Positions 1-64,000 of a stretch of 64,000 nucleotides of DNA are shown here, in pieces (within the stretch, counting starts at the first letter, position 1; every line of letters begins with the position of its first letter). The stretch comes from Leisingera daeponensis DSM 23529 (GTDB lineage: Bacteria > Pseudomonadota > Alphaproteobacteria > Rhodobacterales > Rhodobacteraceae). The translations under genes and the position numbers were made by a program. The stretch covers positions 372,225-436,224 of the forward strand of contig NZ_KI421500.1 of the NCBI RefSeq assembly GCF_000473145.1, written 5' to 3'. The notes beneath the pieces are model-generated. The model saw only the letters and a list, made by a program, of their open reading frames with translations, was not told the origin of the DNA and did no database searches.

Positions 1-381
1 CATCTTCTGGCAGGTGTGGCTGTGGCCTTGGGGCTGGCGGGCGCTGCGGCGGCGGACCCGGTTCTGGGCGTCTGGAAAACCCAGACCGACGACGGCTCCT
101 ATGCCCATATCCAGATGGCCAAATGCGGCCCCGCGGTCTGCGGCAAGATCGCCCGCACCTTCAACAGCGAGGGGGAGTACAAGTCCCCGAACCTCGGCAA
201 GACGCTGGTGATCGACATGGTCCCCAACGGTGACGGCTCTTACGAGGGCAAGGTCTGGCGGCCGTCCAACAACAAGATCTACATCGGCAAGATGGATCTG
301 GCGGGCAGCTCGCTGGCCCTGCGCGGCTGCGTTGCGGGCGGTCTCATCTGCTCGAAACAAACCTGGACCCGCGTCCAGTAA
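1..381 (+). CDS. DUF2147 family exported protein (5' truncated)
   Basis: The reading frame is open from the first base, so the true start lies outside the window. The visible N-terminus is the hydrophobic end of a signal peptide (LLAGVAVALGLAGAAAA) followed by DPVLGVWKTQ, which is how mature DUF2147 proteins begin. Four cysteines (in KCGPAVCGK and GCVAGGLICSK) could form disulphides in the periplasm. The family has a small beta-barrel, lipocalin-like domain of about 115 residues and no agreed function. The mature part seems complete at the C-terminus. Family assignment is from sequence memory and is fairly secure; function is unknown. Confidence 0.8.
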   Translation, partial: HLLAGVAVALGLAGAAAADPVLGVWKTQTDDGSYAHIQMAKCGPAVCGKIARTFNSEGEYKSPNLGKTLVIDMVPNGDGSYEGKVWRPSNNKIYIGKMDLAGSSLALRGCVAGGLICSKQTWTRVQ

Positions 382-401
382 ACGCCCTTGAGGGGCTGCG
401 A

Positions 402-653
402 CTACAGCAGTCCCAGCTGCACCGGGATCGGCGCAAAGCCGCGTTTCAGCTGCCGGTCCCGGAACCCTTCGAAAATCGCCAGCGCCTCCGCATGCCCGGC
501 GAAATAGGTCCGCTTCTGCGCCCCGCCGGGCGCGTTCAGCGGCCCGGACACACGCTCGACACACCAGTCGCCGAACAGCGTCGGCGTCAGGGTCAGGAGG
601 CAATAGCGGTGATTGCCTTCGGCGTGGTCGTATTTCTCGAAACGGATGTGCAA
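402..653 (-). CDS. WGR domain-containing protein
   Basis: This 83-residue protein is essentially one WGR domain, a small fold named after a conserved Trp-Gly-Arg motif and found in PARPs and many bacterial single-domain proteins. The match is the pattern HIRFEKYD...HRYCLLTLTPTLFGDWCVERVSG, a polypeptide that copies the N-terminal part of the domain with GDW in place of the strict WGR. Bacterial single-domain members have no settled role; nucleic-acid binding is the usual suggestion. The first codon is TTG with no clear purine-rich ribosome site before it, so the start is uncertain. It is separated from the downstream-facing redoxin gene by about 110 bases and may be a separate unit. Confidence 0.7.
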   Translation of the reverse strand: MHIRFEKYDHAEGNHRYCLLTLTPTLFGDWCVERVSGPLNAPGGAQKRTYFAGHAEALAIFEGFRDRQLKRGFAPIPVQLGLL

Positions 654-763
654 GGGAGGGGCTGCCGCAGTGACAAAAGGTCCGCACCGTATGCCCCGAA
701 GCGGACCCCTTGTCTATTGTTCAATCCGGCGAATTGCACCGGCCCCGGCGTCTGCCGTGACGC

Positions 764-1300
764 TCAGACCTCACCGGTGTATTCGCCGCGCGCCGGGTAG
801 TTGTTGGGGATCGCGAAATCCAGCGCTGCCACCAGTTCCGCGAAATGCGGGCGCACAAACGGCATGGTCTGAACCGAGCCATAGTACAGCGTCCGCTGCG
901 GTGTCACCATGAACAGGCCGGGTTCGGCAAACAGCTCCGGTTCCTCGATCCCGATAGAGGTCTTGCCGCGCGAGGTGGAGATATACAGCCCCCAGTCGCG
1001 GGCTTCGGACAGCGGCAGGCCGTAGCCGAACCGCAGCGCCTTGGCCTCGATCTTGTCCGCCATGGCGCGGGTGCGCTCCTCGCCGTCGGTGCTGATCGCA
1101 ATGGAGCCGACACCGCGCTCTGCGAAGTCCGGGACCTTCTTTTCGAAGTCCTTCAGGTAATTCGCGCAGATCGGGCAGTGCAGGCCCCGGTAAAAGCAGA
1201 TCACGGTGCCGCGCTCAGCCGTCTCCGAGGAGAGATCAAAAGCACCATGGTCCAGCGTCGGCAGGGTCAGGTTCGGGGTTTTCTGGCGGGGGATCAGCAC
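764..1300 (-). CDS. AhpC/TSA-family redoxin (peroxiredoxin-like)
   Basis: A 178-residue thioredoxin-fold protein. The active site is in FYRGLHCPICANYL, a CPxC pair preceded by the FYRG strand typical of a peroxiredoxin-like AhpC/TSA subgroup; these proteins are expected to reduce peroxides or act as thiol oxidoreductases in the cytoplasm. I chose the GTG at 1300 because AAGGA lies about eight bases upstream and the alternative upstream ATG would run into the divergent regulator gene. A 100-base gap separates it from the AraC-type gene transcribed the other way, so that regulator is a candidate controller. Substrate is not readable from sequence. Confidence 0.8.
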   Translation of the reverse strand: MLIPRQKTPNLTLPTLDHGAFDLSSETAERGTVICFYRGLHCPICANYLKDFEKKVPDFAERGVGSIAISTDGEERTRAMADKIEAKALRFGYGLPLSEARDWGLYISTSRGKTSIGIEEPELFAEPGLFMVTPQRTLYYGSVQTMPFVRPHFAELVAALDFAIPNNYPARGEYTGEV

Positions 1301-1400
1301 GTGACGGTTCCTTGCAATTGCTGTGAGGGGCGGTTGCCGGGAAGTGTTGCAAAGTTTATTGTCGCATAAATCCGAAAAACCTGACGGGAAACCCGAAATC

Positions 1401-2132
1401 ATGGACCGCCTCACCACCTTGATGGACCGTTTCCAGCTGGCGGTGCAGGCCGCCCGGCCGGGGCAGGCCAATCTGATCGCGCTTGCGGACAGCGGCGGCG
1501 CGCCGGTGCGTATCCGCTACTGCACCAAGGGGGCGATGGAGGGGCTGGACCCGGACGCGGTCATGTGGGCGGCGCAGGTGGAATGGTCGGGCCAGAGCAA
1601 CCCGTTTCTGGCCGCGCTGCCGCCGGTGGTGGACTATGACATCACCAGCAACGCCGAGGCGCAGGGGCTGGTGCGGCTGATGCAGGAGGAGGCCGAGGGC
1701 CAGCACTGCGGCGCGCAGTCGGTGATTAACCGGCTGGGCGAGGTGCTGATGGTGCATCTGCTGCGCAACCAGATCCGGAGGGGCGCGACCGGGCCCGGGC
1801 TCTTGGCGGGCCTTGCCGATCCGCGCCTCAGCCGGGCCATCGTGGCGATGCATGATCATCCGGGCAGGCTTTGGACCAACGCCGATCTGGCGCAGGAGGC
1901 GGGGCTGTCGCTGTCACGCTTTGCCGAGCTGTTCGCTGCCGAAGTCGGGGAAACCCCGATCGGCTACCTGCGCCGCTGGCGGCTGATCCTGGCGCATCAG
2001 GATCTTGCGCGCGGCGACCGGGTGGAGGCGGTGGCCCGCCGCTACGCCTACACCAGCCCCGAAGGCTTCACCCGCGCCTTCCGCAAGGCGTACGGCTTGG
2101 CGCCGGTTTCAGTGCGCACCTCGGCGGCCTGA
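1401..2132 (+). CDS. AraC family transcriptional regulator
   Basis: A 243-residue regulator. Residues 1-125 look like the cupin-type sensor found in one AraC subfamily; the last 95 residues carry two helix-turn-helix motifs, with the second in the form AVARRYAYTSPEGFTRAFRKAYGLAP, close to the AraC signature. The ATG at 1401 was preferred to an upstream GTG/ATG because it gives the usual length and leaves the divergent promoter region (1301-1400) free. The divergent redoxin gene is the most likely target. The inducer is unknown. Confidence 0.88.
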   Translation: MDRLTTLMDRFQLAVQAARPGQANLIALADSGGAPVRIRYCTKGAMEGLDPDAVMWAAQVEWSGQSNPFLAALPPVVDYDITSNAEAQGLVRLMQEEAEGQHCGAQSVINRLGEVLMVHLLRNQIRRGATGPGLLAGLADPRLSRAIVAMHDHPGRLWTNADLAQEAGLSLSRFAELFAAEVGETPIGYLRRWRLILAHQDLARGDRVEAVARRYAYTSPEGFTRAFRKAYGLAPVSVRTSAA

Positions 2133-2140
2133 ACGCCGCA

Positions 2141-2174
2141 CTTTCATCTTTCCCGAAATACTCCCGCCGGAGGC
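2141..2174. repeat. Roseobacter-type extragenic repeat (copy 1)
   Basis: Read on the minus strand this stretch has the order CCTCCGGCGGGAGTATTTC followed by GGGAAAGATGAAAG. A related stretch lies at 38650-38713 (CCCCCGGGATATTCCGGG then CCAGAAAAAG). The shared plan is a C-rich run, GGG(A)NTATTYCGGG and an AGA/AAG tail. I recall such elements as common between genes in roseobacter genomes, but the two copies here are the only evidence in the window. Confidence 0.4.
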
Positions 2175-2192
2175 ACGGCGCGCCAGCGCCGT
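2175..2192. terminator. Hairpin between convergent araC-type gene and hisH
   Basis: A 7-bp perfect stem, ACGGCGC/GCGCCGT, with loop GCCA lies between two convergent stop codons. There is no strong T-run on either side, so it may act as a weak bidirectional terminator. Confidence 0.45.
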
Positions 2193-2196
2193 TCCC

Positions 2197-2835
2197 TTAA
2201 GGTTGCCAGGTCAGGAAGTTGCCGATCATGCGCAGCCCGGTGGCCTGGCTTTTTTCCGGGTGGAACTGCATTCCGATCATGGTGTCGCGCCCGATGACAG
2301 CGGTGACGTCGCCCGCATAGTCCACATGCGCCAGCCGCTCTGCCGGGTTGGCCACGCGGAAATGGTAAGAATGCACGAAATACACGTGGTCACCGCTCTC
2401 GATCCCGTCAAACACCGGGTGTGCCTGGTCGATCACCAGATCGTTCCAGCCCATATGCGGCACTTTCAGGGCGGGGTCCGCCGGCGTGATCTTCACCACA
2501 TCGCCGCCAACCCAGCCAAGGCCCGGCGTCTCGGTGTATTCATGCCCTGTGGTCGCCATCAGCTGCATGCCGACGCAGATGCCCAGGAACGGGCGGCCCT
2601 TCTGTTCCACCGCTTCAACCATGGCGTCATAAATGCCCTTGTGGCCGCGCAGCTCGGCCGCGCAGGCCGGAAAGGCGCCGTCGCCGGGCAGCACCAGCCG
2701 GTCGGCGCGGGCCACCACATCGGCGTCAGAGGTCACCACAACCTCGCCAGCGTCCATCTCCCGCGCCATGCGCTGAAAGGCTTTTTCGGCGGAGTGCAGG
2801 TTGCCGGATTCGTAGTCGATGATCGCGGTCAGCAT
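2197..2835 (-). CDS. hisH: Imidazole glycerol phosphate synthase, glutaminase subunit HisH
   Basis: The 212-residue class I glutamine amidotransferase subunit releases ammonia from glutamine and feeds it to HisF for imidazole ring formation in histidine synthesis. The catalytic triad is visible: Cys87 in GICVGMQ, and His192 and Glu194 in FHPEKS. The oxyanion strand motif LPGDGAF is at about 49-55. The ATG at 2835 begins MLTAIIDYESGN, a standard HisH start, one base after the hisB stop codon, so the two genes form an operon. hisA and hisF do not follow here; the next gene converges from the other side. Confidence 0.96.
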   Translation of the reverse strand: MLTAIIDYESGNLHSAEKAFQRMAREMDAGEVVVTSDADVVARADRLVLPGDGAFPACAAELRGHKGIYDAMVEAVEQKGRPFLGICVGMQLMATTGHEYTETPGLGWVGGDVVKITPADPALKVPHMGWNDLVIDQAHPVFDGIESGDHVYFVHSYHFRVANPAERLAHVDYAGDVTAVIGRDTMIGMQFHPEKSQATGLRMIGNFLTWQP

Positions 2836-2836
2836 C

Positions 2837-3424
2837 TCAGAGCGCGCCCTTGGTCGACGGAATCGCATCCGCCTTGCGCGGGTCGGTCTCCACCGCCAGC
2901 CGCAGCGCGCGGGCGACAGCCTTGAACGCCGCCTCGGCAATGTGGTGGCTGTTGAACCCGTGCAGCTGGTCGATGTGCAGGGTGATGCCGCCATGGGTGC
3001 TCAACGCCTGGAAAAACTCCCGCACCAGTTCTGTATCGAAGGTGCCGATCTTCTGGGCCGGCAGCGTCACATTCCAGATCAGGAAAGGCCGCGCCGACAG
3101 GTCCAGTGCGCAGCGCACCTGGGCGTCATCCATCGGCAGGTGGCACTCGCCATAGCGACGGATGCCTTTCTTGTCCCCCAGCGCCTGCACCAGCGCCTGA
3201 CCCAGCGCGATGCCGGTGTCCTCCACCGTGTGGTGGTCGTCGATATGGTAATCGCCCTTGGCGCGGATGGTCATGTCGATCAGCGAATGACGCGCTAGCT
3301 GGTCCAGCATGTGGTCGAAAAAGCCGACGCCGGTCTGGTTGTCATAAACCCCGGTGCCGTCGAGGTTGATCTCAACCGAGATATCGGTTTCCGCGGTCTT
3401 GCGGGTCACTTTGGCGGTACGCAT
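2837..3424 (-). CDS. hisB: Imidazoleglycerol-phosphate dehydratase HisB
   Basis: This 195-residue Mn-dependent dehydratase turns imidazoleglycerol phosphate into imidazoleacetol phosphate in the histidine pathway. Metal-binding motifs [26 protein letters not shown] and [13 protein letters not shown] are all present, which is the typical repeated HisB pattern, and the length matches single-domain bacterial HisB. An ATG 21 bases upstream (3445) is also in frame, but the ATG at 3424 has AAGGA about ten bases ahead and gives the standard [14 protein letters not shown] start. It precedes hisH by one base and is probably the first gene of the operon. Confidence 0.96.
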
Positions 3425-3627
3425 CAGCGGCTTATCCTTCGTCATGCTGCAAGAGCTTCAGTTCTGCCTGGGCGCTTATAGGGCGGGCAGGGGGGCTGGC
3501 TCAAGTGCGGCATAGTGCAAGCGGCGCAATCTGTTGCAGCAATCCCGGTCCCATGCCGGTCTCTTGCGCCCGGATGCGCCGCGTGCGAGCTTGGGCGCAA
3601 ATTCCTGATCAGCCACGAGAGCCTCCC

Positions 3628-3867
3628 ATGTCCATCTGCGTTTTTGTCCAGATCCGCTGCAAACCCGGCACCACCTACAAGGTGGCCGAGGAGATTGCCC
3701 TGCGGGAAATCCATTCGGAACTCTATTCCACCAGCGGCAATTTCGACCTGCTGATGAAGCTGTATATCCCGACGGGGGAGGATGTGGGCAAATACATCAA
3801 CGACAAGCTTTTGCAGATCGAAGGGATCGAGCGGTCGCTGACCACCATGACCTACAAGGTGTTCTGA
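3628..3867 (+). CDS. Stand-alone Lrp/AsnC ligand-binding (RAM) domain protein
   Basis: A 79-residue protein consisting only of the ferredoxin-like effector domain of Lrp/AsnC regulators, without the N-terminal helix-turn-helix. Recognisable parts are an initial strand VFVQIRC, the EEIALREIHSELYSTSGNFDLLMKLY core and a last strand MTYKVF. Such stand-alone domains oligomerise and bind amino acids in known members, and may modulate full-length Lrp proteins; the ligand here is unknown. It is divergent from hisB with a 200-base gap and is followed by a good terminator, so it is probably monocistronic. Confidence 0.85.
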   Translation: MSICVFVQIRCKPGTTYKVAEEIALREIHSELYSTSGNFDLLMKLYIPTGEDVGKYINDKLLQIEGIERSLTTMTYKVF

Positions 3868-3897
3868 AACGTCCGGCAGCAAAGCCGCAGACAGCAA

Positions 3898-3922
3898 AGC
3901 GCCCCGCAATGCGGGGCGTTTA
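3898..3922 (+). terminator. Intrinsic terminator
   Basis: An 8-bp perfect stem, CGCCCCGC/GCGGGGCG, loop AAT, followed by TTTAACGTTT. It closes the RAM-domain gene and may also serve the convergent aminotransferase gene. Confidence 0.75.
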
Positions 3923-3942
3923 ACGTTTCGGGCGGGGATGGA

Positions 3943-5295
3943 TCAGGCCGCGATCAGCCCTTTGTCCTGCAATTCTGCATAGGCGGTATCAACCGCGGTC
4001 TTCATCCGGGCCAGCATATCGTCCACCTCTGCCTTGGTGATGATCAGCGGCGGGCACAGCGCCAGCGCATTGCCGGCCACCGCCCGCAGGATCAGCCCGT
4101 TCTCCTGGCAGGCCTTCTGCGCAGCCGCGCCCGCGGCACCCTTGTCAAAGCTGGCGCCAGTGGTCTTGTTCGACACCAGCTCCAGCGCCGCGATCAGCCC
4201 CTTGCCGCGCACCTCGCCCACCAGCGGGTGGTCGGTGAAGATCTCGCGCAGCTGCACCTGCATATAGGCGCCCACCTCGGCGGCGTGCTCGAACAGGTTG
4301 TCGCGCTCATAGATCTCCAGCGTCTTCAGCGCCGCCGCACAGGCCGCCGGGTGGCCGGAATAGGTATAGCCGTGGCCGAACACACCGACCTCATTGGTCT
4401 GCGCGATCATCGCCTCATACATCCAGCCGGGAATGACCGAGGCCGAGATCGGGAAATAGGCCGAGCTCAGCTGCTTGGCAAAGGTCATCAGGTCCGGCTT
4501 GATGCCCATGGTGGTGCAGCCGAAATCGGCACCGGTGCGCCCGAAGCCGCAGATCACCTCATCGGCCCAGATCAGGATGCCATGCTTGCGCAGCACCGCC
4601 TGCAGCTTCTCGTAGTAGCCCTCCGGCGGCACGATCACGCCCGATGCGCCGGTGATCGGCTCCACGATCATCGCGGCGATGGTGTCGGGGTCTTCCGCCA
4701 GGATCTGCTCTTCCAGGTTATTGATGATCCGGTCGACAAACTGCTCCTCGGTCTCGTTGCCCCGGCGGCCGGTGTAATAGTGCGGCGCGTCCGAGCGCAG
4801 GATGTGCAGCGCCTCCAGCGGTGCGTCGAAATGCGCCAGATTCGCGGGCAGGGAGGTCAGCGAGCCGGCAGCAACGGTCACCCCGTGATAGCCGCGCTCG
4901 CGGGTGATGATCTTGCGCTTCTCCGGCTTGCCGATGGCATTGAAGTAATAGCGCAGCATCTTGTAATGCGTGTCATTGGCGTCCGAGCCGGAGTTGCCGA
5001 AGAAGATATAGGCATCCTCCACCGGCACCATCGCCTTCAGCTTTTCGGCCAGCTCCATGATCGGCTTGTGGGTCTTGCCGCCGAAGGTGTGGGTGAACGG
5101 CAGCTTGTGCAGCTGCTCGGTGATCGCGTCCATCACCTCGGTGTTGCTGTAGCCCAGCGAGGTGCACCACAGGCCGGCCAGCCCTTCGATGTATTTGTTG
5201 CCGTCCGTGTCATAAACATAGATGCCTTCGCCGCGGTCCAGGCAGAGCTGTTCTGTCGCGGTGAAATTGGTGGTGGGATAGATGACTGGGGCCAT
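3943..5295 (-). CDS. Class III pyridoxal-phosphate aminotransferase
   Basis: A 450-residue fold-type I aminotransferase. The PLP lysine is Lys274 in LMTFAKQLSSAY; upstream WADEVICGFGRTG supplies the Asp that contacts the pyridine nitrogen, and FFGNSGSDAND binds the phosphate. It belongs to the omega-amino acid:pyruvate group, which includes beta-alanine, GABA and taurine transaminases; the donor cannot be fixed from sequence. The ATG at 5295 was chosen because longer readings run through a tRNA gene. A 150-base gap holds the terminator of that tRNA, so the gene probably has its own promoter. Confidence 0.9.
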   Translation of the reverse strand: MAPVIYPTTNFTATEQLCLDRGEGIYVYDTDGNKYIEGLAGLWCTSLGYSNTEVMDAITEQLHKLPFTHTFGGKTHKPIMELAEKLKAMVPVEDAYIFFGNSGSDANDTHYKMLRYYFNAIGKPEKRKIITRERGYHGVTVAAGSLTSLPANLAHFDAPLEALHILRSDAPHYYTGRRGNETEEQFVDRIINNLEEQILAEDPDTIAAMIVEPITGASGVIVPPEGYYEKLQAVLRKHGILIWADEVICGFGRTGADFGCTTMGIKPDLMTFAKQLSSAYFPISASVIPGWMYEAMIAQTNEVGVFGHGYTYSGHPAACAAALKTLEIYERDNLFEHAAEVGAYMQVQLREIFTDHPLVGEVRGKGLIAALELVSNKTTGASFDKGAAGAAAQKACQENGLILRAVAGNALALCPPLIITKAEVDDMLARMKTAVDTAYAELQDKGLIAA

Positions 5296-5408
5296 GTCCA
5301 AACTCCTGCAATGAGCTGCCGCACGGGCTGTTTGGCAGTAGCTTTGGCGTGTTTTGCAACGCACGTCAAAAGGAATTTGATCAAATTTAACAAGCGGAGT
5401 GGAAAAAG

Positions 5409-5438
5409 CGAAAAGCCGCCCCGGAGGGCGGCTTTTTC
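5409..5438 (-). terminator. Terminator of tRNA-Gly copy 1
   Basis: An 11-bp perfect stem (5411-5421 with 5426-5436) and 4-base loop; on the minus strand the right arm ends in a T-run followed by CGCTTTTTCC. Classic factor-independent terminator just after the tRNA. Confidence 0.85.
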
Positions 5439-5447
5439 GGTTCCGGA

Positions 5448-5522
5448 TGGAGCGGGCGATGAGATTCGAACTCACGACCCTTACCTTGGCAAGGTAATGC
5501 TCTACCCCTGAGCTACGCCCGC
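5448..5522 (-). tRNA. tRNA-Gly (anticodon GCC), copy 1
   Basis: On the minus strand the acceptor arms GCGGGCG/CGCCCGC pair perfectly, the D arm reads GCTCAGGGGTAGAGC, the anticodon arm is TTACC-TTGCCAA-GGTAA and the T arm contains GTTCGAAT. The CCA end is encoded. The 75-base sequence is identical to the copies at 5668-5742 and 8324-8398. Confidence 0.97.
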
Positions 5523-5542
5523 GCTGCCATCTGGTGAAGCGG

Positions 5543-5571
5543 TGAATAGGAAATCCGGCGGAGGGCTGCAA
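5543..5571 (-). promoter_or_regulatory. Sigma-70 type promoter of tRNA-Gly copy 1
   Basis: On the minus strand TTGCAG and TATTCA are separated by exactly 17 bases and end about 20 bases before the tRNA. The same arrangement, with changed spacer sequence, recurs before the other two copies, which supports it. Confidence 0.7.
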
Positions 5572-5629
5572 GCGGAAAATGACAAGGCGGGGAAAGAAAT
5601 TCCGGCCCGTGCCGCAGCCCGGAAACGCC

Positions 5630-5655
5630 AAAGGCCGCCCCGAAGGACGGCCTTT
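5630..5655 (-). terminator. Terminator of tRNA-Gly copy 2
   Basis: Stem AAAGGCCG/CGGCCTTT with a 10-base loop, between copies 1 and 2 of the tRNA. It is weaker than the copy 1 terminator. Confidence 0.65.
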
Positions 5656-5667
5656 GCGGCTTTCGAA

Positions 5668-5742
5668 TGGAGCGGGCGATGAGATTCGAACTCACGACCC
5701 TTACCTTGGCAAGGTAATGCTCTACCCCTGAGCTACGCCCGC
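5668..5742 (-). tRNA. tRNA-Gly (anticodon GCC), copy 2
   Basis: Identical in sequence to copy 1, including encoded CCA. It lies 145 bases upstream of copy 1 in the same direction, with its own promoter and terminator. Confidence 0.97.
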
Positions 5743-5762
5743 GCTGCCATTCGGTGAGGCGC

Positions 5763-5791
5763 TGTTTAGGGATTTCCAAAACGGGTCGCAA
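5763..5791 (-). promoter_or_regulatory. Sigma-70 type promoter of tRNA-Gly copy 2
   Basis: Minus strand TTGCGA, 17-base spacer, TAAACA, at the same distance from the tRNA as in the other copies. Confidence 0.55.
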
Positions 5792-5832
5792 GAGGAAATT
5801 TGAAAAAACGCGCAAGTATCTGTGGGTAAGCG

Positions 5833-6246
5833 TTATTCTCCGGTTCTGAGGAAGTCTGCGAGGCGGTTTTTCAGGGCTTCAAGGTCCTTGGTCTCGCATT
5901 CCCAGACCGTCAGCACCTGCCAGCCAGCCGCCTGCAAGGCCGCCGCGTGCTCCGCGTCGCGTTCGGCATTGCGCTGGAGTTTCGGCTCCCAGTAATCGCG
6001 GCGGCTGGCCGGAATGCGCCCGTCTCGGCAATCATGCAGATGCCAGAAACAGCCATGCACAAAGATCACCTTGCGGCGCGGCCCGAATACCAGATCGGGC
6101 TTGCCGGGCAGGTCCTTGCGGTGCAGCCGGTAGCGGACCCCCATTCCGTGCACCATCCGCCGCACCAGCATTTCCGGCTTGGTATGCTTGGCGCGGATCT
6201 TCGCCATATTGGCGCTGCGCCGTTCGGGTGTCAGCTTGTCGGCCAT
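5833..6246 (-). CDS. Very short patch repair endonuclease (Vsr family)
   Basis: A 137-residue Vsr protein. Vsr nicks 5' of the T in T:G mismatches that arise when 5-methylcytosine deaminates inside a methyltransferase site. Family motifs are present: RSANMAKIRAKHTKPE at the N-terminus, LPGKPDLVF with the catalytic Asp, KVIFVHGCFWHLHDC with the metal/zinc histidines and cysteines, and a final VLTVWECE. It begins inside the end of the NaeI-like gene (16-base overlap), so the two are translationally linked. Its job here is most likely to protect the recognition sites of the neighbouring C5 methyltransferase. Confidence 0.92.
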   Translation of the reverse strand: MADKLTPERRSANMAKIRAKHTKPEMLVRRMVHGMGVRYRLHRKDLPGKPDLVFGPRRKVIFVHGCFWHLHDCRDGRIPASRRDYWEPKLQRNAERDAEHAAALQAAGWQVLTVWECETKDLEALKNRLADFLRTGE

Positions 6247-7133
6247 TTCACGGCATGTCCGGATTGTGCGGCCATGCGGGCATGATACTCGTTTTCGACC
6301 CGGCAGGAAATGAACTCGCCGCCGGCGCAGGGCGGCAGGTCCAGCGCCTTGATAAGCTGGCTGTCGTACTGGCCGGAGAGCAGCAGGATGCCGTCCCGGG
6401 CCAGCAGGTCCCGCGTGCCGCGCCCCTTGTCCGAGCGGATCCGGCGCATGAAGTCCTTCTGCTGCGCCACCGCCTCCACCACATCGCGCGGAACCGGGCG
6501 GCGCTGGATCAGCCGGAACAGCTGCGCCATGCGCTCGTTTCCGGTATCGCCCGCAAAGATCTGCTGGACTGCGGCCTCATCCGCGGTGCGCCAGAAGTTG
6601 GCGGGGTAGGGCTGATCTTTGAACAGCCACAGGATATGTCGGAAGCCCTCGGCAGAGATGCTGCGCTTGGCGTCCTTGTTCTGGCCTTGGGTCAGGTATG
6701 CGGGCCGGGCGACGATCAGGCCCAGGTAACAGCGCGCCCGCACCTCATCGGCGGCGACCAGCAGGCAGGCGCAGTCAATCGCCTCGGTAGGGATCATCCA
6801 GTTGCCGCCCATGGTGTGCTTGATGTCGACATCCCGGCCCAGAATCTCGGTATCCAGCCGCCCCTTGCGCAAGCGCAAGAGCGCCCGCAGTTCGATCTCC
6901 ACCCGGGTGCCGATATAGGTCTTTTCGGTTTTCTCCAGCTCTTCATACGCGCGCCGCCCGGTCTTGGGCGTCATGATCACATCATCAATGCACTGGCGCA
7001 GCATCTGCGGCACGTCATGTTCCAGCGCCAGCGCGCCGCCGGCACGGGTCGTGATCTCCTCCGCCAGCGGGAGGAGGGTGCCGAAGTCCGGATGGCCGGG
7101 AAGCACAAGGCTGTCGGGAAGTTTCAGTTTCAT
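6231..7133 (-). CDS. NaeI-like type II restriction endonuclease
   Basis: A 300-residue protein resembling NaeI, a type IIE enzyme that cuts GCCGGC after binding two sites and is related to topoisomerases. The four catalytic residues known for NaeI (Glu, Asp, Asp, Lys) can be placed at Glu79, Asp94, Asp103 and Lys105 (GRLDTE...DVDIKHT), with the same Asp-Asp and Asp-Lys spacings as in NaeI. The C-terminal half would be the DNA-binding allosteric domain. NaeI is about 317 residues. The gene sits between the methyltransferase and vsr. Family is inferred from motif pattern and context; the actual target sequence is not proven. Confidence 0.8.
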   Translation of the reverse strand: MKLKLPDSLVLPGHPDFGTLLPLAEEITTRAGGALALEHDVPQMLRQCIDDVIMTPKTGRRAYEELEKTEKTYIGTRVEIELRALLRLRKGRLDTEILGRDVDIKHTMGGNWMIPTEAIDCACLLVAADEVRARCYLGLIVARPAYLTQGQNKDAKRSISAEGFRHILWLFKDQPYPANFWRTADEAAVQQIFAGDTGNERMAQLFRLIQRRPVPRDVVEAVAQQKDFMRRIRSDKGRGTRDLLARDGILLLSGQYDSQLIKALDLPPCAGGEFISCRVENEYHARMAAQSGHAVKWPTS

Positions 7134-7142
7134 CTTATGTTC

Positions 7143-7192
7143 CGCCCGGCGGTACGCCGGGCAGCGCCCGGCCCCACGGGGCGGGCGCTGCC
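7143..7192 (-). other. Two hairpins between methyltransferase and endonuclease genes
   Basis: The 86-base gap contains two adjoining perfect inverted repeats: an 11-bp stem at 7160-7170 with 7182-7192, and an 8-bp stem at 7144-7151 with 7155-7162. Both lie just upstream of the endonuclease start on the minus strand and share bases, so the two structures exclude each other in part. There is no T-run. They could lower endonuclease expression relative to the methyltransferase. Confidence 0.5.
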
Positions 7193-7219
7193 GTCAGGTA
7201 ATGAATCGCTTTGGTGCCT

Positions 7220-8179
7220 TTACGCCCGCACGGCATGAAGCTTCGGCTTGGCAATCGCCGCCCTCAGCTCCCGCGCCACCGCCTCGGCCACCGGCGGCGG
7301 GAAGGCATTGCCGACCTGGCGGTAGGCATTGGTCTTGGCGCCGGTGAAATGCCATGCGTCCGGGAAGCCCTGGATACGCGCCACCATCCGCACCGTCAGG
7401 CGCGGCATGTCGTTGTGGAACGGGTCCGGCGCCTCATTGGCGATGGTGCGCCCCTCAACGCCCAGGGCCGCCCAGGCGCGCCGCGCGCGGGTCGGGCCCA
7501 GGTCCGGGCCGCCGTGTTTCTTGGAGCCGCCCACAATAGTTGGCGCAATCTCATCCGCCTTGGCCGCCCAGTCATCCGCCCCGCGCCAGCCGCGTTCTTT
7601 CATCAGGTCAATCAGCGTGGCCCCGACGGTCGGCGGGTTGTGCGGCAGCGGCTCGGGCCAGTTGAACTGGCCGGAAAACTCCTTGCGCAGCGCAACAATG
7701 GCCACCCGCGGCCGCAACTGCGGCACTCCGAAATCGGAGGCATTCAGCAGCCGCCAGTCGGTCTCATATCCCAGCTTCGACAGCTGCTTCTTCAGCTTCT
7801 CGCGGTAGTCATGGAACACCGCATCCAGAAAGCCGCGCACGTTTTCGATCATCACGGCGCGGGGGCGGGTCGCGTCGACGATCTCGATCGCATCGTCGAA
7901 CAGGTTGCGCTCGTCCTTCTCGCCCAGCTGTTTGCCCGCCACTGAAAACGGCGGGCAGGGCAGGCCGCCGGCCAAGAGATCGATTCCCTTGTAGTCGCCC
8001 GCAACTTCCTTGAACTTGCGCACGTCCTCTTCCAGCACGTTCCACGCCGGGCGGTTGTGGCGCAGGGTGGCGCAGCAATGCTTGTCGATCTCAACCAGCG
8101 CGGTGTGATCAAAGCCCGCCGCCTCGAGACCGAGGGCCTGGCCGCCCGCACCTGCGCATAGTTCTACCGATGTCAGCAT
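7220..8179 (-). CDS. DNA (cytosine-5-)-methyltransferase
   Basis: A 319-residue C5 methyltransferase with all main motifs in order: motif I SVELCAGAGGQALGLEAAGF (S-adenosylmethionine), motif IV GGLPCPPFSVAG with catalytic Cys75, motif VI MIENVRGF, motif VIII QLRPRVAI, a short target-recognition region and motif X AYRQVGNAFPPPVA. It should protect the host site of the NaeI-like enzyme, which would be GCCGGC if that family match holds. The ATG at 8179 starts directly before motif I; an earlier in-frame ATG at 8254 would extend it by 25 unlikely residues. It is the first gene of the three-gene island. Confidence 0.93.
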   Translation of the reverse strand: MLTSVELCAGAGGQALGLEAAGFDHTALVEIDKHCCATLRHNRPAWNVLEEDVRKFKEVAGDYKGIDLLAGGLPCPPFSVAGKQLGEKDERNLFDDAIEIVDATRPRAVMIENVRGFLDAVFHDYREKLKKQLSKLGYETDWRLLNASDFGVPQLRPRVAIVALRKEFSGQFNWPEPLPHNPPTVGATLIDLMKERGWRGADDWAAKADEIAPTIVGGSKKHGGPDLGPTRARRAWAALGVEGRTIANEAPDPFHNDMPRLTVRMVARIQGFPDAWHFTGAKTNAYRQVGNAFPPPVAEAVARELRAAIAKPKLHAVRA

Positions 8180-8282
8180 TCTGCTCTGCCCGCCCGTTTC
8201 TGTTCTTGCTCTGTTCCTATGCGGAATCGTGATTCCGCACAAGGTTTTCTGCACCCGGGCAGACTATGCGGAAATCCTCAAA

Positions 8283-8312
8283 AGCGAAAGGCCGCCCCGA
8301 AGGGCGGCCTGT
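8283..8312 (-). terminator. Terminator of tRNA-Gly copy 3
   Basis: A 9-bp perfect stem AGGCCGCCC/GGGCGGCCT with loop CGAA; on the minus strand it is followed by TTCGCTTTTG. Confidence 0.75.
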
Positions 8313-8323
8313 CCGTTTCCCGA

Positions 8324-8398
8324 TGGAGCGGGCGATGAGATTCGAACTCACGACCCTTACCTTGGCAAGGTAATGCTCTACCCCTGAGCTACGCCCGC
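8324..8398 (-). tRNA. tRNA-Gly (anticodon GCC), copy 3
   Basis: Identical to copies 1 and 2. It lies immediately upstream of the restriction-modification island, whereas copies 2 and 1 lie downstream, so the island is bounded by tRNA-Gly genes in the same orientation. Confidence 0.97.
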
Positions 8399-8418
8399 GC
8401 TGCCATCCGGTGAGCGGT

Positions 8419-8447
8419 GAAATAGGGGCTCCGCCCGCCGGCTGCAA
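8419..8447 (-). promoter_or_regulatory. Sigma-70 type promoter of tRNA-Gly copy 3
   Basis: Minus strand TTGCAG, 17-base spacer, TATTTC. The flank before it (AGGAAAAT side) also resembles that of copy 1. Confidence 0.65.
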
Positions 8448-8554
8448 GAGGAAAATCGGCAGCAGCAGAAAAAAATCCGCGCCGGCAGCGACGGAACGGC
8501 GGAGGACGCGCGTTTGACTGTCAAACATGAGGATTTTCAGAGGAGGTTGAGCCG

Positions 8555-8740
8555 ATGCCGTGCAAGGACTACCTGCGGATTGCCAGTCTGGGCGCTGCGA
8601 TTGCCTTGGGGCTGCTGGTGCACAGCGGTGAGCACCTCAGCGCACCGCAAGCGGATAGCTGGGCCGGCCCGGTTGAGCAGCTTAAACCGGTTCCCGTCGA
8701 AACCACGACGCTTCCGGCAACCGCCGTACTGAACGCCTGA
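8555..8740 (+). CDS. Small hypothetical protein with one hydrophobic segment
   Basis: A 61-residue protein I do not recognise. Residues 8-22 (RIASLGAAIALGLLV) form a hydrophobic segment that could be a membrane anchor or signal sequence; the rest is polar with proline and threonine. A strong ribosome site, AGAGGAGG, stands eight bases before the ATG, and a terminator follows 50 bases after the stop, so a real gene is likely although short. No functional clue from neighbours. Confidence 0.6.
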   Translation: MPCKDYLRIASLGAAIALGLLVHSGEHLSAPQADSWAGPVEQLKPVPVETTTLPATAVLNA

Positions 8741-8787
8741 TCCTGTACGCCCGTTTCGCAGGCGCAGCCGTTGCTGTTCCGGTGATT

Positions 8788-8812
8788 GAAAAAGCCCGCA
8801 AGCCGGGCTTTC
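8788..8812. terminator. Bidirectional terminator
   Basis: Stem AAAGCCCG/CGGGCTTT with loop CAAGC, A-run on the left and T-run on the right, between two convergent genes. Confidence 0.8.
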
Positions 8813-8828
8813 TCCGCCAGCGGCCTGT

Positions 8829-9320
8829 TTACCAATCCTGAGGCACAGGGGTTGCTGACAGAACCTGTTCAAGCTGTGCCCGGCTGTCTGCATCCAGATG
8901 CGGAATCAACACCCGAGTGGTGAAGTTGCCGTAAAGCTTTCCGTCAAGAAACACGCTCCAGTCGCGCAGGCTTGACCGGTCGAATTCCACGGTATCGCCG
9001 AAATGCTTGCCCGGCAGATCATTCGGTTCATTAGCCAGCTTGCCGGTCATACCGCCACCGCTCGCAATGGTGAACTGGTCCACCCAGATGTTCTCGTGGC
9101 CATAGCTTGTCTCCAGCGCCACTTTGACCAAAGCACCGTTGGCCGCATTGCCCTGGCTATCCAGAACATGGCTGAGGAAGGCATCCATCGAGCTTAGCGC
9201 TGAACCGATGGCGGCGTTCATTTCCGGGTCTTCAGCTTCGAACTGGATGATGGGGTCCCCGGCGAAGGCGGCGGCAGGGGAAAGTGCGGCGAAAGCGGCG
9301 AAAATCAGAGGCCTGATCAT
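8829..9320 (-). CDS. DUF2314 family exported protein
   Basis: A 163-residue protein with a clear signal peptide (MIRPLIFAAFAALSPAAAFA, cleavage after AFA). The mature part shows the YegJ/DUF2314 pattern: a helix before HENIWVDQFTIASGGGMTGKLANEPNDLPGKHFGDTV and a final RDWSVFLDGKLYGN. The family has no defined activity. The ATG at 9320 is preferred to a GTG four codons earlier because GGAG lies six bases before it. It ends at a bidirectional terminator and stands alone. Confidence 0.8.
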   Translation of the reverse strand: MIRPLIFAAFAALSPAAAFAGDPIIQFEAEDPEMNAAIGSALSSMDAFLSHVLDSQGNAANGALVKVALETSYGHENIWVDQFTIASGGGMTGKLANEPNDLPGKHFGDTVEFDRSSLRDWSVFLDGKLYGNFTTRVLIPHLDADSRAQLEQVLSATPVPQDW

Positions 9321-9386
9321 TTGAAACTCCACAAAAGAAATGCTGCGGCCAAGGGCTGGCCGCAGCTTCAGCGCTTTCCTGCTGGC

Positions 9387-12300
9387 TTATTCCAGCTCGA
9401 CCAGAAGGTCCTTGGCGTCGATCTGGCCGCCGGCCTGGACGTGCACCGCCTTCACCACCGCGTCGCGCTCGGCGTGGATGCCGGTCTCCATCTTCATCGC
9501 TTCGATGGTCAGCAGCATATCGCCTTCATGCACCTGCTGGCCCGCCTGCACCGCGACAGAGGCGACAACACCCGGCATCGGCGCGCCGACGTGGTTCGGG
9601 TTGCCGGCTTCCGCCTTGGCCCGCTGTTCGGTCGAGGCCTTGACCAGACGGTTCGGCACCCGGATCACGCGGGGCTGGCCGTTCAGTTCGAAGAAGACCT
9701 TCACCTCGCCCTTCTCGTCGGTCTCGGAAATCGCCTGCAGACGGATCTCCAGGGTCTTGCCCGGGTCGATCTCGGCGGTGATCTCCTCGCCCGGCTCCAT
9801 GCCATAGAAGAAGGTGCGGGTCGGCAGGGTGCGGACCGGGCCGTACTGGCGGTGGCGGCCCATGTAATCCAGGAACACCTTGGGATACATCAGGTAGCCG
9901 TTCAGGTCCTCGTCATCGACCTTGAAGCCTTCCAGCTGCTGGGACAGATCCGCGCGGACCGCCTCCAGGTCCACCGGCTCCAGATGCGCGCCGGGGCGCT
10001 CGGTGTTCGGGGCCTCTCCCTTCAGCACCTTCTTGACGATCCCCTCAGGGAAGCCGCCCGGAGGCTGGCCCAGGTTGCCGCGCATCATGTCGACGACCGA
10101 GTCGGGGAAGGCCACGTCGGTCTTCGGATCCTCGACCTGCGCGCGGGTCAGGCCCTGGCTCACCATCATCAGCGCCATGTCGCCAACCACTTTGGAGGAC
10201 GGCGTCACCTTCACGATGTCGCCGAACATCTGGTTCACATCGGCATAGGTCTGCGCCACGTCGGCCCATTTCTCTTCCAGCCCCAGAGAGCGCGCCTGCG
10301 CCTTCAGGTTGGTGAACTGGCCGCCCGGCATCTCGTGCAGGTACACTTCGGAGGCCGGCGCCTGCAGGCCGCTTTCGAACGCCGCATACTGCGCCCGCAC
10401 CTGTTCCCAGTAGCCGGAGATCTCGCGCACCTTGGCGATGTCGATGCCGGTGTCGCGGTCGGTGTTGCGCAGCGCCTCGACGATGGAGCCCAGGCAGGGC
10501 TGCGAGGTGCCGCCGGAGAAGGCGTCCATGGCCGCATCCACAGCATCCACACCGGCATCCGCCGCCGCCAGGATGGTGGCCCCGGCCACGCCCGAGGTGT
10601 CGTGGGTGTGGAAATGGACCGGCAGGCCGACCTCTTCCTTCAGCGCCTTGACCAGCTGGCGGGCAGCCGCAGGCTTCAGCAGGCCAGCCATGTCCTTCAG
10701 GCCGAGGATATGCGCGCCTGCGGCCTCCAGATCCTTTGCCATGCCGACATAATACTTGAGGTCGTATTTGGCGCGGTTCGGGTCGAGGATATCGCCGGTA
10801 TAACAGATGGTGCCTTCGCAGACCTTGCCGCTCTCGACCACCGCATCCATGGCGACGCGCATGTTCTCCACCCAGTTCAGCGAGTCGAAGACGCGGAACA
10901 CGTCAACGCCGGTCTTCGCCGCCTGGCGCACGAACTCCTGCACCACATTGTCCGGATAGTTGGTATAGCCGACGCCGTTGGAGGCGCGCAGCAGCATCTG
11001 GGTCATCAGGTTCGGCATCCGCTCGCGCAGGTCGCGCAGGCGCTGCCAGGGGCATTCCTGCAGGAAGCGGTAGGCCACGTCAAAGGTCGCGCCGCCCCAG
11101 CACTCGACCGAGAACAGCTGGCTCAGGTTCTGCGCATAGGCCGGCGCCACCTTGATCATGTCGAGCGAGCGCATCCGGGTCGCCAGCAGCGACTGGTGGC
11201 CGTCGCGCATGGTGGTGTCGGTCAGGAGCAGCTGCGGCTGTGCCTTCATCCAGTCGGCCACCGCCTGCGCGCCCTTTTCCTCCAGCAGGTTGCGGGTGCC
11301 ACGGGGCAGGTCGCCCGGCTCGGCCCGCGGTGCGCGCGGCTCTTTCAGGTCGGCGGCGGGGGCCGGACGGCCTTCGGTCTCCGGGTGGCCGTTCACGGTG
11401 ATGTCCGCGATATAGGTCAGCACCTTGGTGCCGCGGTCGCGGCGCTTCTTGAACTGGAACAGGTCCGGGGTCTCGTCGATGAACTTGGTGGTGTATTCAT
11501 TCGACAGGAAGGTCGGGTGTTTCAGCAGGTTCTCGACGAAGGCGATGTTGGTCGACACGCCGCGCACCCGGAACTCGCGCAGCGCGCGGTCCATGCGGGC
11601 AATCGCCTTCTCGGGCGTCGGCGCCCAGGCGGTCACCTTGGTCAGGAGCGAGTCGTAATAGCGGGTGATCACGCCGCCCGCATATGCGGTGCCGCCGTCC
11701 AGGCGGATGCCCATGCCGGTCGCCGAGCGGTAGGCGGTGATGCGGCCATAGTCGGGGATGAAGTTGTTCAGCGGATCCTCGGTGGTCACCCGGGTCTGCA
11801 GCGCGTGGCCATTGAGGCGGATATCGTCCTGCGACGCCTTGCCGGTGGCTTCCGCAATGCTCTTGCCCTCGGCAATCAGGATCTGCGCCTGCACGATGTC
11901 GATGCCGGTGACCTCTTCGGTCACGGTATGCTCCACCTGCACCCGCGGGTTCACCTCGATGAAGTAGAACTTGCCGTCGTTCATATCCATCAGGAATTCG
12001 ACGGTGCCCGCGCATTCATAGTTCACGTGCTGGCAGATCCTGCGGCCCAGGTCGCACAGCTCGGCGCGCTGCTCTTCGGTCAAATAGGGGGCAGGCGCGC
12101 GCTCGACCACTTTCTGGTTGCGGCGCTGGACCGAGCAGTCACGCTCGTAAAGGTGATAGATGTTGCCGTCCTTGTCGCCCAGGATCTGCACCTCGACGTG
12201 GCGGGCGCGGGTGATCATCTTCTCCAGATACCCCTCGCCGTTGCCAAAGGCGGCTTCTGCCTCGCGGCGGCCTTCCAGCACCTTTTCTTCCAGCTCCTTC

Positions 12301-12830
12301 TCGGCGTGGATCGGACGCATACCGCGGCCGCCGCCGCCCCAGGAGGCCTTCAGCATCAGGGGATAGCCGATCTCGGCCGCTTCCTTGCGGATCGCGTCCA
12401 TGTCGTCGCCCAGCACTTCGGTCGCCGGGATGACCGGCACGCCGGCCTCGATCGCCACCTTGCGGGCCGAAGCCTTGTCGCCCAGGGCGCGCATGGTTTC
12501 TGCCTTGGGGCCGATGAAGGTGATGCCGTTGCGGGCGCAGGCGTCCACGAAATCCGGGTTTTCGGACAAGAGGCCGTAGCCGGGGTGGATCGCATCGGCG
12601 CCGCATTCCTTGGCGACGCGGATGATCTCGTCGATCGACAGATAGGCCGCAACCGGCCCCATGCCTTCGCCGATCCGGTAGGCTTCGTCCGCCTTGAACC
12701 GGTGCAGGCCGAGTTTGTCCTCCTCGGCATAGACGGCGACGGTGCGCTTGCCCATCTCGTTGGCGGCGCGCATCACGCGGATCGCGATCTCGCCACGGTT
12801 GGCAATCAGGATCTTTTTGAAGTCGGTCAT
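9387..12830 (-). CDS. pyc: Pyruvate carboxylase
   Basis: A full-length 1147-residue single-chain pyruvate carboxylase, which uses ATP, bicarbonate and biotin to make oxaloacetate. The order is biotin carboxylase (residues about 1-460: GEIAIRVMRAANEMG start, ATP-grasp loop KASWGGGGRGM, and FIEVNPRVQVEHTVTE), the carboxyltransferase barrel (about 530-830: TMRDGHQSLLATR, and the metal HFHTHDT site), the carboxylase-associated domain, and the C-terminal biotinyl domain with the carrier lysine at about 1113 (EAMKMET). It is anaplerotic, feeding the TCA cycle and gluconeogenesis; roseobacters are known to rely on this for CO2 fixation. It appears monocistronic. Confidence 0.98.
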   Translation of the reverse strand: MTDFKKILIANRGEIAIRVMRAANEMGKRTVAVYAEEDKLGLHRFKADEAYRIGEGMGPVAAYLSIDEIIRVAKECGADAIHPGYGLLSENPDFVDACARNGITFIGPKAETMRALGDKASARKVAIEAGVPVIPATEVLGDDMDAIRKEAAEIGYPLMLKASWGGGGRGMRPIHAEKELEEKVLEGRREAEAAFGNGEGYLEKMITRARHVEVQILGDKDGNIYHLYERDCSVQRRNQKVVERAPAPYLTEEQRAELCDLGRRICQHVNYECAGTVEFLMDMNDGKFYFIEVNPRVQVEHTVTEEVTGIDIVQAQILIAEGKSIAEATGKASQDDIRLNGHALQTRVTTEDPLNNFIPDYGRITAYRSATGMGIRLDGGTAYAGGVITRYYDSLLTKVTAWAPTPEKAIARMDRALREFRVRGVSTNIAFVENLLKHPTFLSNEYTTKFIDETPDLFQFKKRRDRGTKVLTYIADITVNGHPETEGRPAPAADLKEPRAPRAEPGDLPRGTRNLLEEKGAQAVADWMKAQPQLLLTDTTMRDGHQSLLATRMRSLDMIKVAPAYAQNLSQLFSVECWGGATFDVAYRFLQECPWQRLRDLRERMPNLMTQMLLRASNGVGYTNYPDNVVQEFVRQAAKTGVDVFRVFDSLNWVENMRVAMDAVVESGKVCEGTICYTGDILDPNRAKYDLKYYVGMAKDLEAAGAHILGLKDMAGLLKPAAARQLVKALKEEVGLPVHFHTHDTSGVAGATILAAADAGVDAVDAAMDAFSGGTSQPCLGSIVEALRNTDRDTGIDIAKVREISGYWEQVRAQYAAFESGLQAPASEVYLHEMPGGQFTNLKAQARSLGLEEKWADVAQTYADVNQMFGDIVKVTPSSKVVGDMALMMVSQGLTRAQVEDPKTDVAFPDSVVDMMRGNLGQPPGGFPEGIVKKVLKGEAPNTERPGAHLEPVDLEAVRADLSQQLEGFKVDDEDLNGYLMYPKVFLDYMGRHRQYGPVRTLPTRTFFYGMEPGEEITAEIDPGKTLEIRLQAISETDEKGEVKVFFELNGQPRVIRVPNRLVKASTEQRAKAEAGNPNHVGAPMPGVVASVAVQAGQQVHEGDMLLTIEAMKMETGIHAERDAVVKAVHVQAGGQIDAKDLLVELE

Positions 12831-13238
12831 TTCACCCTCGGGGTCCGTGCAAGTTGGTGCAGTGTTAGGCGGATATTAGCGATCCGCACAACCGTAGTTC
12901 TGGGTATTTCCGGCATGATTGCGCTCTCAAGCGGCCTGTTTTTGGATTTTTGTTACATCCCGGATGGCGGTTTGTTGCGCGTTGTAACTGGCTTGGCCCC
13001 CGAAGGGGTTTGGCGGGGCGCCGGACCCCGGCGGCCGGCACCGGCCGCTTTCGGTCAGAACGCTCAACTTCGGGTCAGGAATGCGCCGGTCCGCGCAACC
13101 AAAGAGGCCCGGTCCTGACCTTCCGCAACCGCCGCCGCCAGGGGTTTTGCGGTAAACTGAAAACAGACTTGGGTTCAAATGCTTGCCCTCAACAAACCAG
13201 CCGCGCTCCGGCGCCGGCTGCTGCCAAGGAGAGTGATC
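12831..13238. other. Divergent intergenic region between pyc and the BLUF gene
   Basis: A 408-base stretch without a convincing gene. It contains two inverted repeats, GCGGAT/ATCCGC at 12869-12887 (next to a TAATAT on the minus strand that could be a pyc -10 box) and GCGGCCGG/CCGGCCGC at 13031-13048. An open frame that crosses it on the plus strand is a continuation of the antisense frame of pyc. The right end holds the ribosome site AAGGAG of the BLUF gene. Confidence 0.4.
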
Positions 13239-13676
13239 ATGCACCGTATCATTTACGTCAGCCAGGCCGTGCGCGGCATGTCCAGCAAGGAGCTGGCCGT
13301 GATCGTGGACAAAGCGCAGAAATCCAACGCCGCCGCCGGTGTGACCGGCATGCTGGTCGGCCATCTGGGGTGGTTCCTGCAGGTGATCGAAGGCCCGGCA
13401 GAGGCGCTGGCTGCGCTGTTTCACCGCATCAGTGCCGACCCGCGCCACGGCAACATCCGGGTGCTGGTCAGCGAGGCGGCCCCGGCCCGGGCGTTCCCGG
13501 ACTGGCGGATGGCGTTTTCGGAACCGCACGCGCTGCCTCCGTCCGTGCAAAAGCACGTGTTTGCGCTGCAGAACCTGATCCCGATCAACAGCCCCGACCG
13601 CGGCAGCGAAACCGCGGTGCGGCAGGTCGTGCGCGATTTTCTGGCCGCCTTCGAGCGGCTTGAGAAAACCGCCTGA
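13239..13676 (+). CDS. BLUF-domain blue-light sensor
   Basis: A 145-residue protein made of one BLUF domain (FAD-based blue-light sensor) and a short C-terminal tail. All residues needed for photochemistry in known BLUF proteins can be found: Tyr6 (RIIYVSQ), Asn30 (KSNAAAGVTGML), Gln48 (FLQVIEGP), and Trp89/Met91 (DWRMAF). With no output domain it is a short BLUF protein and must act through a partner. The ATG at 13239 has AAGGAG seven bases upstream. Neighbouring GGDEF and flavin oxidase genes are on the other strand and no operon partner is seen. Confidence 0.93.
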   Translation: MHRIIYVSQAVRGMSSKELAVIVDKAQKSNAAAGVTGMLVGHLGWFLQVIEGPAEALAALFHRISADPRHGNIRVLVSEAAPARAFPDWRMAFSEPHALPPSVQKHVFALQNLIPINSPDRGSETAVRQVVRDFLAAFERLEKTA

Positions 13677-13694
13677 GCCGCGCCGCGCGACGCA

Positions 13695-14846
13695 TCATTC
13701 TGCCGCGGGCGGCCACCGCTCCAGCGCCTTCAGTGCCGCCAGGTCCGGCGTTCCCAGCTGGCTCATGTTCGCCTGCATGTCCTTGGCCAGAATGCCGGTC
13801 AGATGCGCCGGGCCGTCCGCGCCAAGTGCTGCCAGCGCATAGTGGCAGGCGCGGCCCAGCATCACGAAATCCGCGCCCAGGGCCAGCGCCCGGATGATGT
13901 CCAGCCCGCCTTCGATCCCGCTGTCGAAAATCAGCGGGATCTGCACCGCCTCCCGGATCTCCGGCAGCACCTCTATTGCGGCGGGGCAGCCGTCGAACTG
14001 GCGGCCGCCGTGGTTGGAGATCCAGACCGCATCGGCGCCGGCCTCTTCCAGCCGCTTGGCATCCTGCGCCCGCAGCACCCCTTTGACGACGAACGGGCCG
14101 TCCCAGTTGCGCCGCAGCCACGCCACATACTCCCAGTCGGGCGAGGTCCGCAGCAAATAGCCGACATGGGCGGTCGGCGGCAGGTTTTTCTGCGCACCGG
14201 AGATGTATTTGTCCAGCGTCCGCATATGCGGCATCCCGTGGCGCGCCATTCCCAGCGCCCAGGCGGGGCGCACCGCGATCTGCGCCAGCAGCCGCGGGGT
14301 CAGCCGCGGCGGCTGGGTCAGGCCGGAGCGGGTCTGCCGCTCCCGGCGCGAGGCAGCGGGCACATCCACCGTCAGCACCAGCGTCCTGAACCCCGCATCC
14401 CGGGCCCGCGCCAGCAGGTCGGCGCGGATGCCCTCGTCCTTGGGCGGATAAAGCTGAAACCAGGCGTCCTGCCCCAGATGCGGCGCCAGATCCTCCGGCG
14501 ACCGGCTGGCCACGGTGGACAGGCAGAACGGAATGCCCGCCGCGGCGGCGCTGCGCGCCAGCGCGGCCTCGGCGCCGGGCCAGATCAGCCCGGACATGCC
14601 CACCGGCGCGATGCCAAAGGGCAGGGCCTGGGGCATGCCCAGAAAAACGGTGCTCAGGTCCGGCTCCATCGGACCGTGCAGCACGGACGGCAGGAAGCAG
14701 ATCCGGTCCAGCGCTGTGCGGTTGCGGGCGCGGGCCTGCTCGGCACCGGTGCCGCTGTCCAGATAATCCCACACGAACCGCGGCAGGCGGCTTTTGGCGC
14801 GGCGTTTCAAATCGTCAAGGCCGGGGTAGCGCTGATGCAGATCCAT
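13695..14846 (-). CDS. lldD: FMN-dependent alpha-hydroxy-acid dehydrogenase (L-lactate dehydrogenase family)
   Basis: A 383-residue TIM-barrel flavoprotein of the LldD/glycolate oxidase family, which oxidises L-lactate or similar 2-hydroxy acids to keto acids and passes electrons to the respiratory chain or to oxygen. Features are the N-terminal RRAKSRLPRFVWDYLDSG, FMN contacts in PFGIAPVG, a VVKGVL lysine, and the active-site ISNHGGRQFDG with the catalytic His and Arg. Substrate is inferred only; the symbol follows the commonest family name. It converges on the BLUF gene with 18 bases between the stops. Confidence 0.88.
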   Translation of the reverse strand: MDLHQRYPGLDDLKRRAKSRLPRFVWDYLDSGTGAEQARARNRTALDRICFLPSVLHGPMEPDLSTVFLGMPQALPFGIAPVGMSGLIWPGAEAALARSAAAAGIPFCLSTVASRSPEDLAPHLGQDAWFQLYPPKDEGIRADLLARARDAGFRTLVLTVDVPAASRRERQTRSGLTQPPRLTPRLLAQIAVRPAWALGMARHGMPHMRTLDKYISGAQKNLPPTAHVGYLLRTSPDWEYVAWLRRNWDGPFVVKGVLRAQDAKRLEEAGADAVWISNHGGRQFDGCPAAIEVLPEIREAVQIPLIFDSGIEGGLDIIRALALGADFVMLGRACHYALAALGADGPAHLTGILAKDMQANMSQLGTPDLAALKALERWPPAAE

Positions 14847-14924
14847 CCGCGCATTTGGGGGCCGCAGCGCGGAAATGTCCAGACCCGCCGGTCGGTTGCG
14901 CCGCGCCGCTGCCGGCCGCCGCCG

Positions 14925-16727
14925 TCAGCCCGCCTTGTTCGAACCGGCAGCGGACCCGCGCGCAGAGGCCGCCTGTTCCGCCGCGCGCCATTCGGCATCC
15001 TGTCCGGCCTCGGCACTGGCGGCGGCCACGCAGACCTGGTTCCGCCCCTTCGCCTTGGCGGCGTACAGCGCCTCATCCGCGGCCCGCAGCAGGTCCTGCG
15101 GCAGCAGCCCGTGCGCCGGGTAATGCGCAACGCCGGCGGAAATGGTGATCTGCGGCAGCGTCTTTTCGCCATACCGCACGGTTATCTCCTCCACCCCCTG
15201 GCGCAGCAGTTCGGCGCGGGTCAGCGCATCTTCGGGGGTGACGCCCGGCAGGATCACGGTGAATTCCTCGCCGCCGGGGCGGCAGGCGGCCTCGCTGCCG
15301 TCGCAGGCCTTGTCCAGCACCGTGCTGACCGCCCGCAGCACCATGTCGCCCGCGTCATGGCCGTGGTTGTCGTTGAACTTCTTGAAGTGGTCCACATCCA
15401 CCGCAATCACGCTGAGGCGCGCGCAGTTCAGGGCGCTGCTGCTGAGGAACTTGCGCAGGCTTTCGGTCATGTGGCGGCGGTTGAACAGCCCGGTCAGCGG
15501 GTCGCGCACCGACTGGTCGTGCAGCTGGTCGCGCATCCGCACATTGGCAATCGCCATGCTGATCTGCTCGGCGCACATCTGCGCCAGCGGCTTGCAGGTG
15601 GAAAAATCGCCGGCCCGCGGCGGCATCGCCCGCAGGTGCATCAGCCCCACGGTCTCGCCATGGGCAAGGATCGGAAAGCAGAAATAGGGCCGCCCGTCAT
15701 GCGGCACCGCGTGGGCGCAGGTGAACTCCACCTCCGAGGCGCCGAATTCATAGGTGCGGCCGCGGCGCAAGCCCCAGCACTCGTCGGGCCGGATATGGTC
15801 CTTCAGCGCGCCGCCGTTCCAGCTGGCGCAGCCGTCCAGCACATCGCGGGAGTTGGAGAACACATAGATGCTGCCCTCGGCATCGGGCAGCAGGTGGCTC
15901 ATGAACTCCGACACCATCTTGAACAGCTCATCCAGCGAGCGGCAGGATTGCAGCCATTCGTTCAGCTCCCCCAGCAGTTTGACTTCGCGCGCCAGCTGCA
16001 TCTGGCTGGCCATGATCTCCTGATCCCTGGCGGCGCGCTGCTGCATCTGCCGCAGGCTGAACCGGTTGGTGCGGATGACGGCAAGGGAGACGATGCCGAT
16101 TGCCGCCACCATCACGGCTGACACCAGCGCCAGCGAGATCCGCACCCGGTTCAGGAAGGTCTCGCGCAGCGCGGTGATATCCGCATAGAACTCGATTGCC
16201 CCGGCAAACCGGCCGCCCTGCAGCACCGGGGTGTAAATCTCCGCCACGGTGCGGGTGGCTGCCATGGTGCCGGTGTCGCGGGTTTCAAATCCGTCGATCT
16301 GCGCCACCGGTTTGCTGCCCTGCGCGTAGTAGACCGCGCCCTTGGCCACGATCTGCTGGAAATAGGGTTCGCGGTTCACCGTGCCGATGTCGGCAGGGCG
16401 GGTGGACCACAGCACGCGCCCGTCCGCCTGAAACAGCTTGATCCGGTAGGCTTCGGTGGTTTCCGGCAGCAGCGACAGGTATTCGGTATCATGCGTGTCC
16501 AGATGGCCGGACAGGAACGTGCCGCCGCCATCTTCCAGGTGGAGAAGGATCCGGCGGCGCCAGTCGGTTGCCTGCTTGCGCAGGTCGGCCTCCAGCATCC
16601 GGTCGACAACCGGGGCGGGGAGGGCATAGACCGCCCAGGCCGACAGCGCGGCTGCTGCCAGCAGCACCAGCAGCAGCGAATAGGTCTTGAGGAGGGGCAG
16701 CAGATGCCCGGCGCGCTGATTTGCCAT
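14925..16727 (-). CDS. Membrane sensor with GAF and GGDEF domains (diguanylate cyclase)
   Basis: A 600-residue protein. Residues 12-34 and about 195-220 are membrane helices around an extracytoplasmic sensor with a PAS/Cache-like strand order (YRIKLFQADGRVLWST...GAIEFYADI). A GAF-like region spans about 255-395 and a GGDEF domain about 405-560. The active site is GGEEF at 485-489 with DPLTGLFNRR and the DHFKKFNDNHGHDAGD metal loop, so c-di-GMP synthesis is expected. The inhibitory RxxD site upstream reads DGSE, so feedback control of the usual kind is probably missing. It is divergent from uvrD across about 200 bases. Confidence 0.92.
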   Translation of the reverse strand: MANQRAGHLLPLLKTYSLLLVLLAAAALSAWAVYALPAPVVDRMLEADLRKQATDWRRRILLHLEDGGGTFLSGHLDTHDTEYLSLLPETTEAYRIKLFQADGRVLWSTRPADIGTVNREPYFQQIVAKGAVYYAQGSKPVAQIDGFETRDTGTMAATRTVAEIYTPVLQGGRFAGAIEFYADITALRETFLNRVRISLALVSAVMVAAIGIVSLAVIRTNRFSLRQMQQRAARDQEIMASQMQLAREVKLLGELNEWLQSCRSLDELFKMVSEFMSHLLPDAEGSIYVFSNSRDVLDGCASWNGGALKDHIRPDECWGLRRGRTYEFGASEVEFTCAHAVPHDGRPYFCFPILAHGETVGLMHLRAMPPRAGDFSTCKPLAQMCAEQISMAIANVRMRDQLHDQSVRDPLTGLFNRRHMTESLRKFLSSSALNCARLSVIAVDVDHFKKFNDNHGHDAGDMVLRAVSTVLDKACDGSEAACRPGGEEFTVILPGVTPEDALTRAELLRQGVEEITVRYGEKTLPQITISAGVAHYPAHGLLPQDLLRAADEALYAAKAKGRNQVCVAAASAEAGQDAEWRAAEQAASARGSAAGSNKAG

Positions 16728-16935
16728 TCAGATCACTTGCTACGACATGTTTCACCCCAGGGTTGCATGCAAGCCTTGCGGTTTTGTGAATCGGGCGGCC
16801 CTGAGCGGCGGAATTTCCCGCGAACACCTGTCAAATCCGCGCTTTCCCGGGGCTGGCGCCTGCAAACCGGACTCGTGTGAACAGAGTGTGAACGTCCTCT
16901 TTCCGCCGCCGCTGAATCACGCTAGGATCACGGCC

Positions 16936-19305
16936 ATGAGCAGTTTCGACGAAATGGACGCCTTTGAGGGCGCATCGCTGTCGGCCCGCGCCATGCAGGC
17001 GCGGCCGATGCCGTATCTGGACAGCCTCAACCCCGCTCAGCGGGAAGCGGTTGAATGCCTTGATGGTCCGGTCTTGATGCTGGCAGGTGCGGGCACCGGC
17101 AAGACCAAGGCGCTGACCACCCGCATCGTGCACCTCCTCAGCACCGGCCGGGCGCGCCCGAACGAGATTCTGTCGGTGACCTTCACCAACAAGGCCGCGC
17201 GCGAAATGAAGGAGCGGGTGGGCGCCCTGCTGGGCCAGGCGGTCGAGGGGATGCCGTGGCTCGGCACCTTCCACTCGATCTGCGTCAAGCTGCTGCGCCG
17301 CCATGCGGAACTGGCAGGGCTGAAATCAAACTTCACCATCCTCGACACCGACGACCAGATCCGCCTGCTCAAGCAGCTGATTCAGGCCGCGGGCATCGAC
17401 GACAAGCGCTGGCCCGCGCGGATGCTGGCCGGCATCATCGACGACTGGAAAAACCGCGCGCTGACGCCGGACAGGGTGCCTGCCGCCGATGCCGGCGCCT
17501 ACAACAACCGCGGTACCGGGTTCTATGCCCAGTACCAGACCCGCCTGCGCGAGCTGAACGCGGTCGATTTCGGCGATCTGCTGCTGCACATGGTGACGAT
17601 CTTCCAGAACCATCCGGACGTGCTGGAGCAGTACCAGCGCTGGTTCCGCTACATCATGGTGGACGAATACCAGGATACCAACGTCGCCCAGTACCTGTGG
17701 CTGCGGCTCTTGGCGGGCAAGCACAAGAACGTCTGCTGCGTCGGCGACGACGACCAGTCGATCTATGGCTGGCGCGGTGCCGAGGTCGGCAACATCCTGC
17801 GGTTCGAGAAAGATTTTCCCGGCGCCATGGTGGTGCGGCTGGAGCAGAACTACCGTTCCACCGGCCATATCCTTGCCGCCGCCGCGGGCGTCATCCGCGG
17901 CAACCAGGGCCGATTGGGCAAAGAGCTGTGGACCGAGGCCGGCGACGGCGAGAAGGTCCGCCTGATCGGCCATTGGGACGGCGAGGAAGAGGCCCGCTGG
18001 ATCGGCGAGGAGATCGAGGCGATGCAGCGCGGCACCCGGGGCCAGGCGCCGCTGGGGCTCGACCAGATGGCGATTCTGGTGCGCGCCTCCCACCAGATGC
18101 GCGCGTTCGAGGACCGCTTCCTGACTATCGGCCTGCCGTACCGGGTCATCGGCGGTCCGCGCTTTTACGAGCGGATGGAGATCCGCGACGCGATGGCCTA
18201 TTTCCGCATTGTGGTTTCCCCTGACGACGATCTGGCGTTTGAGCGCATCGTCAACACCCCAAAGCGCGGCCTCGGCGACAAGGCGCAGCAGACCATCCAG
18301 GGGCTGGCGCGCGAACATGGCGTCTCTCTGGTGGAGGGCGCGCGGATCGCGGTGGAAAGCGGCCAGATCAAGGGCAAGGGCGGCGGCGCCCTGCGCGAAC
18401 TGGCCGAGGGCATCGCCCGCTGGGGCCGCATGGCGGGCGATCCGGACATCACCCATATGGAGCTGGCCGAGATCATCCTGGACGAGTCCGGCTACACCGC
18501 CATGTGGCAGAACGACAAAACCCCGGAGGCCCCCGGCCGTCTGGAAAACCTCAAGGAACTGGTGAAGGCGCTGGAGTCGTTTGAGAACCTCCAGGGCTTC
18601 CTCGAACATGTCAGCCTGGTGATGGACAACGACAAGCAGGACGCGGACGAGAAGGTCTCGATCATGACCCTGCACGCGGCCAAGGGCCTGGAGTTCCCCG
18701 CCGTCTTCCTGCCGGGCTGGGAGGACGGCTTGTTCCCGTCGCAGCGCTCGATGGATGAAAGCGGCCTGAAAGGCTTGGAGGAAGAGCGCCGCCTTGCCTA
18801 TGTCGGCATCACCCGCGCCGAACAGATCTGCACCATCTCATTCGCCGGCAACCGCCGGGTGTTCGGCCAGTGGCAATCGCAGCTGCCCTCGCGGTTCATT
18901 GACGAGCTGCCGGAGGAGCATGTCGAGGTGCTGACCCCGCCGGGCCTTTATGGCGGCGGCTACGGCGCGGCGGCGCCCGGTGCCGCGATGGGGGCAGGGC
19001 AGGTGCGGTCCTCCATCGAGGAGAAGATGGCGCAGGCCGATGGCTACAACTCCCCCGGCTGGAAACGGATGCAGGCCCGCGCCGGCCAGCGCGGCCTGTC
19101 GCAGCCCAAGGAAAGCAAGCATCAGGTGATCGACCTGACCGCCACCTCCAGCTTCACTCTGGGAGAGCGCGTGTTCCACCAGAAGTTCGGCTATGGCGCT
19201 ATCACCGGCATCGAGGGCGACAAGCTGGAAGTGGATTTCGAAAAGGCCGGCACCAAGAAAGTGGTCGCCCGTTTCGTCTCAACCCCGGACGACGTTCCGT
19301 TCTGA
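16936..19305 (+). CDS. uvrD: UvrD/PcrA-type DNA helicase
   Basis: A 789-residue superfamily 1A 3'-5' helicase used in nucleotide excision and mismatch repair. The Walker A motif AGAGTGKT carries Lys56; motif II is MVDEYQDTN, motif III GDDDQSIYGWRGA, motif IV LEQNYRST, motif V MTLHAAKGLEF and motif VI YVGITRAEQ. The last 55 residues (HQVIDLTATSSFTLGERVFHQKFGYG...) match the Tudor-like RNA polymerase-binding tail of UvrD/PcrA. The ATG at 16936 follows a short divergent region shared with the GGDEF gene. Confidence 0.97.
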   Translation: MSSFDEMDAFEGASLSARAMQARPMPYLDSLNPAQREAVECLDGPVLMLAGAGTGKTKALTTRIVHLLSTGRARPNEILSVTFTNKAAREMKERVGALLGQAVEGMPWLGTFHSICVKLLRRHAELAGLKSNFTILDTDDQIRLLKQLIQAAGIDDKRWPARMLAGIIDDWKNRALTPDRVPAADAGAYNNRGTGFYAQYQTRLRELNAVDFGDLLLHMVTIFQNHPDVLEQYQRWFRYIMVDEYQDTNVAQYLWLRLLAGKHKNVCCVGDDDQSIYGWRGAEVGNILRFEKDFPGAMVVRLEQNYRSTGHILAAAAGVIRGNQGRLGKELWTEAGDGEKVRLIGHWDGEEEARWIGEEIEAMQRGTRGQAPLGLDQMAILVRASHQMRAFEDRFLTIGLPYRVIGGPRFYERMEIRDAMAYFRIVVSPDDDLAFERIVNTPKRGLGDKAQQTIQGLAREHGVSLVEGARIAVESGQIKGKGGGALRELAEGIARWGRMAGDPDITHMELAEIILDESGYTAMWQNDKTPEAPGRLENLKELVKALESFENLQGFLEHVSLVMDNDKQDADEKVSIMTLHAAKGLEFPAVFLPGWEDGLFPSQRSMDESGLKGLEEERRLAYVGITRAEQICTISFAGNRRVFGQWQSQLPSRFIDELPEEHVEVLTPPGLYGGGYGAAAPGAAMGAGQVRSSIEEKMAQADGYNSPGWKRMQARAGQRGLSQPKESKHQVIDLTATSSFTLGERVFHQKFGYGAITGIEGDKLEVDFEKAGTKKVVARFVSTPDDVPF

Positions 19306-19317
19306 TCAGCGCTTTGG

Positions 19318-19406
19318 CGCCGGCTGTGCCGGCGGATCGGATCGCAGGGCGATCCGATCCGGGCGCGGGGGCGGCGGGCAGCTCGGCTGCCCGCCGCCCC
19401 CGCGCC
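19318..19406. repeat. Three stacked perfect hairpins downstream of uvrD
   Basis: Three perfect inverted repeats stand almost back to back, each with a three-base spacer: 7 bp at 19318-19324 with 19328-19334, 12 bp at 19334-19345 with 19349-19360, and 21 bp at 19362-19382 with 19386-19406. Stem length rises with distance from the gene. No T-run follows. They may end uvrD transcription or protect the 3' end, and they also lie beyond the small RNA cluster that comes from the other side. Confidence 0.75.
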
Positions 19407-19523
19407 ACCCCCAGCCTCTGAGGAAAGCGCGGCAGCGGCAGGCCTTTTGCCTGGCTGCAGCCGTTTGCCTGCAGCATGCCTTCGGCACGCCGCGGGCCTT
19501 GATTTGATGTCCTGAAAAACAAG

Positions 19524-19563
19524 AAACGGCGGCGCCCAGGGAGGAGGAGGGGCACCGCCGTTC
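19524..19563 (-). ncRNA. CcsR-like small RNA hairpin 4
   Basis: Stem AACGGCGG/CCGCCGTT with further pairing; the minus-strand loop shows CCCCTCCTCCTCCCT. After the stem the minus strand continues TTCTTGTTTTTC, a likely terminator for the whole transcript. It is the last of four hairpins that share the loop motif. Confidence 0.7.
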
Positions 19564-19570
19564 TGTCAAA

Positions 19571-19602
19571 CACCAGGGAAAAGGGAGGAGGAGACCCTGG
19601 TG
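19571..19602 (-). ncRNA. CcsR-like small RNA hairpin 3
   Basis: Perfect 8-bp stem CACCAGGG/CCCTGGTG with the motif CTCCTCCTCCC in the minus-strand loop. See hairpin 1 for context. Confidence 0.75.
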
Positions 19603-19634
19603 ATCCAAACCCGGCTATTAGACCGGTATAGGGT

Positions 19635-19668
19635 GCGGCGGCATCAGGGAGGAGGAGGATGCCGCCGC
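19635..19668 (-). ncRNA. CcsR-like small RNA hairpin 2
   Basis: Perfect 10-bp stem GCGGCGGCAT/ATGCCGCCGC with the motif CCTCCTCCTCCC in the minus-strand loop. See hairpin 1 for context. Confidence 0.75.
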
Positions 19669-19674
19669 GTAGCA

Positions 19675-19708
19675 CAGGCTCTTCAAAGGGAGGAGGAGGA
19701 AGAGCCTG
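19675..19708 (-). ncRNA. CcsR-like small RNA hairpin 1
   Basis: Perfect 9-bp stem CAGGCTCTT/AAGAGCCTG whose minus-strand loop carries CCTCCTCCTCCC. Four such hairpins with unrelated stems but the same loop follow the DUF1127 gene. In Rhodobacter sphaeroides the same arrangement is known: CcsR1-4 (cuckoo RNAs), processed from a stress-induced transcript with the DUF1127 gene ccaF1, and using CCUCCUCCC as an anti-Shine-Dalgarno-like seed. Homology is inferred from motif, copy number and position. Confidence 0.8.
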
Positions 19709-19715
19709 ATCTCTA

Positions 19716-19925
19716 TCAGTTGTTCTCGTATGCGGCCTGGTAGGCGACGCGCTTGATTTCGCAGCGGCTCAGCCCCAGGTCCGCCAGCTCGCGGCCTGAC
19801 AGCGCCGACAGCTCATTGACGGTCTGGCGGTACAGGCGGTAGCGGGAGGCCTTCGCCAGCATCGCATTCAGGAAGCCGACCGGGGATGCCACGCTCACTG
19901 CGGAGATTTGATGTGCTGCAGCCAT
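19716..19925 (-). CDS. DUF1127 small protein, CcaF1-like
   Basis: A 69-residue basic protein with the DUF1127 arginine-rich helix pattern in its second half (YRLYRQTVNELSALSGRELADLGLSRCEIKRVAYQAA). In Rhodobacter the equivalent gene, ccaF1, encodes a small RNA-binding protein that affects maturation and turnover of the CcsR RNAs with which it is co-transcribed. Here it is followed at once by four CcsR-like hairpins, so the same role is likely. An AAGGA ribosome site precedes the ATG. A heat-shock sigma-type promoter candidate lies about 140 bases upstream. Confidence 0.88.
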   Translation of the reverse strand: MAAAHQISAVSVASPVGFLNAMLAKASRYRLYRQTVNELSALSGRELADLGLSRCEIKRVAYQAAYENN

Positions 19926-20067
19926 GGTTTCGTTCCTTCATCCAGCCGTTTCGTCATCTGCGTCTTGCGCCTCATTGGCGCCGCTTGAGCCATAATTTAG
20001 GGATCTCCCCAGAAGTCGCAATCCCGTGCTTCGTCAATGCTGCTATGCAGCATCTGCATGGGTGACG

Positions 20068-20094
20068 TATGGGTATGTAACTGGAATATGACAA
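20068..20094 (-). promoter_or_regulatory. Possible RpoH-type promoter for the DUF1127/CcsR transcript
   Basis: On the minus strand TTGTCA and CCCATA are separated by 15 bases, resembling the alphaproteobacterial RpoH pattern (CTTG-like -35, CCCAT-like -10). Known CcsR loci are RpoHI/RpoHII-controlled, which favours it. It implies a leader of about 135 bases. Reading by eye only. Confidence 0.4.
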
Positions 20095-20289
20095 CAATTT
20101 CGGCAACCGCTTACGCATCTGTATAATTATGCGGCACCGTGCGGCGGTTTTTGCATGGCGCTCAGCGCTGTCTGTTGACAAGCGCCGCCGCCGGTCCCCG
20201 CGGCCCGAGTGCGGCAATCGGGCCCGGCGGGTTCCCCGCGCCGCCGCCGCCGCATATATAAGGCGCGAAGAACACGCAGGAGAGCAGAC

Positions 20290-21354
20290 ATGCCGGTCAC
20301 CCAGGATCAGATTCACGCAGTGCTGGAGCGGCTGGCCCTGCCGGATGGCGGCACGCTGGTTTCGCGCGACATGCTGCGGGCGCTGCGCATCGAGGGCAGC
20401 AGGGTCAGCTTCGTGATCGAGGCCCCGAGCCTTGAGATCGCCAAGCTGATGGAGCCGCTGCGCAAGGCGGCCGAGGCGGCGGTGCTCTCGCTTGACGGTG
20501 TCGAAGCCGTCTCCGCCGCGCTGACCGCCCACGCTCCGCAGCGGCCTGCGCCCAGCCTCAAGGTCGGCGGCCACCCGAAACCGCAGGCAGAGCCGCTGAA
20601 GCCCGCAGGCGTCAAGCGCATCCTGGCCATTGCCTCCGGCAAGGGCGGGGTGGGGAAGTCCACCGTGTCCTCCAACCTCGCCGTGGCGCTAGCCCGGCAG
20701 GGCCGCAAGGTCGGGCTGCTGGATGCCGATATCTACGGCCCCTCCCAGCCGCGGATGATGGGCGCCAAGGGCCGCCCCGCCAGCCCCGACGGCAAGACCA
20801 TCGAACCGCTGCATGCGCATGGCGTCACGCTGATGTCGATCGGCTTCATGCTGGAGGAGGGCAAGGCGGTGGTCTGGCGCGGCCCGATGCTGATGGGCGC
20901 GCTGCAGCAGATGCTGGGCCAGGTGAACTGGGGCGAGCTGGACGTGCTGATCGTCGACCTGCCGCCCGGCACCGGCGACGTGCAGCTGACGCTCTGCACC
21001 AAGGCGGAACTGTCCGGCGCCATCGTCGTTTCCACCCCGCAGGACGTGGCGCTGCTGGACGCGCGCAAGGCGCTGGACATGTTCAACACACTGAAGACCC
21101 CGGTTTTGGGGCTGATCGAGAACATGTCCTTCTTCACCTGCCCGGACTGCGGCGGCGAGCATCACATCTTCGGCCACGGCGGTGTTGCGGCTGAGGCCGA
21201 GGCTCTGGGCCTGCCGCTCCTGGGCGCGCTGCCGATTGATCTGGAGACCCGGCTGGCGGGCGACAGCGGCACCCCCGTCGCGGCAGGGGAGGGGCCGATG
21301 GCCCAGGCCTATGCCCGGATCGCGGAGGGGCTGGTTCGGGGCGGCATGGCCTGA
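20290..21354 (+). CDS. mrp: Mrp/ApbC/NBP35-type iron-sulfur carrier ATPase
   Basis: A 354-residue P-loop ATPase that carries and inserts Fe-S clusters. Residues 1-80 are a MIP18/DUF59 domain; the ATPase follows from about 108, with the deviant Walker [10 protein letters not shown] (Lys118 and Lys123), [12 protein letters not shown], and DLPPGTGD. The cluster-binding CxxC is in [10 protein letters not shown] ribosome site AGGAG is about ten bases before the ATG. It is followed by a terminator and then the long dcw leader, so it is not part of dcw. Confidence 0.95.
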
Positions 21355-21409
21355 GGCCCTGCGGGCACGCACGTATTCTCTCTAATATATGATGGCACCT
21401 TGCACCGGA

Positions 21410-21434
21410 TGGCCCGCCCCTGTGGCGGGCCTTC
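21410..21434 (+). terminator. Terminator of mrp
   Basis: Perfect 8-bp stem GGCCCGCC/GGCGGGCC with loop CCTGT followed by TTCT. It separates mrp from the dcw leader. Confidence 0.65.
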
Positions 21435-21454
21435 TGCTGCCGGCGGCCCGCACA

Positions 21455-21607
21455 TGGGCGCTGATGGGACAGGCTGCCGGTCCTGGGACCGGATGGGGCA
21501 GGCCGCCCGGGACACCGGCCCGCGGGGCGCGCGGGATCCCATGGGAACGCTGGGAATTCACGGGACCTGCGGGAAATCATGGGCGCCATGGGAAATCATG
21601 GCCCTTT
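21455..21607 (+). promoter_or_regulatory. Array of MraZ-type boxes upstream of dcw
   Basis: YGGGN pentamers recur in phase. From 21532 they start at 21532, 21542, 21551, 21561, 21570, 21580, 21589 and (TGGCC) 21599, with steps alternating 10 and 9 bases, which makes four 19-base units. Boxes in the same phase also occur at 21455, 21465, 21484, 21494 and 21523. In E. coli MraZ binds TGGGN repeats set 10 bases apart before mraZ. Assignment as a MraZ operator is inference from motif and place. Confidence 0.6.
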
Positions 21608-21623
21608 TCTCCATCCATTTCCT

Positions 21624-21663
21624 CTTGCCAGCACGAATCACCCCGTGCTGAAACGCTGGCAAG
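21624..21663 (+). other. Compound hairpin in the dcw leader
   Basis: A 9-bp outer stem (CTTGCCAGC at 21624-21632 with GCTGGCAAG at 21655-21663) encloses an alternative inner pairing AGCACG/CGTGCT that uses some of the same bases. It could be a leader RNA structure or a DNA inverted repeat. Confidence 0.45.
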
Positions 21664-21877
21664 GAGAATTTCTGGTGCAAAGGCGCGGGCTGATTTGAGA
21701 ACGTTAGGGGAACATCAGTGAAATCTGCGAGTCTCTCGCCGGAATCGCGGGAAACTATGGGAAAAAAATTGCAGCCGCAACTCCCCTCTACATGTAGTGT
21801 TTGTTTCTGGTTTTCTCACAACAAGTTCCGAATTTGGCCCTGAGTAGACCGCGAATCTGGGCCGAATCTGCGGATTC
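21635..21877. promoter_or_regulatory. Cluster of six GANTC (CcrM-type) sites
   Basis: GANTC occurs at 21635, 21729, 21742, 21853, 21864 and 21873. At this GC content about one would be expected in 243 bases. In alphaproteobacteria CcrM methylates GANTC, and GcrA uses methylated sites in promoters of division genes. The sites are certain; their use is inferred. Confidence 0.55.
21748..21762 (+). promoter_or_regulatory. MraZ-type box pair
   Basis: CGGGA at 21748 and TGGGA at 21758, spaced exactly 10 bases as in the E. coli mraZ operator. It stands apart from the large array. Confidence 0.45.
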
Positions 21878-21913
21878 TCTGTCAAGAGCTTGGCGGTATT
21901 GGGCAGAAAACAG

Positions 21914-21944
21914 TTGCAGGGCCATCAATTCCCATAGTATCCCT
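21914..21944 (+). promoter_or_regulatory. Candidate dcw promoter with inverted MraZ-type boxes
   Basis: TTGCAG at 21914 and TATCCC at 21938 are spaced 18 bases. Over the -10 area lie TCCCA (21930) and TCCCT (21940), the reverse complement of two boxes 10 bases apart, so a repressor bound there would block the polymerase. Start would be near 21950. This is a reading by eye; promoters further upstream in the leader are possible. Confidence 0.35.
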
Positions 21945-21949
21945 ATTTC

Positions 21950-22160
21950 ATCAGATGAGACGAGGGACGGGGCGCCAAACGACCCCAAGCCGAAAAAACA
22001 AAACAAGCAGGTTTCATACAGGCCTTCGCTTTCATCGAACCAAGAGATCCGGCGCGCGAGCGAGCAGACATCCCCCCAGGTGGCGCGTGCAGTCGGACAT
22101 CCCGCAAAGCGGGCCAAGGCGGCGGGTTGATCAGTGGCAGCAGATCAACCCGCCCCTTTT
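21950..22160 (+). ncRNA. UpsM-like leader RNA of the dcw operon
   Basis: The stretch before mraZ is long, lower in GC than its surroundings and ends in a strong intrinsic terminator at 22121-22160, about 50 bases before the mraZ start. In Rhodobacter sphaeroides the dcw cluster has an extended leader from which an abundant RNA of about 200 bases, UpsM, is released. A transcript from the candidate promoter to this terminator would be about 210 bases. The 5' end is a guess. Confidence 0.5.
22121..22160 (+). terminator. Intrinsic terminator in the mraZ leader
   Basis: Perfect 12-bp stem GGCGGGTTGATC/GATCAACCCGCC (22121-22132 with 22143-22154), 10-base loop, then CCTTTT. It lies inside the transcription unit of dcw, so it should attenuate or create a short RNA. 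Confidence 0.85.
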
Positions 22161-22209
22161 CATTCTGGGGGACGGATTAACGCGAGGGACGCGCGAAAAG
22201 GACGGGAAA

Positions 22210-22713
22210 TTGGGCCGCAGGTTCAGAGGCGAAAGCCACCACAAGGTGGACAGCAAGGGGCGGGTGTCAATCCCCGCCTCTTTCCGCCGTGTGCTGGAGG
22301 CCTCCGACCCCAATTGCGATCCCGGCGGCAACCCCGAGCTGGTGATCGTCTACGGCGACCACCGCCGCCAGTTTCTGGAATGCTACACGATGGAGGCGAT
22401 CGAGGAGGTCGACGCCAAGATCGCCGCATTGCCCCGCGGCTCCAAGGGCCGCAAGATCCTTGAGCGCATGTTCAACGGCCAATCCTTGCCGACCACCGTC
22501 GATGAGACCGGCCGCCTTGTCCTGCCCGCGAAACTGCGGCAGAAGATTGGGCTGGAGGGCGAGGCCTTCTTCATCGCCTCCGGCGATACCTTCCAGATCT
22601 GGAAGCCCGAGACCTACGAAGAGGTCGAGATGGCCGAAGCCGAGAAGCTGATGGAAGAGCTCCCGGAAGACTTCGACCCCCTTGAATTCCTAGACGGCGC
22701 CGGAGGCGCATAG
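22210..22713 (+). CDS. mraZ: Transcriptional regulator MraZ
   Basis: A 167-residue MraZ with two SpoVT/AbrB-like repeats (RFRGESHHKVDSKGRVSIPASF and LPTTVDETGRLVLPAKL). MraZ binds repeated TGGGN boxes and represses its own dcw operon in E. coli. The start is taken as TTG at 22210, giving (M)GRRFRGES as in relatives, with AAAGGA about eight bases upstream; longer readings would begin in the leader RNA. The C-terminal tail is acidic (EKLMEELPEDFDPLEFLDG). It is three bases from rsmH. Confidence 0.93.
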   Translation: MGRRFRGESHHKVDSKGRVSIPASFRRVLEASDPNCDPGGNPELVIVYGDHRRQFLECYTMEAIEEVDAKIAALPRGSKGRKILERMFNGQSLPTTVDETGRLVLPAKLRQKIGLEGEAFFIASGDTFQIWKPETYEEVEMAEAEKLMEELPEDFDPLEFLDGAGGA

Positions 22714-22716
22714 ATC

Positions 22717-23709
22717 ATGACGGACCGCCCCTCTGCTCCTTCCGGTCCCCACATCCCCGTTCTGCTGAGGCCGCTGCTCAAGGCGGTGGCGCCGGTTTCC
22801 GGCCGCTGGCTCGATGGCACCTTTGGCGCCGGCGGCTACACCCGCGGCCTTCTGGAAGCCGGGGCCGATCAGGTGATTGCGGTTGACCGCGACCCGCTGG
22901 CCTTTGAACTGGCGAAACCCTGGGCGGGGCAGTACGGCGACCGCCTGATCCTGCAGCAGGGGGTGTTCTCGCGCATGGACGAATACGCCCAGGACCTCGA
23001 TGGCGTGGTGCTGGACCTCGGCGTCTCCTCTATGCAGCTGGATCTGGCCGAACGCGGCTTCTCCTTCATGAAGGACGGCCCCCTGGACATGCGGATGTCG
23101 CAGTCTGGCCCCTCCGCCGCCGACCTGATCGCGGAACTGACCGAGGCCCAGATCGCCGATATCCTGTTCCACTACGGCGAGGAGCGCGCCAGCCGCCGCA
23201 TCGCCAGGGCGATTGTCCGCGAGCGCGAGGCCGAGCCGATCACCACCACCCTGCGCCTTGCCGGCATCATCGAAAGCTGCCTGCCGCGCCCCAAGCCCGG
23301 CCAGTCGCACCCCGCGACCCGCAGCTTCCAGGGCCTGCGCATCGCGGTGAACGCCGAATATGAGGAACTGTTCGAGGGCCTTCTGGCCGCCGAACGCGCG
23401 CTGAAGCCCGGCGGGCTGTTGGCGGTCGTGACCTTCCACTCGGTTGAGGACCGCATGGTCAAACGCTTCTTCCAGCACCGCGCGGGCAAGAGCGGCCGCG
23501 CCAACCGCTATGCGCCGGAGCAGGAAGAAACCCCCGCCCAGTTCGAGCTGGTCACCCGCAAGGCGGTTGGCCCGGACGAGCAGGAACTGGCCGAAAACCC
23601 CCGCGCCCGTTCCGCCCGCTTGCGGGTCGGGCGCCGCACGAATGCCGCACCGGGGCCGATCTCGGCCAAGGAGCTTGGAATGCCGCAGCTGAAAGAGACG
23701 CCTAAATGA
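22717..23709 (+). CDS. rsmH: 16S rRNA m4C1402 methyltransferase RsmH (MraW)
   Basis: A 330-residue S-adenosylmethionine-dependent methyltransferase that modifies N4 of C1402 in 16S rRNA. Motifs include [13 protein letters not shown] at the start, [14 protein letters not shown] for the cofactor, [24 protein letters not shown], and the C-terminal [13 protein letters not shown]. Length is usual. It is the second dcw gene, three bases after mraZ and overlapping ftsL by four bases (ATGA). Confidence 0.97.
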
Positions 23710-24056
23710 AGACCCTGCTGTATGCCGCAACTTGTCTGGCTGTGTTCGGCCTTGCCTTTTGGGCCTACCGCGAAAATTACGCCACCCAGCAGGTGCTGAA
23801 GGAAACCCGCGCCCTGCAGCAGCAGATCGGCGCGGCGCAGGTCCGGCTCAGCGTGCTGCGCGCCGAATGGGCCTATCTGAACCGCCCGCAGCGGCTGCGC
23901 GATCTCGCCGACATCAATTTCGACCGCCTCGGCCTCCTGCCGCTGCGCCCGGATCAGTTCGGGCGGGTGGATGAGGTCTCCTACCCGGTGCTGCCGGACC
24001 TGGAAATCACCAACGAGGTCGAGGTTTCGGGCCTGAACCTGAGGACGCAGCCATGA
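23706..24056 (+). CDS. ftsL: Cell division protein FtsL
   Basis: A 116-residue bitopic membrane protein: a short cytoplasmic start, a transmembrane helix at about 3-20 ([19 protein letters not shown]), then a coiled coil ([31 protein letters not shown]) ending in [14 protein letters not shown], the typical alphaproteobacterial FtsL pattern. It bridges FtsB/FtsQ and the FtsWI synthase in the divisome. Identification rests on this pattern and on its place between rsmH and ftsI, overlapping each by four bases. Confidence 0.9.
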
Positions 24057-25837
24057 TCCGCACACCGCTCCGCCCGCTGGCCCGTGTCCTTCATGCCCGC
24101 GCAACCGGCGCCAACCCGGACGCGATCGAACGCGAAAACCTTAGCCTGCGCCATCAGGAGATGCAGGTGCAGGCCCGCCAGCGCGCCGAGGGGCGGCTCT
24201 TAGTGCTGGGGCTGTTCTTTGTCTGTGCCTTCGGGGCGATCATTGCCCGCATGGCGATGACGGCAGTGTCGGAACCGGCAGAGCCCGTGGCCAGCGTGCC
24301 GGGCAGCGCCATCGCCATGCAGCGCGCCGATATCGTCGACCGCGAAGGGCGCCTGCTGGCCACCAATTTCGAAACCCATTCCCTTTATGCCCAGCCGCCG
24401 CAGATGATCGACCCCATCGGGGCGGCGGAAAAGCTGGTGGAAATCTTCCCCGACCTCGACCGCGAGCGGCTGATCAAGGATTTCACCGGCAAGCGCAAGT
24501 TCCTGTGGGTAAAGAAGAAAATCAGCCCCGAACAGCTTCAGGCGGTGCATGACATCGGCGATCCCGGCCTGATGTTCGGCCCGCGTGAGATGCGGCTTTA
24601 CCCGAACGGCAGCCTGGCCGCGCATGTGCTGGGCGGCGCCGGTTTCGGCAAGGAGGGTGTGAACGCCGCCGAGGTGATCGGCGTTGCCGGTGTCGAACGC
24701 CAGTTTGACGACTACCTGCGCGACCCGGCCAACGCGGGCAAGCCGCTGCAGCTGTCGCTGGACCTCACCGTGCAGGCGGCCGCCGAGCAGGTGCTTTACG
24801 GCGGCATGAAGCTGATGAACGCCAAGGGGGCCACCTCGATCCTGATGGATGCCCATACCGGCGAGGTGATCTCGGTGGTCTCCTTCCCGGACTTCGATCC
24901 CAACGACCGTCCGCGCCCGCCGACCTCCGGTTTCGATCCCTCTGACAGCCCGCTGTTCAACCGCGCGGTGCAGGGCGTGTATGAGCTTGGCTCCACCTTC
25001 AAGATATTCACCGCCGCGCAGGCGATGGATCTGGGGCTGGTGGGCGCCGACACGGTGATCGACACCCGCGGGCCGCTGCGCTGGGGCCGCTTCGCGATCC
25101 GCGATTTCCGCAACTACGGCAACGAGATGTCGGTGACCAAGATCATCGTCAAATCGTCCAACATCGGCACCGCGCGGCTGGCGCAGCAGATCGGGGTGGA
25201 ACGGCAGAAGAGCTTCCTCCAGACGATGGGCATGCTGGACCCGACCCCGTTTGAAATCTCCGAAGCAGCAGGCGGAAAACCCCTCCTGCCGGCCAACTGG
25301 TCGGAGCTGTCGGCGATGACCATTTCCTACGGCCACGGCATCTCCACCACGCCGATGCACCTGGCCGCGGGCTATGCCGCTGTGGCCAACGGCGGCCGCT
25401 ATGTGGCGCCGACGATTCTGAAGCGGAACGGCCCGCAGCTGGGCCAGCGCGTGATGAGCGAGGCTTCCGCCGCCGCCGCGCGCAAGATGTTGCGCAAGGT
25501 GGTCAGCGAAGGCACCGCATCTTTTGCCGAGGTCGAGGGCTATCAGGTGGGCGGCAAAACCGGCACCGCCGACAAGCCCAAACCCCGCGGCGGCTATTAC
25601 GAGGACAAGGTGATTGCCACTTTTGCCTCTATTTTCCCGGCACATGACCCGAAATACGTGCTGATCGTGACGCTGGACGAACCCTCCATCATCGCCCACG
25701 GCGAGGAGCGCCGCACCGCCGGCTGGACCGCGGCGCCGGTGGCCGCAGAGATGATCGGCCGCATCGCGCCGCTGGTGGGGCTGCGTCCGCAAGTTGAACC
25801 CGCAGAGGTGACTGGTATAACCCTCACCTCGAACTAA
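24053..25837 (+). CDS. ftsI: Septal peptidoglycan transpeptidase FtsI (PBP3)
   Basis: A 594-residue class B penicillin-binding protein that cross-links septal peptidoglycan with FtsW. An N-terminal cytoplasmic stretch of about 45 residues precedes one transmembrane helix (RLLVLGLFFVCAFGAIIARM). The dimer-like domain (RADIVDREGRLLATN) leads into the transpeptidase domain with the active serine in ELGSTFKIF, SSN in IIVKSSNIGTA and KTGT in VGGKTGTADK. The start overlaps ftsL by four bases. Twenty bases separate it from murE. Confidence 0.97.
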   Translation: MIRTPLRPLARVLHARATGANPDAIERENLSLRHQEMQVQARQRAEGRLLVLGLFFVCAFGAIIARMAMTAVSEPAEPVASVPGSAIAMQRADIVDREGRLLATNFETHSLYAQPPQMIDPIGAAEKLVEIFPDLDRERLIKDFTGKRKFLWVKKKISPEQLQAVHDIGDPGLMFGPREMRLYPNGSLAAHVLGGAGFGKEGVNAAEVIGVAGVERQFDDYLRDPANAGKPLQLSLDLTVQAAAEQVLYGGMKLMNAKGATSILMDAHTGEVISVVSFPDFDPNDRPRPPTSGFDPSDSPLFNRAVQGVYELGSTFKIFTAAQAMDLGLVGADTVIDTRGPLRWGRFAIRDFRNYGNEMSVTKIIVKSSNIGTARLAQQIGVERQKSFLQTMGMLDPTPFEISEAAGGKPLLPANWSELSAMTISYGHGISTTPMHLAAGYAAVANGGRYVAPTILKRNGPQLGQRVMSEASAAAARKMLRKVVSEGTASFAEVEGYQVGGKTGTADKPKPRGGYYEDKVIATFASIFPAHDPKYVLIVTLDEPSIIAHGEERRTAGWTAAPVAAEMIGRIAPLVGLRPQVEPAEVTGITLTSN

Positions 25838-25856
25838 TCCAGGGTAGAGGGCCGCC

Positions 25857-27344
25857 ATGAGCAGCAGCAGACCAGAACAGCCTCTCAGCCAATTGGGGCT
25901 GACCGCCCGCGGCGGCGCCGACCCGCAGATCCGCGGCCTGGCGGTGGACAGCCGCGATGTGCGCGAGGGGTACCTTTTCGCGGCCCTTCCGGGCAGCCAG
26001 GTGCATGGCGCCAAATTCATCCCCGCCGCGCTGGAAAAGGGCGCCTCTGCGATCCTGACCGACGCCGCGGGCGCAGGCATCGCCGCCAAGGTGCTGGACG
26101 AAAGCCACGCCGCCCTGGTGGTGGTCGAGGATCCGCGCCAGACGCTGGCCTATGCCGCCGCCCTGTGGTTCGGCGGCCAGCCGCAGACCGTGGTGGCGGT
26201 GACCGGCACCAACGGCAAGACCTCGGTCGCGACCTTCGTGCGCCAGATCTGGACCGAGCTGGGCCATGAGGCCGTCAACATGGGCACCACCGGCATCGAG
26301 GGCGCCTGGAGCTATCCGCTGGCCCACACCACGCCGGAGCCTATCACCCTGCACCGCGCGCTGGCCGCTGCGGCAGAGGCGGGTGTCACCCATGCGGCGA
26401 TGGAGGCGTCCTCGCACGGGCTGGATCAGCGCCGCCTGGACGGGGTGCAGCTGGCCGCCGCCGGGTTCACCAATTTCACCCAGGACCACCTCGACTATCA
26501 TGAGACGTTTGAGGCCTATTTCGCCGCCAAGGCGGGCCTGTTCCGCCGGGTGCTGCCGGACGAAGGCGTCGCCGTCATCAACATGAACGACCCCCGCGGC
26601 GCCGAGATGCGCGCCGTGGCCGCCGCCCGCGGGCAGGAGGTGATCAGCGTGGGCCGGGGGCTGGGCGACCTCAGCCTGCTGGGCCTGCGCTACGACGGAA
26701 CCGGCCAGGACATGCGCTTTGCCTGGCATGACAAGCCCTATCAGGTGCGCCTCAACCTCATCGGCGGCTTCCAGGCCGAAAACGTGCTGCTCGCCTGCGG
26801 ACTGGCGATTGCCGGCGGCGAGGACCCGGAGCGGGTGTTCGAGACCCTGCCGCACCTGACCACCGTGCGCGGCCGGATGCAGCTGGCGGCGGAGCGCGAC
26901 AATGGCTCTGCCGTGTTTGTCGACTACGCCCACACCCCCGACGCGGTGGCCAGCGCCATCAAGGCGCTGCGCCCGCATGTGCTGGGCCGTCTGATCGCCA
27001 TCGTCGGCGCCGGCGGCGACCGCGACACCAGCAAGCGGCCCCTGATGGGGCAGGCGGCGCATGAGAACGCCGATGTGGTGATCGTCACCGACGACAACCC
27101 CCGCAGCGAGGATCCGGCGGCGATCCGCGCCGCAGTGAAGGGCGGCGCGCCGGGCTGTATCGAGATCGGCGACCGCGCCGAGGCGATCCTGCGCGGCGCC
27201 GACATGCTGGGGCCGGGCGATGCGCTGATCATCTGCGGCAAGGGGCATGAGACCGGCCAGACCGTGGGCGACACCGTGCTGCCCTTTAACGATGTGGAGC
27301 AGGCCAGCATTGCCGTGGCCGCGCTGGACGGGAGGATGGCATGA
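25857..27344 (+). CDS. murE: UDP-MurNAc-L-Ala-D-Glu:meso-diaminopimelate ligase MurE
   Basis: A 495-residue ATP-dependent ligase adding the third stem-peptide residue. The ATP loop is VTGTNGKTSVATF; HEAVNMGTTG and HAAMEASSHGLDQ follow; and the substrate motif DDNPRSEDPAAIR is the DNPR type that selects meso-diaminopimelate, as expected for a Gram-negative wall. It starts 19 bases after ftsI and overlaps murF by four bases, so synthesis of the two ligases is probably coupled. Confidence 0.97.
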   Translation: MSSSRPEQPLSQLGLTARGGADPQIRGLAVDSRDVREGYLFAALPGSQVHGAKFIPAALEKGASAILTDAAGAGIAAKVLDESHAALVVVEDPRQTLAYAAALWFGGQPQTVVAVTGTNGKTSVATFVRQIWTELGHEAVNMGTTGIEGAWSYPLAHTTPEPITLHRALAAAAEAGVTHAAMEASSHGLDQRRLDGVQLAAAGFTNFTQDHLDYHETFEAYFAAKAGLFRRVLPDEGVAVINMNDPRGAEMRAVAAARGQEVISVGRGLGDLSLLGLRYDGTGQDMRFAWHDKPYQVRLNLIGGFQAENVLLACGLAIAGGEDPERVFETLPHLTTVRGRMQLAAERDNGSAVFVDYAHTPDAVASAIKALRPHVLGRLIAIVGAGGDRDTSKRPLMGQAAHENADVVIVTDDNPRSEDPAAIRAAVKGGAPGCIEIGDRAEAILRGADMLGPGDALIICGKGHETGQTVGDTVLPFNDVEQASIAVAALDGRMA

Positions 27345-28741
27345 CGCTCTGGACCGCAAATGAGGCCGCCGCCGCCACCGGCGGGCGGGCGCAGGGGGAC
27401 TGGGCTGTCTCCGGCCTGTCGATCGACACCCGGACCATCGCGCCCGGCGATATGTTTGTTGCCCTGAAGGCCGCACGCGACGGCCATGACTTCGTGGCGC
27501 AGGCGCTGGAAAAAGGCGCAGGCGCGGCGCTGGTCTCCCGTGTGCCTGAGGGCGTTCCAGCGGATGCGCCGCTGCTGATCGTGGACGATGTGCAGGCGGG
27601 GCTGGAGGCCTTGGGCAAGGCGTCGCGCGCCCGCACAGATGCCAAGGTCGTGGCCGTCACCGGCTCGGTCGGCAAAACCTCGACCAAGGAGATGCTGGCG
27701 CGGATGCTGTCGGATCAGGGCCGCACCCATGCTGCGGTCGCCAGCTACAACAACCACTGGGGCGTGCCGCTGACTTTGGCGCGGATGCCGCGCGATACCG
27801 AATATGCGGTGATCGAAATCGGCATGAACCACCCGGGCGAGATCGCGCCGCTGGCAATACAGGCGCGTCCGCATGTGGCGATGGTGACCACTGTCGCCGC
27901 GGTGCATCTGGAGGCGTTTGATAACGTCGAGGGCATCGCCCGCGAGAAAGCCGCGATCATGGAAGGGCTGGAGCCCGGCGGCGCCGCGGTGCTGAACGCC
28001 GATATCGCCGAAGCGCATGTGCTGCGCGATGTGGCCTCGGATCTGGGCGTCTCTGCCCGCTGGTTCGGCGAGAGCGCTTCGGACTACACCCTGCGCTCTG
28101 CCGGGATCGAAGGCGAGGAGACCGTCGCCCGCGCCACCGCAAACGGACGGGAAGTTGAGCTGCATATTCAATCGCTTGGCGCGCATTTTGCGATGAACGC
28201 CTTGGGCGCGCTGGCCTGTGTCGAGGCGCTGGGGGCCGATCCGGTCAAAGCAGCCGGAAGCCTCGCCCTGTGGTCCCCGGTCAAGGGCCGCGGCGTGCGC
28301 GAGGCGATCCGGCTGGAGAGCGGCACCATCACCCTGCTGGACGACAGCTACAACGCCAACCCGACCTCGATGGCGGCGGCGCTGGCGGTGCTGGCGGCCA
28401 CGCCGGGGCAGGGCCGGCGGATCGCCTATGCGGGCGACATGAAGGAGCTTGGCCCGCAGGAAGTGGAACTGCACGCCGGGCTGGCGGATCTGGATGCGGT
28501 CAAAGGCATCGACAAGATTCACTGCATCGGGCCGCTGATGCGGGCGCTGCACGAGGCCCTGCCGGAAGGCAAGCGCGGCGGCTGGTATCAGACCAGCGCC
28601 GAAGCCGTGCCGGGGCTGGCCAGCGAAATCCAGGGCGGCGATATCGTGCTGGCCAAGGGCTCTTTGAGCATGGCGCTGGCCAAGATCGTTGACGGCATCC
28701 GCGAAATGGGTCACTCCGGCCCCAACTCAGAAAACGCGTAA
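27341..28741 (+). CDS. murF: UDP-MurNAc-tripeptide:D-Ala-D-Ala ligase MurF
   Basis: A 466-residue Mur ligase that adds D-Ala-D-Ala to complete the UDP-MurNAc-pentapeptide. The ATP loop is [14 protein letters not shown], followed by [22 protein letters not shown] and the C-terminal-domain [11 protein letters not shown], all standard MurF motifs. It overlaps murE by four bases and is followed by mraY after 22 bases. Confidence 0.97.
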
Positions 28742-28763
28742 GAAGAACGAGGGAAGGGCCAGG

Positions 28764-29846
28764 ATGCTCTATTGGCTGACCGCTTTGTCGGACGGGGGGG
28801 ATTTTTACAACCTGTTCCGCTATATCACATTCCGCGCAGGCGGCGCCTTTTTGACCGCGCTGATCTTCGGCTTCCTGTTCGGCAAGCCGCTGATCAACGT
28901 GCTGCGCAAACGGCAGGGCAAGGGCCAGCCGATCCGCAACGACGGGCCGGAGGGGCATTTCAGCAAGGCGGGCACCCCGACCATGGGGGGCTTGCTGATC
29001 GTCGGAGCGCTGCTGACCGCAACCCTGATGTGGGCGCGCTGGGATAACCCCTTTGTCTGGCTGGTCCTGTTCGTGACCATGGCCTATGGCCTCATCGGTT
29101 TTGCCGACGATTACGCCAAGGTTTCCAAGCAGAACACCAAGGGCGTGCCGGGCAAGGTGCGGCTGCTTTTGGGGGTGCTGATCGCGGTGACCGCCTCGCT
29201 GTGGGCCGCGGCCTATCACCCGGAGCCGCTGCAGAACCAGCTGGCGCTGCCGGTGTTCAAGGACACGCTGATCAATCTCGGGATCTTTTATGTGCCGTTT
29301 TCGATCTGCGTGATCGTCGGCGCGGCCAATGCCGTGAACCTGACTGACGGCCTTGACGGTCTGGCAATCATGCCGTCGATGATTGCGGCCGGAACGCTGG
29401 GCGTGATTGCCTATGCGGTGGGGCGGGTCGACTTCACGGAATATCTGGACGTGCATTACGTGCCCGGAACGGGCGAGATCCTGATCTTCACCGCGGCGCT
29501 TTTCGGTGCGGGCCTTGGCTTTTTGTGGTACAACGCGCCGCCTGCGGCGGTGTTCATGGGCGACACCGGCTCGCTCGCCTTGGGCGGCGCACTGGGCGCG
29601 ATTGCAGTCGCCACCAAGCACGAGCTGGTGCTGGCGATTGTCGGCGGCCTGTTCGTGGTCGAGGCGCTGTCGGTGATCATTCAGGTTCTGTACTTCAAGC
29701 GCACCGGGCGGCGGGTGTTCCTGATGGCGCCGATCCATCACCACTACGAAAAGAAGGGCTGGGCGGAGCCGACCATCGTGATCCGCTTCTGGATCATCTC
29801 GCTGATCCTGGCGATGATCGGCCTGGCAACGCTGAAGGTGCGGTAA
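28764..29846 (+). CDS. mraY: Phospho-MurNAc-pentapeptide translocase MraY
   Basis: A 360-residue polytopic membrane enzyme that transfers phospho-MurNAc-pentapeptide to undecaprenyl phosphate, forming lipid I. Catalytic-loop motifs are [25 protein letters not shown] (with the Mg-binding Asp) and the [15 protein letters not shown] loop. Length matches E. coli MraY exactly. The ATG at 28764 has GGAAGG-type purines upstream. It is the last gene of the first dcw segment and a terminator follows. Confidence 0.97.
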
Positions 29847-29907
29847 AGCACACCGTTTGGCCGCCGCGCCGTATCTTCGGCGGGGCAGTTTGAACTCTCT
29901 TTTCTAT

Positions 29908-29942
29908 GGAACCGCCCGGGGCTGCTGCTGCGGGCGGTTTGT
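29908..29942 (+). terminator. Terminator after mraY
   Basis: Stem AACCGCCCG/CGGGCGGTT with a 12-base loop, then TGTCTTTG. It splits dcw transcription before the antisense glsA gene. The remaining bases to 30176 show no gene. Confidence 0.75.
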
Positions 29943-30176
29943 CTTTGAAAATGAAGGCGGCGCCGCCGGAGGGGCGGAGCGTCGGATGACCCTTGCCAAG
30001 GGGCCATGCCCGTCTATCGGCCTGTGCGGGCCCGCCCTGCACCCAATGAGGAGGTGGTCTGAGGGGGCCGGTCTCCTGGTCGTCTCGTTGCAACGCATTG
30101 AACCTAGCGCGGGCGGGTGAAGAACGCGTGAGGGCAGCGTACGCTGGGTGCGCAAAACCCGTGCGGCGCGGGGGGT

Positions 30177-31091
30177 TCAGAACACCGACCAGTCCATCTC
30201 CCGCGCCAGCCGCTCCATCGCTTCGGTGCCGAGCTTGGAATTGCCGTTGTGGTCCAGGCCCGGGGACCAGACCGCGACACTGGCCTTGCCCGGCACGATC
30301 GCCAGAATGCCGCCGCCGACACCGCTTTTGGCGGGCAGGCCGACGCGGTAGGCGAACTCGCCCGACCCGTCGTAATGGCCGCAGGTCAGCATCAAGGCGT
30401 TCAGCCGCCGGACCCGGCCCTGCGACACCAGGCTTGGCCCCTTGTCCGCCCCGATCAGGAAGCGTCCCGCCTTGGCCAGCTGCACCGTCGTCAATTCGGT
30501 GGCGCATTGGTGGAAATAGGTGCCGAGCGTCTTTTCCGGCGTGTTCTTGAGGTTGCCGAAGGACGCCAGGAAGTTGGCAAGGGCAAAGTTGCGGTGCCCG
30601 TGGCGGGTTTCCGAACTGGCCACCGCCTTGTTGATGTGGATGTCCTCGTCGCCGGCCGCAGCGCGGATGAAGCCGAGGATTTCCGCCAGTGCCTCCTTCG
30701 GCTCGCGGCCCGCCAGCAGCTCATCCGTGGTGACGATGGCGCCGGCATTGACAAACGGGTTGCGGGGGCGGCCGCGCTCATGCTCCAGCTGGACGATGGA
30801 GTTGAAGGCGGTGCCGGAAGGCTCGCGCCCGACACGGTTCCACAGCTGGTCGCCTGCACGCCCCAGCGCAATGGCGAGGGTGAACACCTTGGTGATGCTT
30901 TGCGCCGAAAACCGGGTTTGCGCATCGCCTGCGTGAAACAGCTTGCCATCGGCGGTGGCGACCGCGATGGCGAACTGGTCCGGGTCGACCTGGCCGAGTT
31001 CGGGAATATAGCTGGCGACCGCGCCGCGGTCGGTGCGGCCGTGCATCGCTGCGCTGATCCGGTCGAGCAAGTTTTGCATATCCGGTGCCAC
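30177..31091 (-). CDS. glsA: Glutaminase A
   Basis: A 304-residue serine-dependent glutaminase that hydrolyses glutamine to glutamate and ammonia. The beta-lactamase-like active site SxxK is Ser65-Lys68 ([10 protein letters not shown]); further family motifs are [21 protein letters not shown], and the late AKSGVGGGI. Length is normal. It lies antisense between mraY and murD inside the dcw cluster, with its own upstream region of 140 bases. A possible link is supply of glutamate for cell wall precursors, but the reversed orientation argues for independent control. Confidence 0.95.
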
Positions 31092-31233
31092 GCGCCGCGT
31101 CCTCCTGTTTCCTGCCGGCGAATTTCGGGCATGGGCCGGGGCTTGTCAATCTGACGGCCCCGGCTGAGGGCACTGGCAATGGCCGAAGGGATCGGGTAGC
31201 GGTTTCTGCACGGATTTCGAGGGAGTGCAGGCG

Positions 31234-32631
31234 ATGATCCCGGTCAAAGGATATGAGGGCGCGAAACTGGCGGTTCTGGGGCTGGGACGGTCCGGCCTTG
31301 CCACCGCCCGCGCGGTGCGGGCAGGCGGGGCGGAGGCGCTGTGCTGGGATGACAACCCGGCTGCGCGGGAGGCGGCGGAGGCGGAAGGCTTCACCTGCCG
31401 CGACCTGCATAAGGCCGGTGCCTTTGACGATGTGGCAGCGCTGATCACCTCGCCCGGCATTCCGCATCTCTACCCGAAACCCAATCCGGTGATCCGCGCC
31501 GCGCTGGAGGCGGGCGTGCCGGTGGACAATGACATCGGGCTGTTCTTCCGCTCCTTCGCGGATGCCGACTGGCAGATGCACGACCAGCCGCCGCGGGTGG
31601 TGGCGGTCACCGGCTCCAACGGCAAATCGACCACGGTGGCGCTGCTGCACCATATCCTGCAGGAGGCGGGCCGCGAGAGCCAGCTGGCGGGCAACATCGG
31701 CCGCGGCGTCTTGGACATCGACCCGCCGGGCGAGGGCGGCGTGGTGGTCTTGGAGCTGTCGAGCTATCAGACCGAACTCGCGCGCGCGCTGACCCCGGAT
31801 GTGGCGGTCTTCACCAACCTGTCGCCGGACCACCTGGACCGGCACGGCGGCATGGGCGGCTATTTCGCCGCCAAGCGGCGGCTGTTTGCCGAAGGCGGCC
31901 CGGACCGCGCCGTCATCGGCATCGACGAGGACGAGGGGCTGTTTCTGGCGGGCCAGCTGTCCGAGGGGGCCAGCGACGACCGGGTGATCCGCATTTCCGC
32001 CGCGCGCAAGCTGACGGGGCCGGGCTGGCAGGTCTTTGCCCGCAAGGGGTTCCTGAGCGAGTACCGCAAAGGGCGGCAGGCGGCCTCCATCGACCTGCGG
32101 GAGATGACCGGCCTGCCGGGCGCGCATAACCATCAGAATGCCTGCGCGGCCTATGCGGCGGCGCGCACGCTGGGCCTGGCGCCGCGGGTGATCGGGGATG
32201 CGATGGCGACCTTCCCGGGCTTGCCGCACCGCAGCCAGACCATCGCGGAGGCGGCGGGCGTGCGGTATGTGAATGACAGCAAGGCCACCAACCTCGACAG
32301 CGCGGTCAAAGCCTTGAGCGCCTTCAAGAACATCCGCTGGATCTGCGGCGGCTTGGAGAAGGACGGCGGGCTGGAGGCGCTGAAGGGGCAGACCGGCAAT
32401 GTGCAAAAGGCCTATGTGATCGGCCGCGAGGCGGCGGGATTTGCCCTGCAGCTGGATGTGGAGGCCGAGGTCTGCACCACGATGGCGGCGGCGGTGGAGC
32501 GCGCGATGGCGGATGCGCAGGCGGGCGACACCGTGCTGCTGGCGCCGGCGGCGGCGAGTTTCGACCAGTACGACAATTTCGAGCAGCGCGGCGAGGATTT
32601 CGTCGCTGAAGTGAAGAAGCGGCTGGGGTGA
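31234..32631 (+). CDS. murD: UDP-MurNAc-L-Ala:D-glutamate ligase MurD
   Basis: A 465-residue Mur ligase that adds D-Glu. The N-terminal domain reads [17 protein letters not shown]; the ATP loop is [13 protein letters not shown]; then [22 protein letters not shown] and [12 protein letters not shown], all typical of MurD. The ATG at 31234 was chosen over a GTG nine bases earlier because GAGGGAG is well placed for it. It restarts the dcw series after the antisense glsA gene and so needs a promoter in 31092-31233. Confidence 0.97.
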
Positions 32632-32718
32632 GGGGAGCGGCGAAGGGGCTTCAGGCTCGCCCAGGCGGAAAAACTCCCAACGCTCCGCTGCCGGTCCGCC
32701 AGCGGCGGTGGCCGAGCG

Positions 32719-33162
32719 TCAGTCAGGGGCGGGCTTTGCCGTCTCTTCTGACAGGATGCCGAAGTAACCGGGCAGGATGTCAAGCAGGCGCTGGCGGCCT
32801 TCTGCGGTGAGAAAGACCTCCTTGGAGCGCCCGTCCGTCCGGCTTGCAGCGAGCGTTATCAGGCAGTCCTGCTCCAGCGCGTGCAAGGTTCTGCTGAGCA
32901 CTGGCTTGGAGATATCTATCCGCTGCGCGATTTCATTCGGGGTCAGCGACTGGCGCTGCGGCTCCCGGTCGATCACGATCAGCACCAGGAACCGCAGCTG
33001 CGACAGCCCATGGGCGGCAAAATAGCTGTCGAGCCTGCGGATGAGAAGGCTGGCGCGCCGCATCATCACCAGGGCGCCGGTGATGCGCGCAGGGTCCGCG
33101 CCGCAGGGGGCGGCGTAGGCTTCGACCATCTGCTGCGACGGGAGGTCCTTGAGGAAAAACAC
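32719..33162 (-). CDS. MarR family transcriptional regulator
   Basis: A 147-residue winged-helix repressor. The core SQLRFLVLIVIDREP...LTPNEIAQRIDISKPVLSRTLHALEQDCLITLAASRTDGRSKEVFLTAEGRQ follows the MarR plan, including the DxR wing. It lies seven bases after the antibiotic-biosynthesis-monooxygenase gene in the same direction and so is probably co-transcribed with it. An inverted repeat upstream of that gene is the likely operator. Effector unknown. Confidence 0.88.
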   Translation of the reverse strand: MFFLKDLPSQQMVEAYAAPCGADPARITGALVMMRRASLLIRRLDSYFAAHGLSQLRFLVLIVIDREPQRQSLTPNEIAQRIDISKPVLSRTLHALEQDCLITLAASRTDGRSKEVFLTAEGRQRLLDILPGYFGILSEETAKPAPD

Positions 33163-33168
33163 TAGCTG

Positions 33169-33462
33169 TCAGGCCAGCGGCGTCATCTTGTGGATCTCAA
33201 CCGGTGCCGCCAGCCAGTCTTCGTATTTGGCGAAGATCGGGGCGATGTAGGGGGCGGCGTAGTGCTCTGCCAGCGCGCCGTCGCCGGCCCACTCCTCGTC
33301 CAAGTAAAAACAGCTTTCATCACGGCCTTCGAGCAGGTTGAATTTGAGGCAGCCAGGCTCGGCGCGTGTCTGGGCGAGAATGCTGAGCAGGCTGTCCCGG
33401 ACGGCGTCCTGGTGTTCCGGCTTAGGCGTGATCTTGGCGAACAATTGAAAAGGGGCGGTCAT
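33169..33462 (-). CDS. Putative quinol monooxygenase (ABM domain)
   Basis: A 97-residue ferredoxin-like ABM-domain protein related to YgiN quinol monooxygenase. The strand-helix pattern FQLFAKITPKPEHQDAVRDSLLSILAQTRAEPGCLKFNLLEGRDESCFYLDEEWAGDGALAEHYAAPYI is typical. Such proteins act on quinones or other aromatics without cofactor. The ATG at 33462 has GGAG six bases upstream and is better than a start four codons earlier. It is the first gene of a two-gene unit with the MarR regulator. Confidence 0.85.
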   Translation of the reverse strand: MTAPFQLFAKITPKPEHQDAVRDSLLSILAQTRAEPGCLKFNLLEGRDESCFYLDEEWAGDGALAEHYAAPYIAPIFAKYEDWLAAPVEIHKMTPLA

Positions 33463-33474
33463 CGGAAACTCCAA

Positions 33475-33495
33475 TTAAGTTATCACGGTAACTAA
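33475..33495. promoter_or_regulatory. Probable MarR operator
   Basis: AGTTA at 33478-33482 and TAACT at 33489-33493 form an inverted repeat with a six-base centre, extended by TTA and TAA outside. It lies 13 bases before the start of the monooxygenase gene, the usual place for an autorepressor site. Binding by the neighbouring MarR protein is inferred. Confidence 0.5.
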
Positions 33496-33528
33496 ATAGC
33501 CGGCAGGCGGCTGGGTGTAAAGCGGCGC

Positions 33529-34710
33529 TCAACCCTTGGCGGCGATGGCGCTGCCTGCGGCGTGGCCGGACGACCAGGCCCATTGGAAGTTATAGCCGCC
33601 GAGCCAGCCGGTCACGTCCACCGCCTCGCCAATGGCGTAGAGGCCGGGGGCGGCTTTGGCCTCCATGGTTTTGGAGGAGAGGCCGTCGGTGCTGATGCCG
33701 CCCAAAGTGACCTCGGCTGTGCGGTACCCTTCGGTGCCCGCGGGCAGCAGGCGCCAGTTCTGCAAGGCCTCGCACAGCGCGGCGAGCGCGGCATCGGACT
33801 GGTCCGCAAGGCGGCCCTTGAGGCCAAGCTGGGGCGCGAGGAACTCCACCAGTTTACCGGGCAGGTGGCGGGACAGCTCGGTGGTCAGATCGCGGCGGCC
33901 CCCGGCCTGGCGCTGGCTGCGCAGCAGGTCGTAAAGCGGCGTCTCGGGGATCAGGTTGGCCGTGATCTCCTCCCCCTCGCGCCAGTAGGAGGAGAGCTGC
34001 AGCACCGACGGGCCGGAGAGGCCGCGGTGGGTGAACAGCAGCGCCTCGTCAAAGGACGTGCGGTGGTTGCTGAGGCGTGCAGGCAGGGAGACGCCGGCCA
34101 GCGGCTGGAAGCGCCCGTCCGGGAAGGTGAAGGGCACCAGGCCTGCGCGGGTATCCGTGACCTCCAGCCCGAATTGGCGGGCGAGGTCGTAGGCGAGGCC
34201 TGTGGCACCCATCTTGGGAATCGATTTGCCGCCGGTGGCCAGCACCAGATTGCGGCAGGTGACGGTCTGTTCCTTGCCCTCGCGCAGCAGCTTAACCGTG
34301 TAGCCCTCCGCGGTCTGCGCCACGGCTTCGACCGAGGTCTGCAGCCAAAGCTCCGCGCCCGCCTGCGCCATCTCCTGCACCAGCATGGCGATGATCTGCT
34401 TGGCGGAGCCGTCGCAGAACAGCTGGCCCAGGGTTTTCTCGTGCCAGGCGATGCCGTGGCGGCTGACCAGTTCGATGAAGTTCCACTGGGTGTAGCGGGC
34501 CAGCGCCGACTTGCAGAAATGCGGATTGGCGGACAGGTAATTCTTCGCCTCCGCATACATGTTGGTGAAATTGCAGCGGCCGCCGCCGGAGATGCGGATC
34601 TTTTCGCCCGGCGCCTTGGCGTGGTCGATGATCAGAGTGCTGCCGCCGGAATGGCGCGCACACATCATGCCAGCTGCGCCGGCGCCGAGAATCAGGGTGT
34701 TTATCCGCAT
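33529..34710 (-). CDS. NAD(P)/FAD-dependent oxidoreductase, BaiN/HI0933 family
   Basis: A 393-residue flavoprotein. The dinucleotide fold is LILGAGAAGMMCA, and the family signature KIRISGGGRCNFTN follows; later LATGGKSIPKMGATG, RTAEVTLGGIS and VDVTGWLGGYNFQWAWSSG mark the HI0933-like group. Members are FAD-binding reductases, mostly of unknown substrate. The ATG at 34710 gives the normal N-terminus; a second ATG three codons earlier is possible. It is divergent from ftsW and sits antisense in the dcw cluster. Confidence 0.87.
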   Translation of the reverse strand: MRINTLILGAGAAGMMCARHSGGSTLIIDHAKAPGEKIRISGGGRCNFTNMYAEAKNYLSANPHFCKSALARYTQWNFIELVSRHGIAWHEKTLGQLFCDGSAKQIIAMLVQEMAQAGAELWLQTSVEAVAQTAEGYTVKLLREGKEQTVTCRNLVLATGGKSIPKMGATGLAYDLARQFGLEVTDTRAGLVPFTFPDGRFQPLAGVSLPARLSNHRTSFDEALLFTHRGLSGPSVLQLSSYWREGEEITANLIPETPLYDLLRSQRQAGGRRDLTTELSRHLPGKLVEFLAPQLGLKGRLADQSDAALAALCEALQNWRLLPAGTEGYRTAEVTLGGISTDGLSSKTMEAKAAPGLYAIGEAVDVTGWLGGYNFQWAWSSGHAAGSAIAAKG

Positions 34711-34946
34711 GGCGCGCATCGACCACGGAACCGGCGCCGGCGCAAGGGGGAGGTCCTGGCGGCGGCTGCTTGCGCATCGGCGGCGGCGGGCGGGCGGCTT
34801 CTTGCCTGTCAAGGCGGGCCTGCGGCAGGGCGGTGGGATTCCGCCGAGGGACGTTCTTTTTCTGGCGCCGACGCTCACGAATCGTTACAGTTTAAGTGAG
34901 ACCCCGAAAAATGGGGCGGAGCGAGGCAATTAGTGGCGGTATTCCC

Positions 34947-36113
34947 ATGACTGAGATGGTCTATGGCGCGGTTCCTGTGCGGGCAGGCGAGCCTATCCTT
35001 CCGAAATGGTGGCGGACGCTGGATAAATGGACGATGTCCTGCATCCTGATGCTGTTCGTGCTTGGCATGCTGCTGGGGCTTGCTGCCTCGGTGCCGCTCG
35101 CGGAGCGCAACGGCTTCGGCAATTTCCACTATGTCCAGCGGCAGGCGGTGTTCGGCCTGACGGCGCTGGCGGCGATGCTGGTGACCTCGGTGATGTCGCC
35201 GGTGCTGGTGCGGCGGCTGGCGGTGGTCGGCTTTGCCGTGGCCTTTGTCGCGCTGGCGTTTCTGCCGATCTTCGGCACCGATTTCGGCAAAGGCGCGGTG
35301 CGCTGGTATTCGCTGGGCTTTGCCTCGCTGCAGCCGTCGGAGTTCCTGAAGCCCGGCTTCATCGTGGTGGCCGCCTGGATGATTGCTGCCAGCCAGCAGA
35401 TCAACGGCCCGCCGGGCACGCTGATGTCCTTCGCGCTGTGCATGATGGTGGTGATGATGCTGGTTCTGCAGCCGGACTTCGGCCAGGCGAGCCTGATCCT
35501 GTTCGGCTGGGGCGTGATGTACTTCGTGGCGGGCGCGCCGATGCTTTTGCTGGTGTGCATGGCCGCGGTGGTCGTGATGGGCGGCATCTTCGCCTATAAC
35601 AGCTCTGAACACTTTGCCCGCCGGATCGACGGCTTCCTGAATCCGGATGTCGATCCGACCACCCAGCTCGGCTATGCCACCAACGCGATCCGCGAGGGCG
35701 GTCTGTTCGGCGTCGGTGTCGGCGAGGGGCAGGTGAAGTGGTCGCTGCCCGATGCGCACACCGATTTCATCGTCGCCGTCGCGGCAGAGGAATACGGGCT
35801 GGTTCTGGTGGCGGTGCTGATCGTCCTTTATGCGCTGATCGTGGTGCGCTCGCTGTTCCGGCTGATGCGCGAGCGCGATACGTTCATCCGCCTCGCGGGC
35901 ACGGGCCTCGTGTGCATCTTCGGCGTGCAGGCGATGATCAACATGGGGGTTGCGGTGCGGCTCTTGCCCGCCAAAGGCATGACCTTGCCGTTTGTCAGCT
36001 ATGGCGGATCCTCGCTGATTGCCACCGGGATCGCAGTGGGTATGCTGCTGGCCTTTACCCGGACGCGCCCGCAGGGCGGGATTGCCGATTACCTGAACGG
36101 CCGCGGCCGCTGA
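34947..36113 (+). CDS. ftsW: Septal peptidoglycan glycosyltransferase FtsW
   Basis: A 388-residue SEDS-family membrane protein with about ten helices that polymerises lipid II at the septum with FtsI. Family motifs are [38 protein letters not shown], the catalytic Asp region [45 protein letters not shown] and [10 protein letters not shown]. The ATG at 34947 gives a short cytoplasmic tail typical of the family. It restarts the dcw series after the antisense block and is followed by murG after 26 bases. Confidence 0.97.
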
Positions 36114-36139
36114 CGAGATTTGGAAAGAGACCACCTGGG

Positions 36140-37231
36140 ATGGCACAGAAACTGCTTTTGATGGCTGCCGGCGGAACCGGCGGCCATATGTTTCCTGCAC
36201 AGGCGCTGGCCGAGGCGATGCTGGCGCGCGGCTGGCGGGTGAAACTGTCGACGGATGCGCGCGGCGCGCGCTACACCGCCGCCTTTCCGAGCGCGGTGGA
36301 GATTTCCGAGGTGTCTTCTGCCACCTTTGCCCAGGGCGGGCTGCTGGACAAGGCGCTGGCGGGGCCGAAGATCGCGGCCGGCGTGCTGTCGATGGCCGCG
36401 CAGATGCGGCGGGAGCGGCCTGATGCGGTGATCGGTTTCGGCGGCTACCCGTCGATCCCGGCGCTGGGGGCGGCGACGCTGCTGAAGCTGCCGCGGATGA
36501 TCCATGAGCAGAACGGCGTGCTGGGCCGCGTGAACCAGATCTTTGCCAAGCGGGTGGCGGGCGTGGCCTGCGGCACCTGGCCGACCGTTTTGCCCGACGG
36601 GGTGCCGCATGAGCACGCGGGCAACCCGGTGCGGGCCGCGGTGAGGGAGCGGGCCGGTGCCGCCTATATCCCGCCGGGGGACTATCCGATGTCGCTCCTG
36701 GTGATGGGGGGCAGCCAGGGCGCGCGCATCCTCAGCGATGTGGTTCCCGCTGCAGTGGCGGCGCTGCCGGAGGAGATCCGCAGGCACCTGCGCGTCTCGC
36801 ATCAGGCGCGGGAAGAAGACCTGGCGCGGGTCAACGCGTATTATGCCGAACATGGCATCAACGCCGACGTGCAGACCTTTTTCACCGACGTGCCCGCCCG
36901 CATGTCGGAGGCGCAGCTGGTGATCTCGCGTTCTGGCGCGTCCTCGGTCGCGGATATCTCGATCATCGGGCGGCCCTCGATCCTGATCCCCTTTGCCGCC
37001 GCGGCAGGCGATCACCAGACCGCAAACGCCCGCGGGCTGGTTGACGCCGATGCCGCCGTGATGATCCCGGAAAGCGCCCTTGATATCCCGGTGCTGGCGG
37101 AGCATATGGGCGCAATTCTGAGTAACCCGCGGGCCGCCACGCAGATGGCGGCGGCCGCACTAGACGCCGGGGTTCCCGATGCCACCGAACGCCTGGCGGC
37201 CTTGGTGGAACAACTGGCCGAAGAAGGATAA
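36140..37231 (+). CDS. murG: UDP-GlcNAc:lipid I GlcNAc transferase MurG
   Basis: A 363-residue GT-B glycosyltransferase that makes lipid II on the inner face of the membrane. The N-terminal loop is [25 protein letters not shown] and [12 protein letters not shown] follow; the donor-site motifs are [12 protein letters not shown] and [12 protein letters not shown] with [14 protein letters not shown]. It lies 26 bases after ftsW and five bases before murC. Confidence 0.97.
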
Positions 37232-37236
37232 ACGTT

Positions 37237-38634
37237 ATGAACCCTGCAACCAAACTGCCCGGTGACGTCGGCCCGATCCATTTCGTGGGTATCGGGGGCA
37301 TCGGCATGTCGGGCATTGCCGAGGTGCTGCTGAACCTTGGTTACATGGTGCAGGGATCGGATCTGAAATCCTCCAAGATCACCAGCCGGCTGCAGGAGCT
37401 GGGCGCGCGCATCTTTGTCGGCCAGAAGGCGGAGAACCTGGAGGAAGCCGCGGTTGTGGTGATCTCCTCGGCGATCAAGCCGGGCAACCCGGAGCTGGAC
37501 GAGGCCCGCCTGCGCGGCCTGCCGGTGGTCCGCCGCGCCGACATGCTGGCGGAGCTGATGCGGCTGAAATCGAACGTCGCCATTGCGGGCACCCACGGCA
37601 AGACCACCACCACCACGATGATGGCGGAACTGATGGTGGCCGGCGGCTTTGACCCGACCATCGTCAACGGCGGCATCATTCACGCCTATGGCTCCAACGC
37701 GCGGATGGGGCAGGGCGAATGGATGGTGGTCGAGGCGGACGAGAGCGACGGCTCCTTCAACCGGCTGCCCGCAACCATCGCCGTGGTGACCAATATCGAC
37801 CCGGAGCATATGGAGCATTGGGGCGACTTCGACCGCTTGCGCGACGGGTTTCTGGAGTTTGTCTCCAACATCCCGTTCTATGGCGTCGCGGTCTGCTGCA
37901 CCGATCATGCCGAGGTGCAGGCGCTGGTGGGCCGGATCTCCGACCGCCGGGTGGTGACCTATGGCTTCAACGCGCAGGCCGATGTGCGCGCTGTCAATCT
38001 GACCTACAAGGCAGGCGTGGCGCATTTCGACGTGGTGCTGCAGGCCGAGGACCGGGTGATCGAGGGCTGCACCCTGCCGATGCCGGGAGACCACAATGTC
38101 TCCAACGCGCTGTCGGCGGTTGCGGTGGCGCGGCATCTGGGCATGAACAGCACAGAGATCCGCGAGGCGCTGGCGGCCTTTGGCGGCGTGAACCGCCGCT
38201 TCACCAAGGTGGGCGAAGTGAACGGTGTCACCATCATCGACGATTACGGCCACCACCCGGTGGAGATCGCCGCAGTGCTGAAGGCGGCGCGCCAGGCCTG
38301 CGAGGGCCGGGTGATCGCCGTGCACCAGCCGCACCGCTATTCGCGCCTGTCGAACCTGTTCGAAGATTTCTGCGCCTGCTTCAACGAGGCCGACGTGGTG
38401 GCGATTGCTGAGGTGTTCTCTGCCGGTGAAGACCCGATCGAGGGCGCCAGCCGCGACGATCTGGTGGCGGGCCTGATCCGCCACGGCCACCGCCACGCCC
38501 GTGCCCTGCTGAACGAGGAAGATCTGGAGCGCCTGGTGCGCGAGCAGGCCCGCCCCGGCGACATGGTGGTCTGCCTCGGTGCGGGCACCATCAGCACCTG
38601 GGCCAACGGCCTGCCTGAACGGCTGGGCCGCTGA
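37237..38634 (+). CDS. murC: UDP-MurNAc:L-alanine ligase MurC
   Basis: A 465-residue Mur ligase that starts the stem peptide by adding L-Ala. The N-terminal fold is [17 protein letters not shown], the ATP loop [38 protein letters not shown], and [11 protein letters not shown] with HQPHRYSR are MurC-specific. It follows murG by five bases. A roseobacter-type repeat separates it from the next gene. Confidence 0.97.
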
Positions 38635-38649
38635 GGCGTGCGGCTGCAG

Positions 38650-38713
38650 AAGGGGGCGCTGCCCCCCGCCGCCTGCGGCGGCTCCCCCCGGGATATTCCG
38701 GGCCAGAAAAAGC
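38650..38713. repeat. Roseobacter-type extragenic repeat (copy 2)
   Basis: A GC-rich palindromic part (GGGGGCGCTGCCCCC and GCCGCCTGCGGCGGC) is followed by CCCCCGGGATATTCCGGG and a purine tail. A shorter relative is at 2141-2174 in the other orientation. It lies within the 100 bases between murC and the DUF2484 gene. Confidence 0.5.
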
Positions 38714-38734
38714 TGAGAGCGTGAGGAGCCTGGG

Positions 38735-38983
38735 ATGACGTTGTCTTTGACGCTGGCCGCTGTCTGGGCGCTGGCCGCCAATATCCTGGCGATGATCCCC
38801 AGCCGTGACGGCCATTGGACCCGGGCCTATGTGCTGATTGCGCTGGGGGTTCCGCTGCTGGGCTATGTGACCTGGGAGAACGGCCCGTGGTGGGGGCTGG
38901 CGGTGCTGCTGGCAGGGATGTCGGTGCTGCGCTGGCCGGTCATATACCTGGGCCGCTATATCAGGCGGTCGCTGCGGCGCTGA
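38735..38983 (+). CDS. DUF2484 family small membrane protein
   Basis: An 82-residue protein with three hydrophobic segments (about 4-20, 31-46 and 51-67) and an arginine-rich end (LGRYIRRSLRR). This matches DUF2484, a small membrane family that I recall mainly from Rhodobacteraceae and from this position between murC and murB. Function is unknown; location suggests a link with cell wall synthesis or division. Confidence 0.75.
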   Translation: MTLSLTLAAVWALAANILAMIPSRDGHWTRAYVLIALGVPLLGYVTWENGPWWGLAVLLAGMSVLRWPVIYLGRYIRRSLRR

Positions 38984-39119
38984 CAGGCGCGCCCGTGGCG
39001 GTGCGCTTAACCGATTTTTTCCAGTCCGCCGGTATTACTGGCTGAGAACTACGACTGCCCTTGGAATATTCGGTGCTGTTTTGAAGCCGGCATGTGTCTG
39101 CCGGCGGTGGAGGCTGTGG

Positions 39120-39431
39120 ATGGCCGCTGTGTTTGCAATCTGGCTGGCGTTCGGTGCCGCATGGCTGATCGGATTTTATGTTCTCGCCCGCCACCGGTGG
39201 CGCCGGCTGGCCATTGGGCTGGCGCTGGTCTGGGCGGCCATTCTGATCTGGCTGGCAGTCAGCCGGTTTGAGCAGAATCATGAACACGATGTCGGCCGGG
39301 TCGTGTTGTCCCTTTATTTCAACGGCCATCTTGTTTACGGACTGTACGCGTTCATAGGCTGGAAACTGGGGCAGAAAAGACGATGGCGGCGCGTTCTGAA
39401 ATTATACTTCCGGCGGCTCGCGGGCGGCTGA
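39120..39431 (+). CDS. Hypothetical small membrane protein overlapping murB
   Basis: A 103-residue protein, not recognised. Three hydrophobic segments are seen ([40 protein letters not shown] and [19 protein letters not shown]), with a basic C-terminus ([20 protein letters not shown]). The ATG at 39120 is chosen because GGAGG stands six bases before it; a longer frame starting at 39081 lacks such a site. It overlaps the start of murB by 49 bases in another frame, suggesting coupled translation. It may be a distant relative of the preceding DUF2484 gene. Confidence 0.65.
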
Positions 39432-40324
39432 CCCGGCAGAAGCTGCTGGCGGAGCTGACCTGGCTGCGGGTGGGCGGACCGGCCGACCACCTGTTCCAGC
39501 CTGCGGATGTTGAGGATCTGGCGGACTTTCTGCGCCAGCTTGACCCGGGCGTGCAGGTGTTCCCGATGGGGGTCGGCTCCAACCTGATCGTGCGCGACGG
39601 GGGCTTGCGCGCGGTGGTGATCCGGCTGGGCCGCGGCTTCAACAGCATTGAAACTGAAGGTGATACGGTGACCGCGGGGGCGGCGGCGCTGGACGCGCAT
39701 GTGGCGAAGAAAGCGGCCGATGCGGGTATCGACCTCACCTTCCTGCGCACCATCCCCGGCTCGATCGGCGGCGCGGTGCGCATGAATGCGGGCTGCTACG
39801 GCAGCTATACCGCGGATGTGTTCGTGTCGGCCACCATCGTCACCCGCCAGGGCGAGATTCGCGAGATCACCGCTGATGAACTGGGCTTCCAGTACCGGCA
39901 GACCGACTTTCCCGAAGGCGCGGTGCTGGTCTCCGCCACGCTGCGCGGCCCCAAGGGCGACCCTGCAGAGCTGCATGCGCGGATGGAGGCGCAGCTTCAG
40001 AAGCGGGATGAGACGCAGCCGGTCAAGGACCGCTCGGCCGGGTCCACCTTCCGCAACCCGGCGGGGTTCTCCTCGACCGGGCAGGCGGATGATGTGCATG
40101 ACCTCAAGGCCTGGAAGGTGATCGACAACGCCGGCATGCGCGGCGCCCGGCGCGGGGCTGCGCAGATGAGCGAGAAGCATTCCAATTTTCTGATCAACAC
40201 CGGTGGCGCGACTGCCGCAGATCTGGAAGGCCTGGGCGAAGACGTGCGGAAAAAGGTTTACGAGGATTCCGGCATCAGGCTAGAGTGGGAAATCATGCGG
40301 ATTGGTGATCCGCTTCCCGAATAG
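39383..40324 (+). CDS. murB: UDP-N-acetylenolpyruvoylglucosamine reductase MurB
   Basis: A 313-residue FAD enzyme that reduces UDP-GlcNAc-enolpyruvate to UDP-MurNAc with NADPH. FAD motifs are [16 protein letters not shown] and [21 protein letters not shown]; the substrate-site region [11 protein letters not shown] and ending [12 protein letters not shown] are typical of type I MurB. The start inside the preceding gene is the only one giving a complete N-terminal domain ([18 protein letters not shown]). Confidence 0.95.
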
Positions 40325-40641
40325 CTTGAAAACCTGAATGCTGACAAAGGCTTCTGTTGCCGCAGCGTGAGGTCACCATATGGTCCCGGCGGGACCCGGG
40401 CAGCGGCAATTGTTAAACGTGGTAAAGGCAGTGTTAACACCCCGGTAAGGATTTGGGCGTTACGGTGCCGAAGAGGCGGCAATGGCATGCCCGTTGAAGG
40501 GGCTGAGGCCCCGCCAGACACTGGGGTGGAGAGCCCCGCAAGAACCCGCCGGGGGAACCCCGGCACCAAGGCATAAGGCGGGCCCGGTCAGGGCTCCAAA
40601 AACCAGGGGCAGAAAAGCCCCGCATATTGAGGCGCTTCGTG
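40325..40641. other. Region between murB and ddl with CtrA-like half sites
   Basis: About 317 bases without a gene. TTAA at 40413 followed after seven bases by AAAG, and the palindrome GTGTTAACAC at 40431-40440 followed after seven bases by GTAAG, resemble degenerate CtrA boxes (TTAA-N7-TTAA). The rest includes short GC-rich inverted repeats. A promoter for ddl-ftsQ-ftsA is likely here. Confidence 0.35.
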
Positions 40642-41562
40642 GTGAGTAAGTCGAGCAGGGCACTCCCGAAAGTCGCGGTGCTGATGGGCGGACCGTCAGC
40701 CGAACGCGAGGTATCGCTGTCCAGCGGCCGTGAATGCGCGGCCGCTTTGCGCGGTGAGGGGTTCGAGGTTGTTGAGGTGGATGCAGGCCGGGACCTGCAC
40801 GCGCGCCTGGCAGAGGCAAAGCCGGATGTGGTGTTCAACGCGCTGCACGGGCGCTGGGGCGAGGACGGCTGCGTTCAGGGCCTGCTGGAGTGGCTGGGCA
40901 TCCCCTATACGCATTCCGGGGTGCTGGCCTCGGCACTGGCGATGGACAAGCAGCGTTCCAAGGAAGTGTACCGTTCTGCCGGGCTACCGGTGGTGGAGAG
41001 CGGGCTGTTTGCCAAGGAGGACGTCGCGGCCGGCCACGTGATGGCGCCGCCCTATGTGGTGAAGCCCAACAACGAAGGTTCCAGCGTTGGCATCTATATC
41101 GTGCATGAGGCCGCCAACGGGCCGCCGCAGCTGTCGGACGCAATGCCGCAGCAGGTGATGGTCGAGACCTATGCGCCGGGGCGCGAGCTGACCACCACCG
41201 TGGTCGGGGACCGGGCGCTGACGGTGACCGATATCCTGACCGACGGCTGGTATGACTATGACGCCAAGTACAAACCGGGCGGCTCGCGCCATGTGCTGCC
41301 TGCGGACCTGCCGCGGGAAATCCACGACCTGTGCCTGGAATACGCGCTGAAGGCGCATGAGGCTTTGGGCTGCCGCGGTGTCAGCCGCACCGATTTTCGC
41401 TGGGATGAGACCCGCGGCGCCAGCGGCCTGGTGCTCTTGGAGACCAACACCCAGCCCGGCATGACGCCGACCTCGCTGGTGCCGGAGCAGGCGGCTTTCT
41501 GCGGCATGAGCTTCGGCCAGCTTTGCGCCTGGATGGTGGAGGATGCCTCATGCAATCGCTGA
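40642..41562 (+). CDS. ddl: D-alanine:D-alanine ligase
   Basis: A 306-residue ATP-grasp ligase that makes the D-Ala-D-Ala used by MurF. Motifs are [68 protein letters not shown] and the C-terminal [19 protein letters not shown] with the Mg-binding residues. The GTG at 40642 gives the usual start (M)[13 protein letters not shown] 40639 and TTG 40627 are alternatives. It overlaps ftsQ by 13 bases. Confidence 0.95.
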
Positions 41563-42443
41563 GGGGGCGGTTCCGCCGCAGCGCAGAGGGGCGGGCGGAC
41601 CCGGCGCCGTCGCGGCTGAAGTACCGGCTGCAGCGCTGGATGCTGACGCCGGGCATCCGCTTCGGGCTGCGGTTCGGGGTGCCGCTGTGCCTGGTCCTGG
41701 CGGCCGGCAGCGCCTACCTGGCGGATGAGGGGCGCCGCGACACGCTGCAGGGGCTGGTCAATCAGGCCCGCGCCGCCGTTCAGGAGCGGCCCGAGTTCAT
41801 GGTCAAGGTGATGGCGGTGGACGGGGCGGGCACCAGCGTGGCCCAGGATATCCGCGAGGTGGTGCCGCTGGATTTCCCGGTCAGCTCCTTCGATCTGGAC
41901 CTGGAGCAGATCCGCGATGTGATCACCGGGCTGGATCCGGTGAAATCCGCAAGCGTCAGGATCCGCCCGGGCGGCATCCTGCAGGTGGATGTCGAAGAGC
42001 GCCAGCCGGCGCTGATCTGGCGCAGCCGCGAGGGGCTGGCGCTGCTGGATGAAACCGGCACCCATGTCGCTGAGCTGGGCCGCCGCAACCTGCATCCCGA
42101 TTTGCCGCTGATCGCGGGCAATGGGGCGGCGCAGCACGCGGCGCAGGCGCTGCGGCTTTTTGCGGCGGCAAAGCCCCTGGGGCCGCGGCTGCGCGGCCTG
42201 GTGCGTATCGGCGAACGGCGCTGGGACCTGGTGCTGGACCGCAACCAGCGCATTATGCTGCCGGCGGACGATCCGGTGCGCGCCTTGGAGCGGGTGCTGG
42301 CGGTGAGTGAGGTACAGGATTTGCTGGAGCGCGACGTGGCAGCGGTGGATATGCGTCTGGCTGGGCGCCCGACCGTCCGCATGTCCGAAAACGCAGTGGA
42401 AAACTGGTGGCGCATCCGGCAGTTGAATGGGGGCGGGCAGTAA
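41550..42443 (+). CDS. ftsQ: Cell division protein FtsQ
   Basis: A 297-residue bitopic protein linking early and late divisome parts. A basic cytoplasmic segment of about 45 residues precedes the transmembrane helix ([17 protein letters not shown]); a POTRA domain ([55 protein letters not shown] by position 85-145) and a beta domain follow. The ATG at 41550 has GGAGG nine bases upstream, inside ddl. ftsA starts one base after the stop. Confidence 0.93.
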
Positions 42444-42444
42444 C

Positions 42445-43779
42445 ATGACAGATCTCTATCAGTCGCAGCGGGCGATGCGGCAGATGCGCCGTCAGGCGAT
42501 GCAGCGCGGCGTGGTTGCGATTCTGGATGTGGGCAGTTCCAAGATCGCCTGCCTGGTGCTGCGGTTCGACGGGACCGGCCGCCTCAGCGAGGACGGCTCG
42601 ATCGGTGCGCTGGCCGGACAGTCCGGCTTTAGGGTGATCGGTGCGGCCACCACGCGGTCGCGCGGGGTGCAGTTCGGCGAGATCACCGCCATGCAGGAGA
42701 CCGAGCGCGCCATCCGCACCGCTGTGCAGGCGGCGCAGAAGATGGCAGAGGTGCGGGTCGACCACGTGATCGCCTGCTTCTCCGGCGCCAATCCGCGTTC
42801 TTACGGTCTGGACGCGGCGCTGGACCTTGAAGGCCAGGTGGTCTCGGAACATGAGGTCGCCCAGGTGCTGGCCGCCTGCGAGGTGCCGGAATACGGCGCG
42901 GGCCGCGAGGTGCTGCACGCGCAGCCGGTAAACTTCGCGCTGGACAACCGCTCCGGCCTGGCCGATCCGCGCGGCCAGATGGGGCAGACCCTGGCGGTCG
43001 ACATGCACATGCTGACGGTCGATGCCATCGCGGTGCAGAACCTGGTGCGCTGCATTCAGCGCTGCGACCTGGAACTGGCGGGGATTGCGTCCTCGGCCTA
43101 TGTCTCCGGCTTCTCGGCGCTGGTCGAGGATGAGCAGGAACTGGGCGCGGCCTGCATCGACATGGGCGGCGGCTCCACCTCGATCTCGATTTTCATGAAG
43201 AAGCACATGATCTATGCCGACGCGGTGCGTCTGGGCGGCGATCACATCACCAGCGACATTTCGATGGGTCTTGGGGTGCCGCTGTCCAATGCGGAGCGGA
43301 TCAAGACCTTTTGCGGCGGCGTCCATGCCACCGGTGCCGACGACCGCGACATGATCGACATCGGCGGCGATACCGGCGACTGGGAGCATGACCGCCGCAC
43401 CGTCAGCCGGGCGGAGCTGATCGGCATCATGCGCCCCCGCGTCGAGGAGATCCTGGAGGAGGTGCGGGCACGGCTGGATGCGGCCGGGTTCGAATACCTG
43501 TCCAGCCAGCAGATCGTGCTGACTGGCGGCTCCAGCCAGATCATGGGGCTGGACGGGCTGGCGAGCCGGATCCTGGGCCAGCAGGTGCGCCTGGGCCGGC
43601 CCCTGCGGGTGCACGGCCTGCCGCAATCGGCAACCGGGCCGGGCTTTGCCTCCGCCGTGGGGCTGTGCCTGTTTGCGGCTCATCCGCAGGACGAGTGGTG
43701 GGATTTCGACATGCCCGCCAGCCGCCATCCGGCCGGCACGCTGGGCCGCGCCGTGCGCTGGTTCCGCGACAACTGGTGA
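42445..43779 (+). CDS. ftsA: Cell division protein FtsA
   Basis: A 444-residue actin-fold ATPase that tethers FtsZ to the membrane. The phosphate loop is AILDVGSSKIACLVLRF, the 1C subdomain follows, then CIDMGGGSTSISIF and VLTGGSSQIMGLDGLASRIL. The C-terminal amphipathic helix (RAVRWFRDNW) is the membrane anchor. An N-terminal basic extension of about 20 residues is usual in roseobacters. It follows ftsQ by one base; a 370-base gap with a CtrA box precedes ftsZ. Confidence 0.96.
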   Translation: MTDLYQSQRAMRQMRRQAMQRGVVAILDVGSSKIACLVLRFDGTGRLSEDGSIGALAGQSGFRVIGAATTRSRGVQFGEITAMQETERAIRTAVQAAQKMAEVRVDHVIACFSGANPRSYGLDAALDLEGQVVSEHEVAQVLAACEVPEYGAGREVLHAQPVNFALDNRSGLADPRGQMGQTLAVDMHMLTVDAIAVQNLVRCIQRCDLELAGIASSAYVSGFSALVEDEQELGAACIDMGGGSTSISIFMKKHMIYADAVRLGGDHITSDISMGLGVPLSNAERIKTFCGGVHATGADDRDMIDIGGDTGDWEHDRRTVSRAELIGIMRPRVEEILEEVRARLDAAGFEYLSSQQIVLTGGSSQIMGLDGLASRILGQQVRLGRPLRVHGLPQSATGPGFASAVGLCLFAAHPQDEWWDFDMPASRHPAGTLGRAVRWFRDNW

Positions 43780-43838
43780 TCCTGAATTCAATTCCGCCAC
43801 CATGGTCAAAGAGGGCGTGACAGCGCCGGAAGGACCCG

Positions 43839-43875
43839 TTAAGTTGTTCTTAACGTCCGCGAAAAGCGGCGATTC
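43839..43875. promoter_or_regulatory. CtrA-type box and GANTC site upstream of ftsZ
   Basis: TTAA (43839-43842), seven bases, TTAA (43850-43853) is a perfect CtrA consensus, within the palindrome CGTTAAG/CTTAACG. A GANTC site (GATTC) lies at 43871. In Caulobacter CtrA represses ftsZ from a comparable position. Regulation is inferred from motif only. The rest of 43780-44150 holds no gene; a -10-like CTAGGG near 43988 is a weak promoter candidate. Confidence 0.6.
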
Positions 43876-44150
43876 AGCAGGCCGGGCAGTGGCCAGCCAG
43901 ATACCAGACAGACCTTCTCCCGCACTCGGCGACGTGCGGGCGCTGCCGCTTTGTTGTGTGTGGCTTGTGCTTGAACCGCAATATCTGCTAGGGACGGCGA
44001 AATACCGCGATTTGGTCTTAGAATGAGACCTTATTTTGTGGCACAAAGTGCTTTTTGGGATGACGAAACATCCCCTGCGCGGTAAGATTATGGTGAATAG
44101 GACAGGAACAAGCCCTTTGCGGGAGGGCGGGTAACACAGGCGGTAAGAGC

Positions 44151-45845
44151 ATGACGTTGAATCTTTCGATGCCCGGGCAGGAAGAGTTGAAGCCGAAGAT
44201 CACAGTGTTTGGTGTCGGCGGGGCCGGCGGCAACGCTGTCAACAACATGATCGAGAAGGAATTGGACGGCGTTGAATTCGTCGTCGCCAATACCGACGCG
44301 CAGGCACTGCAGCAGAGCGCGGCCAAGGCCCGCATCCAGCTGGGTGTGAAAGTGACCGAGGGTCTGGGCGCAGGCGCCCGCCCGCAGGTGGGCTCGGCCG
44401 CGGCTGAAGAAAGCATCGAGCAGATCGTCGACCATCTGGCCGGCGCGCATATGTGCTTCATCACCGCGGGCATGGGCGGCGGCACCGGCACCGGCGCGGC
44501 GCCGATCATCGCGCAGGCCGCGCGGGAACTGGGCGTTCTGACCGTCGGCGTCGTGACCAAGCCGTTCCAGTTCGAGGGCCTGAAGCGGATGCGCCAGGCC
44601 GAGGCCGGCGTCGAGAGCCTGCAGAAGGTGGTCGACACGCTGATCATCATTCCGAACCAGAACCTGTTCCGCCTCGCCAACGAGAAGACCACCTTCACCG
44701 AGGCGTTCTCGATGGCGGATGATGTGCTGTACCAGGGCGTCAAGGGCGTGACCGATCTGATGGTGCGCCCGGGCCTGATCAACCTCGACTTTGCCGACGT
44801 CCGCGCAGTGATGGACGAGATGGGCAAGGCGATGATGGGCACCGGCGAGGGCGAGGGCGAAGACCGCGCCGTGCAGGCCGCCGAGAAGGCGATCGCCAAC
44901 CCGCTGCTGGACGAGATCAGCCTCAAGGGCGCCAAGGGCGTGCTGATCAACATCACCGGCAGCCACGACCTGACCCTGTTCGAACTGGACGAGGCGGCCA
45001 ACCGCATCCGCGAGGAAGTGGACCCAGATGCCAACATCATCGTCGGCTCCACCCTGGACACCGGCATGGAAGGCCGGATGCGGGTCTCCGTCGTGGCCAC
45101 CGGCATCGACGCCACCGACGTGAACACCGATATGCCGGTGCCGCGCCGCCCGATGTCGGCGCCGCTGCGCCAGACCGTCACCGTCGAGGAAACCCGCGCC
45201 GCGCCGCTGGAACTGGAAACCCCGGTTGCAGCGCCGAGGGCCGCGGAGCCTGCGCCTGCGCCGCAAGCCGCAGAGGCCGCCACCCTGGAAGAGCCGTCGC
45301 TGTTTGAAGAGCTGAACGTGCAGCAGGCTGCTGCGCAAGAGCAGTCCGACGACATTTTCGAAGAGCCGGAGCAGATGGGCGACGACGGCCTGCCGCCGCC
45401 GGCCTATCGGCCGCAGGTGCCGGAATTCCGCCCGCAGGCGGATACCGCCAGCCAGCAGCCCGGCGTCTTTGTCGCGCCCAAGGCACCCGCTCCGGGCACC
45501 CCGTCGCCGCAGGCGCTGGAGCGCTTGCAGGCGGCTGCCCAGCGGGTTCAGCAGCCGCACGCCCAGCAGCCGCGCCAGGTGGCGCCGGTTGCGCCGGCAC
45601 CGCAGCAGCAGCATCAGCAGCAGCCCGAGGGGCAGCGCCGTTTTGGCCTCAATTCGCTGATCCACCGGATGACCGGAACCGCCGAAGCGCCCGCAGCCAA
45701 GCATCAGCCGCAGGCCGTGCGCCAGCAGCCCGCCATGCAGGCACCGGCCCCCTCGGCGCAGCCGCAGCAGGTCCAGGCGCAGCAGCCCGATCCCGACCAG
45801 GAACGCATCGAAATCCCCGCTTTCCTGCGCCGCCAGGCAAACTGA
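44151..45845 (+). CDS. ftsZ: Cell division GTPase FtsZ
   Basis: A 564-residue tubulin-like GTPase that forms the Z-ring. The core spans about 10-320, with the signature GGGTGTG at 109-115 ([15 protein letters not shown]), the start [12 protein letters not shown], and [11 protein letters not shown] in the synergy loop. A linker of more than 200 residues rich in Pro, Gln and Ala follows, ending in the conserved binding peptide [12 protein letters not shown] that contacts FtsA. The long linker is typical of alphaproteobacteria. It has its own regulatory region and a strong terminator. Confidence 0.98.
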
Positions 45846-45865
45846 CGCATCACATATCACGTTGA

Positions 45866-45900
45866 AGAAAGCCGCCTTGGGGCGGCTTTCTTTGTTTTTT
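45866..45900 (+). terminator. Terminator of ftsZ
   Basis: Perfect 10-bp stem GAAAGCCGCC/GGCGGCTTTC, loop TTGG, then TTTGTTTTTT. Strong factor-independent terminator, so lpxC needs its own promoter in 45901-46056, where two GTTACA copies and an AT-rich stretch are seen. Confidence 0.92.
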
Positions 45901-46056
45901 ATCAAGGGTTTATATGAACCTGAGCGGCGTTTTGCCTATCTGTTACAGCCATGTTTCAAACCGTTACAAAGATTGAGTTGTAGGATTTTTTCCAAAACCT
46001 TAACTCTCTTTCGCAACACGGCCCGGGAGGCCGGACATGGTGAAAAGAGGCACAAC

Positions 46057-46992
46057 GTGCAGAATACGCTCAAGGCATCGGTGGCATTTGAAGGGGTCGG
46101 CCTGCATTCCGGCAAGCCCGCCCGCATGACCCTGAACCCGGCTCCGGCAGGGCATGGGATCGTGTTCAAACGCACCGACATTGCATTGGGCAACACCGTG
46201 GTTCCGGCGCGCTGGGACCTGGTCGAGCGCAGCCCGCTCTGCACCCGGCTGGTCAACACCTCCGGCGTCAGCGTCTCCACCGTTGAGCATATCATGGCGG
46301 CCCTGGCCGGCTGCGGCGTGCATAATGCGCTGATCGAGATCGACGGCCCCGAAGTGCCGATCGTGGATGGCTCCTCGGCGCCGTTTGTGCGCGGCATCAT
46401 GAAGTATGGCGTGCAGCGCCAGGGCGTGCCGGCCACCGCGTTTGAGGTGCTGAAGCCGGTGACGGTCGAGAAGGACGGCGCCCGCGCCACCCTGCTGCCG
46501 TCGGACCGGCTGACCATCGAATTCCACATCGACTTTGCCGAGGCCGGCATCGGCCGCCAGAGCAAGGTTCTGGACATGCGCAACGGCAGCTTTGCGCGCG
46601 AGCTGTGCGACAGCCGCACCTTCTGCCGCCAGGCGGATGTTGAAACCATGCAGGCCAACGGTCTGGCCCTGGGCGGTGTTCCGGGCGAGAACGCGGTTGT
46701 GTTTGACGGGGACCGTGTCGAGAGCGGCGCGGGCCTGCGCCACTCGGATGAGCCGGTACGCCACAAGATGCTGGACGCCCTGGGCGATCTGGCACTGGCC
46801 GGGGGGCCGATCTTGGGGCGCTACGTTGGCGAGCGCGCGGGGCACGCGCTGACCAACACCTTGCTGCGGGCCCTGTTTGCGGAGCCCGGCGCGGTTCGGG
46901 CCGTCGCCTGCGATGCGGCGATGACTGCGCGGCTTCCGGGGCAGGGGCTGATCTGGTCGGAAATTCCGTCGGAACAGCGCCGCGTGGCATAA
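46057..46992 (+). CDS. lpxC: UDP-3-O-acyl-N-acetylglucosamine deacetylase LpxC
   Basis: A 311-residue zinc deacetylase, the first committed step of lipid A synthesis. Motifs include the start LKASVAFEGVGLHSGKPA, STVEHIMAALAGCGVHNA with the zinc His, the EIDGPEVPIVDGSS region, HKMLDALGDLAL and GHALTNTLLRALF with the catalytic His. The start is GTG 46057, with AAAAGAGG upstream. It closes the dcw series, as in most Gram-negatives, and ends at its own terminator. Confidence 0.96.
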   Translation: MQNTLKASVAFEGVGLHSGKPARMTLNPAPAGHGIVFKRTDIALGNTVVPARWDLVERSPLCTRLVNTSGVSVSTVEHIMAALAGCGVHNALIEIDGPEVPIVDGSSAPFVRGIMKYGVQRQGVPATAFEVLKPVTVEKDGARATLLPSDRLTIEFHIDFAEAGIGRQSKVLDMRNGSFARELCDSRTFCRQADVETMQANGLALGGVPGENAVVFDGDRVESGAGLRHSDEPVRHKMLDALGDLALAGGPILGRYVGERAGHALTNTLLRALFAEPGAVRAVACDAAMTARLPGQGLIWSEIPSEQRRVA

Positions 46993-47021
46993 GGCAGAAA
47001 ACCAGGAACGAGCGGACAACT

Positions 47022-47053
47022 GGCCCGGGACCCCCTTGTCCCGGGTCTTTTCC
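47022..47053 (+). terminator. Terminator of lpxC
   Basis: Perfect 8-bp stem CCCGGGAC/GTCCCGGG with loop CCCCTT, followed by TCTTTTCC. Confidence 0.8.
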
Positions 47054-47231
47054 TGCGGCGGGAAGGGCGGCGCCGGGGGCGTGCCTTCCCGTACAGCCTT
47101 GACCGCAGGCCGCTTTCTCTGCCAAGTGAGCGCGGAAGTGGCGAAAGGCGTTTTGCGCGCCATTCGAATGTGCTAGAGACGGCATAACCGGGGCGGACAC
47201 CCGTAAGTCAATGACGGTGAGGTTAGGCACT

Positions 47232-48080
47232 ATGAGCGGCATCAGGGCAGGAGCCAGAACCCTCGGCGCGGTCGTTCTGATGGCGGCGCTAGCGGGCTGC
47301 GGCGGCGATGGCGGCGCGGTCAAGCGCGGCGACTCGGTCGAGGCCTATTCCCCCGATCAGATCTATGAACGCGGCGAGTTCGAGCTGGCCAACCGGCGGC
47401 CCAAGGATGCGGTTTATTACTTCGCCGAGATCGAACGCCTGTACCCCTATTCCGAATGGGCGAAACAGGCGGTGATCATGCAGGCCTTTGCCTATCACTC
47501 CACCCGCGATTACGAGAACAGCCGCGCCGCTGCGCAGCGGTTCATCGACTTTTACCCGGCGGATGAGGATGCGGCCTATGCCCAGTATCTGCTGGCGCTG
47601 AGCTATTACGACCAGATCGACGAAGTGGGCCGCGACCAGGGCCTGACCTTCCAGGCGCTGCAGGCGCTGCGCACGGTGATCGAGGTCTATCCGGACAGCC
47701 AGTACGCCACCTCGGCGATCCTGAAATTCGACCTGGCCTTCGACCACCTGGCAGGCAAGGAGATGGAGATCGGGCGCTACTATCTGCGCCGCGGCCACTA
47801 CACCTCTGCAATCAACCGCTTCCGGGTGGTGGTGGAGGAGTTCCAGACCACCAGCCACACGCCGGAGGCGCTGCACCGGCTGGTCGAGGCCTATCTGTCG
47901 CTGGGCCTGACTGCCGAGGCGCAGACCGCCGCGGCGATCCTGGGGCACAACTTCCAGTCCACGGAATGGTATGAGGACAGCTACCGGCTGCTGACCGCGC
48001 AGGGGCTCAAGCCCAAGGACCGCGGCGGCAACTGGCTGAGCCAGATCTACCGGCAGACGGTGAAAGGGCAGTGGCTGTAA
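47232..48080 (+). CDS. bamD: Outer membrane assembly lipoprotein BamD
   Basis: A 282-residue lipoprotein of the BAM complex, which inserts beta-barrel proteins in the outer membrane. A signal peptide ends in the lipobox LAGC, and five TPR-like repeats follow (YERGEFELANRRPKDAVYYFAEIERLYPYSEWAKQA, AAAQRFIDFYPADEDA, and so on), including the family motif RGHYTSAINRFRVVVEEFQTTSHTPEALHRLVEAY when read in parts. The ATG at 47232 has a GAGG site; one seven codons earlier would lengthen the signal peptide. recN follows after 27 bases. Confidence 0.93.
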   Translation: MSGIRAGARTLGAVVLMAALAGCGGDGGAVKRGDSVEAYSPDQIYERGEFELANRRPKDAVYYFAEIERLYPYSEWAKQAVIMQAFAYHSTRDYENSRAAAQRFIDFYPADEDAAYAQYLLALSYYDQIDEVGRDQGLTFQALQALRTVIEVYPDSQYATSAILKFDLAFDHLAGKEMEIGRYYLRRGHYTSAINRFRVVVEEFQTTSHTPEALHRLVEAYLSLGLTAEAQTAAAILGHNFQSTEWYEDSYRLLTAQGLKPKDRGGNWLSQIYRQTVKGQWL

Positions 48081-48107
48081 CGGCCGCTGCGGCAATGGGG
48101 CGGGGCT

Positions 48108-49757
48108 ATGCTGCGCGCGCTTGATATCCGCGATATCCTGATCATCGACCACCTGGAGCTGAACTTTCAGCCCGGGCTGAATGTGCTGACCGGCGAGACC
48201 GGGGCGGGCAAATCCATCCTTTTGGACAGCCTGGGCTTTGTGCTGGGCTGGCGCGGCCGCGCCGAGCTGGTGCGCCAAGGCGCCCGGCAGGGTGAGGTGC
48301 TGGCGGAGTTTGAGTTGGGCGCGGACCATCCGGCCCATGCGATCCTGAAAGAGGCCGGTCTGCCGGGCGGCGACAGCCTGATCCTGCGCCGGGTGAACAC
48401 TGCTGACGGGCGCAAGACCGCCTGGGTCAACGACCGCCGCTGCTCGGGTGAGGTGCTGCGGGCGCTGTCGGAAACCCTGGTGGAGCTGCACGGCCAGCAT
48501 GACGACCGCGGGCTGCTCAACCCGCGTGGCCATATGGCGCTGCTGGATCAGTATGCGGGCACCCAGCCGCTGCTGGCCTCGGTGCGGGCGGCCTGGGGCG
48601 CGGCGGCCAAGGCGCGCAAGACGGTGGCGGCCACCCGGGCCGCACTGGACGCCGTGCGGGCCGAGGAAGAGTTCCTGCGCCATGCGGTTGCGGAGCTGGA
48701 CAAGCTGGACCCGCAGCCGGGCGAGGATGAGACACTGGACACCCGCCGCCGCCAGATGCAGGCGGCTGAGCGCATCCGCGGCGATATTACCCGTGCCCAT
48801 GCCCTTCTCAGCGAAGGCGCCGAGACCGCCATGGGCGAGGCGCAGCGCTGGCTGGAGGGCGTCTCCGGCCGGGAAGACGATACCGGCCTGGATGAGCCGC
48901 TGGCGGCGCTGAGCCGCGCGATGATCGAGCTGGGCGATGCCCAGAGCGGGGTCGAGCGGGTGCTGGACAGCCTGGACTTCAACCCGGGCGAGCTGGAAGA
49001 CTGCGAGGAGCGGCTGTTCGCGATCCGCGCGCTGGCGCGCAAGCACGGCGTGCAGGCGGATGAGCTGGGCGGCTATGCCGAGACCCTGCGGGCCAAGCTG
49101 GCGGCGCTGGATGCGGGCGATCAGAACCTGGCCGATCAGGAAGCCGCGCTGAAGGCGGCAGAGGCAGCTTACGCGCAAGCCGCCAAGCAGCTGGGCGCCG
49201 TGCGCCGCCAGGGCGCCGCATCGCTGGACAAGGCGGTGATGGCGGAGCTGGCGCCGCTCAAGATGGAGCGCGCGGTGTTCGAGACCCGCATCACCACGGC
49301 AGAGCCGGGGCCGGATGGCACCGACGCGGTGGCCTTTACCGTCGCCACCAACCCCGGCGCCCCCGCGGGGCCGCTGAACAAGATCGCCTCCGGCGGGGAA
49401 CTCAGCCGCTTCCTGCTGGCGCTCAAGGTCTGCCTGCGCGGCGATGATGCCAGCAAGACGATGATCTTCGACGAGATCGACCGCGGTGTCGGCGGCGCCA
49501 CGGCGGATGCGGTGGGGCGCCGCCTGCGCAGCCTGGCCAGCGCAGGCCAGGTGCTGGTGGTCACCCACTCGCCGCAGGTGGCAGCCCTTGGCGGCCATCA
49601 CTGGCAGGTGCGCAAGCAGGTGGTGGATGGCATGACATTGTCACAGGTGGTGCCGCTGGATGGCACCGAGCGTGTGGATGAGCTTGCCCGGATGGTGTCC
49701 GGTGATACCATCACCAACGAGGCCCGCGCTGCGGCCCGCGCATTGCTGGCCGGATAA
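48108..49757 (+). CDS. recN: DNA repair ATPase RecN
   Basis: A 549-residue SMC-like protein used in double-strand break repair. Walker A is LTGETGAGKSILLDSLGFVLG; a coiled-coil region spans about 150-360; the signature KIASGGELSRFLLALKV and Walker B MIFDEIDRGVGGATADAVG are near the C-terminus, with VLVVTHSPQVAALGGHH. It lies 27 bases after bamD, an order shared with many alphaproteobacteria. Confidence 0.96.
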   Translation: MLRALDIRDILIIDHLELNFQPGLNVLTGETGAGKSILLDSLGFVLGWRGRAELVRQGARQGEVLAEFELGADHPAHAILKEAGLPGGDSLILRRVNTADGRKTAWVNDRRCSGEVLRALSETLVELHGQHDDRGLLNPRGHMALLDQYAGTQPLLASVRAAWGAAAKARKTVAATRAALDAVRAEEEFLRHAVAELDKLDPQPGEDETLDTRRRQMQAAERIRGDITRAHALLSEGAETAMGEAQRWLEGVSGREDDTGLDEPLAALSRAMIELGDAQSGVERVLDSLDFNPGELEDCEERLFAIRALARKHGVQADELGGYAETLRAKLAALDAGDQNLADQEAALKAAEAAYAQAAKQLGAVRRQGAASLDKAVMAELAPLKMERAVFETRITTAEPGPDGTDAVAFTVATNPGAPAGPLNKIASGGELSRFLLALKVCLRGDDASKTMIFDEIDRGVGGATADAVGRRLRSLASAGQVLVVTHSPQVAALGGHHWQVRKQVVDGMTLSQVVPLDGTERVDELARMVSGDTITNEARAAARALLAG

Positions 49758-49848
49758 CCTGCCGCAAAACCTGGCCGGGTGAGGGTTCTTTAACTGGCGT
49801 CATGGCAGTTGTAGGCCATTGATAACAAAAAAGACCCGCTGACAGGTT

Positions 49849-51531
49849 ATGGTGCAAGAAATCCGTTCGTCCCTTTCCGCAATCTCACTGCAATGGCTGG
49901 CCGGCCTGAAAGACATCTGGCGGGTGCTGCGCCATCGCGGCCCCAGCCAGTTCCAGTTCTGGCTGATCGCGCTTTTGATCGGTATCGCCGCGGGCTTTGC
50001 CGCACTGTTCTTCCGCAAGGGGATCGCGGCGCTGCAGGCCTGGGTCTATGGCGCGCCGGATGTGAATTACCTGCACAGCTTTGCGCAGGGGCTGCCCTGG
50101 TACGTTCTGGTGACGATTGCGGCGGGCGGCGGGCTGGTGGTCGGTCTGATCCTTGACCGCTTCACCCCGGACGGGCGGGTGCGCTCGGTCGCCGATGTGA
50201 TCGAGGGCGCGGCGCTGCACGACGGGCGCGTCGAGCAGCGGGAGGGGCTGGCCTCGGCGCTGGCGTCCTTCATCACCCTGTCGACCGGCGGTTCAACCGG
50301 GCGCGAGGGGCCGGTGGTGCATATGGCGGGGGTGATCTCCACCTGGGTCAGCAACCGGATCAATGCCGACGGCATCACCGGGCGGGACCTGTTGGGCTGT
50401 GCAGTGGCGGCGGCGGTGTCTGCCAGCTTCAACGCGCCAATTGCCGGCGCCCTGTTCGCGCTGGAGGTGGTGCTGCGCCACTTTGCGGTCAACGCCTTTG
50501 CGCCGATCGTCATCGCCTCGGTTGCGGGCACCGTGATCAACCGGCTGGAATACGGCGATGTCACCGAATTCACCCTGGCCACACCCGGCGCGCTGCAGTT
50601 TTACGTGGAGCTGCCGGCCTTCCTGATACTGGGGCTGATCTGCGGCCTGGTGGCGGTGGTCGAGATGCGGGCGATCTTCTTTGCCGACAAGGTGGGCAAC
50701 ACGGTGCAGGCGCGGCTGCGGCTGCCGCGCTGGCTGCGCCCGGCGGTCTCGGGCGCCATGCTGGGGGGGATCGCGGTCTGGTATCCGCATATCATCGGTG
50801 TCGGCTATGAGACCACGGTGCTGGCGCTGACCGGCGGGCTGCTGCTGGGGGAGGCGGTGATTTTCACCGTGGTCAAGACCGCCGCCGTGGCGATCACCAT
50901 GGGCGGGCGCATGGGCGGCGGGGTGTTCTCCCCCTCGCTGATGATCGGCGCGCTGACTGGGCTGGCCTTTGGCCTGATTGCGACCTCGGTGCTGCCGGAC
51001 GTGTCGGGCACCCACACGCTTTATGCCTTTGCCGGCATGGGGGCGGTGGCCGCCGCGGTGCTGGGCGCGCCGATCTCCACTACCCTCATCGTGTTCGAGC
51101 TGACCGGCGACTGGCAGATCGGCCTGGCGGTGATGGTCTCTGTCTCCATGTCCACCGCGCTGGCGTCGCGGCTGGTGGACCGCTCCTTCTTCCTGACCCA
51201 GCTGGAGCGGCGCGACATCCACTGCGCCGCCGGGCCGCAGGCCTATCTGCTGGCGCTGATCCGCGCGGGCGCCGTGATGCGGCCGATGGGGGACAGCCGC
51301 TGCGCCAGCCTGGAGGACTGCCAGAAGCTGGCTGACGAAGGGCTATGCATCCGCGCCTCCGCCTCGCTGGAGGCCGCGATGCCGGTGTTCGACCGCGCCG
51401 ACGTGCCCTATCTGCCGGTGATGATGGAGGAGGCCGGCACCGAAGAAATCATCGGCGCGCTTTACCACGTGGATGCGCTGAAGGCCTATAACCGCGCCCT
51501 GGCCGCAACCGCTGCCGAGGAGCACCGGTAA
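49849..51531 (+). CDS. CLC-type chloride channel/transporter
   Basis: A 560-residue membrane protein with the CLC fold (residues about 30-445), carrying chloride or other halides. The gate motif STGGSTGREGPVV holds Glu153, the external glutamate of exchangers; GGGVFSPSLMIGALTGLAFG is the second anion-site motif, and LGAPISTTLIVFELTGDWQI the third. The last 90 residues look like a reduced CBS region (LEDCQKLADEGLCIRASASLEAAMPVF). The ATG at 49849 has only a weak ribosome site. Symbol omitted because exchanger or channel mode cannot be decided. Confidence 0.92.
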   Translation: MVQEIRSSLSAISLQWLAGLKDIWRVLRHRGPSQFQFWLIALLIGIAAGFAALFFRKGIAALQAWVYGAPDVNYLHSFAQGLPWYVLVTIAAGGGLVVGLILDRFTPDGRVRSVADVIEGAALHDGRVEQREGLASALASFITLSTGGSTGREGPVVHMAGVISTWVSNRINADGITGRDLLGCAVAAAVSASFNAPIAGALFALEVVLRHFAVNAFAPIVIASVAGTVINRLEYGDVTEFTLATPGALQFYVELPAFLILGLICGLVAVVEMRAIFFADKVGNTVQARLRLPRWLRPAVSGAMLGGIAVWYPHIIGVGYETTVLALTGGLLLGEAVIFTVVKTAAVAITMGGRMGGGVFSPSLMIGALTGLAFGLIATSVLPDVSGTHTLYAFAGMGAVAAAVLGAPISTTLIVFELTGDWQIGLAVMVSVSMSTALASRLVDRSFFLTQLERRDIHCAAGPQAYLLALIRAGAVMRPMGDSRCASLEDCQKLADEGLCIRASASLEAAMPVFDRADVPYLPVMMEEAGTEEIIGALYHVDALKAYNRALAATAAEEHR

Positions 51532-51768
51532 GGCGCAGAAAGAGGTTGCCAGCAGCGCCTGCAGCCTTGGGGCTTCGGCCGCAGGGCAGGGCGCTGCGCT
51601 GCGTCTTCCGGCCTGCGCAAGGGGGAAACCGGCCTGGATCTTCCCCGCATCTGTGAGAAATCCGCTACAGGTAAATAGAAAGTTAAGAAGTGCATTGCCC
51701 TGCGGCTGAGCCTTCTACAACACTGCAACCAGGACATAGCAAGATTTACTCACTTCGGTAGGAAACTC

Positions 51769-51960
51769 ATGCGCAACTTCGAAATCGGCCCGCAAGAGGC
51801 TGGTGCGAAAAATAAGGCGAGCGAGCGGGAAAATGAACGGGCGGCCCTGGAAGCGGTGATCAACTACGCGATCCAATGCGCCCGGGAAACGGATATCCTT
51901 GGCGCAGGCGACGCGCTGGAGGAAGCCAGGCTGAATCTGAGCCGGGCCATTCTCACCTAG
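51769..51960 (+). CDS. Small hypothetical protein
   Basis: A 63-residue soluble, mostly helical protein that I do not recognise. It has an acidic and alanine-rich character (RENERAALEAVINYAIQCARETDILGAGDALEEARLNLSRAI), with no signal or membrane segment. AGGA lies five to six bases before the ATG, and the 237-base region before it is AT-richer than the surroundings, fitting a promoter. Probably a real small gene. Confidence 0.6.
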   Translation: MRNFEIGPQEAGAKNKASERENERAALEAVINYAIQCARETDILGAGDALEEARLNLSRAILT

Positions 51961-52117
51961 ACCTTATCTTTCGCAGAACCGCCGTATTGGCCTCCGCCCC
52001 CTGGGGGCAGAGGCGCTGCTGTGCCGCTGCGGCCGCGGCCGGCTTGCCGCGGGGCACGCCGCACCAGGCTCTGCCGCCTCCGCACCGCTACCAAGGCTCT
52101 GACGGAGCGCCGGCATG

Positions 52118-52146
52118 AAAACACCGGCGCCAGGGCGCCGGTGCGA
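52118..52146. terminator. Hairpin between convergent genes
   Basis: Stem CACCGGCGCC/GGCGCCGGTG with a two-base tip, A-run on the left (GAAAACACC), so it serves mainly the minus-strand DUF427 gene. No other feature was found in 51961-52223. Confidence 0.55.
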
Positions 52147-52223
52147 GCCGGATTGCAATCTGCATCTGAGACCGGACGCCCGCGCTGGCGGCGGCACAGG
52201 GCCGCCGGAGCCCGGCAGGCGGA

Positions 52224-52565
52224 TCAGACCTGTTCGACCTTGACGGAGTCGCTCAGCACAAACGCCAGATGGCCCTTGATCTCTGCTGCATCCTCCTTGG
52301 GGTTTTCATAGCTCCAGGCCGCGTTTTCGGTGACCGAGGATTTGTTGGCGATCGAGAAATAGCTGGCCTCGCCCTTGTGCTCGCACAGGGTGGTTTTGCT
52401 GGTGCGGTCGAGGAATGCCATGGCAATGTCGTCGCGCGGGAAATAGATGACCGGATCCAGACCGCCCTCCGACAGCTCCAGCGCATTGGAAGTTTCGCCC
52501 AATACAGCGCCGCCGGAACGGACGACCCAGGTGCCTTCGGCCTTGCGGATACGGATATTTGTCAT
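52224..52565 (-). CDS. DUF427 domain-containing protein
   Basis: A 113-residue single-domain protein. The family pattern is WVVRSGGAVLGETSNALELSEGGLDPVIYFPRDDIAMAFLDRTSKTTLCEHKGEASYFSI, ending with AAWSYENPKEDAAEIKGHLAFV, a close match to DUF427. The fold is a small beta barrel; no activity is agreed. It is separate from the aminopeptidase gene, 73 bases upstream in the same direction. Confidence 0.9.
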   Translation of the reverse strand: MTNIRIRKAEGTWVVRSGGAVLGETSNALELSEGGLDPVIYFPRDDIAMAFLDRTSKTTLCEHKGEASYFSIANKSSVTENAAWSYENPKEDAAEIKGHLAFVLSDSVKVEQV

Positions 52566-52638
52566 GCGTGATTTCCCATTTTCTTCATTCGTGTCATCTT
52601 TTGTTCAGTCTATGTAACAGCCGGGTGTCAGACCCGGG

Positions 52639-54429
52639 TCACAAAGGCGCGGTTGCGGCATCAAGCCACGCCTGCGCGGCGGGGCTGAGCTGCGGTCCGA
52701 TTTTTGCTGCAACCTCCCGGTGATAGCTGTCGAGCCAGTCTTTCTCGTCCGCTGTCAGCAGGGCGGCATCCACCAGCCGCCGGTCGGCCGGGGCAAAGGT
52801 GAGCGTGCGCCAGCACAGCATGTCGCGCTCCGGGTCGCTGGTGTCAAGGGCCGGGGCCTGTTCAACGACCAGAAGGTTCTCGATGCGGATGCCAAAGGCG
52901 CCTTCGCGGTAGTATCCGGGCTCGTTCGACAGGATCATGCCCGGTTCCAGCGGCACATGGCTGGTGCGGGCCAGCCGCTGCGGCCCTTCGTGGACGCTCA
53001 GATAGGCGCCGACGCCGTGGCCGAGGCCGTGGTTGAAATCCTGCCCGGCCAGCCACAGCGGCATCCGCCCGATCGCCTCGATATCGCGGCCCGCCAGCCC
53101 CTTGGGCCAGCGCAGCCGGGACATCGCGATCATGCCCTGCAGCACGCGGGTGTAGGCGGCGCGTTCCTGCTCTCCTGGGGTGCCGATGGCGATGGTGCGG
53201 GTGATGTCGGTGGTGCCGTCCAGATACTGGCCGCCGCTGTCCAGCACCAGGAGGTGGCCGTCCTCCAGCCGGGTGTCGGTCTCTTCGGTCACGCGGTAAT
53301 GCATGACAGCGCCGTTTTCGCCGGTGCCCGCGATGGTTTCAAAACTGATGTCGCGCAGGGCGGGGTCTTCGCGGCGCAGCGCCTCCAGCTTCTTCACCAC
53401 GTCGATCTCGGTGAGGGTGCCGGGCGCCTGCGCGTCGAGCCAGGCCAGCATCTCGACAATCGCGGCGCCGTCGCGCAGGTGGGCTGCGGCACTTCCTGCG
53501 ATTTCGGCGGCGTTCTTGCGCGCCTTGGGCAGGGCACAGGGGTCGCCCGCCGCCACCAGCCGCTCGCCAAGCGCATCGGCCACGATCTGCGGCAGGGTGC
53601 CGGTGTCTGCGGCAACGGAGCCGTTGAGCGAGGACGCGGCCTTGAGGAAGTCTTCAGGCGGATGCAGTGTTACGGAGCCGTCAAAATGGCCCTGCACGCC
53701 GTCCAGCTTCTCTGCCGCCATGAACAGGTCCACCCGCGCGTCGCTGTGCAGGATGGCAAACCCGTGCGCCACCGGGTTGCGCGCCACATCGCTGCCGCGG
53801 ATGTTCAGCAGCCACATGATGCTGTCGGGCAGGGTGATCACTGCCGCTGCCTGGCCTGCGTCGTGCAGGTCCTTGGCCAGCCGCGCGCATTTGTCTGCGC
53901 TGCTTTCGCCTGCGTATTCCAAGGGGTGCGCGGCCACGGGGTTCATCGGCGGCGCGGGCTGGTCCTGCCAGATCCGGTCCACCAGGTTTTCGCTTTGCGC
54001 CAGGGTGATGCCGCTGCCCTTCAGCTCGTTCGTGAGGGTTGTGATCTGCCCTGTTGCATGCAGCCAGGGATCAAACCCAACCTTGCCGCCATTCGGAAGC
54101 TGCTCCTTCAGCCAGTCCGCCAGCTGCACCTCGGGCCAGGGCACGGGGGTGTAGTCCGCCGCCACCTGGCGCTTCACCTGGGTGCGGTAACGGCCGTCGA
54201 TGAAAACACCGGCAACGCCCTGCAGCACCGCGCAGAAGCCTGCCGAGCCGGTGAACCCGGTGAGCCAGCTAAGGCGCTCATCATGCGGCGCCACATATTC
54301 GCCCTGATGGGCATCGGCGCGGGGCACCAGGAAACCGTCCAGGCCTTCCGCCGCCAGTTCCTTGCGCAGGGCGGCCAGCCGGGGCGGGCCCTGTTCCGGG
54401 CGGGCGGTCACATCGAAGGTCTGATACAT
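52639..54429 (-). CDS. Aminopeptidase P family (Xaa-Pro aminopeptidase)
   Basis: A 596-residue three-domain aminopeptidase P of the M24B family, removing N-terminal residues next to proline. Two creatinase-like N-terminal domains (LVPRADAHQGEYVAPHDERLSWLTGFTGSAG) precede the pita-bread domain from about 300. Metal ligands are seen in LDSGGQYLDGTTDITRT, HGLGHGVGAYLSVHEGPQ, GMILSNEPGYY and FGIRIENL. The ATG at 54429 has GGAGA upstream and gives MYQTFDVTARPEQGP, a normal start; longer frames do not resemble the family. Confidence 0.94.
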   Translation of the reverse strand: MYQTFDVTARPEQGPPRLAALRKELAAEGLDGFLVPRADAHQGEYVAPHDERLSWLTGFTGSAGFCAVLQGVAGVFIDGRYRTQVKRQVAADYTPVPWPEVQLADWLKEQLPNGGKVGFDPWLHATGQITTLTNELKGSGITLAQSENLVDRIWQDQPAPPMNPVAAHPLEYAGESSADKCARLAKDLHDAGQAAAVITLPDSIMWLLNIRGSDVARNPVAHGFAILHSDARVDLFMAAEKLDGVQGHFDGSVTLHPPEDFLKAASSLNGSVAADTGTLPQIVADALGERLVAAGDPCALPKARKNAAEIAGSAAAHLRDGAAIVEMLAWLDAQAPGTLTEIDVVKKLEALRREDPALRDISFETIAGTGENGAVMHYRVTEETDTRLEDGHLLVLDSGGQYLDGTTDITRTIAIGTPGEQERAAYTRVLQGMIAMSRLRWPKGLAGRDIEAIGRMPLWLAGQDFNHGLGHGVGAYLSVHEGPQRLARTSHVPLEPGMILSNEPGYYREGAFGIRIENLLVVEQAPALDTSDPERDMLCWRTLTFAPADRRLVDAALLTADEKDWLDSYHREVAAKIGPQLSPAAQAWLDAATAPL

Positions 54430-54789
54430 CGGCGTCTCTCCAGCTGAAGGGCAGGGCGGCGAGCGGCAGGGGACCCCGGCCGCCGCGGCACAGAAAAGGC
54501 GCGGCCAGGGCGCGCGCCTTTGTTGTCCCAGATCACCCCCGTGCTGGCAAGGGCAGCGGCGGCGGGAAAGCACCGGATCTGACGGAACAGAACCGGCGGC
54601 GGCTCCCGCCCGGCCATCGGGGCATCAGGGAGGCCCCTTGGCCCGTTGGGCCAAGCGCCGGATGCCTGCGGCCTCTGGCGCAGCCGCGCGCGTCAGCGCG
54701 CGGCCGTGCCCAAGGCTGTGGACGGCATCTTGATGCAGGCCGAAGGCGCGGGAGCGCTCCCTGAGCCGCTTCCCGGGCCTGAGCGGGCG
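54430..54789. other. Intergenic region with inverted repeats between cobT and the aminopeptidase gene
   Basis: No gene seen in 360 bases. Two perfect inverted repeats occur: CTTGGCCC/GGGCCAAG (54637-54655) and GCCGCGCGC/GCGCGCGGC (54683-54704). Either could help to end cobT transcription; neither has a T-run. Confidence 0.45.
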
Positions 54790-56673
54790 TCAGCTGGCGC
54801 GCTTGATGCCCATGACCCGGGCGCGCGCGCGCGGGTCGCTGTCGAAGAGGGCCGCCAGCTGCTCGGTCATCGCGCCGGCCAGCTGCTCCACATCGGTGAT
54901 CGTCACCGCGCGCTCGTAATAGCGGGTTACGTCGTGGCCGATGCCGATCGCCAGCAGCTCCACCTGCTTTTTCTTCTCCACCATGGCGATCACGTCGCGC
55001 AGGTGTTTCTCCAGGTAGTTCGCCGGGTTCACCGACAGCGTCGAATCGTCGACCGGCGCCCCGTCGGAGATCACCATCAGGATCTTGCGCGCCTCGGGCC
55101 GGTGCATCATCCGCCGGTGCGCCCATTCCAGCGCCTCGCCGTCGATGTTTTCCTTCAAGAGGCCCTCTTTCATCATCAGCCCGAGGTTGGTGCGGGTGCG
55201 GCGCATCGGGGCATCCGCGCCCTTGTAGATGATGTGGCGCAGGTCATTGAGGCGTCCGGGCTGCTGCGGCCGGCCCTCGTTCAGCCAGGCCTCACGCGCC
55301 AGGCCGCCTTTCCAGGCGCGGGTGGTGAAGCCAAGGATCTCGACCTTCACGTTGCAGCGCTCCAGCGTACGGGCCAGCACGTCAGCGCAGATCGCGGCAA
55401 TCGAGATCGGACGGCCGCGCATCGAGCCGGAATTGTCCAGCAGAAGCGTCACCACGGTGTCGCGGAACTCGGTGTCCTTTTCCACCTTGAACGACAGCGG
55501 CGTGGTCGGGTTGGCCACCACGCGCGCCAGACGGCCGGCATCCAGAATGCCCTCCTCGCGGTCGAATTCCCAGCTGCGGTTCTGCTGCGCCTGCAGGCGG
55601 CGCTGCAGCTTGTTGGCCAGCCGGCTTACCGCGCCCTTCAGCGGCTCCAGCTGCTGGTCGAGATAGGCGCGCAGGCGCTCCAGCTCGGCAGGCTCTGCCA
55701 GCTCCTCGGCGGCGATTTCCTCATCGTGGGCGTCCCGGAAAACCTTATAGTCCGGGTCGGCCTCGGAGACCGGCGGCGGGGCAGGCGGCTCCAGCGGCGC
55801 CTCGCCGTCGGGCATCTCGGTGTCCTCGGCCAGCTCCTCGTCGGCCATCTCGTCCATCGAGACCTGGGCCTGGCTCTCGTCCTGCTGTTGCTCCTGGCTC
55901 TGCTCCGGCGATGCGTCGGCCTGTTCCTCCTCGGAGTCGTCCTGGCCGGTGCTGTCCGGGTCCTGCTGCTCCTCGGCGTTGTCCTCGGCCTCGTCGCCTG
56001 CGTCGTCGTCCAGATCATCCGGGTCATCGCCCAGCTGGTCGCCATAGCCGAGGTCGGAGATCACCTGCCGCGCCAGTTTGGCGAACGCGGCCTGGTCGGA
56101 AATCGTCTCGTCCAGGTTTTCCAGCGTGCCGCCGGCCTGGGCTTCGATGAACCCGCGCCACAGCTCCATGATATTGGCAGCACCTTCGGGCAGCGGGCGG
56201 CCGGTGGCCAGATGCCGGATCAGATAACCGGCGGAGGCGGCCAGCGGCGCCTCGGAAGACGACTTCATCTGGTCATAGCCGCGGCGGATCGACTCGTTGC
56301 GGATCTTCACGTCGATATTCGACGCGGTGCCGGGCATGTGGCGCGCGCCCATTGCCTCGCAGCGGGCGGTTTCCATCGCCTCATAGAGATCGCGGGCCAT
56401 TTCGCCCTGCGGCGCGTATTTCGCGTGGGTGGCGTCGTCGTGGAACCGGTGGCGCAGCGCCAGCGCATCCGCGGTGCCGCGGGCCAGCAGAACCTCTTCC
56501 CGCGTCATCCGGCGGGAGACCTGCGGCAGCCGCATGGAGTCGCCCGACAGCCCCGAGGGGTCCACCGTGTAGGTAACCGTCAGCTCCGGGTCGTTGGCCA
56601 TGACTTTGGTGGCTTCGGTCAGCGCCTTCTTGAACGGATCGGCGGGGTTATCGTTCGGCTTTTTCATGGTCAT
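54790..56673 (-). CDS. cobT: Aerobic cobaltochelatase subunit CobT
   Basis: A 627-residue subunit of the CobNST complex, which inserts cobalt in hydrogenobyrinate diamide in aerobic cobalamin synthesis. The order is an N-terminal domain with the CobT pattern (about 1-210), a very acidic low-complexity stretch rich in Asp, Glu, Gln and Ser (about 215-325), and a C-terminal von Willebrand A domain with the metal site [11 protein letters not shown]. Start ATG 56673 has GGAG ten bases upstream; the ATG two codons later is also possible. It overlaps the preceding gene by 26 bases. Confidence 0.95.
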
Positions 56674-57112
56674 TCCCGAAATTCTCCAAACAAGTGGCCT
56701 TGTCGGAAACAAAGAGAGGGTGATGCCGCACTGTACTAGGAAAACGTATAGGTCCAAACGTATCCATGTACTGTTTCGTGTAGTCTCTCACGTTATCCGC
56801 GCTGTGCCTGGCCCAAGCCGCCCAAAAAGCTGATTTGAAAGGTTCCTCGAAAACCCAGTCAAAATCTGTCTTTAGATCCCAATTTCGCCCGGTTACCGGG
56901 TTTGACCGGTGGATCTGGCGGCGGATTTGCATCGCGTTGACCAGCGAGTGGCAGCGTGCCAACACAAATTCTGGCTCATCGCGCAGAGGGCTTCCCGCGA
57001 TAGGAATAAACCCCTCGTTGCGTTTGGCTTCCGCTGGATCAGCAGCCCCTAATGTTGCACTAGGAACCGCCACAGATGCTACAAACAGAATGGCTTTTGT
57101 GACCAATCTCAC
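56648..57112 (-). CDS. Unknown exported protein between cobS and cobT
   Basis: A 154-residue protein I do not recognise. Its start is GTG 57112, overlapping the cobS stop as GTGA, and its end overlaps cobT by 26 bases, so it is tightly coupled to both. Residues 4-24 ([20 protein letters not shown]) look like a signal peptide. Two cysteines (LARCHSL and KATCLEN) and many aromatic residues ([19 protein letters not shown]) follow. Base composition is lower in GC than the neighbours (29 G/C in the 60 bases from 56701). It could be a late insertion or a periplasmic partner; no function can be claimed. Confidence 0.7.
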
Positions 57113-58095
57113 CCCAGGCTCACGCTTGCGGCGCTTTCCGGAAGTTCCTCGTCGAAGCAGCGCTGGTAGAACTCGGCCACGGTCTGGCGCTCCAGCTCGT
57201 CGCATTTGTTCAGGAACGACAGGCGGAAGGCATAGCCCACGTTGCGGAAGATCTCGGCGTTCTGGGCCCAGTTGATCACCGTCCGCGGCGACATCACGGT
57301 GCTGAGGTCGCCGTTCATGAACGCGGTGCGGGTCAGGTCGGCAACGGTCACCATCTGGCTGATGGTCTTGCGGCCCTTCTCGGTATTGTAATGCGGCGCC
57401 TTGGACAGAACGATGGCGCTTTCGGCGTCATGGCTCAGGTAGTTCAGGGTCGAGACCAGCGACCAGCGGTCCATCTGGGCCTGGTTGATCTGCTGGGTGC
57501 CGTGATAGAGCCCGGTGGTGTCGCCGAGGCCCACGGTGTTGGCGGTGGCAAACAGGCGGAAGAACGGGTTCGGGGTGATGATCTCGTTCTGGTCCAGCAG
57601 GGTCAGCTTGCCGTCATGCTCCAGCACCCGCTGGATCACAAACATCACGTCGGCGCGGCCCGCGTCGTATTCGTCGAACACGATCGCAACCGGGTTGCGC
57701 AGGGCCCAGGGAAGGATGCCCTCGTGGAACTCGGTCACCTGCTTGCCGTCGCGCAGCTTGATCGCGTCCTTGCCGATCAGGTCGATGCGGGAAATGTGGC
57801 TGTCGAGGTTCACCCGCACGGAGGGCCAGTTCAGCCGCGCCGCGACCTGTTCGATGTGGGTCGATTTGCCGGTGCCGTGGTAGCCCTGGATCATGACACG
57901 GCGGTTGTGGCTGAAGCCTGCCAGGATCGCCAGCGTGGTTTCCGGGTCGAACTTGTAGGTCGGGTCCAGCGCCGGCACCCGGTCGGAGCTCTCGGCAAAG
58001 CCCTTGACCGTCATATCCGTGTCGATCCCGAACACATCGCGCACCGAAATTGCTTCGGTCGGTTTCGCATTCATGTCCACAAAGCCGTCGGTCAT
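57109..58095 (-). CDS. cobS: Aerobic cobaltochelatase subunit CobS
   Basis: A 328-residue AAA+ ATPase of the MoxR type that drives cobalt insertion with CobT and CobN. Walker A is GYHGTGKS with Lys77, Walker [14 protein letters not shown], sensor-type [14 protein letters not shown]. The start [25 protein letters not shown] is typical. The stop codon overlaps the start of the next gene in the form GTGA. Confidence 0.97.
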
Positions 58096-58474
58096 CCCAG
58101 TCGATCCTTATCCCGCTTCCCTGTCATCAGGGTCCAATCCGCGGGATTGGTGCCCGATCTGGCGCGCGAGGGCAAGGGGAACAATGGCAGGAAACCAGCT
58201 GACGCCGCGATTGAAGCGGAACTGGACAGACGGTTGAGGCGGCCTCACGCACAGCGCCCCCGGCCGGGCAGCAGGGGGCGCGTTTTGCCGGCGACCGCGA
58301 CGCTTGGGGGGATAGGCTGCGGCCGGCACATCTTTGCCTAACCGCTGACTGCGGTGCGGGTCAAAGAAATAAAGATTCTATTATTAACTTTCGGCAAAAG
58401 ACCGCCCATCGCCAGCGGCGCCAGGAGGCCTGCGCTGCCGGCGGCAGCGGGTCCGGGACAGGATCCGGGCGGGA
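58096..58474. other. Region upstream of cobS
   Basis: No gene seen in about 380 bases. It holds the inverted repeat CCAATCC/GGATTGG (58134-58150), a GC-rich hairpin GCGCCCCC/GGGGGCGC near 58255-58282, and an AT-rich patch around 58365-58392 with one GANTC site (58375 area), which may hold a promoter. No cobalamin riboswitch pattern was recognised. Confidence 0.35.
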
Positions 58475-58843
58475 TCAGGCGGCCAGCGGCTGCTGCGGCA
58501 GCTCCAGACCTGTCAGCAGGCCGATCTCGCGGCGCAGGCTGCCGCCCAGGTGTTCCGGCTTGGCATAGGCCAGGCAGATCTTGTCGAAGGTCCGAAACCG
58601 GATCGGCACTGCCCCCTCGGTATCCGCCGAGGTAAACAGACCGCTCGACCGGGCCGCGCTGGCGGCGGCCTGCGTCACTGCTTCGGGACCTTCCAGAAAA
58701 ATGTGAACGGTCCCGCCGCTGCGGATCATCATGCCGGTGGCGCCGCCGTTCTGCATCGCCGGGCGGTTCTGGCTGATGAACCGGGCGATCTGCTGGTGGG
58801 TGGTGCCGGGGGCGAGTTTGGCGGTGATGACGAGGCGGTGCAT
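58475..58843 (-). CDS. Degenerate BLUF-like domain protein
   Basis: A 122-residue protein whose first 95 residues follow the BLUF layout: HRLVITAKLA, a helix, QNGGATGMMIRSGGTVHIFLEGPEAV, and a final strand. Compared with the true BLUF protein at 13239-13676 (RIIYVSQ, GVTGMLV...FLQVIEGP), the flavin-contacting Tyr is replaced by Ile and the Gln by a hydrophobic residue. Blue-light chemistry of the known type is thus unlikely; it may keep the ferredoxin-like fold for protein contacts. Homology is weak and by eye; it could be an unrelated small alpha/beta protein. Confidence 0.55.
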   Translation of the reverse strand: MHRLVITAKLAPGTTHQQIARFISQNRPAMQNGGATGMMIRSGGTVHIFLEGPEAVTQAAASAARSSGLFTSADTEGAVPIRFRTFDKICLAYAKPEHLGGSLRREIGLLTGLELPQQPLAA

Positions 58844-59063
58844 GGGCGGTCTCCTGTGAATTGGCGGCAGCTGTGAGGGCCGGGTGCGCTGAGGTTTCGA
58901 TAAGTTCAATCTAAACGAGTGCAGGCCGGTTTGCGCGCCAGCAAAGGTGTAGGATTGCCGCCTGACTGGCGGCAGAAGCGCGCCCGCCTGTCCTTTGGAA
59001 TAGCCCCCCTGACCCTTGTGCAGGGCGCTGGCGGCACCGGGCGCTGGACACCGGCCTCTGGTC

Positions 59064-59123
59064 AATCTCCCCCGGGGCAATCTCCCCTGGGAAACGCTCT
59101 CTAGGGAGAATCTCTCCCGGAAC
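59064..59123. repeat. Four-unit 15-bp tandem repeat
   Basis: Units begin at 59064, 59079, 59094 and 59109: AATCTCCCCCGGGGC, AATCTCCCCTGGGAA, ACGCTCTCTAGGGAG and AATCTCTCCCGGAAC. The core of each is near-palindromic (CTCCC-GGGAG like). The array lies in the 332-base gap between the dnaJ-like gene and the BLUF-like gene; the rest of that gap (58844-59063) shows no gene. Confidence 0.6.
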
Positions 59124-59151
59124 AAAAAAAAGAGCGGCCCCAGGCCGCCCT
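59119..59151 (-). terminator. Terminator of the dnaJ-like gene
   Basis: On the minus strand a GCGGCC/GGCCGC stem with a three-base loop (59134-59139 with 59143-59148) is followed by TCTTTTTTTTG. Strong terminator, 25 bases after the stop codon. Confidence 0.88.
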
Positions 59152-59175
59152 TTGCGCATCGCTGCTGTGCCCCGC

Positions 59176-59799
59176 TTACTTGAAGCTGCGGCTGTCCTTG
59201 ATCTGATCCCAGGCCCACATGACCTCCTGCAACTGCTCCTCCTGGCTGCGGTCGCCGCCGTTGATGTCGGGGTGCAGCACCTTGATCAGCTTCTTGTAGG
59301 ACTTGCGGATTTCGGCCTTGGTCCAGTCGTCCTTGGCTTCCAGGATCTCGATGGCGCGGCGCTCGGTGGGCGGCAGGCGGCGGCCCGTTTTGGCGCCGCG
59401 GCCCGGGTTCTGGGTGGCATTGGCGCCCAGCACCTGATGCGGATCCTCGATGCCAAGCCGCGCCCAGGCGCGCGCCTCGGGGTCGCCCATGGGCTTGGTC
59501 TGGCGCTCCCAGACCTTGTCCTTGGAGCGCTGCGCATTCAGCTCGGCTTCGGTGGTGCCTTCGAAGAAGTTCCACTTGTTGTTGTACTCGCGCACGTGCT
59601 CCTGGCAGAACCAGAAGTAGTCATCCAGCACGTCGGGCGCCTTGGGCGCGCGGAACTTGCCGGCTTCCTCGCAGCCGTCCTTGTCGCAGACGCGCACGGA
59701 GGTTTCGGACGCACCGGTAGCGGCCCGCCGCCCGCGCGGGTTTTTCTTCTTGGCGGAGCGGACGGACATATCGAAGCCAAAGGGATCGGATTTGGTCAT
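59176..59799 (-). CDS. J-domain (DnaJ-like) molecular chaperone protein
   Basis: A 207-residue protein with a C-terminal J domain (about 150-205) including the HPD motif at 176-178 (KVLHPDINGGD), which would stimulate a DnaK ATPase. The N-terminal half has a cysteine pair region (RVCDKDGCEEAGKFRAPKAPDVLDDYFWFCQEHVREYN) that could bind a metal. The ATG at 59799 has GAAGG upstream. The gene is divergent from bolA across 107 bases; this bolA/dnaJ/cobS/cobT grouping is common in alphaproteobacteria. Confidence 0.92.
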   Translation of the reverse strand: MTKSDPFGFDMSVRSAKKKNPRGRRAATGASETSVRVCDKDGCEEAGKFRAPKAPDVLDDYFWFCQEHVREYNNKWNFFEGTTEAELNAQRSKDKVWERQTKPMGDPEARAWARLGIEDPHQVLGANATQNPGRGAKTGRRLPPTERRAIEILEAKDDWTKAEIRKSYKKLIKVLHPDINGGDRSQEEQLQEVMWAWDQIKDSRSFK

Positions 59800-59906
59800 G
59801 GGGCGCACCTTCTAGACGCTTCTGTTCGACTCGGAGGCAGCAGTTTAGTCTAAGGGGCGCCAGATTGAAGGGGGCGCGCTGAAAAATTTATGGGGATGAG
59901 CGGAAA

Positions 59907-60161
59907 ATGAACGTGAAGCAGGAAATGGAAGCGGCCTTGCAGGCGGCCTTCGCGCCGAGCGCGCTGGAGGTCGTGAACGAAAGCCACAAGCACGCGGGCC
60001 ATGCGGGCGATGACGGCTCCGGAGAGAGCCATTTTGCGGTGCGGATCCGGTCAGAGGCGTTTGGCGGCATGAGCCGGGTGGCCCAGCACCGCGCCGTTCA
60101 CAAGGCGCTGGGCGGGATCGTGCCGCGCATCCACGCGCTGGCGCTGGACACCGGCGTCTGA
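59907..60161 (+). CDS. bolA: BolA family protein
   Basis: An 84-residue BolA protein, which works with monothiol glutaredoxins in iron-sulfur handling and in stress morphology control. The helix-turn-strand core includes the conserved VVNESHKHAGHAG and ESHFAVRIRSEAFGGMSRVAQHRAVHKAL, ending in IHALALDTG. All invariant histidines are present. It is convergent with the DUF4177 gene, with 17 bases between the stops. Confidence 0.95.
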   Translation: MNVKQEMEAALQAAFAPSALEVVNESHKHAGHAGDDGSGESHFAVRIRSEAFGGMSRVAQHRAVHKALGGIVPRIHALALDTGV

Positions 60162-60178
60162 TCCCGAAGGGGGGAGGA

Positions 60179-60655
60179 TCAGTCCTCCCCGTCGCCCTTT
60201 CGCGCGGCCCGGTTTTTCAGCGTGGTGGTCACGCCCGAGACAGGGCTGAGCTCCTCCGCGCCATCGCCGGACTGCATTTTGGCGGCTCCGGCGCCCGGAC
60301 CCGGCGTGGCGCTGCCGGGGGCTTCGGGGGCGCCTGCGGTGGCGGTCAGCGGCGGTTCGCTGTGGCGGAACTCCACGGCGGCGCCCCGGCCCGGAACCTG
60401 CGCGGCCTCCGGCTTTTCCGCTGCGAGCGCGCGGCGGAACACCAGGACGTTGCGCCAGTTGGTGGTGGAGCCGGTCAGCCCGGAGCGCTCCTCGCTTGGC
60501 AGCAGCTCCGCACGCTGAAACTCCCAGCCCTCGGCCGCCATCTCGTTCAGCAGGATCTCGATCGAATTGGCAAAGCGCGCCTCGGGTGTCTTCACCCCCT
60601 TCGCCTTGGTGCCCTTGGCGGGGGCGGGCATCACCTTGTACTCAAATGCTTGCAT
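60179..60655 (-). CDS. DUF4177 domain-containing protein
   Basis: A 158-residue protein. The first 75 residues match DUF4177 (MQAFEYKVMPAPAK...ANSIEILLNEMAAEGWEFQRAELLPSEE...RNVLVFRR), a small alpha/beta domain without known activity. The second half is low complexity, rich in Ala, Gly and Pro, and probably unfolded. No operon partner; pepT lies 170 bases upstream in the same direction. Confidence 0.82.
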   Translation of the reverse strand: MQAFEYKVMPAPAKGTKAKGVKTPEARFANSIEILLNEMAAEGWEFQRAELLPSEERSGLTGSTTNWRNVLVFRRALAAEKPEAAQVPGRGAAVEFRHSEPPLTATAGAPEAPGSATPGPGAGAAKMQSGDGAEELSPVSGVTTTLKNRAARKGDGED

Positions 60656-60824
60656 GAACGTCTCCTGTTTCGGCCTGAAGCTTTAGCGGAAAGGCGGGAG
60701 CGGTCAAGGGCCGGAGCGGCGGCGCAGGCCCGGCGCGCCGCCGTTTTCAGGGGCGGAAAACGGCCCGGAATTCAGGCGCTTTCCGAGCCGGAGTTTTTGA
60801 ATTATTCCGGGGTCGGCAGCCGGT

Positions 60825-62066
60825 TCAGCCCTCCGTCGCGGCCATCTGCGCCAGCGTCAGGCAGACCTCCGTCGCCTTGGCCATGTCCTGCACCGAAATC
60901 CATTCCAGCGGCCCGTGCACGTTCTGCATGCCGGTGAAGATGTTGGGCGTGGGCACCCCCAGTTCGGTCAGCCGCGAGCCGTCGGTGCCGCCGCGGATCG
61001 GGGTCGTGACAGGGGCGATCCCATGTGCGCGGCACGCGGCCAGCGCCAGCTCCACCGGGGTCATGTCGTTTTCCAGCCAGTAGCGCATGTTGCGGTACTG
61101 CGGGTAAATCCCGCAAGTAATCTCCGCCCGCGGCTCAGTGGCCTGCACCGCCTCGCAAACCTTGCGCAGCAGATCGCCCTTGGCCGCCAGCCCGTCCAGT
61201 TCGAAGTCGCGCAGGATCAGCTTGATCTCCATCTCAGAGGAGCCGCCGTTCATGTCGGTGATATGGATGAACCCCTCGCGCCCGTCTGTGGTTTCCGGCG
61301 TCATTGTGGCCTGCGGCAGCGTCTGCACGATCTTTGCCGCCAGATGCGCGGCGTTCACCAGCTTTTCCTTGGCCCAGCCGGGGTGGATCGAAACACCCTT
61401 GATGCGCACCACCGCGCGGTCGGCAGAGAAGCTCTCATAGACGATCTCGCCCGCGTCGCCGCCGTCCAGCGTGTAGGCGAAGGCGACGCCCAAATCCTCG
61501 GGCAGCTGCTCGCCCACACCGCGCCCGATCTCCTCGTCCGGCGTGAAGGCGAGGCGGATCTGCGGGTGTTTGATCTCCGGATTGGCCAGCAGATGCCGGG
61601 CCAGCGTCATCACGATGGCCACGCCCGCCTTGTCATCCGCGCCCAGGAGGGTGAGGCCCGAGGCGGTGATCAGGTCATCGCCCTGTTTGGAGGCAAGGTA
61701 GGCGGATTTTTCCGGCGACAGCACCAGGGCGGGATTGTCGGGGAACGTGATTTCAGAGCCATCGTAGCTCTTGATCACCCGCGGCTTGACACCGCTCGCG
61801 TTGAACTGCGGGGCGGTGTCGACATGGGCGAGGAATCCAATCGCCGGCCCCGGCGCGGTGGCGGGAACGGTCGCCAGCACCACACCGTAATCGGTGAGCG
61901 TCACGTCCTCAGCACCGATCTCCTGCAGCTCCGCCACCAGCAGGTTCAGCATGTCGAACTGGATTTCGGTGCTGGGGGTTGCGGCTGAGGTCTCGTCGCT
62001 CTGGCTGTCGATGGCGGCGTAGCGGACCAGACGGTCCTCAAGTTCCTGGTCGAAATTGCGGGTCAT
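60825..62066 (-). CDS. pepT: Peptidase T (tripeptide aminopeptidase)
   Basis: A 413-residue M20B zinc peptidase that removes N-terminal residues from tripeptides. Metal and catalytic residues are in IGFLAHVDTAPQ (His81, Asp83), GADDKAGVAIVMT, LAFTPDEEIGRG (catalytic Glu pair) and the late TPIRGGTDGSRLTELGVPTPNIFTG. Length and ends are standard for PepT. Confidence 0.96.
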   Translation of the reverse strand: MTRNFDQELEDRLVRYAAIDSQSDETSAATPSTEIQFDMLNLLVAELQEIGAEDVTLTDYGVVLATVPATAPGPAIGFLAHVDTAPQFNASGVKPRVIKSYDGSEITFPDNPALVLSPEKSAYLASKQGDDLITASGLTLLGADDKAGVAIVMTLARHLLANPEIKHPQIRLAFTPDEEIGRGVGEQLPEDLGVAFAYTLDGGDAGEIVYESFSADRAVVRIKGVSIHPGWAKEKLVNAAHLAAKIVQTLPQATMTPETTDGREGFIHITDMNGGSSEMEIKLILRDFELDGLAAKGDLLRKVCEAVQATEPRAEITCGIYPQYRNMRYWLENDMTPVELALAACRAHGIAPVTTPIRGGTDGSRLTELGVPTPNIFTGMQNVHGPLEWISVQDMAKATEVCLTLAQMAATEG

Positions 62067-62287
62067 GGAGCCTCCGGGATTTTGGCAGGAGGAAACCCGC
62101 TGGCGCGGCGAAGGTCAAGCGGCGGCGAATTCGACGGGGCGGTGAGGCGGTTTGTGGCAGCGCGAAGGGCAGCGTCTGACCGCGGGTGGGGGCGGCCGGG
62201 GGCTGTCCGGCATGCCGGCGGGCGGAAGATTGGAAAGGGCAGCACCCGGTGCAGAGGACCCCCGCATGGCCGCCCCCTTTGCGGCAC

Positions 62288-62320
62288 GAAAAAGGGCGCC
62301 GCGAGGGGCGCCCTTTCAAA
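62288..62320 (-). terminator. Terminator of gatB
   Basis: Perfect 10-bp stem AAAGGGCGCC/GGCGCCCTTT with loop GCGAGG; on the minus strand the right arm ends TTT followed by TTCGTGCC. The rest of 62067-62338 shows no convincing gene. Confidence 0.8.
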
Positions 62321-62338
62321 TTCCGTTTCCAGTGGCGC

Positions 62339-63850
62339 TTAGCTGCCCAGCTTCTTCGCCACCAGCTCGTTCACCGCTTTGGGGTTGGCCTTGCCGCCGG
62401 TGGCTTTCATCACCTGGCCGACAAACCAGCCTGCCAGTTTCGGGTTCACCTTGGCCTTCTCCACCTGCGCCGGGTTGGCGGCGATGATCTCGTCCAGGGC
62501 GGTCTCGATGGCGCCGGTGTCGGTCACCTGCTTCATGCCGCGCTCTTCGACGATCTGCGCCGGGTCGCCGCCTTCGGTATAGACGATCTCGAACAGGTCC
62601 TTGGCAATCTTGCCGGAAATCGCGTCCGAGGCGATCAGGTCGATGATGCCGCCCAGCTGTGCAGGCGTTACCGGCGACTCGGTGATCGTGTGGTCTTCTT
62701 TCTTCAGGCGGCCGAACAGCTCGTTGATCACCCAGTTGGCGGCGAGCTTGCCGCTGCGGCCCTTGGCGGTTTCCTCGAAGAAGGTCGCCGATTCCACATC
62801 CGCGGTCAGCACCGAGGCGTCATAGTCGCTGAGGCCGAAGTCGTTGATGAAACGTGCTTTCTTCTCGTCCGGCAGTTCCGGCAGGCTGGCGGCGATACTG
62901 TCCACCCAGTCCTGTTCGATTTCCAGCGGCAGCAGATCGGGATCGGGGAAATAGCGGTAGTCATGCGCCTCTTCCTTGGAGCGCATGGAGCGGGTTTCAC
63001 CCTTGTCCGGGTCATAGAGCCGGGTTTCCTGCACGATCTCGCCGCCGCTTTCGAGAATGGCGATCTGGCGGCGCGCCTCGACCTCGATGGCCTGCTGGAT
63101 AAAGCGCATGGAGTTCATGTTCTTGATCTCGCAGCGGGTGCCGAGGTGGCCGAAGTCCTGGGTCTCCTGGTACTTCTCATAGGCGCCGGGCAGGCAGACC
63201 GAGACGTTCACGTCGGCGCGCAGGTTGCCGTTCTGCATGTTGCCGTCGCAGGTGCCCAGATACTGCATGATCTGGCGCAGCTTGGCGATGTACGCCGCCG
63301 CTTCCTCCGGCCCGCGGATGTCGGGGCGGGAGACGATTTCCATCAGGCAGACGCCGGTCCGGTTCAGGTCGACGAAGGACATATGCGGGTCCATGTCGTG
63401 GATCGATTTGCCCGCGTCCTGCTCCATGTGGATGCGTTCGATCCGCACTTTGCGCGCGGTGCCGTCGCCCAGTTCCACCAGCACTTCGCCTTCGCCCACA
63501 ATGGGATGATAAAGCTGCGAAATCTGGTAGCCCTGCGGCAGGTCGGGATAGAAGTAGTTCTTGCGGTCAAAGGCCGACCACAGGTTGATGTCCGCCTTCA
63601 GGCCGAGGCCGGTGCGCACGGCCTGTTCGACGCAATATTCGTTGATCACCGGCAGCATGCCGGGCATCGCCGCGTCCACAAAGGCCACGTTGGAGTTCGG
63701 CTCGGCGCCGAACTTGGTGGAGGCGCCGGAGAACAGCTTGGCATTTGAGCTGACCTGGGCATGCACCTCCATGCCGATGACCAGTTCCCAGTCATGCTTG
63801 GCGCCCGCGATCACCTTGGGCTTGGGGAGTTCATATGTCAGGTCGAGCAT
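62339..63850 (-). CDS. gatB: Aspartyl/glutamyl-tRNA amidotransferase subunit B
   Basis: A 503-residue kinase subunit of GatCAB, which amidates misacylated Glu-tRNAGln and Asp-tRNAAsn. Motifs are [58 protein letters not shown], and the C-terminal YqeY-like tail ([29 protein letters not shown]). The ATG at 63850 gives the normal N-terminus. gatA and gatC are not in the window. Bases 63851-64000 show no further gene. Confidence 0.97.
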
Positions 63851-64000
63851 GGTTTTCCGCCGTATCCGAATGTCCTTGGTTGGCAAGCGTTCTAGGCCCG
63901 TGCGCGGGCAGGGGCAAGGGGGCAAAGGCGGCGTGGGATTGCCGGGGCGGCATTTGCCCTCTTGGCGGGGTCAGGGCGCGCGGCTAGAACTGGCAGCCCG

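Follow-up and report, generated by a model that had tools for sequence, protein, structure and literature searches.

Hairpins that display a CCUCCUCCC loop on variable stems were described in 2011 (PMC3927594), among them the Rhizobiales families RFMSmelA075 and RFMSmelA099, with three and four hairpins, one of which was reported to be stress-induced; the word DUF1127 is absent from the text of that paper. The association of such hairpins with a DUF1127 gene is the mark of the CIN1 locus (PMC10253847) of Rhodobacter sphaeroides (RF02791, ‘cuckoo RNA’). There, ccaF1 and the CcsR RNAs are reported to be co-transcribed from an RpoHI/RpoHII promoter and their transcript to be processed by RNase E (PMC10253847, PMC3320616), with CcsR1-4 arising from the ccaF1 3′ UTR (PMC8625941). 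Stress induces CcsR1-4, which are cleaved by RNase E and have been linked both to C1 metabolism and to pyruvate dehydrogenase (PMC8625941, PMC7074977). In Sinorhizobium, the three CCUCCUCCC loops of ar14/NfeR1 (RF02344) silence ntrB at its initiation region, an effect that is lost when all three are mutated (PMC10746234). NfeR1 was reported to be Hfq-independent (PMC10746234) and CcsR1-4 to be Hfq-dependent (PMC7866481).

The locus analyzed here lies in a 64,000-nucleotide stretch of the Leisingera daeponensis DSM 23529 genome (the window) and belongs to this already known kind of stress locus. As in CIN1, a DUF1127 gene is followed by adjacent hairpins, each with a CCUCCUCCC loop and with stems that vary from one hairpin to the next, a putative RpoH-like promoter lies ahead and a likely terminator stands at the end. 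Unlike CIN1, as judged by published descriptions, it probably comprises two units where R. sphaeroides has four RNAs, it falls below the RF02791 gathering score and its −10 element has diverged. With ar14/NfeR1 it shares identical CCUCCUCCC loops on varied stems and a TGCA-N6-GCAT sequence at a similar position upstream of the promoter; it differs in having four hairpins rather than three, and NfeR1 has its own sigma70 promoter, with no DUF1127 gene mentioned in the available passages of PMC10746234. RFMSmelA075 and RFMSmelA099 share the loops and the variable stems and are set apart by their occurrence in Rhizobiales. The described stress-RNA family is thus extended to the Leisingera group, together with a comparative set. 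A pairwise grammar of the arrays, a conserved upstream box at CIN1 loci and a plasmid-borne unit were not found in the literature searched, the primary papers excepted, and may be in print; the available passages of a Paracoccus sRNA paper hold nothing on CcsR.

Results

A DUF1127 gene followed by four hairpins

A CcaF1-like small protein of 69 residues is encoded on the minus strand at 19716..19925 (Pfam PF06568, E 2.7e-14), directly upstream of the hairpin array and on the same strand. The protein has a match in all 21 Leisingera genomes searched and, at E<=1e-10, in 33 of the 149 genomes of a Rhodobacteraceae sample, its own genome among them; the protein evolves fast. Three of the 33 genomes have no new locus to read, and the others, the own genome aside, supply the 29 family loci used below. 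At least four hairpins are found in 27 of these and one in L099; L093 also has an array.

The array itself (19524..19708, minus strand) consists of four hairpins with CUCCUCCUCCCU in each loop, CTCCTCCTCCCT being present in all four, and four hairpins recur in 21 of 21 Leisingera loci. Its odd members are weak: H1 (19675..19708, motif 19688-19696) has the stem CAGGCTCTTC and H3 (19571..19602, motif 19583-19591) the stem CACCAGGG. The even members are strong: H2 (19635..19668, motif 19647-19655) has the stem GCGGCGGCATC and shares a CGGCGG core with H4 (19524..19563, motif 19539-19547; all minus strand). H4, whose far end lies 192 bases past the DUF1127 gene, is followed by a T-rich tail at about 19510-19523, with which it likely forms a Rho-independent terminator. 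The 221-nt strand has a predicted folding energy of −99.3 kcal/mol, compared with −62.6 ± 4.7 for 200 shuffles (z −7.8).

The evidence for the array is in the clustering of its parts, not in the motif or in single stems. CCTCCTCCC occurs five times in the 64 kb against 0.8 expected, a number reached by none of 100 shuffles, and four of the five sites fall in the array; the fifth (7069-7077) is not among the 20 best-scoring hairpins listed. Genome-wide, CCTCCTCCC shows no enrichment (56 sites against 68 for the reversed control pattern), and the motif alone was rejected as evidence on that ground. Single-hairpin statistics are weak proof as well: H3 scores 22 and H1 26 on a null distribution with its 95% point at 19, its 99% point at 24 and its maximum at 47, so that H3 lies between the two points, and an unrelated genome site (L074) scores 30 as a single hairpin.

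In an alignment of the 21 Leisingera loci, the nine-base motifs are identical throughout (identity 1.000, 36 of 36 columns invariant), while identity is 0.917 in the stems, 0.852 at other loop bases, 0.847 in the spacers and 0.467 in the tail. The four stems are paired in 98.0% of cells. Two-sided changes are found at seven pairs, compared with a mean of 3.4 in shuffled alignments, of which 3 in 500 reach seven; sliding the structure along the alignment gives one or two such pairs, and at most two. We give more weight to the slid control because related sequences can beat such shuffles without any structure. Counts of further pair types in the same 21 loci (18, with 16.2 expected by chance; 63 of 500 shuffles) are not above chance. 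The stems are thus conserved and, with compensatory changes present, look selected for pairing. They are position-specific across genera, and they vary among the hairpins of one locus and not freely among species.

These results bear on a sequence-only reading of the window, which had described a DUF1127 gene followed by four hairpins with a shared loop motif. Pfam, the predicted fold and the motif cluster confirm that arrangement. The same reading called the stems unrelated, a description that fails for H2 and H4, whose common core is part of an odd/even pattern seen in relatives, and perfectly paired, which is right only if wobble is allowed, the H4 stem including one G-U pair. Its contrast of divergent stems with conserved loops is borne out between the hairpins of one locus and contradicted between species, where the stems are 91.7% identical across the 21 Leisingera. 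It had also named conservation of stems rather than loops as evidence against itself; the stems are conserved and the loops, in every one of the 36 motif columns, are too, which leaves the reading standing.

Two probable CcsR-type units

At gathering scores, an Rfam search gave no match to the array, and CcsR1 appeared only in a permissive search. The CcsR1 model (RF02791) has 83 positions and two hairpins, and its whole length is matched twice in the window. Unit 1 (H1 and H2; 19630..19717, minus strand) matches model positions 1-83 with 43.5 bits (E 1.1e-9) and unit 2 (H3 and H4; 19521..19610, minus strand) the same positions with 39.1 bits (E 2.2e-8), both short of the gathering score of 65.3; at whole-genome scale the E-values are 4.4e-9 and 8.5e-8. 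The ar14 model (RF02344) matches the array once, with 40.5 bits against a gathering score of 58.8. RS0680a of R. sphaeroides was described with two stem loops (PMC3927594) and is co-transcribed with RSP_6037, which is ccaF1 (PMC3320616). Given two matches to a model of two hairpins, and two stem loops in RS0680a, the array probably corresponds to two two-hairpin CcsR-type RNAs and not four, if processing is as in R. sphaeroides.

At E<=1e-4, RF02791 matches 312 of 394 sampled family genomes, 17 of them above the gathering score and 295 below it, and none of 14 control genomes. At the loose threshold of E<=0.1, five of the 14 controls match too, and weak RF02791 matches therefore mean little. 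The cut-off is narrower than the locus type in print and was therefore not used to define the locus; falling below it is still a miss. The covariance models had been proposed as a check by the sequence-only reading: CcsR1 is matched twice, and both matches stay below gathering. That reading’s identification of a CcaF1/CcsR-type (CIN1) locus is supported by the sub-gathering CcsR1 and ar14 matches together with the structure, the neighbors and the RpoH-like promoter; its equation of the four hairpins with CcsR1-4 is probably wrong, given the two-hairpin model and RS0680a.

Arrays in relatives appear to be built from hairpin pairs

The comparison with relatives used named loci, of which 337 were found and the best 80 kept; 13 of these 80 are Leisingera-type and largely from the same genomes as the 21 above. 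Hairpin numbers among these best 80 of 337 are three in one locus, four in 30, five in four, six in 28, seven in one, eight in 13, nine in one and ten in two, counts that depend on the score threshold and a 900-base limit, with L187 and L190 near a contig end. The number is even in 73 of the 80, and in 60 of 67 when the 13 Leisingera-type loci are set aside. Within the same best 80 of 337, weak and strong stems alternate, 212 of 222 pairs having their stronger hairpin in the even position. A GCGG-type core occurs in 209 of 222 even stems and 10 of 229 odd stems of these loci, and their median distance from motif to motif is 42 within pairs and 66 between pairs. The full CCTCCTCCC is carried by 410 of the 451 hairpins, the finder itself having sought CTCCTCC or CCTCCC. 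Eight loci were also fetched from the 17 genomes above the RF02791 cut-off; they mostly keep the same beat, which L230, L231 and L232 break in places.

In L226 the beat is 39/75, and a single pair recurs almost without change at intervals of about 114 bases. This locus, with 14 motifs, several of them in units of that length that are nearly identical, and L271, with 16 motifs, have the extreme arrays. Arrays appear to grow by hairpin pairs, and the comparative set suggests the pair as the unit of the family. A Leisingera-type locus with a 72% identical protein and four hairpins also stands on a contig titled Nocardioides marinus (L123), probably a mislabeled record.

The neighborhood is also shared. 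A divergent gene for an Mrp/NUBPL-type ATPase (20290..21354, plus strand; Pfam PF10609, start inferred) and a convergent gene for a UvrD-type helicase (16747..19305, plus strand; Pfam PF00580/PF13361, the true start possibly lying inside) flank the locus as conserved neighbors. Mrp and/or UvrD adjoins 79 of the 80 named loci (best 80 of 337; UvrD 74, Mrp 39, both 34, counts limited by 3 kb flanks) and 28 of the 29 family loci; among the eight over-cut-off loci, Mrp is found in all and UvrD in seven. By eye, a very GC-rich inverted repeat is seen at about 19362-19402 between the array and the helicase gene, and is perhaps the terminator of the latter.

A two-hairpin unit on a plasmid-like contig

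The genome holds two further motif hairpins, here without a DUF1127 gene, on contig C5 (174 kb, with matches that make it look like a plasmid; L031:1952-2022, G000:C5:9751-9821, minus strand). They have a promoter-like ATTGTGCGATTGCAGCA...CTATCTT of their own and a T-rich stretch after the second hairpin; the promoter box is present, with no clear TGCA-N6-GCAT. Both Rfam matches are below cut-off, at 44.6 bits for ar14 (E 3.7e-7) and 24.8 bits for CcsR1 (E 5.2e-4, 0.0014 at genome scale). The unit is matched by 21 plasmid records from Sulfitobacter, Phaeobacter, Thioclava, Ruegeria and others, 15 of them typed as mobilizable. In the two records examined it is unannotated and lies between a hypothetical gene and a strawberry-notch-type gene.

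An RpoH-like promoter and an upstream TGC-rich box

The putative RpoH-like promoter (19995..20021, minus strand) consists of TTG (20021-20019) and CCTAAAT (20001-19995) and is conserved in Leisingera: all 21 loci have CGGGATTG followed at −10 distance by TAAATT (20 loci) or TAGATT (one). TTG is retained in Leisingera, where the −10, CCTAAATT in the window, has diverged from the CCTATNTT or CCCATNTT-like forms of relatives. The common form in relatives is ATTGTGCA-N3-GCAGCA-N4-CCTATNTT, a consensus of 99 loci with a TTG-GC-N4-GCAGCA element. TTGTGC-N4-GCAGCA lies upstream in 66 of 67 non-Leisingera and 7 of 13 Leisingera-type named loci (best 80 of 337) and in 26 of 29 family loci, and about zero times in mononucleotide shuffles; the GCAGCA element is lost in the window itself. 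An exact CTATNT stands at the right distance in 40 of the 80 named loci (best 80 of 337) and 8 of the 29 family loci, and a C-CATNTT form in all eight over-cut-off loci. A promoter pattern built from the window’s own sequence was discarded: it found 0 of 67 relatives, and a looser form 31 of 67, because many relatives have another spacer and −10. In sequence, the relatives’ forms fit the RpoHI/RpoHII logos, which place TTG at −36 to −34 (PMC3441632), and the published ccaF1-CcsR promoter.

A TGCA-N6-GCAT box (TGCAGATGCTGCAT; 20045..20058, minus strand) lies 37 bases upstream of TTG and is conserved in relatives. It is found in 21 of 21 Leisingera loci, 78 of the 80 named loci (best 80 of 337), 26 of 29 family loci and five of the eight over-cut-off loci, where the match is exact; mononucleotide shuffles give a mean of 0.1-0.4 and never more than 3. 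Where the −35 element is present, the box starts 37 bases before TTG in 73 cases and 36 in 12. Overlapping the box is a palindrome, ATGCTGCATAGCAGCAT (20037..20053, minus strand); the genome has three exact TGCTGCATNGCAGCA sites, this being one. The palindrome core, GCNGCATAGC, is less widespread than the box, with 70 of the best 80 of 337 named loci and 13 of 29 family loci carrying it. The exact 16-mer TTGCTGCATAGCAGCA, from which the window palindrome differs in its first base, occurs once each in 20 of 149 family genomes, the window’s site not among them, and its reversed control in none. Of the 20 sites, 17 precede a CCTCCTCCC array and two are close to a different DUF1127 gene, in one case in our own genome; the last has neither nearby. 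A shorter 13-mer occurs at 16 sites spread over 11 of the 21 Leisingera genomes, eight at arrays, three at a second DUF1127 gene and five at neither. For six of the 17 TTGCTGCATAGCAGCA-linked arrays, tblastn found no DUF1127 gene; in L267, L273 and L276 the first motif follows the box by 108-116 bases, leaving no room for one.

Two other palindrome sites in the genome were noted. A second DUF1127 gene (L237:1201-1615, G000:C2 near 2953240; Pfam E 9.2e-13) is divergent from a proteasome-family (hslV-like) gene, and the intergenic region that they share contains TGCTGCATAGCAGCA. The third exact palindrome (TTGCTGCATTGCAGCAA; L236:1501-1515) lies about 100 bases ahead of a short, unassigned reading frame on the minus strand.

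In NfeR1, TGCA-N6-GCAT at −72 to −60 was identified by gel shift and mutation as the site of LsrB (PMC10746234). If TTG marks −36, the window box lies at about −73 to −60 and so resembles that site in both sequence and position, a parallel drawn here. The box might instead be an operator of PhaR, the regulator of PHB metabolism, and not of a LysR-type, LsrB-like factor, a question of regulation that leaves any reading of the array untouched. In favor of PhaR, the Paracoccus and R. sphaeroides proteins bind repeats rich in TGC (PMC10888616), and in S. meliloti the protein acts as repressor of an sRNA, with palindromes on both sides of the −35 in phaP promoters (PMC12542648). We nevertheless consider PhaR possible but doubtful: one position of the window palindrome (TGCATAGCA) departs from the core YGCRNYGCR of the S. 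meliloti PhaR consensus, the region upstream of phaR in this genome has TGCTGCGATGCG and not the full palindrome, and TGCA-N6-GCAT and its distance from the promoter resemble the LsrB site of NfeR1. PhaR was rejected as the sure owner of the palindrome and is kept as the main rival only.

We tentatively propose, as an idea that we hold to be somewhat improbable, that all Rhodobacteraceae arrays of CcsR-type anti-Shine-Dalgarno loops, whether DUF1127-linked, stand-alone or plasmid-borne, may form one regulon, with an LysR-type, LsrB-like factor at the putative TGCA-N6-GCAT site 36-37 bases upstream of an RpoH promoter and with strength tuned by amplification of the two-hairpin unit. The three over-cut-off loci without an exact box and the plasmid copy without a clear one argue against it. 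If true, a single regulon would join redox/nutrient sensing to the heat/singlet-oxygen response, as NfeR1 in rhizobia. The promoter signature offers a concrete, testable link between the regulation of CcsR and that of NfeR1.

Discussion

With high confidence, we read the locus as a stress locus of the CIN1/CcsR type whose transcript, started at an RpoH-like promoter, would carry DUF1127 and two tandem two-hairpin sRNA units with anti-Shine-Dalgarno loops. The gene, the predicted fold, covariation, Rfam similarity, synteny and promoter conservation support this reading; transcription, processing, protein-RNA contact, targets and the stress signal are what we infer for Leisingera. One transcript, probably also under the control of a factor binding the upstream TGC-rich box, would encode the small DUF1127 protein and hold the two units in its 3′ UTR, from which, on the model of R. 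sphaeroides, RNase E together with the DUF1127 protein would release the sRNAs. Each hairpin would expose, in single-stranded form, a CUCCUCCUCCCU loop that copies the anti-Shine-Dalgarno sequence, and the loops would pair with GGAGG-type ribosome-binding sites, which under stress would repress a set of mRNAs at the level of translation. The role of the stems would be to keep the loops open and to shield the RNA; H4 would in addition end the transcript. By the NfeR1 work, GGAGGAGG sites are plausible targets of the loops.

Several points tell against this explanation. Neither Rfam family is reached at its gathering score, one covariation measure is at chance level, the window −10 (CCTAAATT) resembles an RpoH promoter less closely than do CCTATNTT or CCCATNTT in relatives, and DUF1127 proteins may act by protein contacts instead (PMC12501420). 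The locus also raises the question of how a bare anti-Shine-Dalgarno loop picks its targets among all Shine-Dalgarno sequences, which weighs against the reading. Searching our genome for GGGAGGAGG-N2-9-ATG gave 11 places against three for the reversed control; two of the 11 are the antisense of arrays and two are one site counted twice. Candidate targets, named by eye from their sequences, are an MnhE-like membrane protein, a UspA-like protein and a DctQ-like TRAP subunit.

Repeated identical loops on different stems are also the architecture of CsrB and RsmZ, which act as protein sponges. The chief rival to the anti-Shine-Dalgarno mechanism is accordingly that the array mainly titrates an RNA-binding protein, the DUF1127 protein or another binder of C-rich loops, and not mRNAs. 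Its many identical loops on varied stems are what a sponge would show, loop number varies widely and grows by pairs, stand-alone units having two and L271 16 motifs, as would be expected of loop dosage, and CcaF1 has been reported to bind RNA and promote CcsR maturation (PMC10253847). We nonetheless think a sponge unlikely, since loop mutation in the sister family ar14 abolishes silencing of an mRNA reporter (PMC10746234), RNase E cuts the units apart in R. sphaeroides (PMC8625941, PMC7866481), which a sponge would not need, and arrays exist where our search found no DUF1127 gene. That the hairpins are purely structural, stabilizing and terminating the 3′ end of the mRNA, with the loop motif a by-product of hairpin duplication, is far less likely still. 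H4 does look like a good terminator and some genomes duplicate hairpins as pairs with little change, yet such a by-product sits badly with 36 of 36 invariant motif columns in the 21 Leisingera, where other loop bases are 85.2% and stems 91.7% identical, and with the retention of the full CCTCCTCCC in 410 of 451 hairpins of the best 80 of 337 named loci, found by a search for CTCCTCC or CCTCCC.

Elsewhere in the window, a long leader (about 21355-22205) is seen by eye ahead of a gene pair resembling mraZ and rsmH; in R. sphaeroides the sRNA UpsM derives from the mraZ/dcw 5′ UTR (PMC8625941, PMC7866481). The window also contains three tRNA-Gly(GCC) genes with equal Rfam scores, at 5448-5522, 5668-5742 and 8324-8398.
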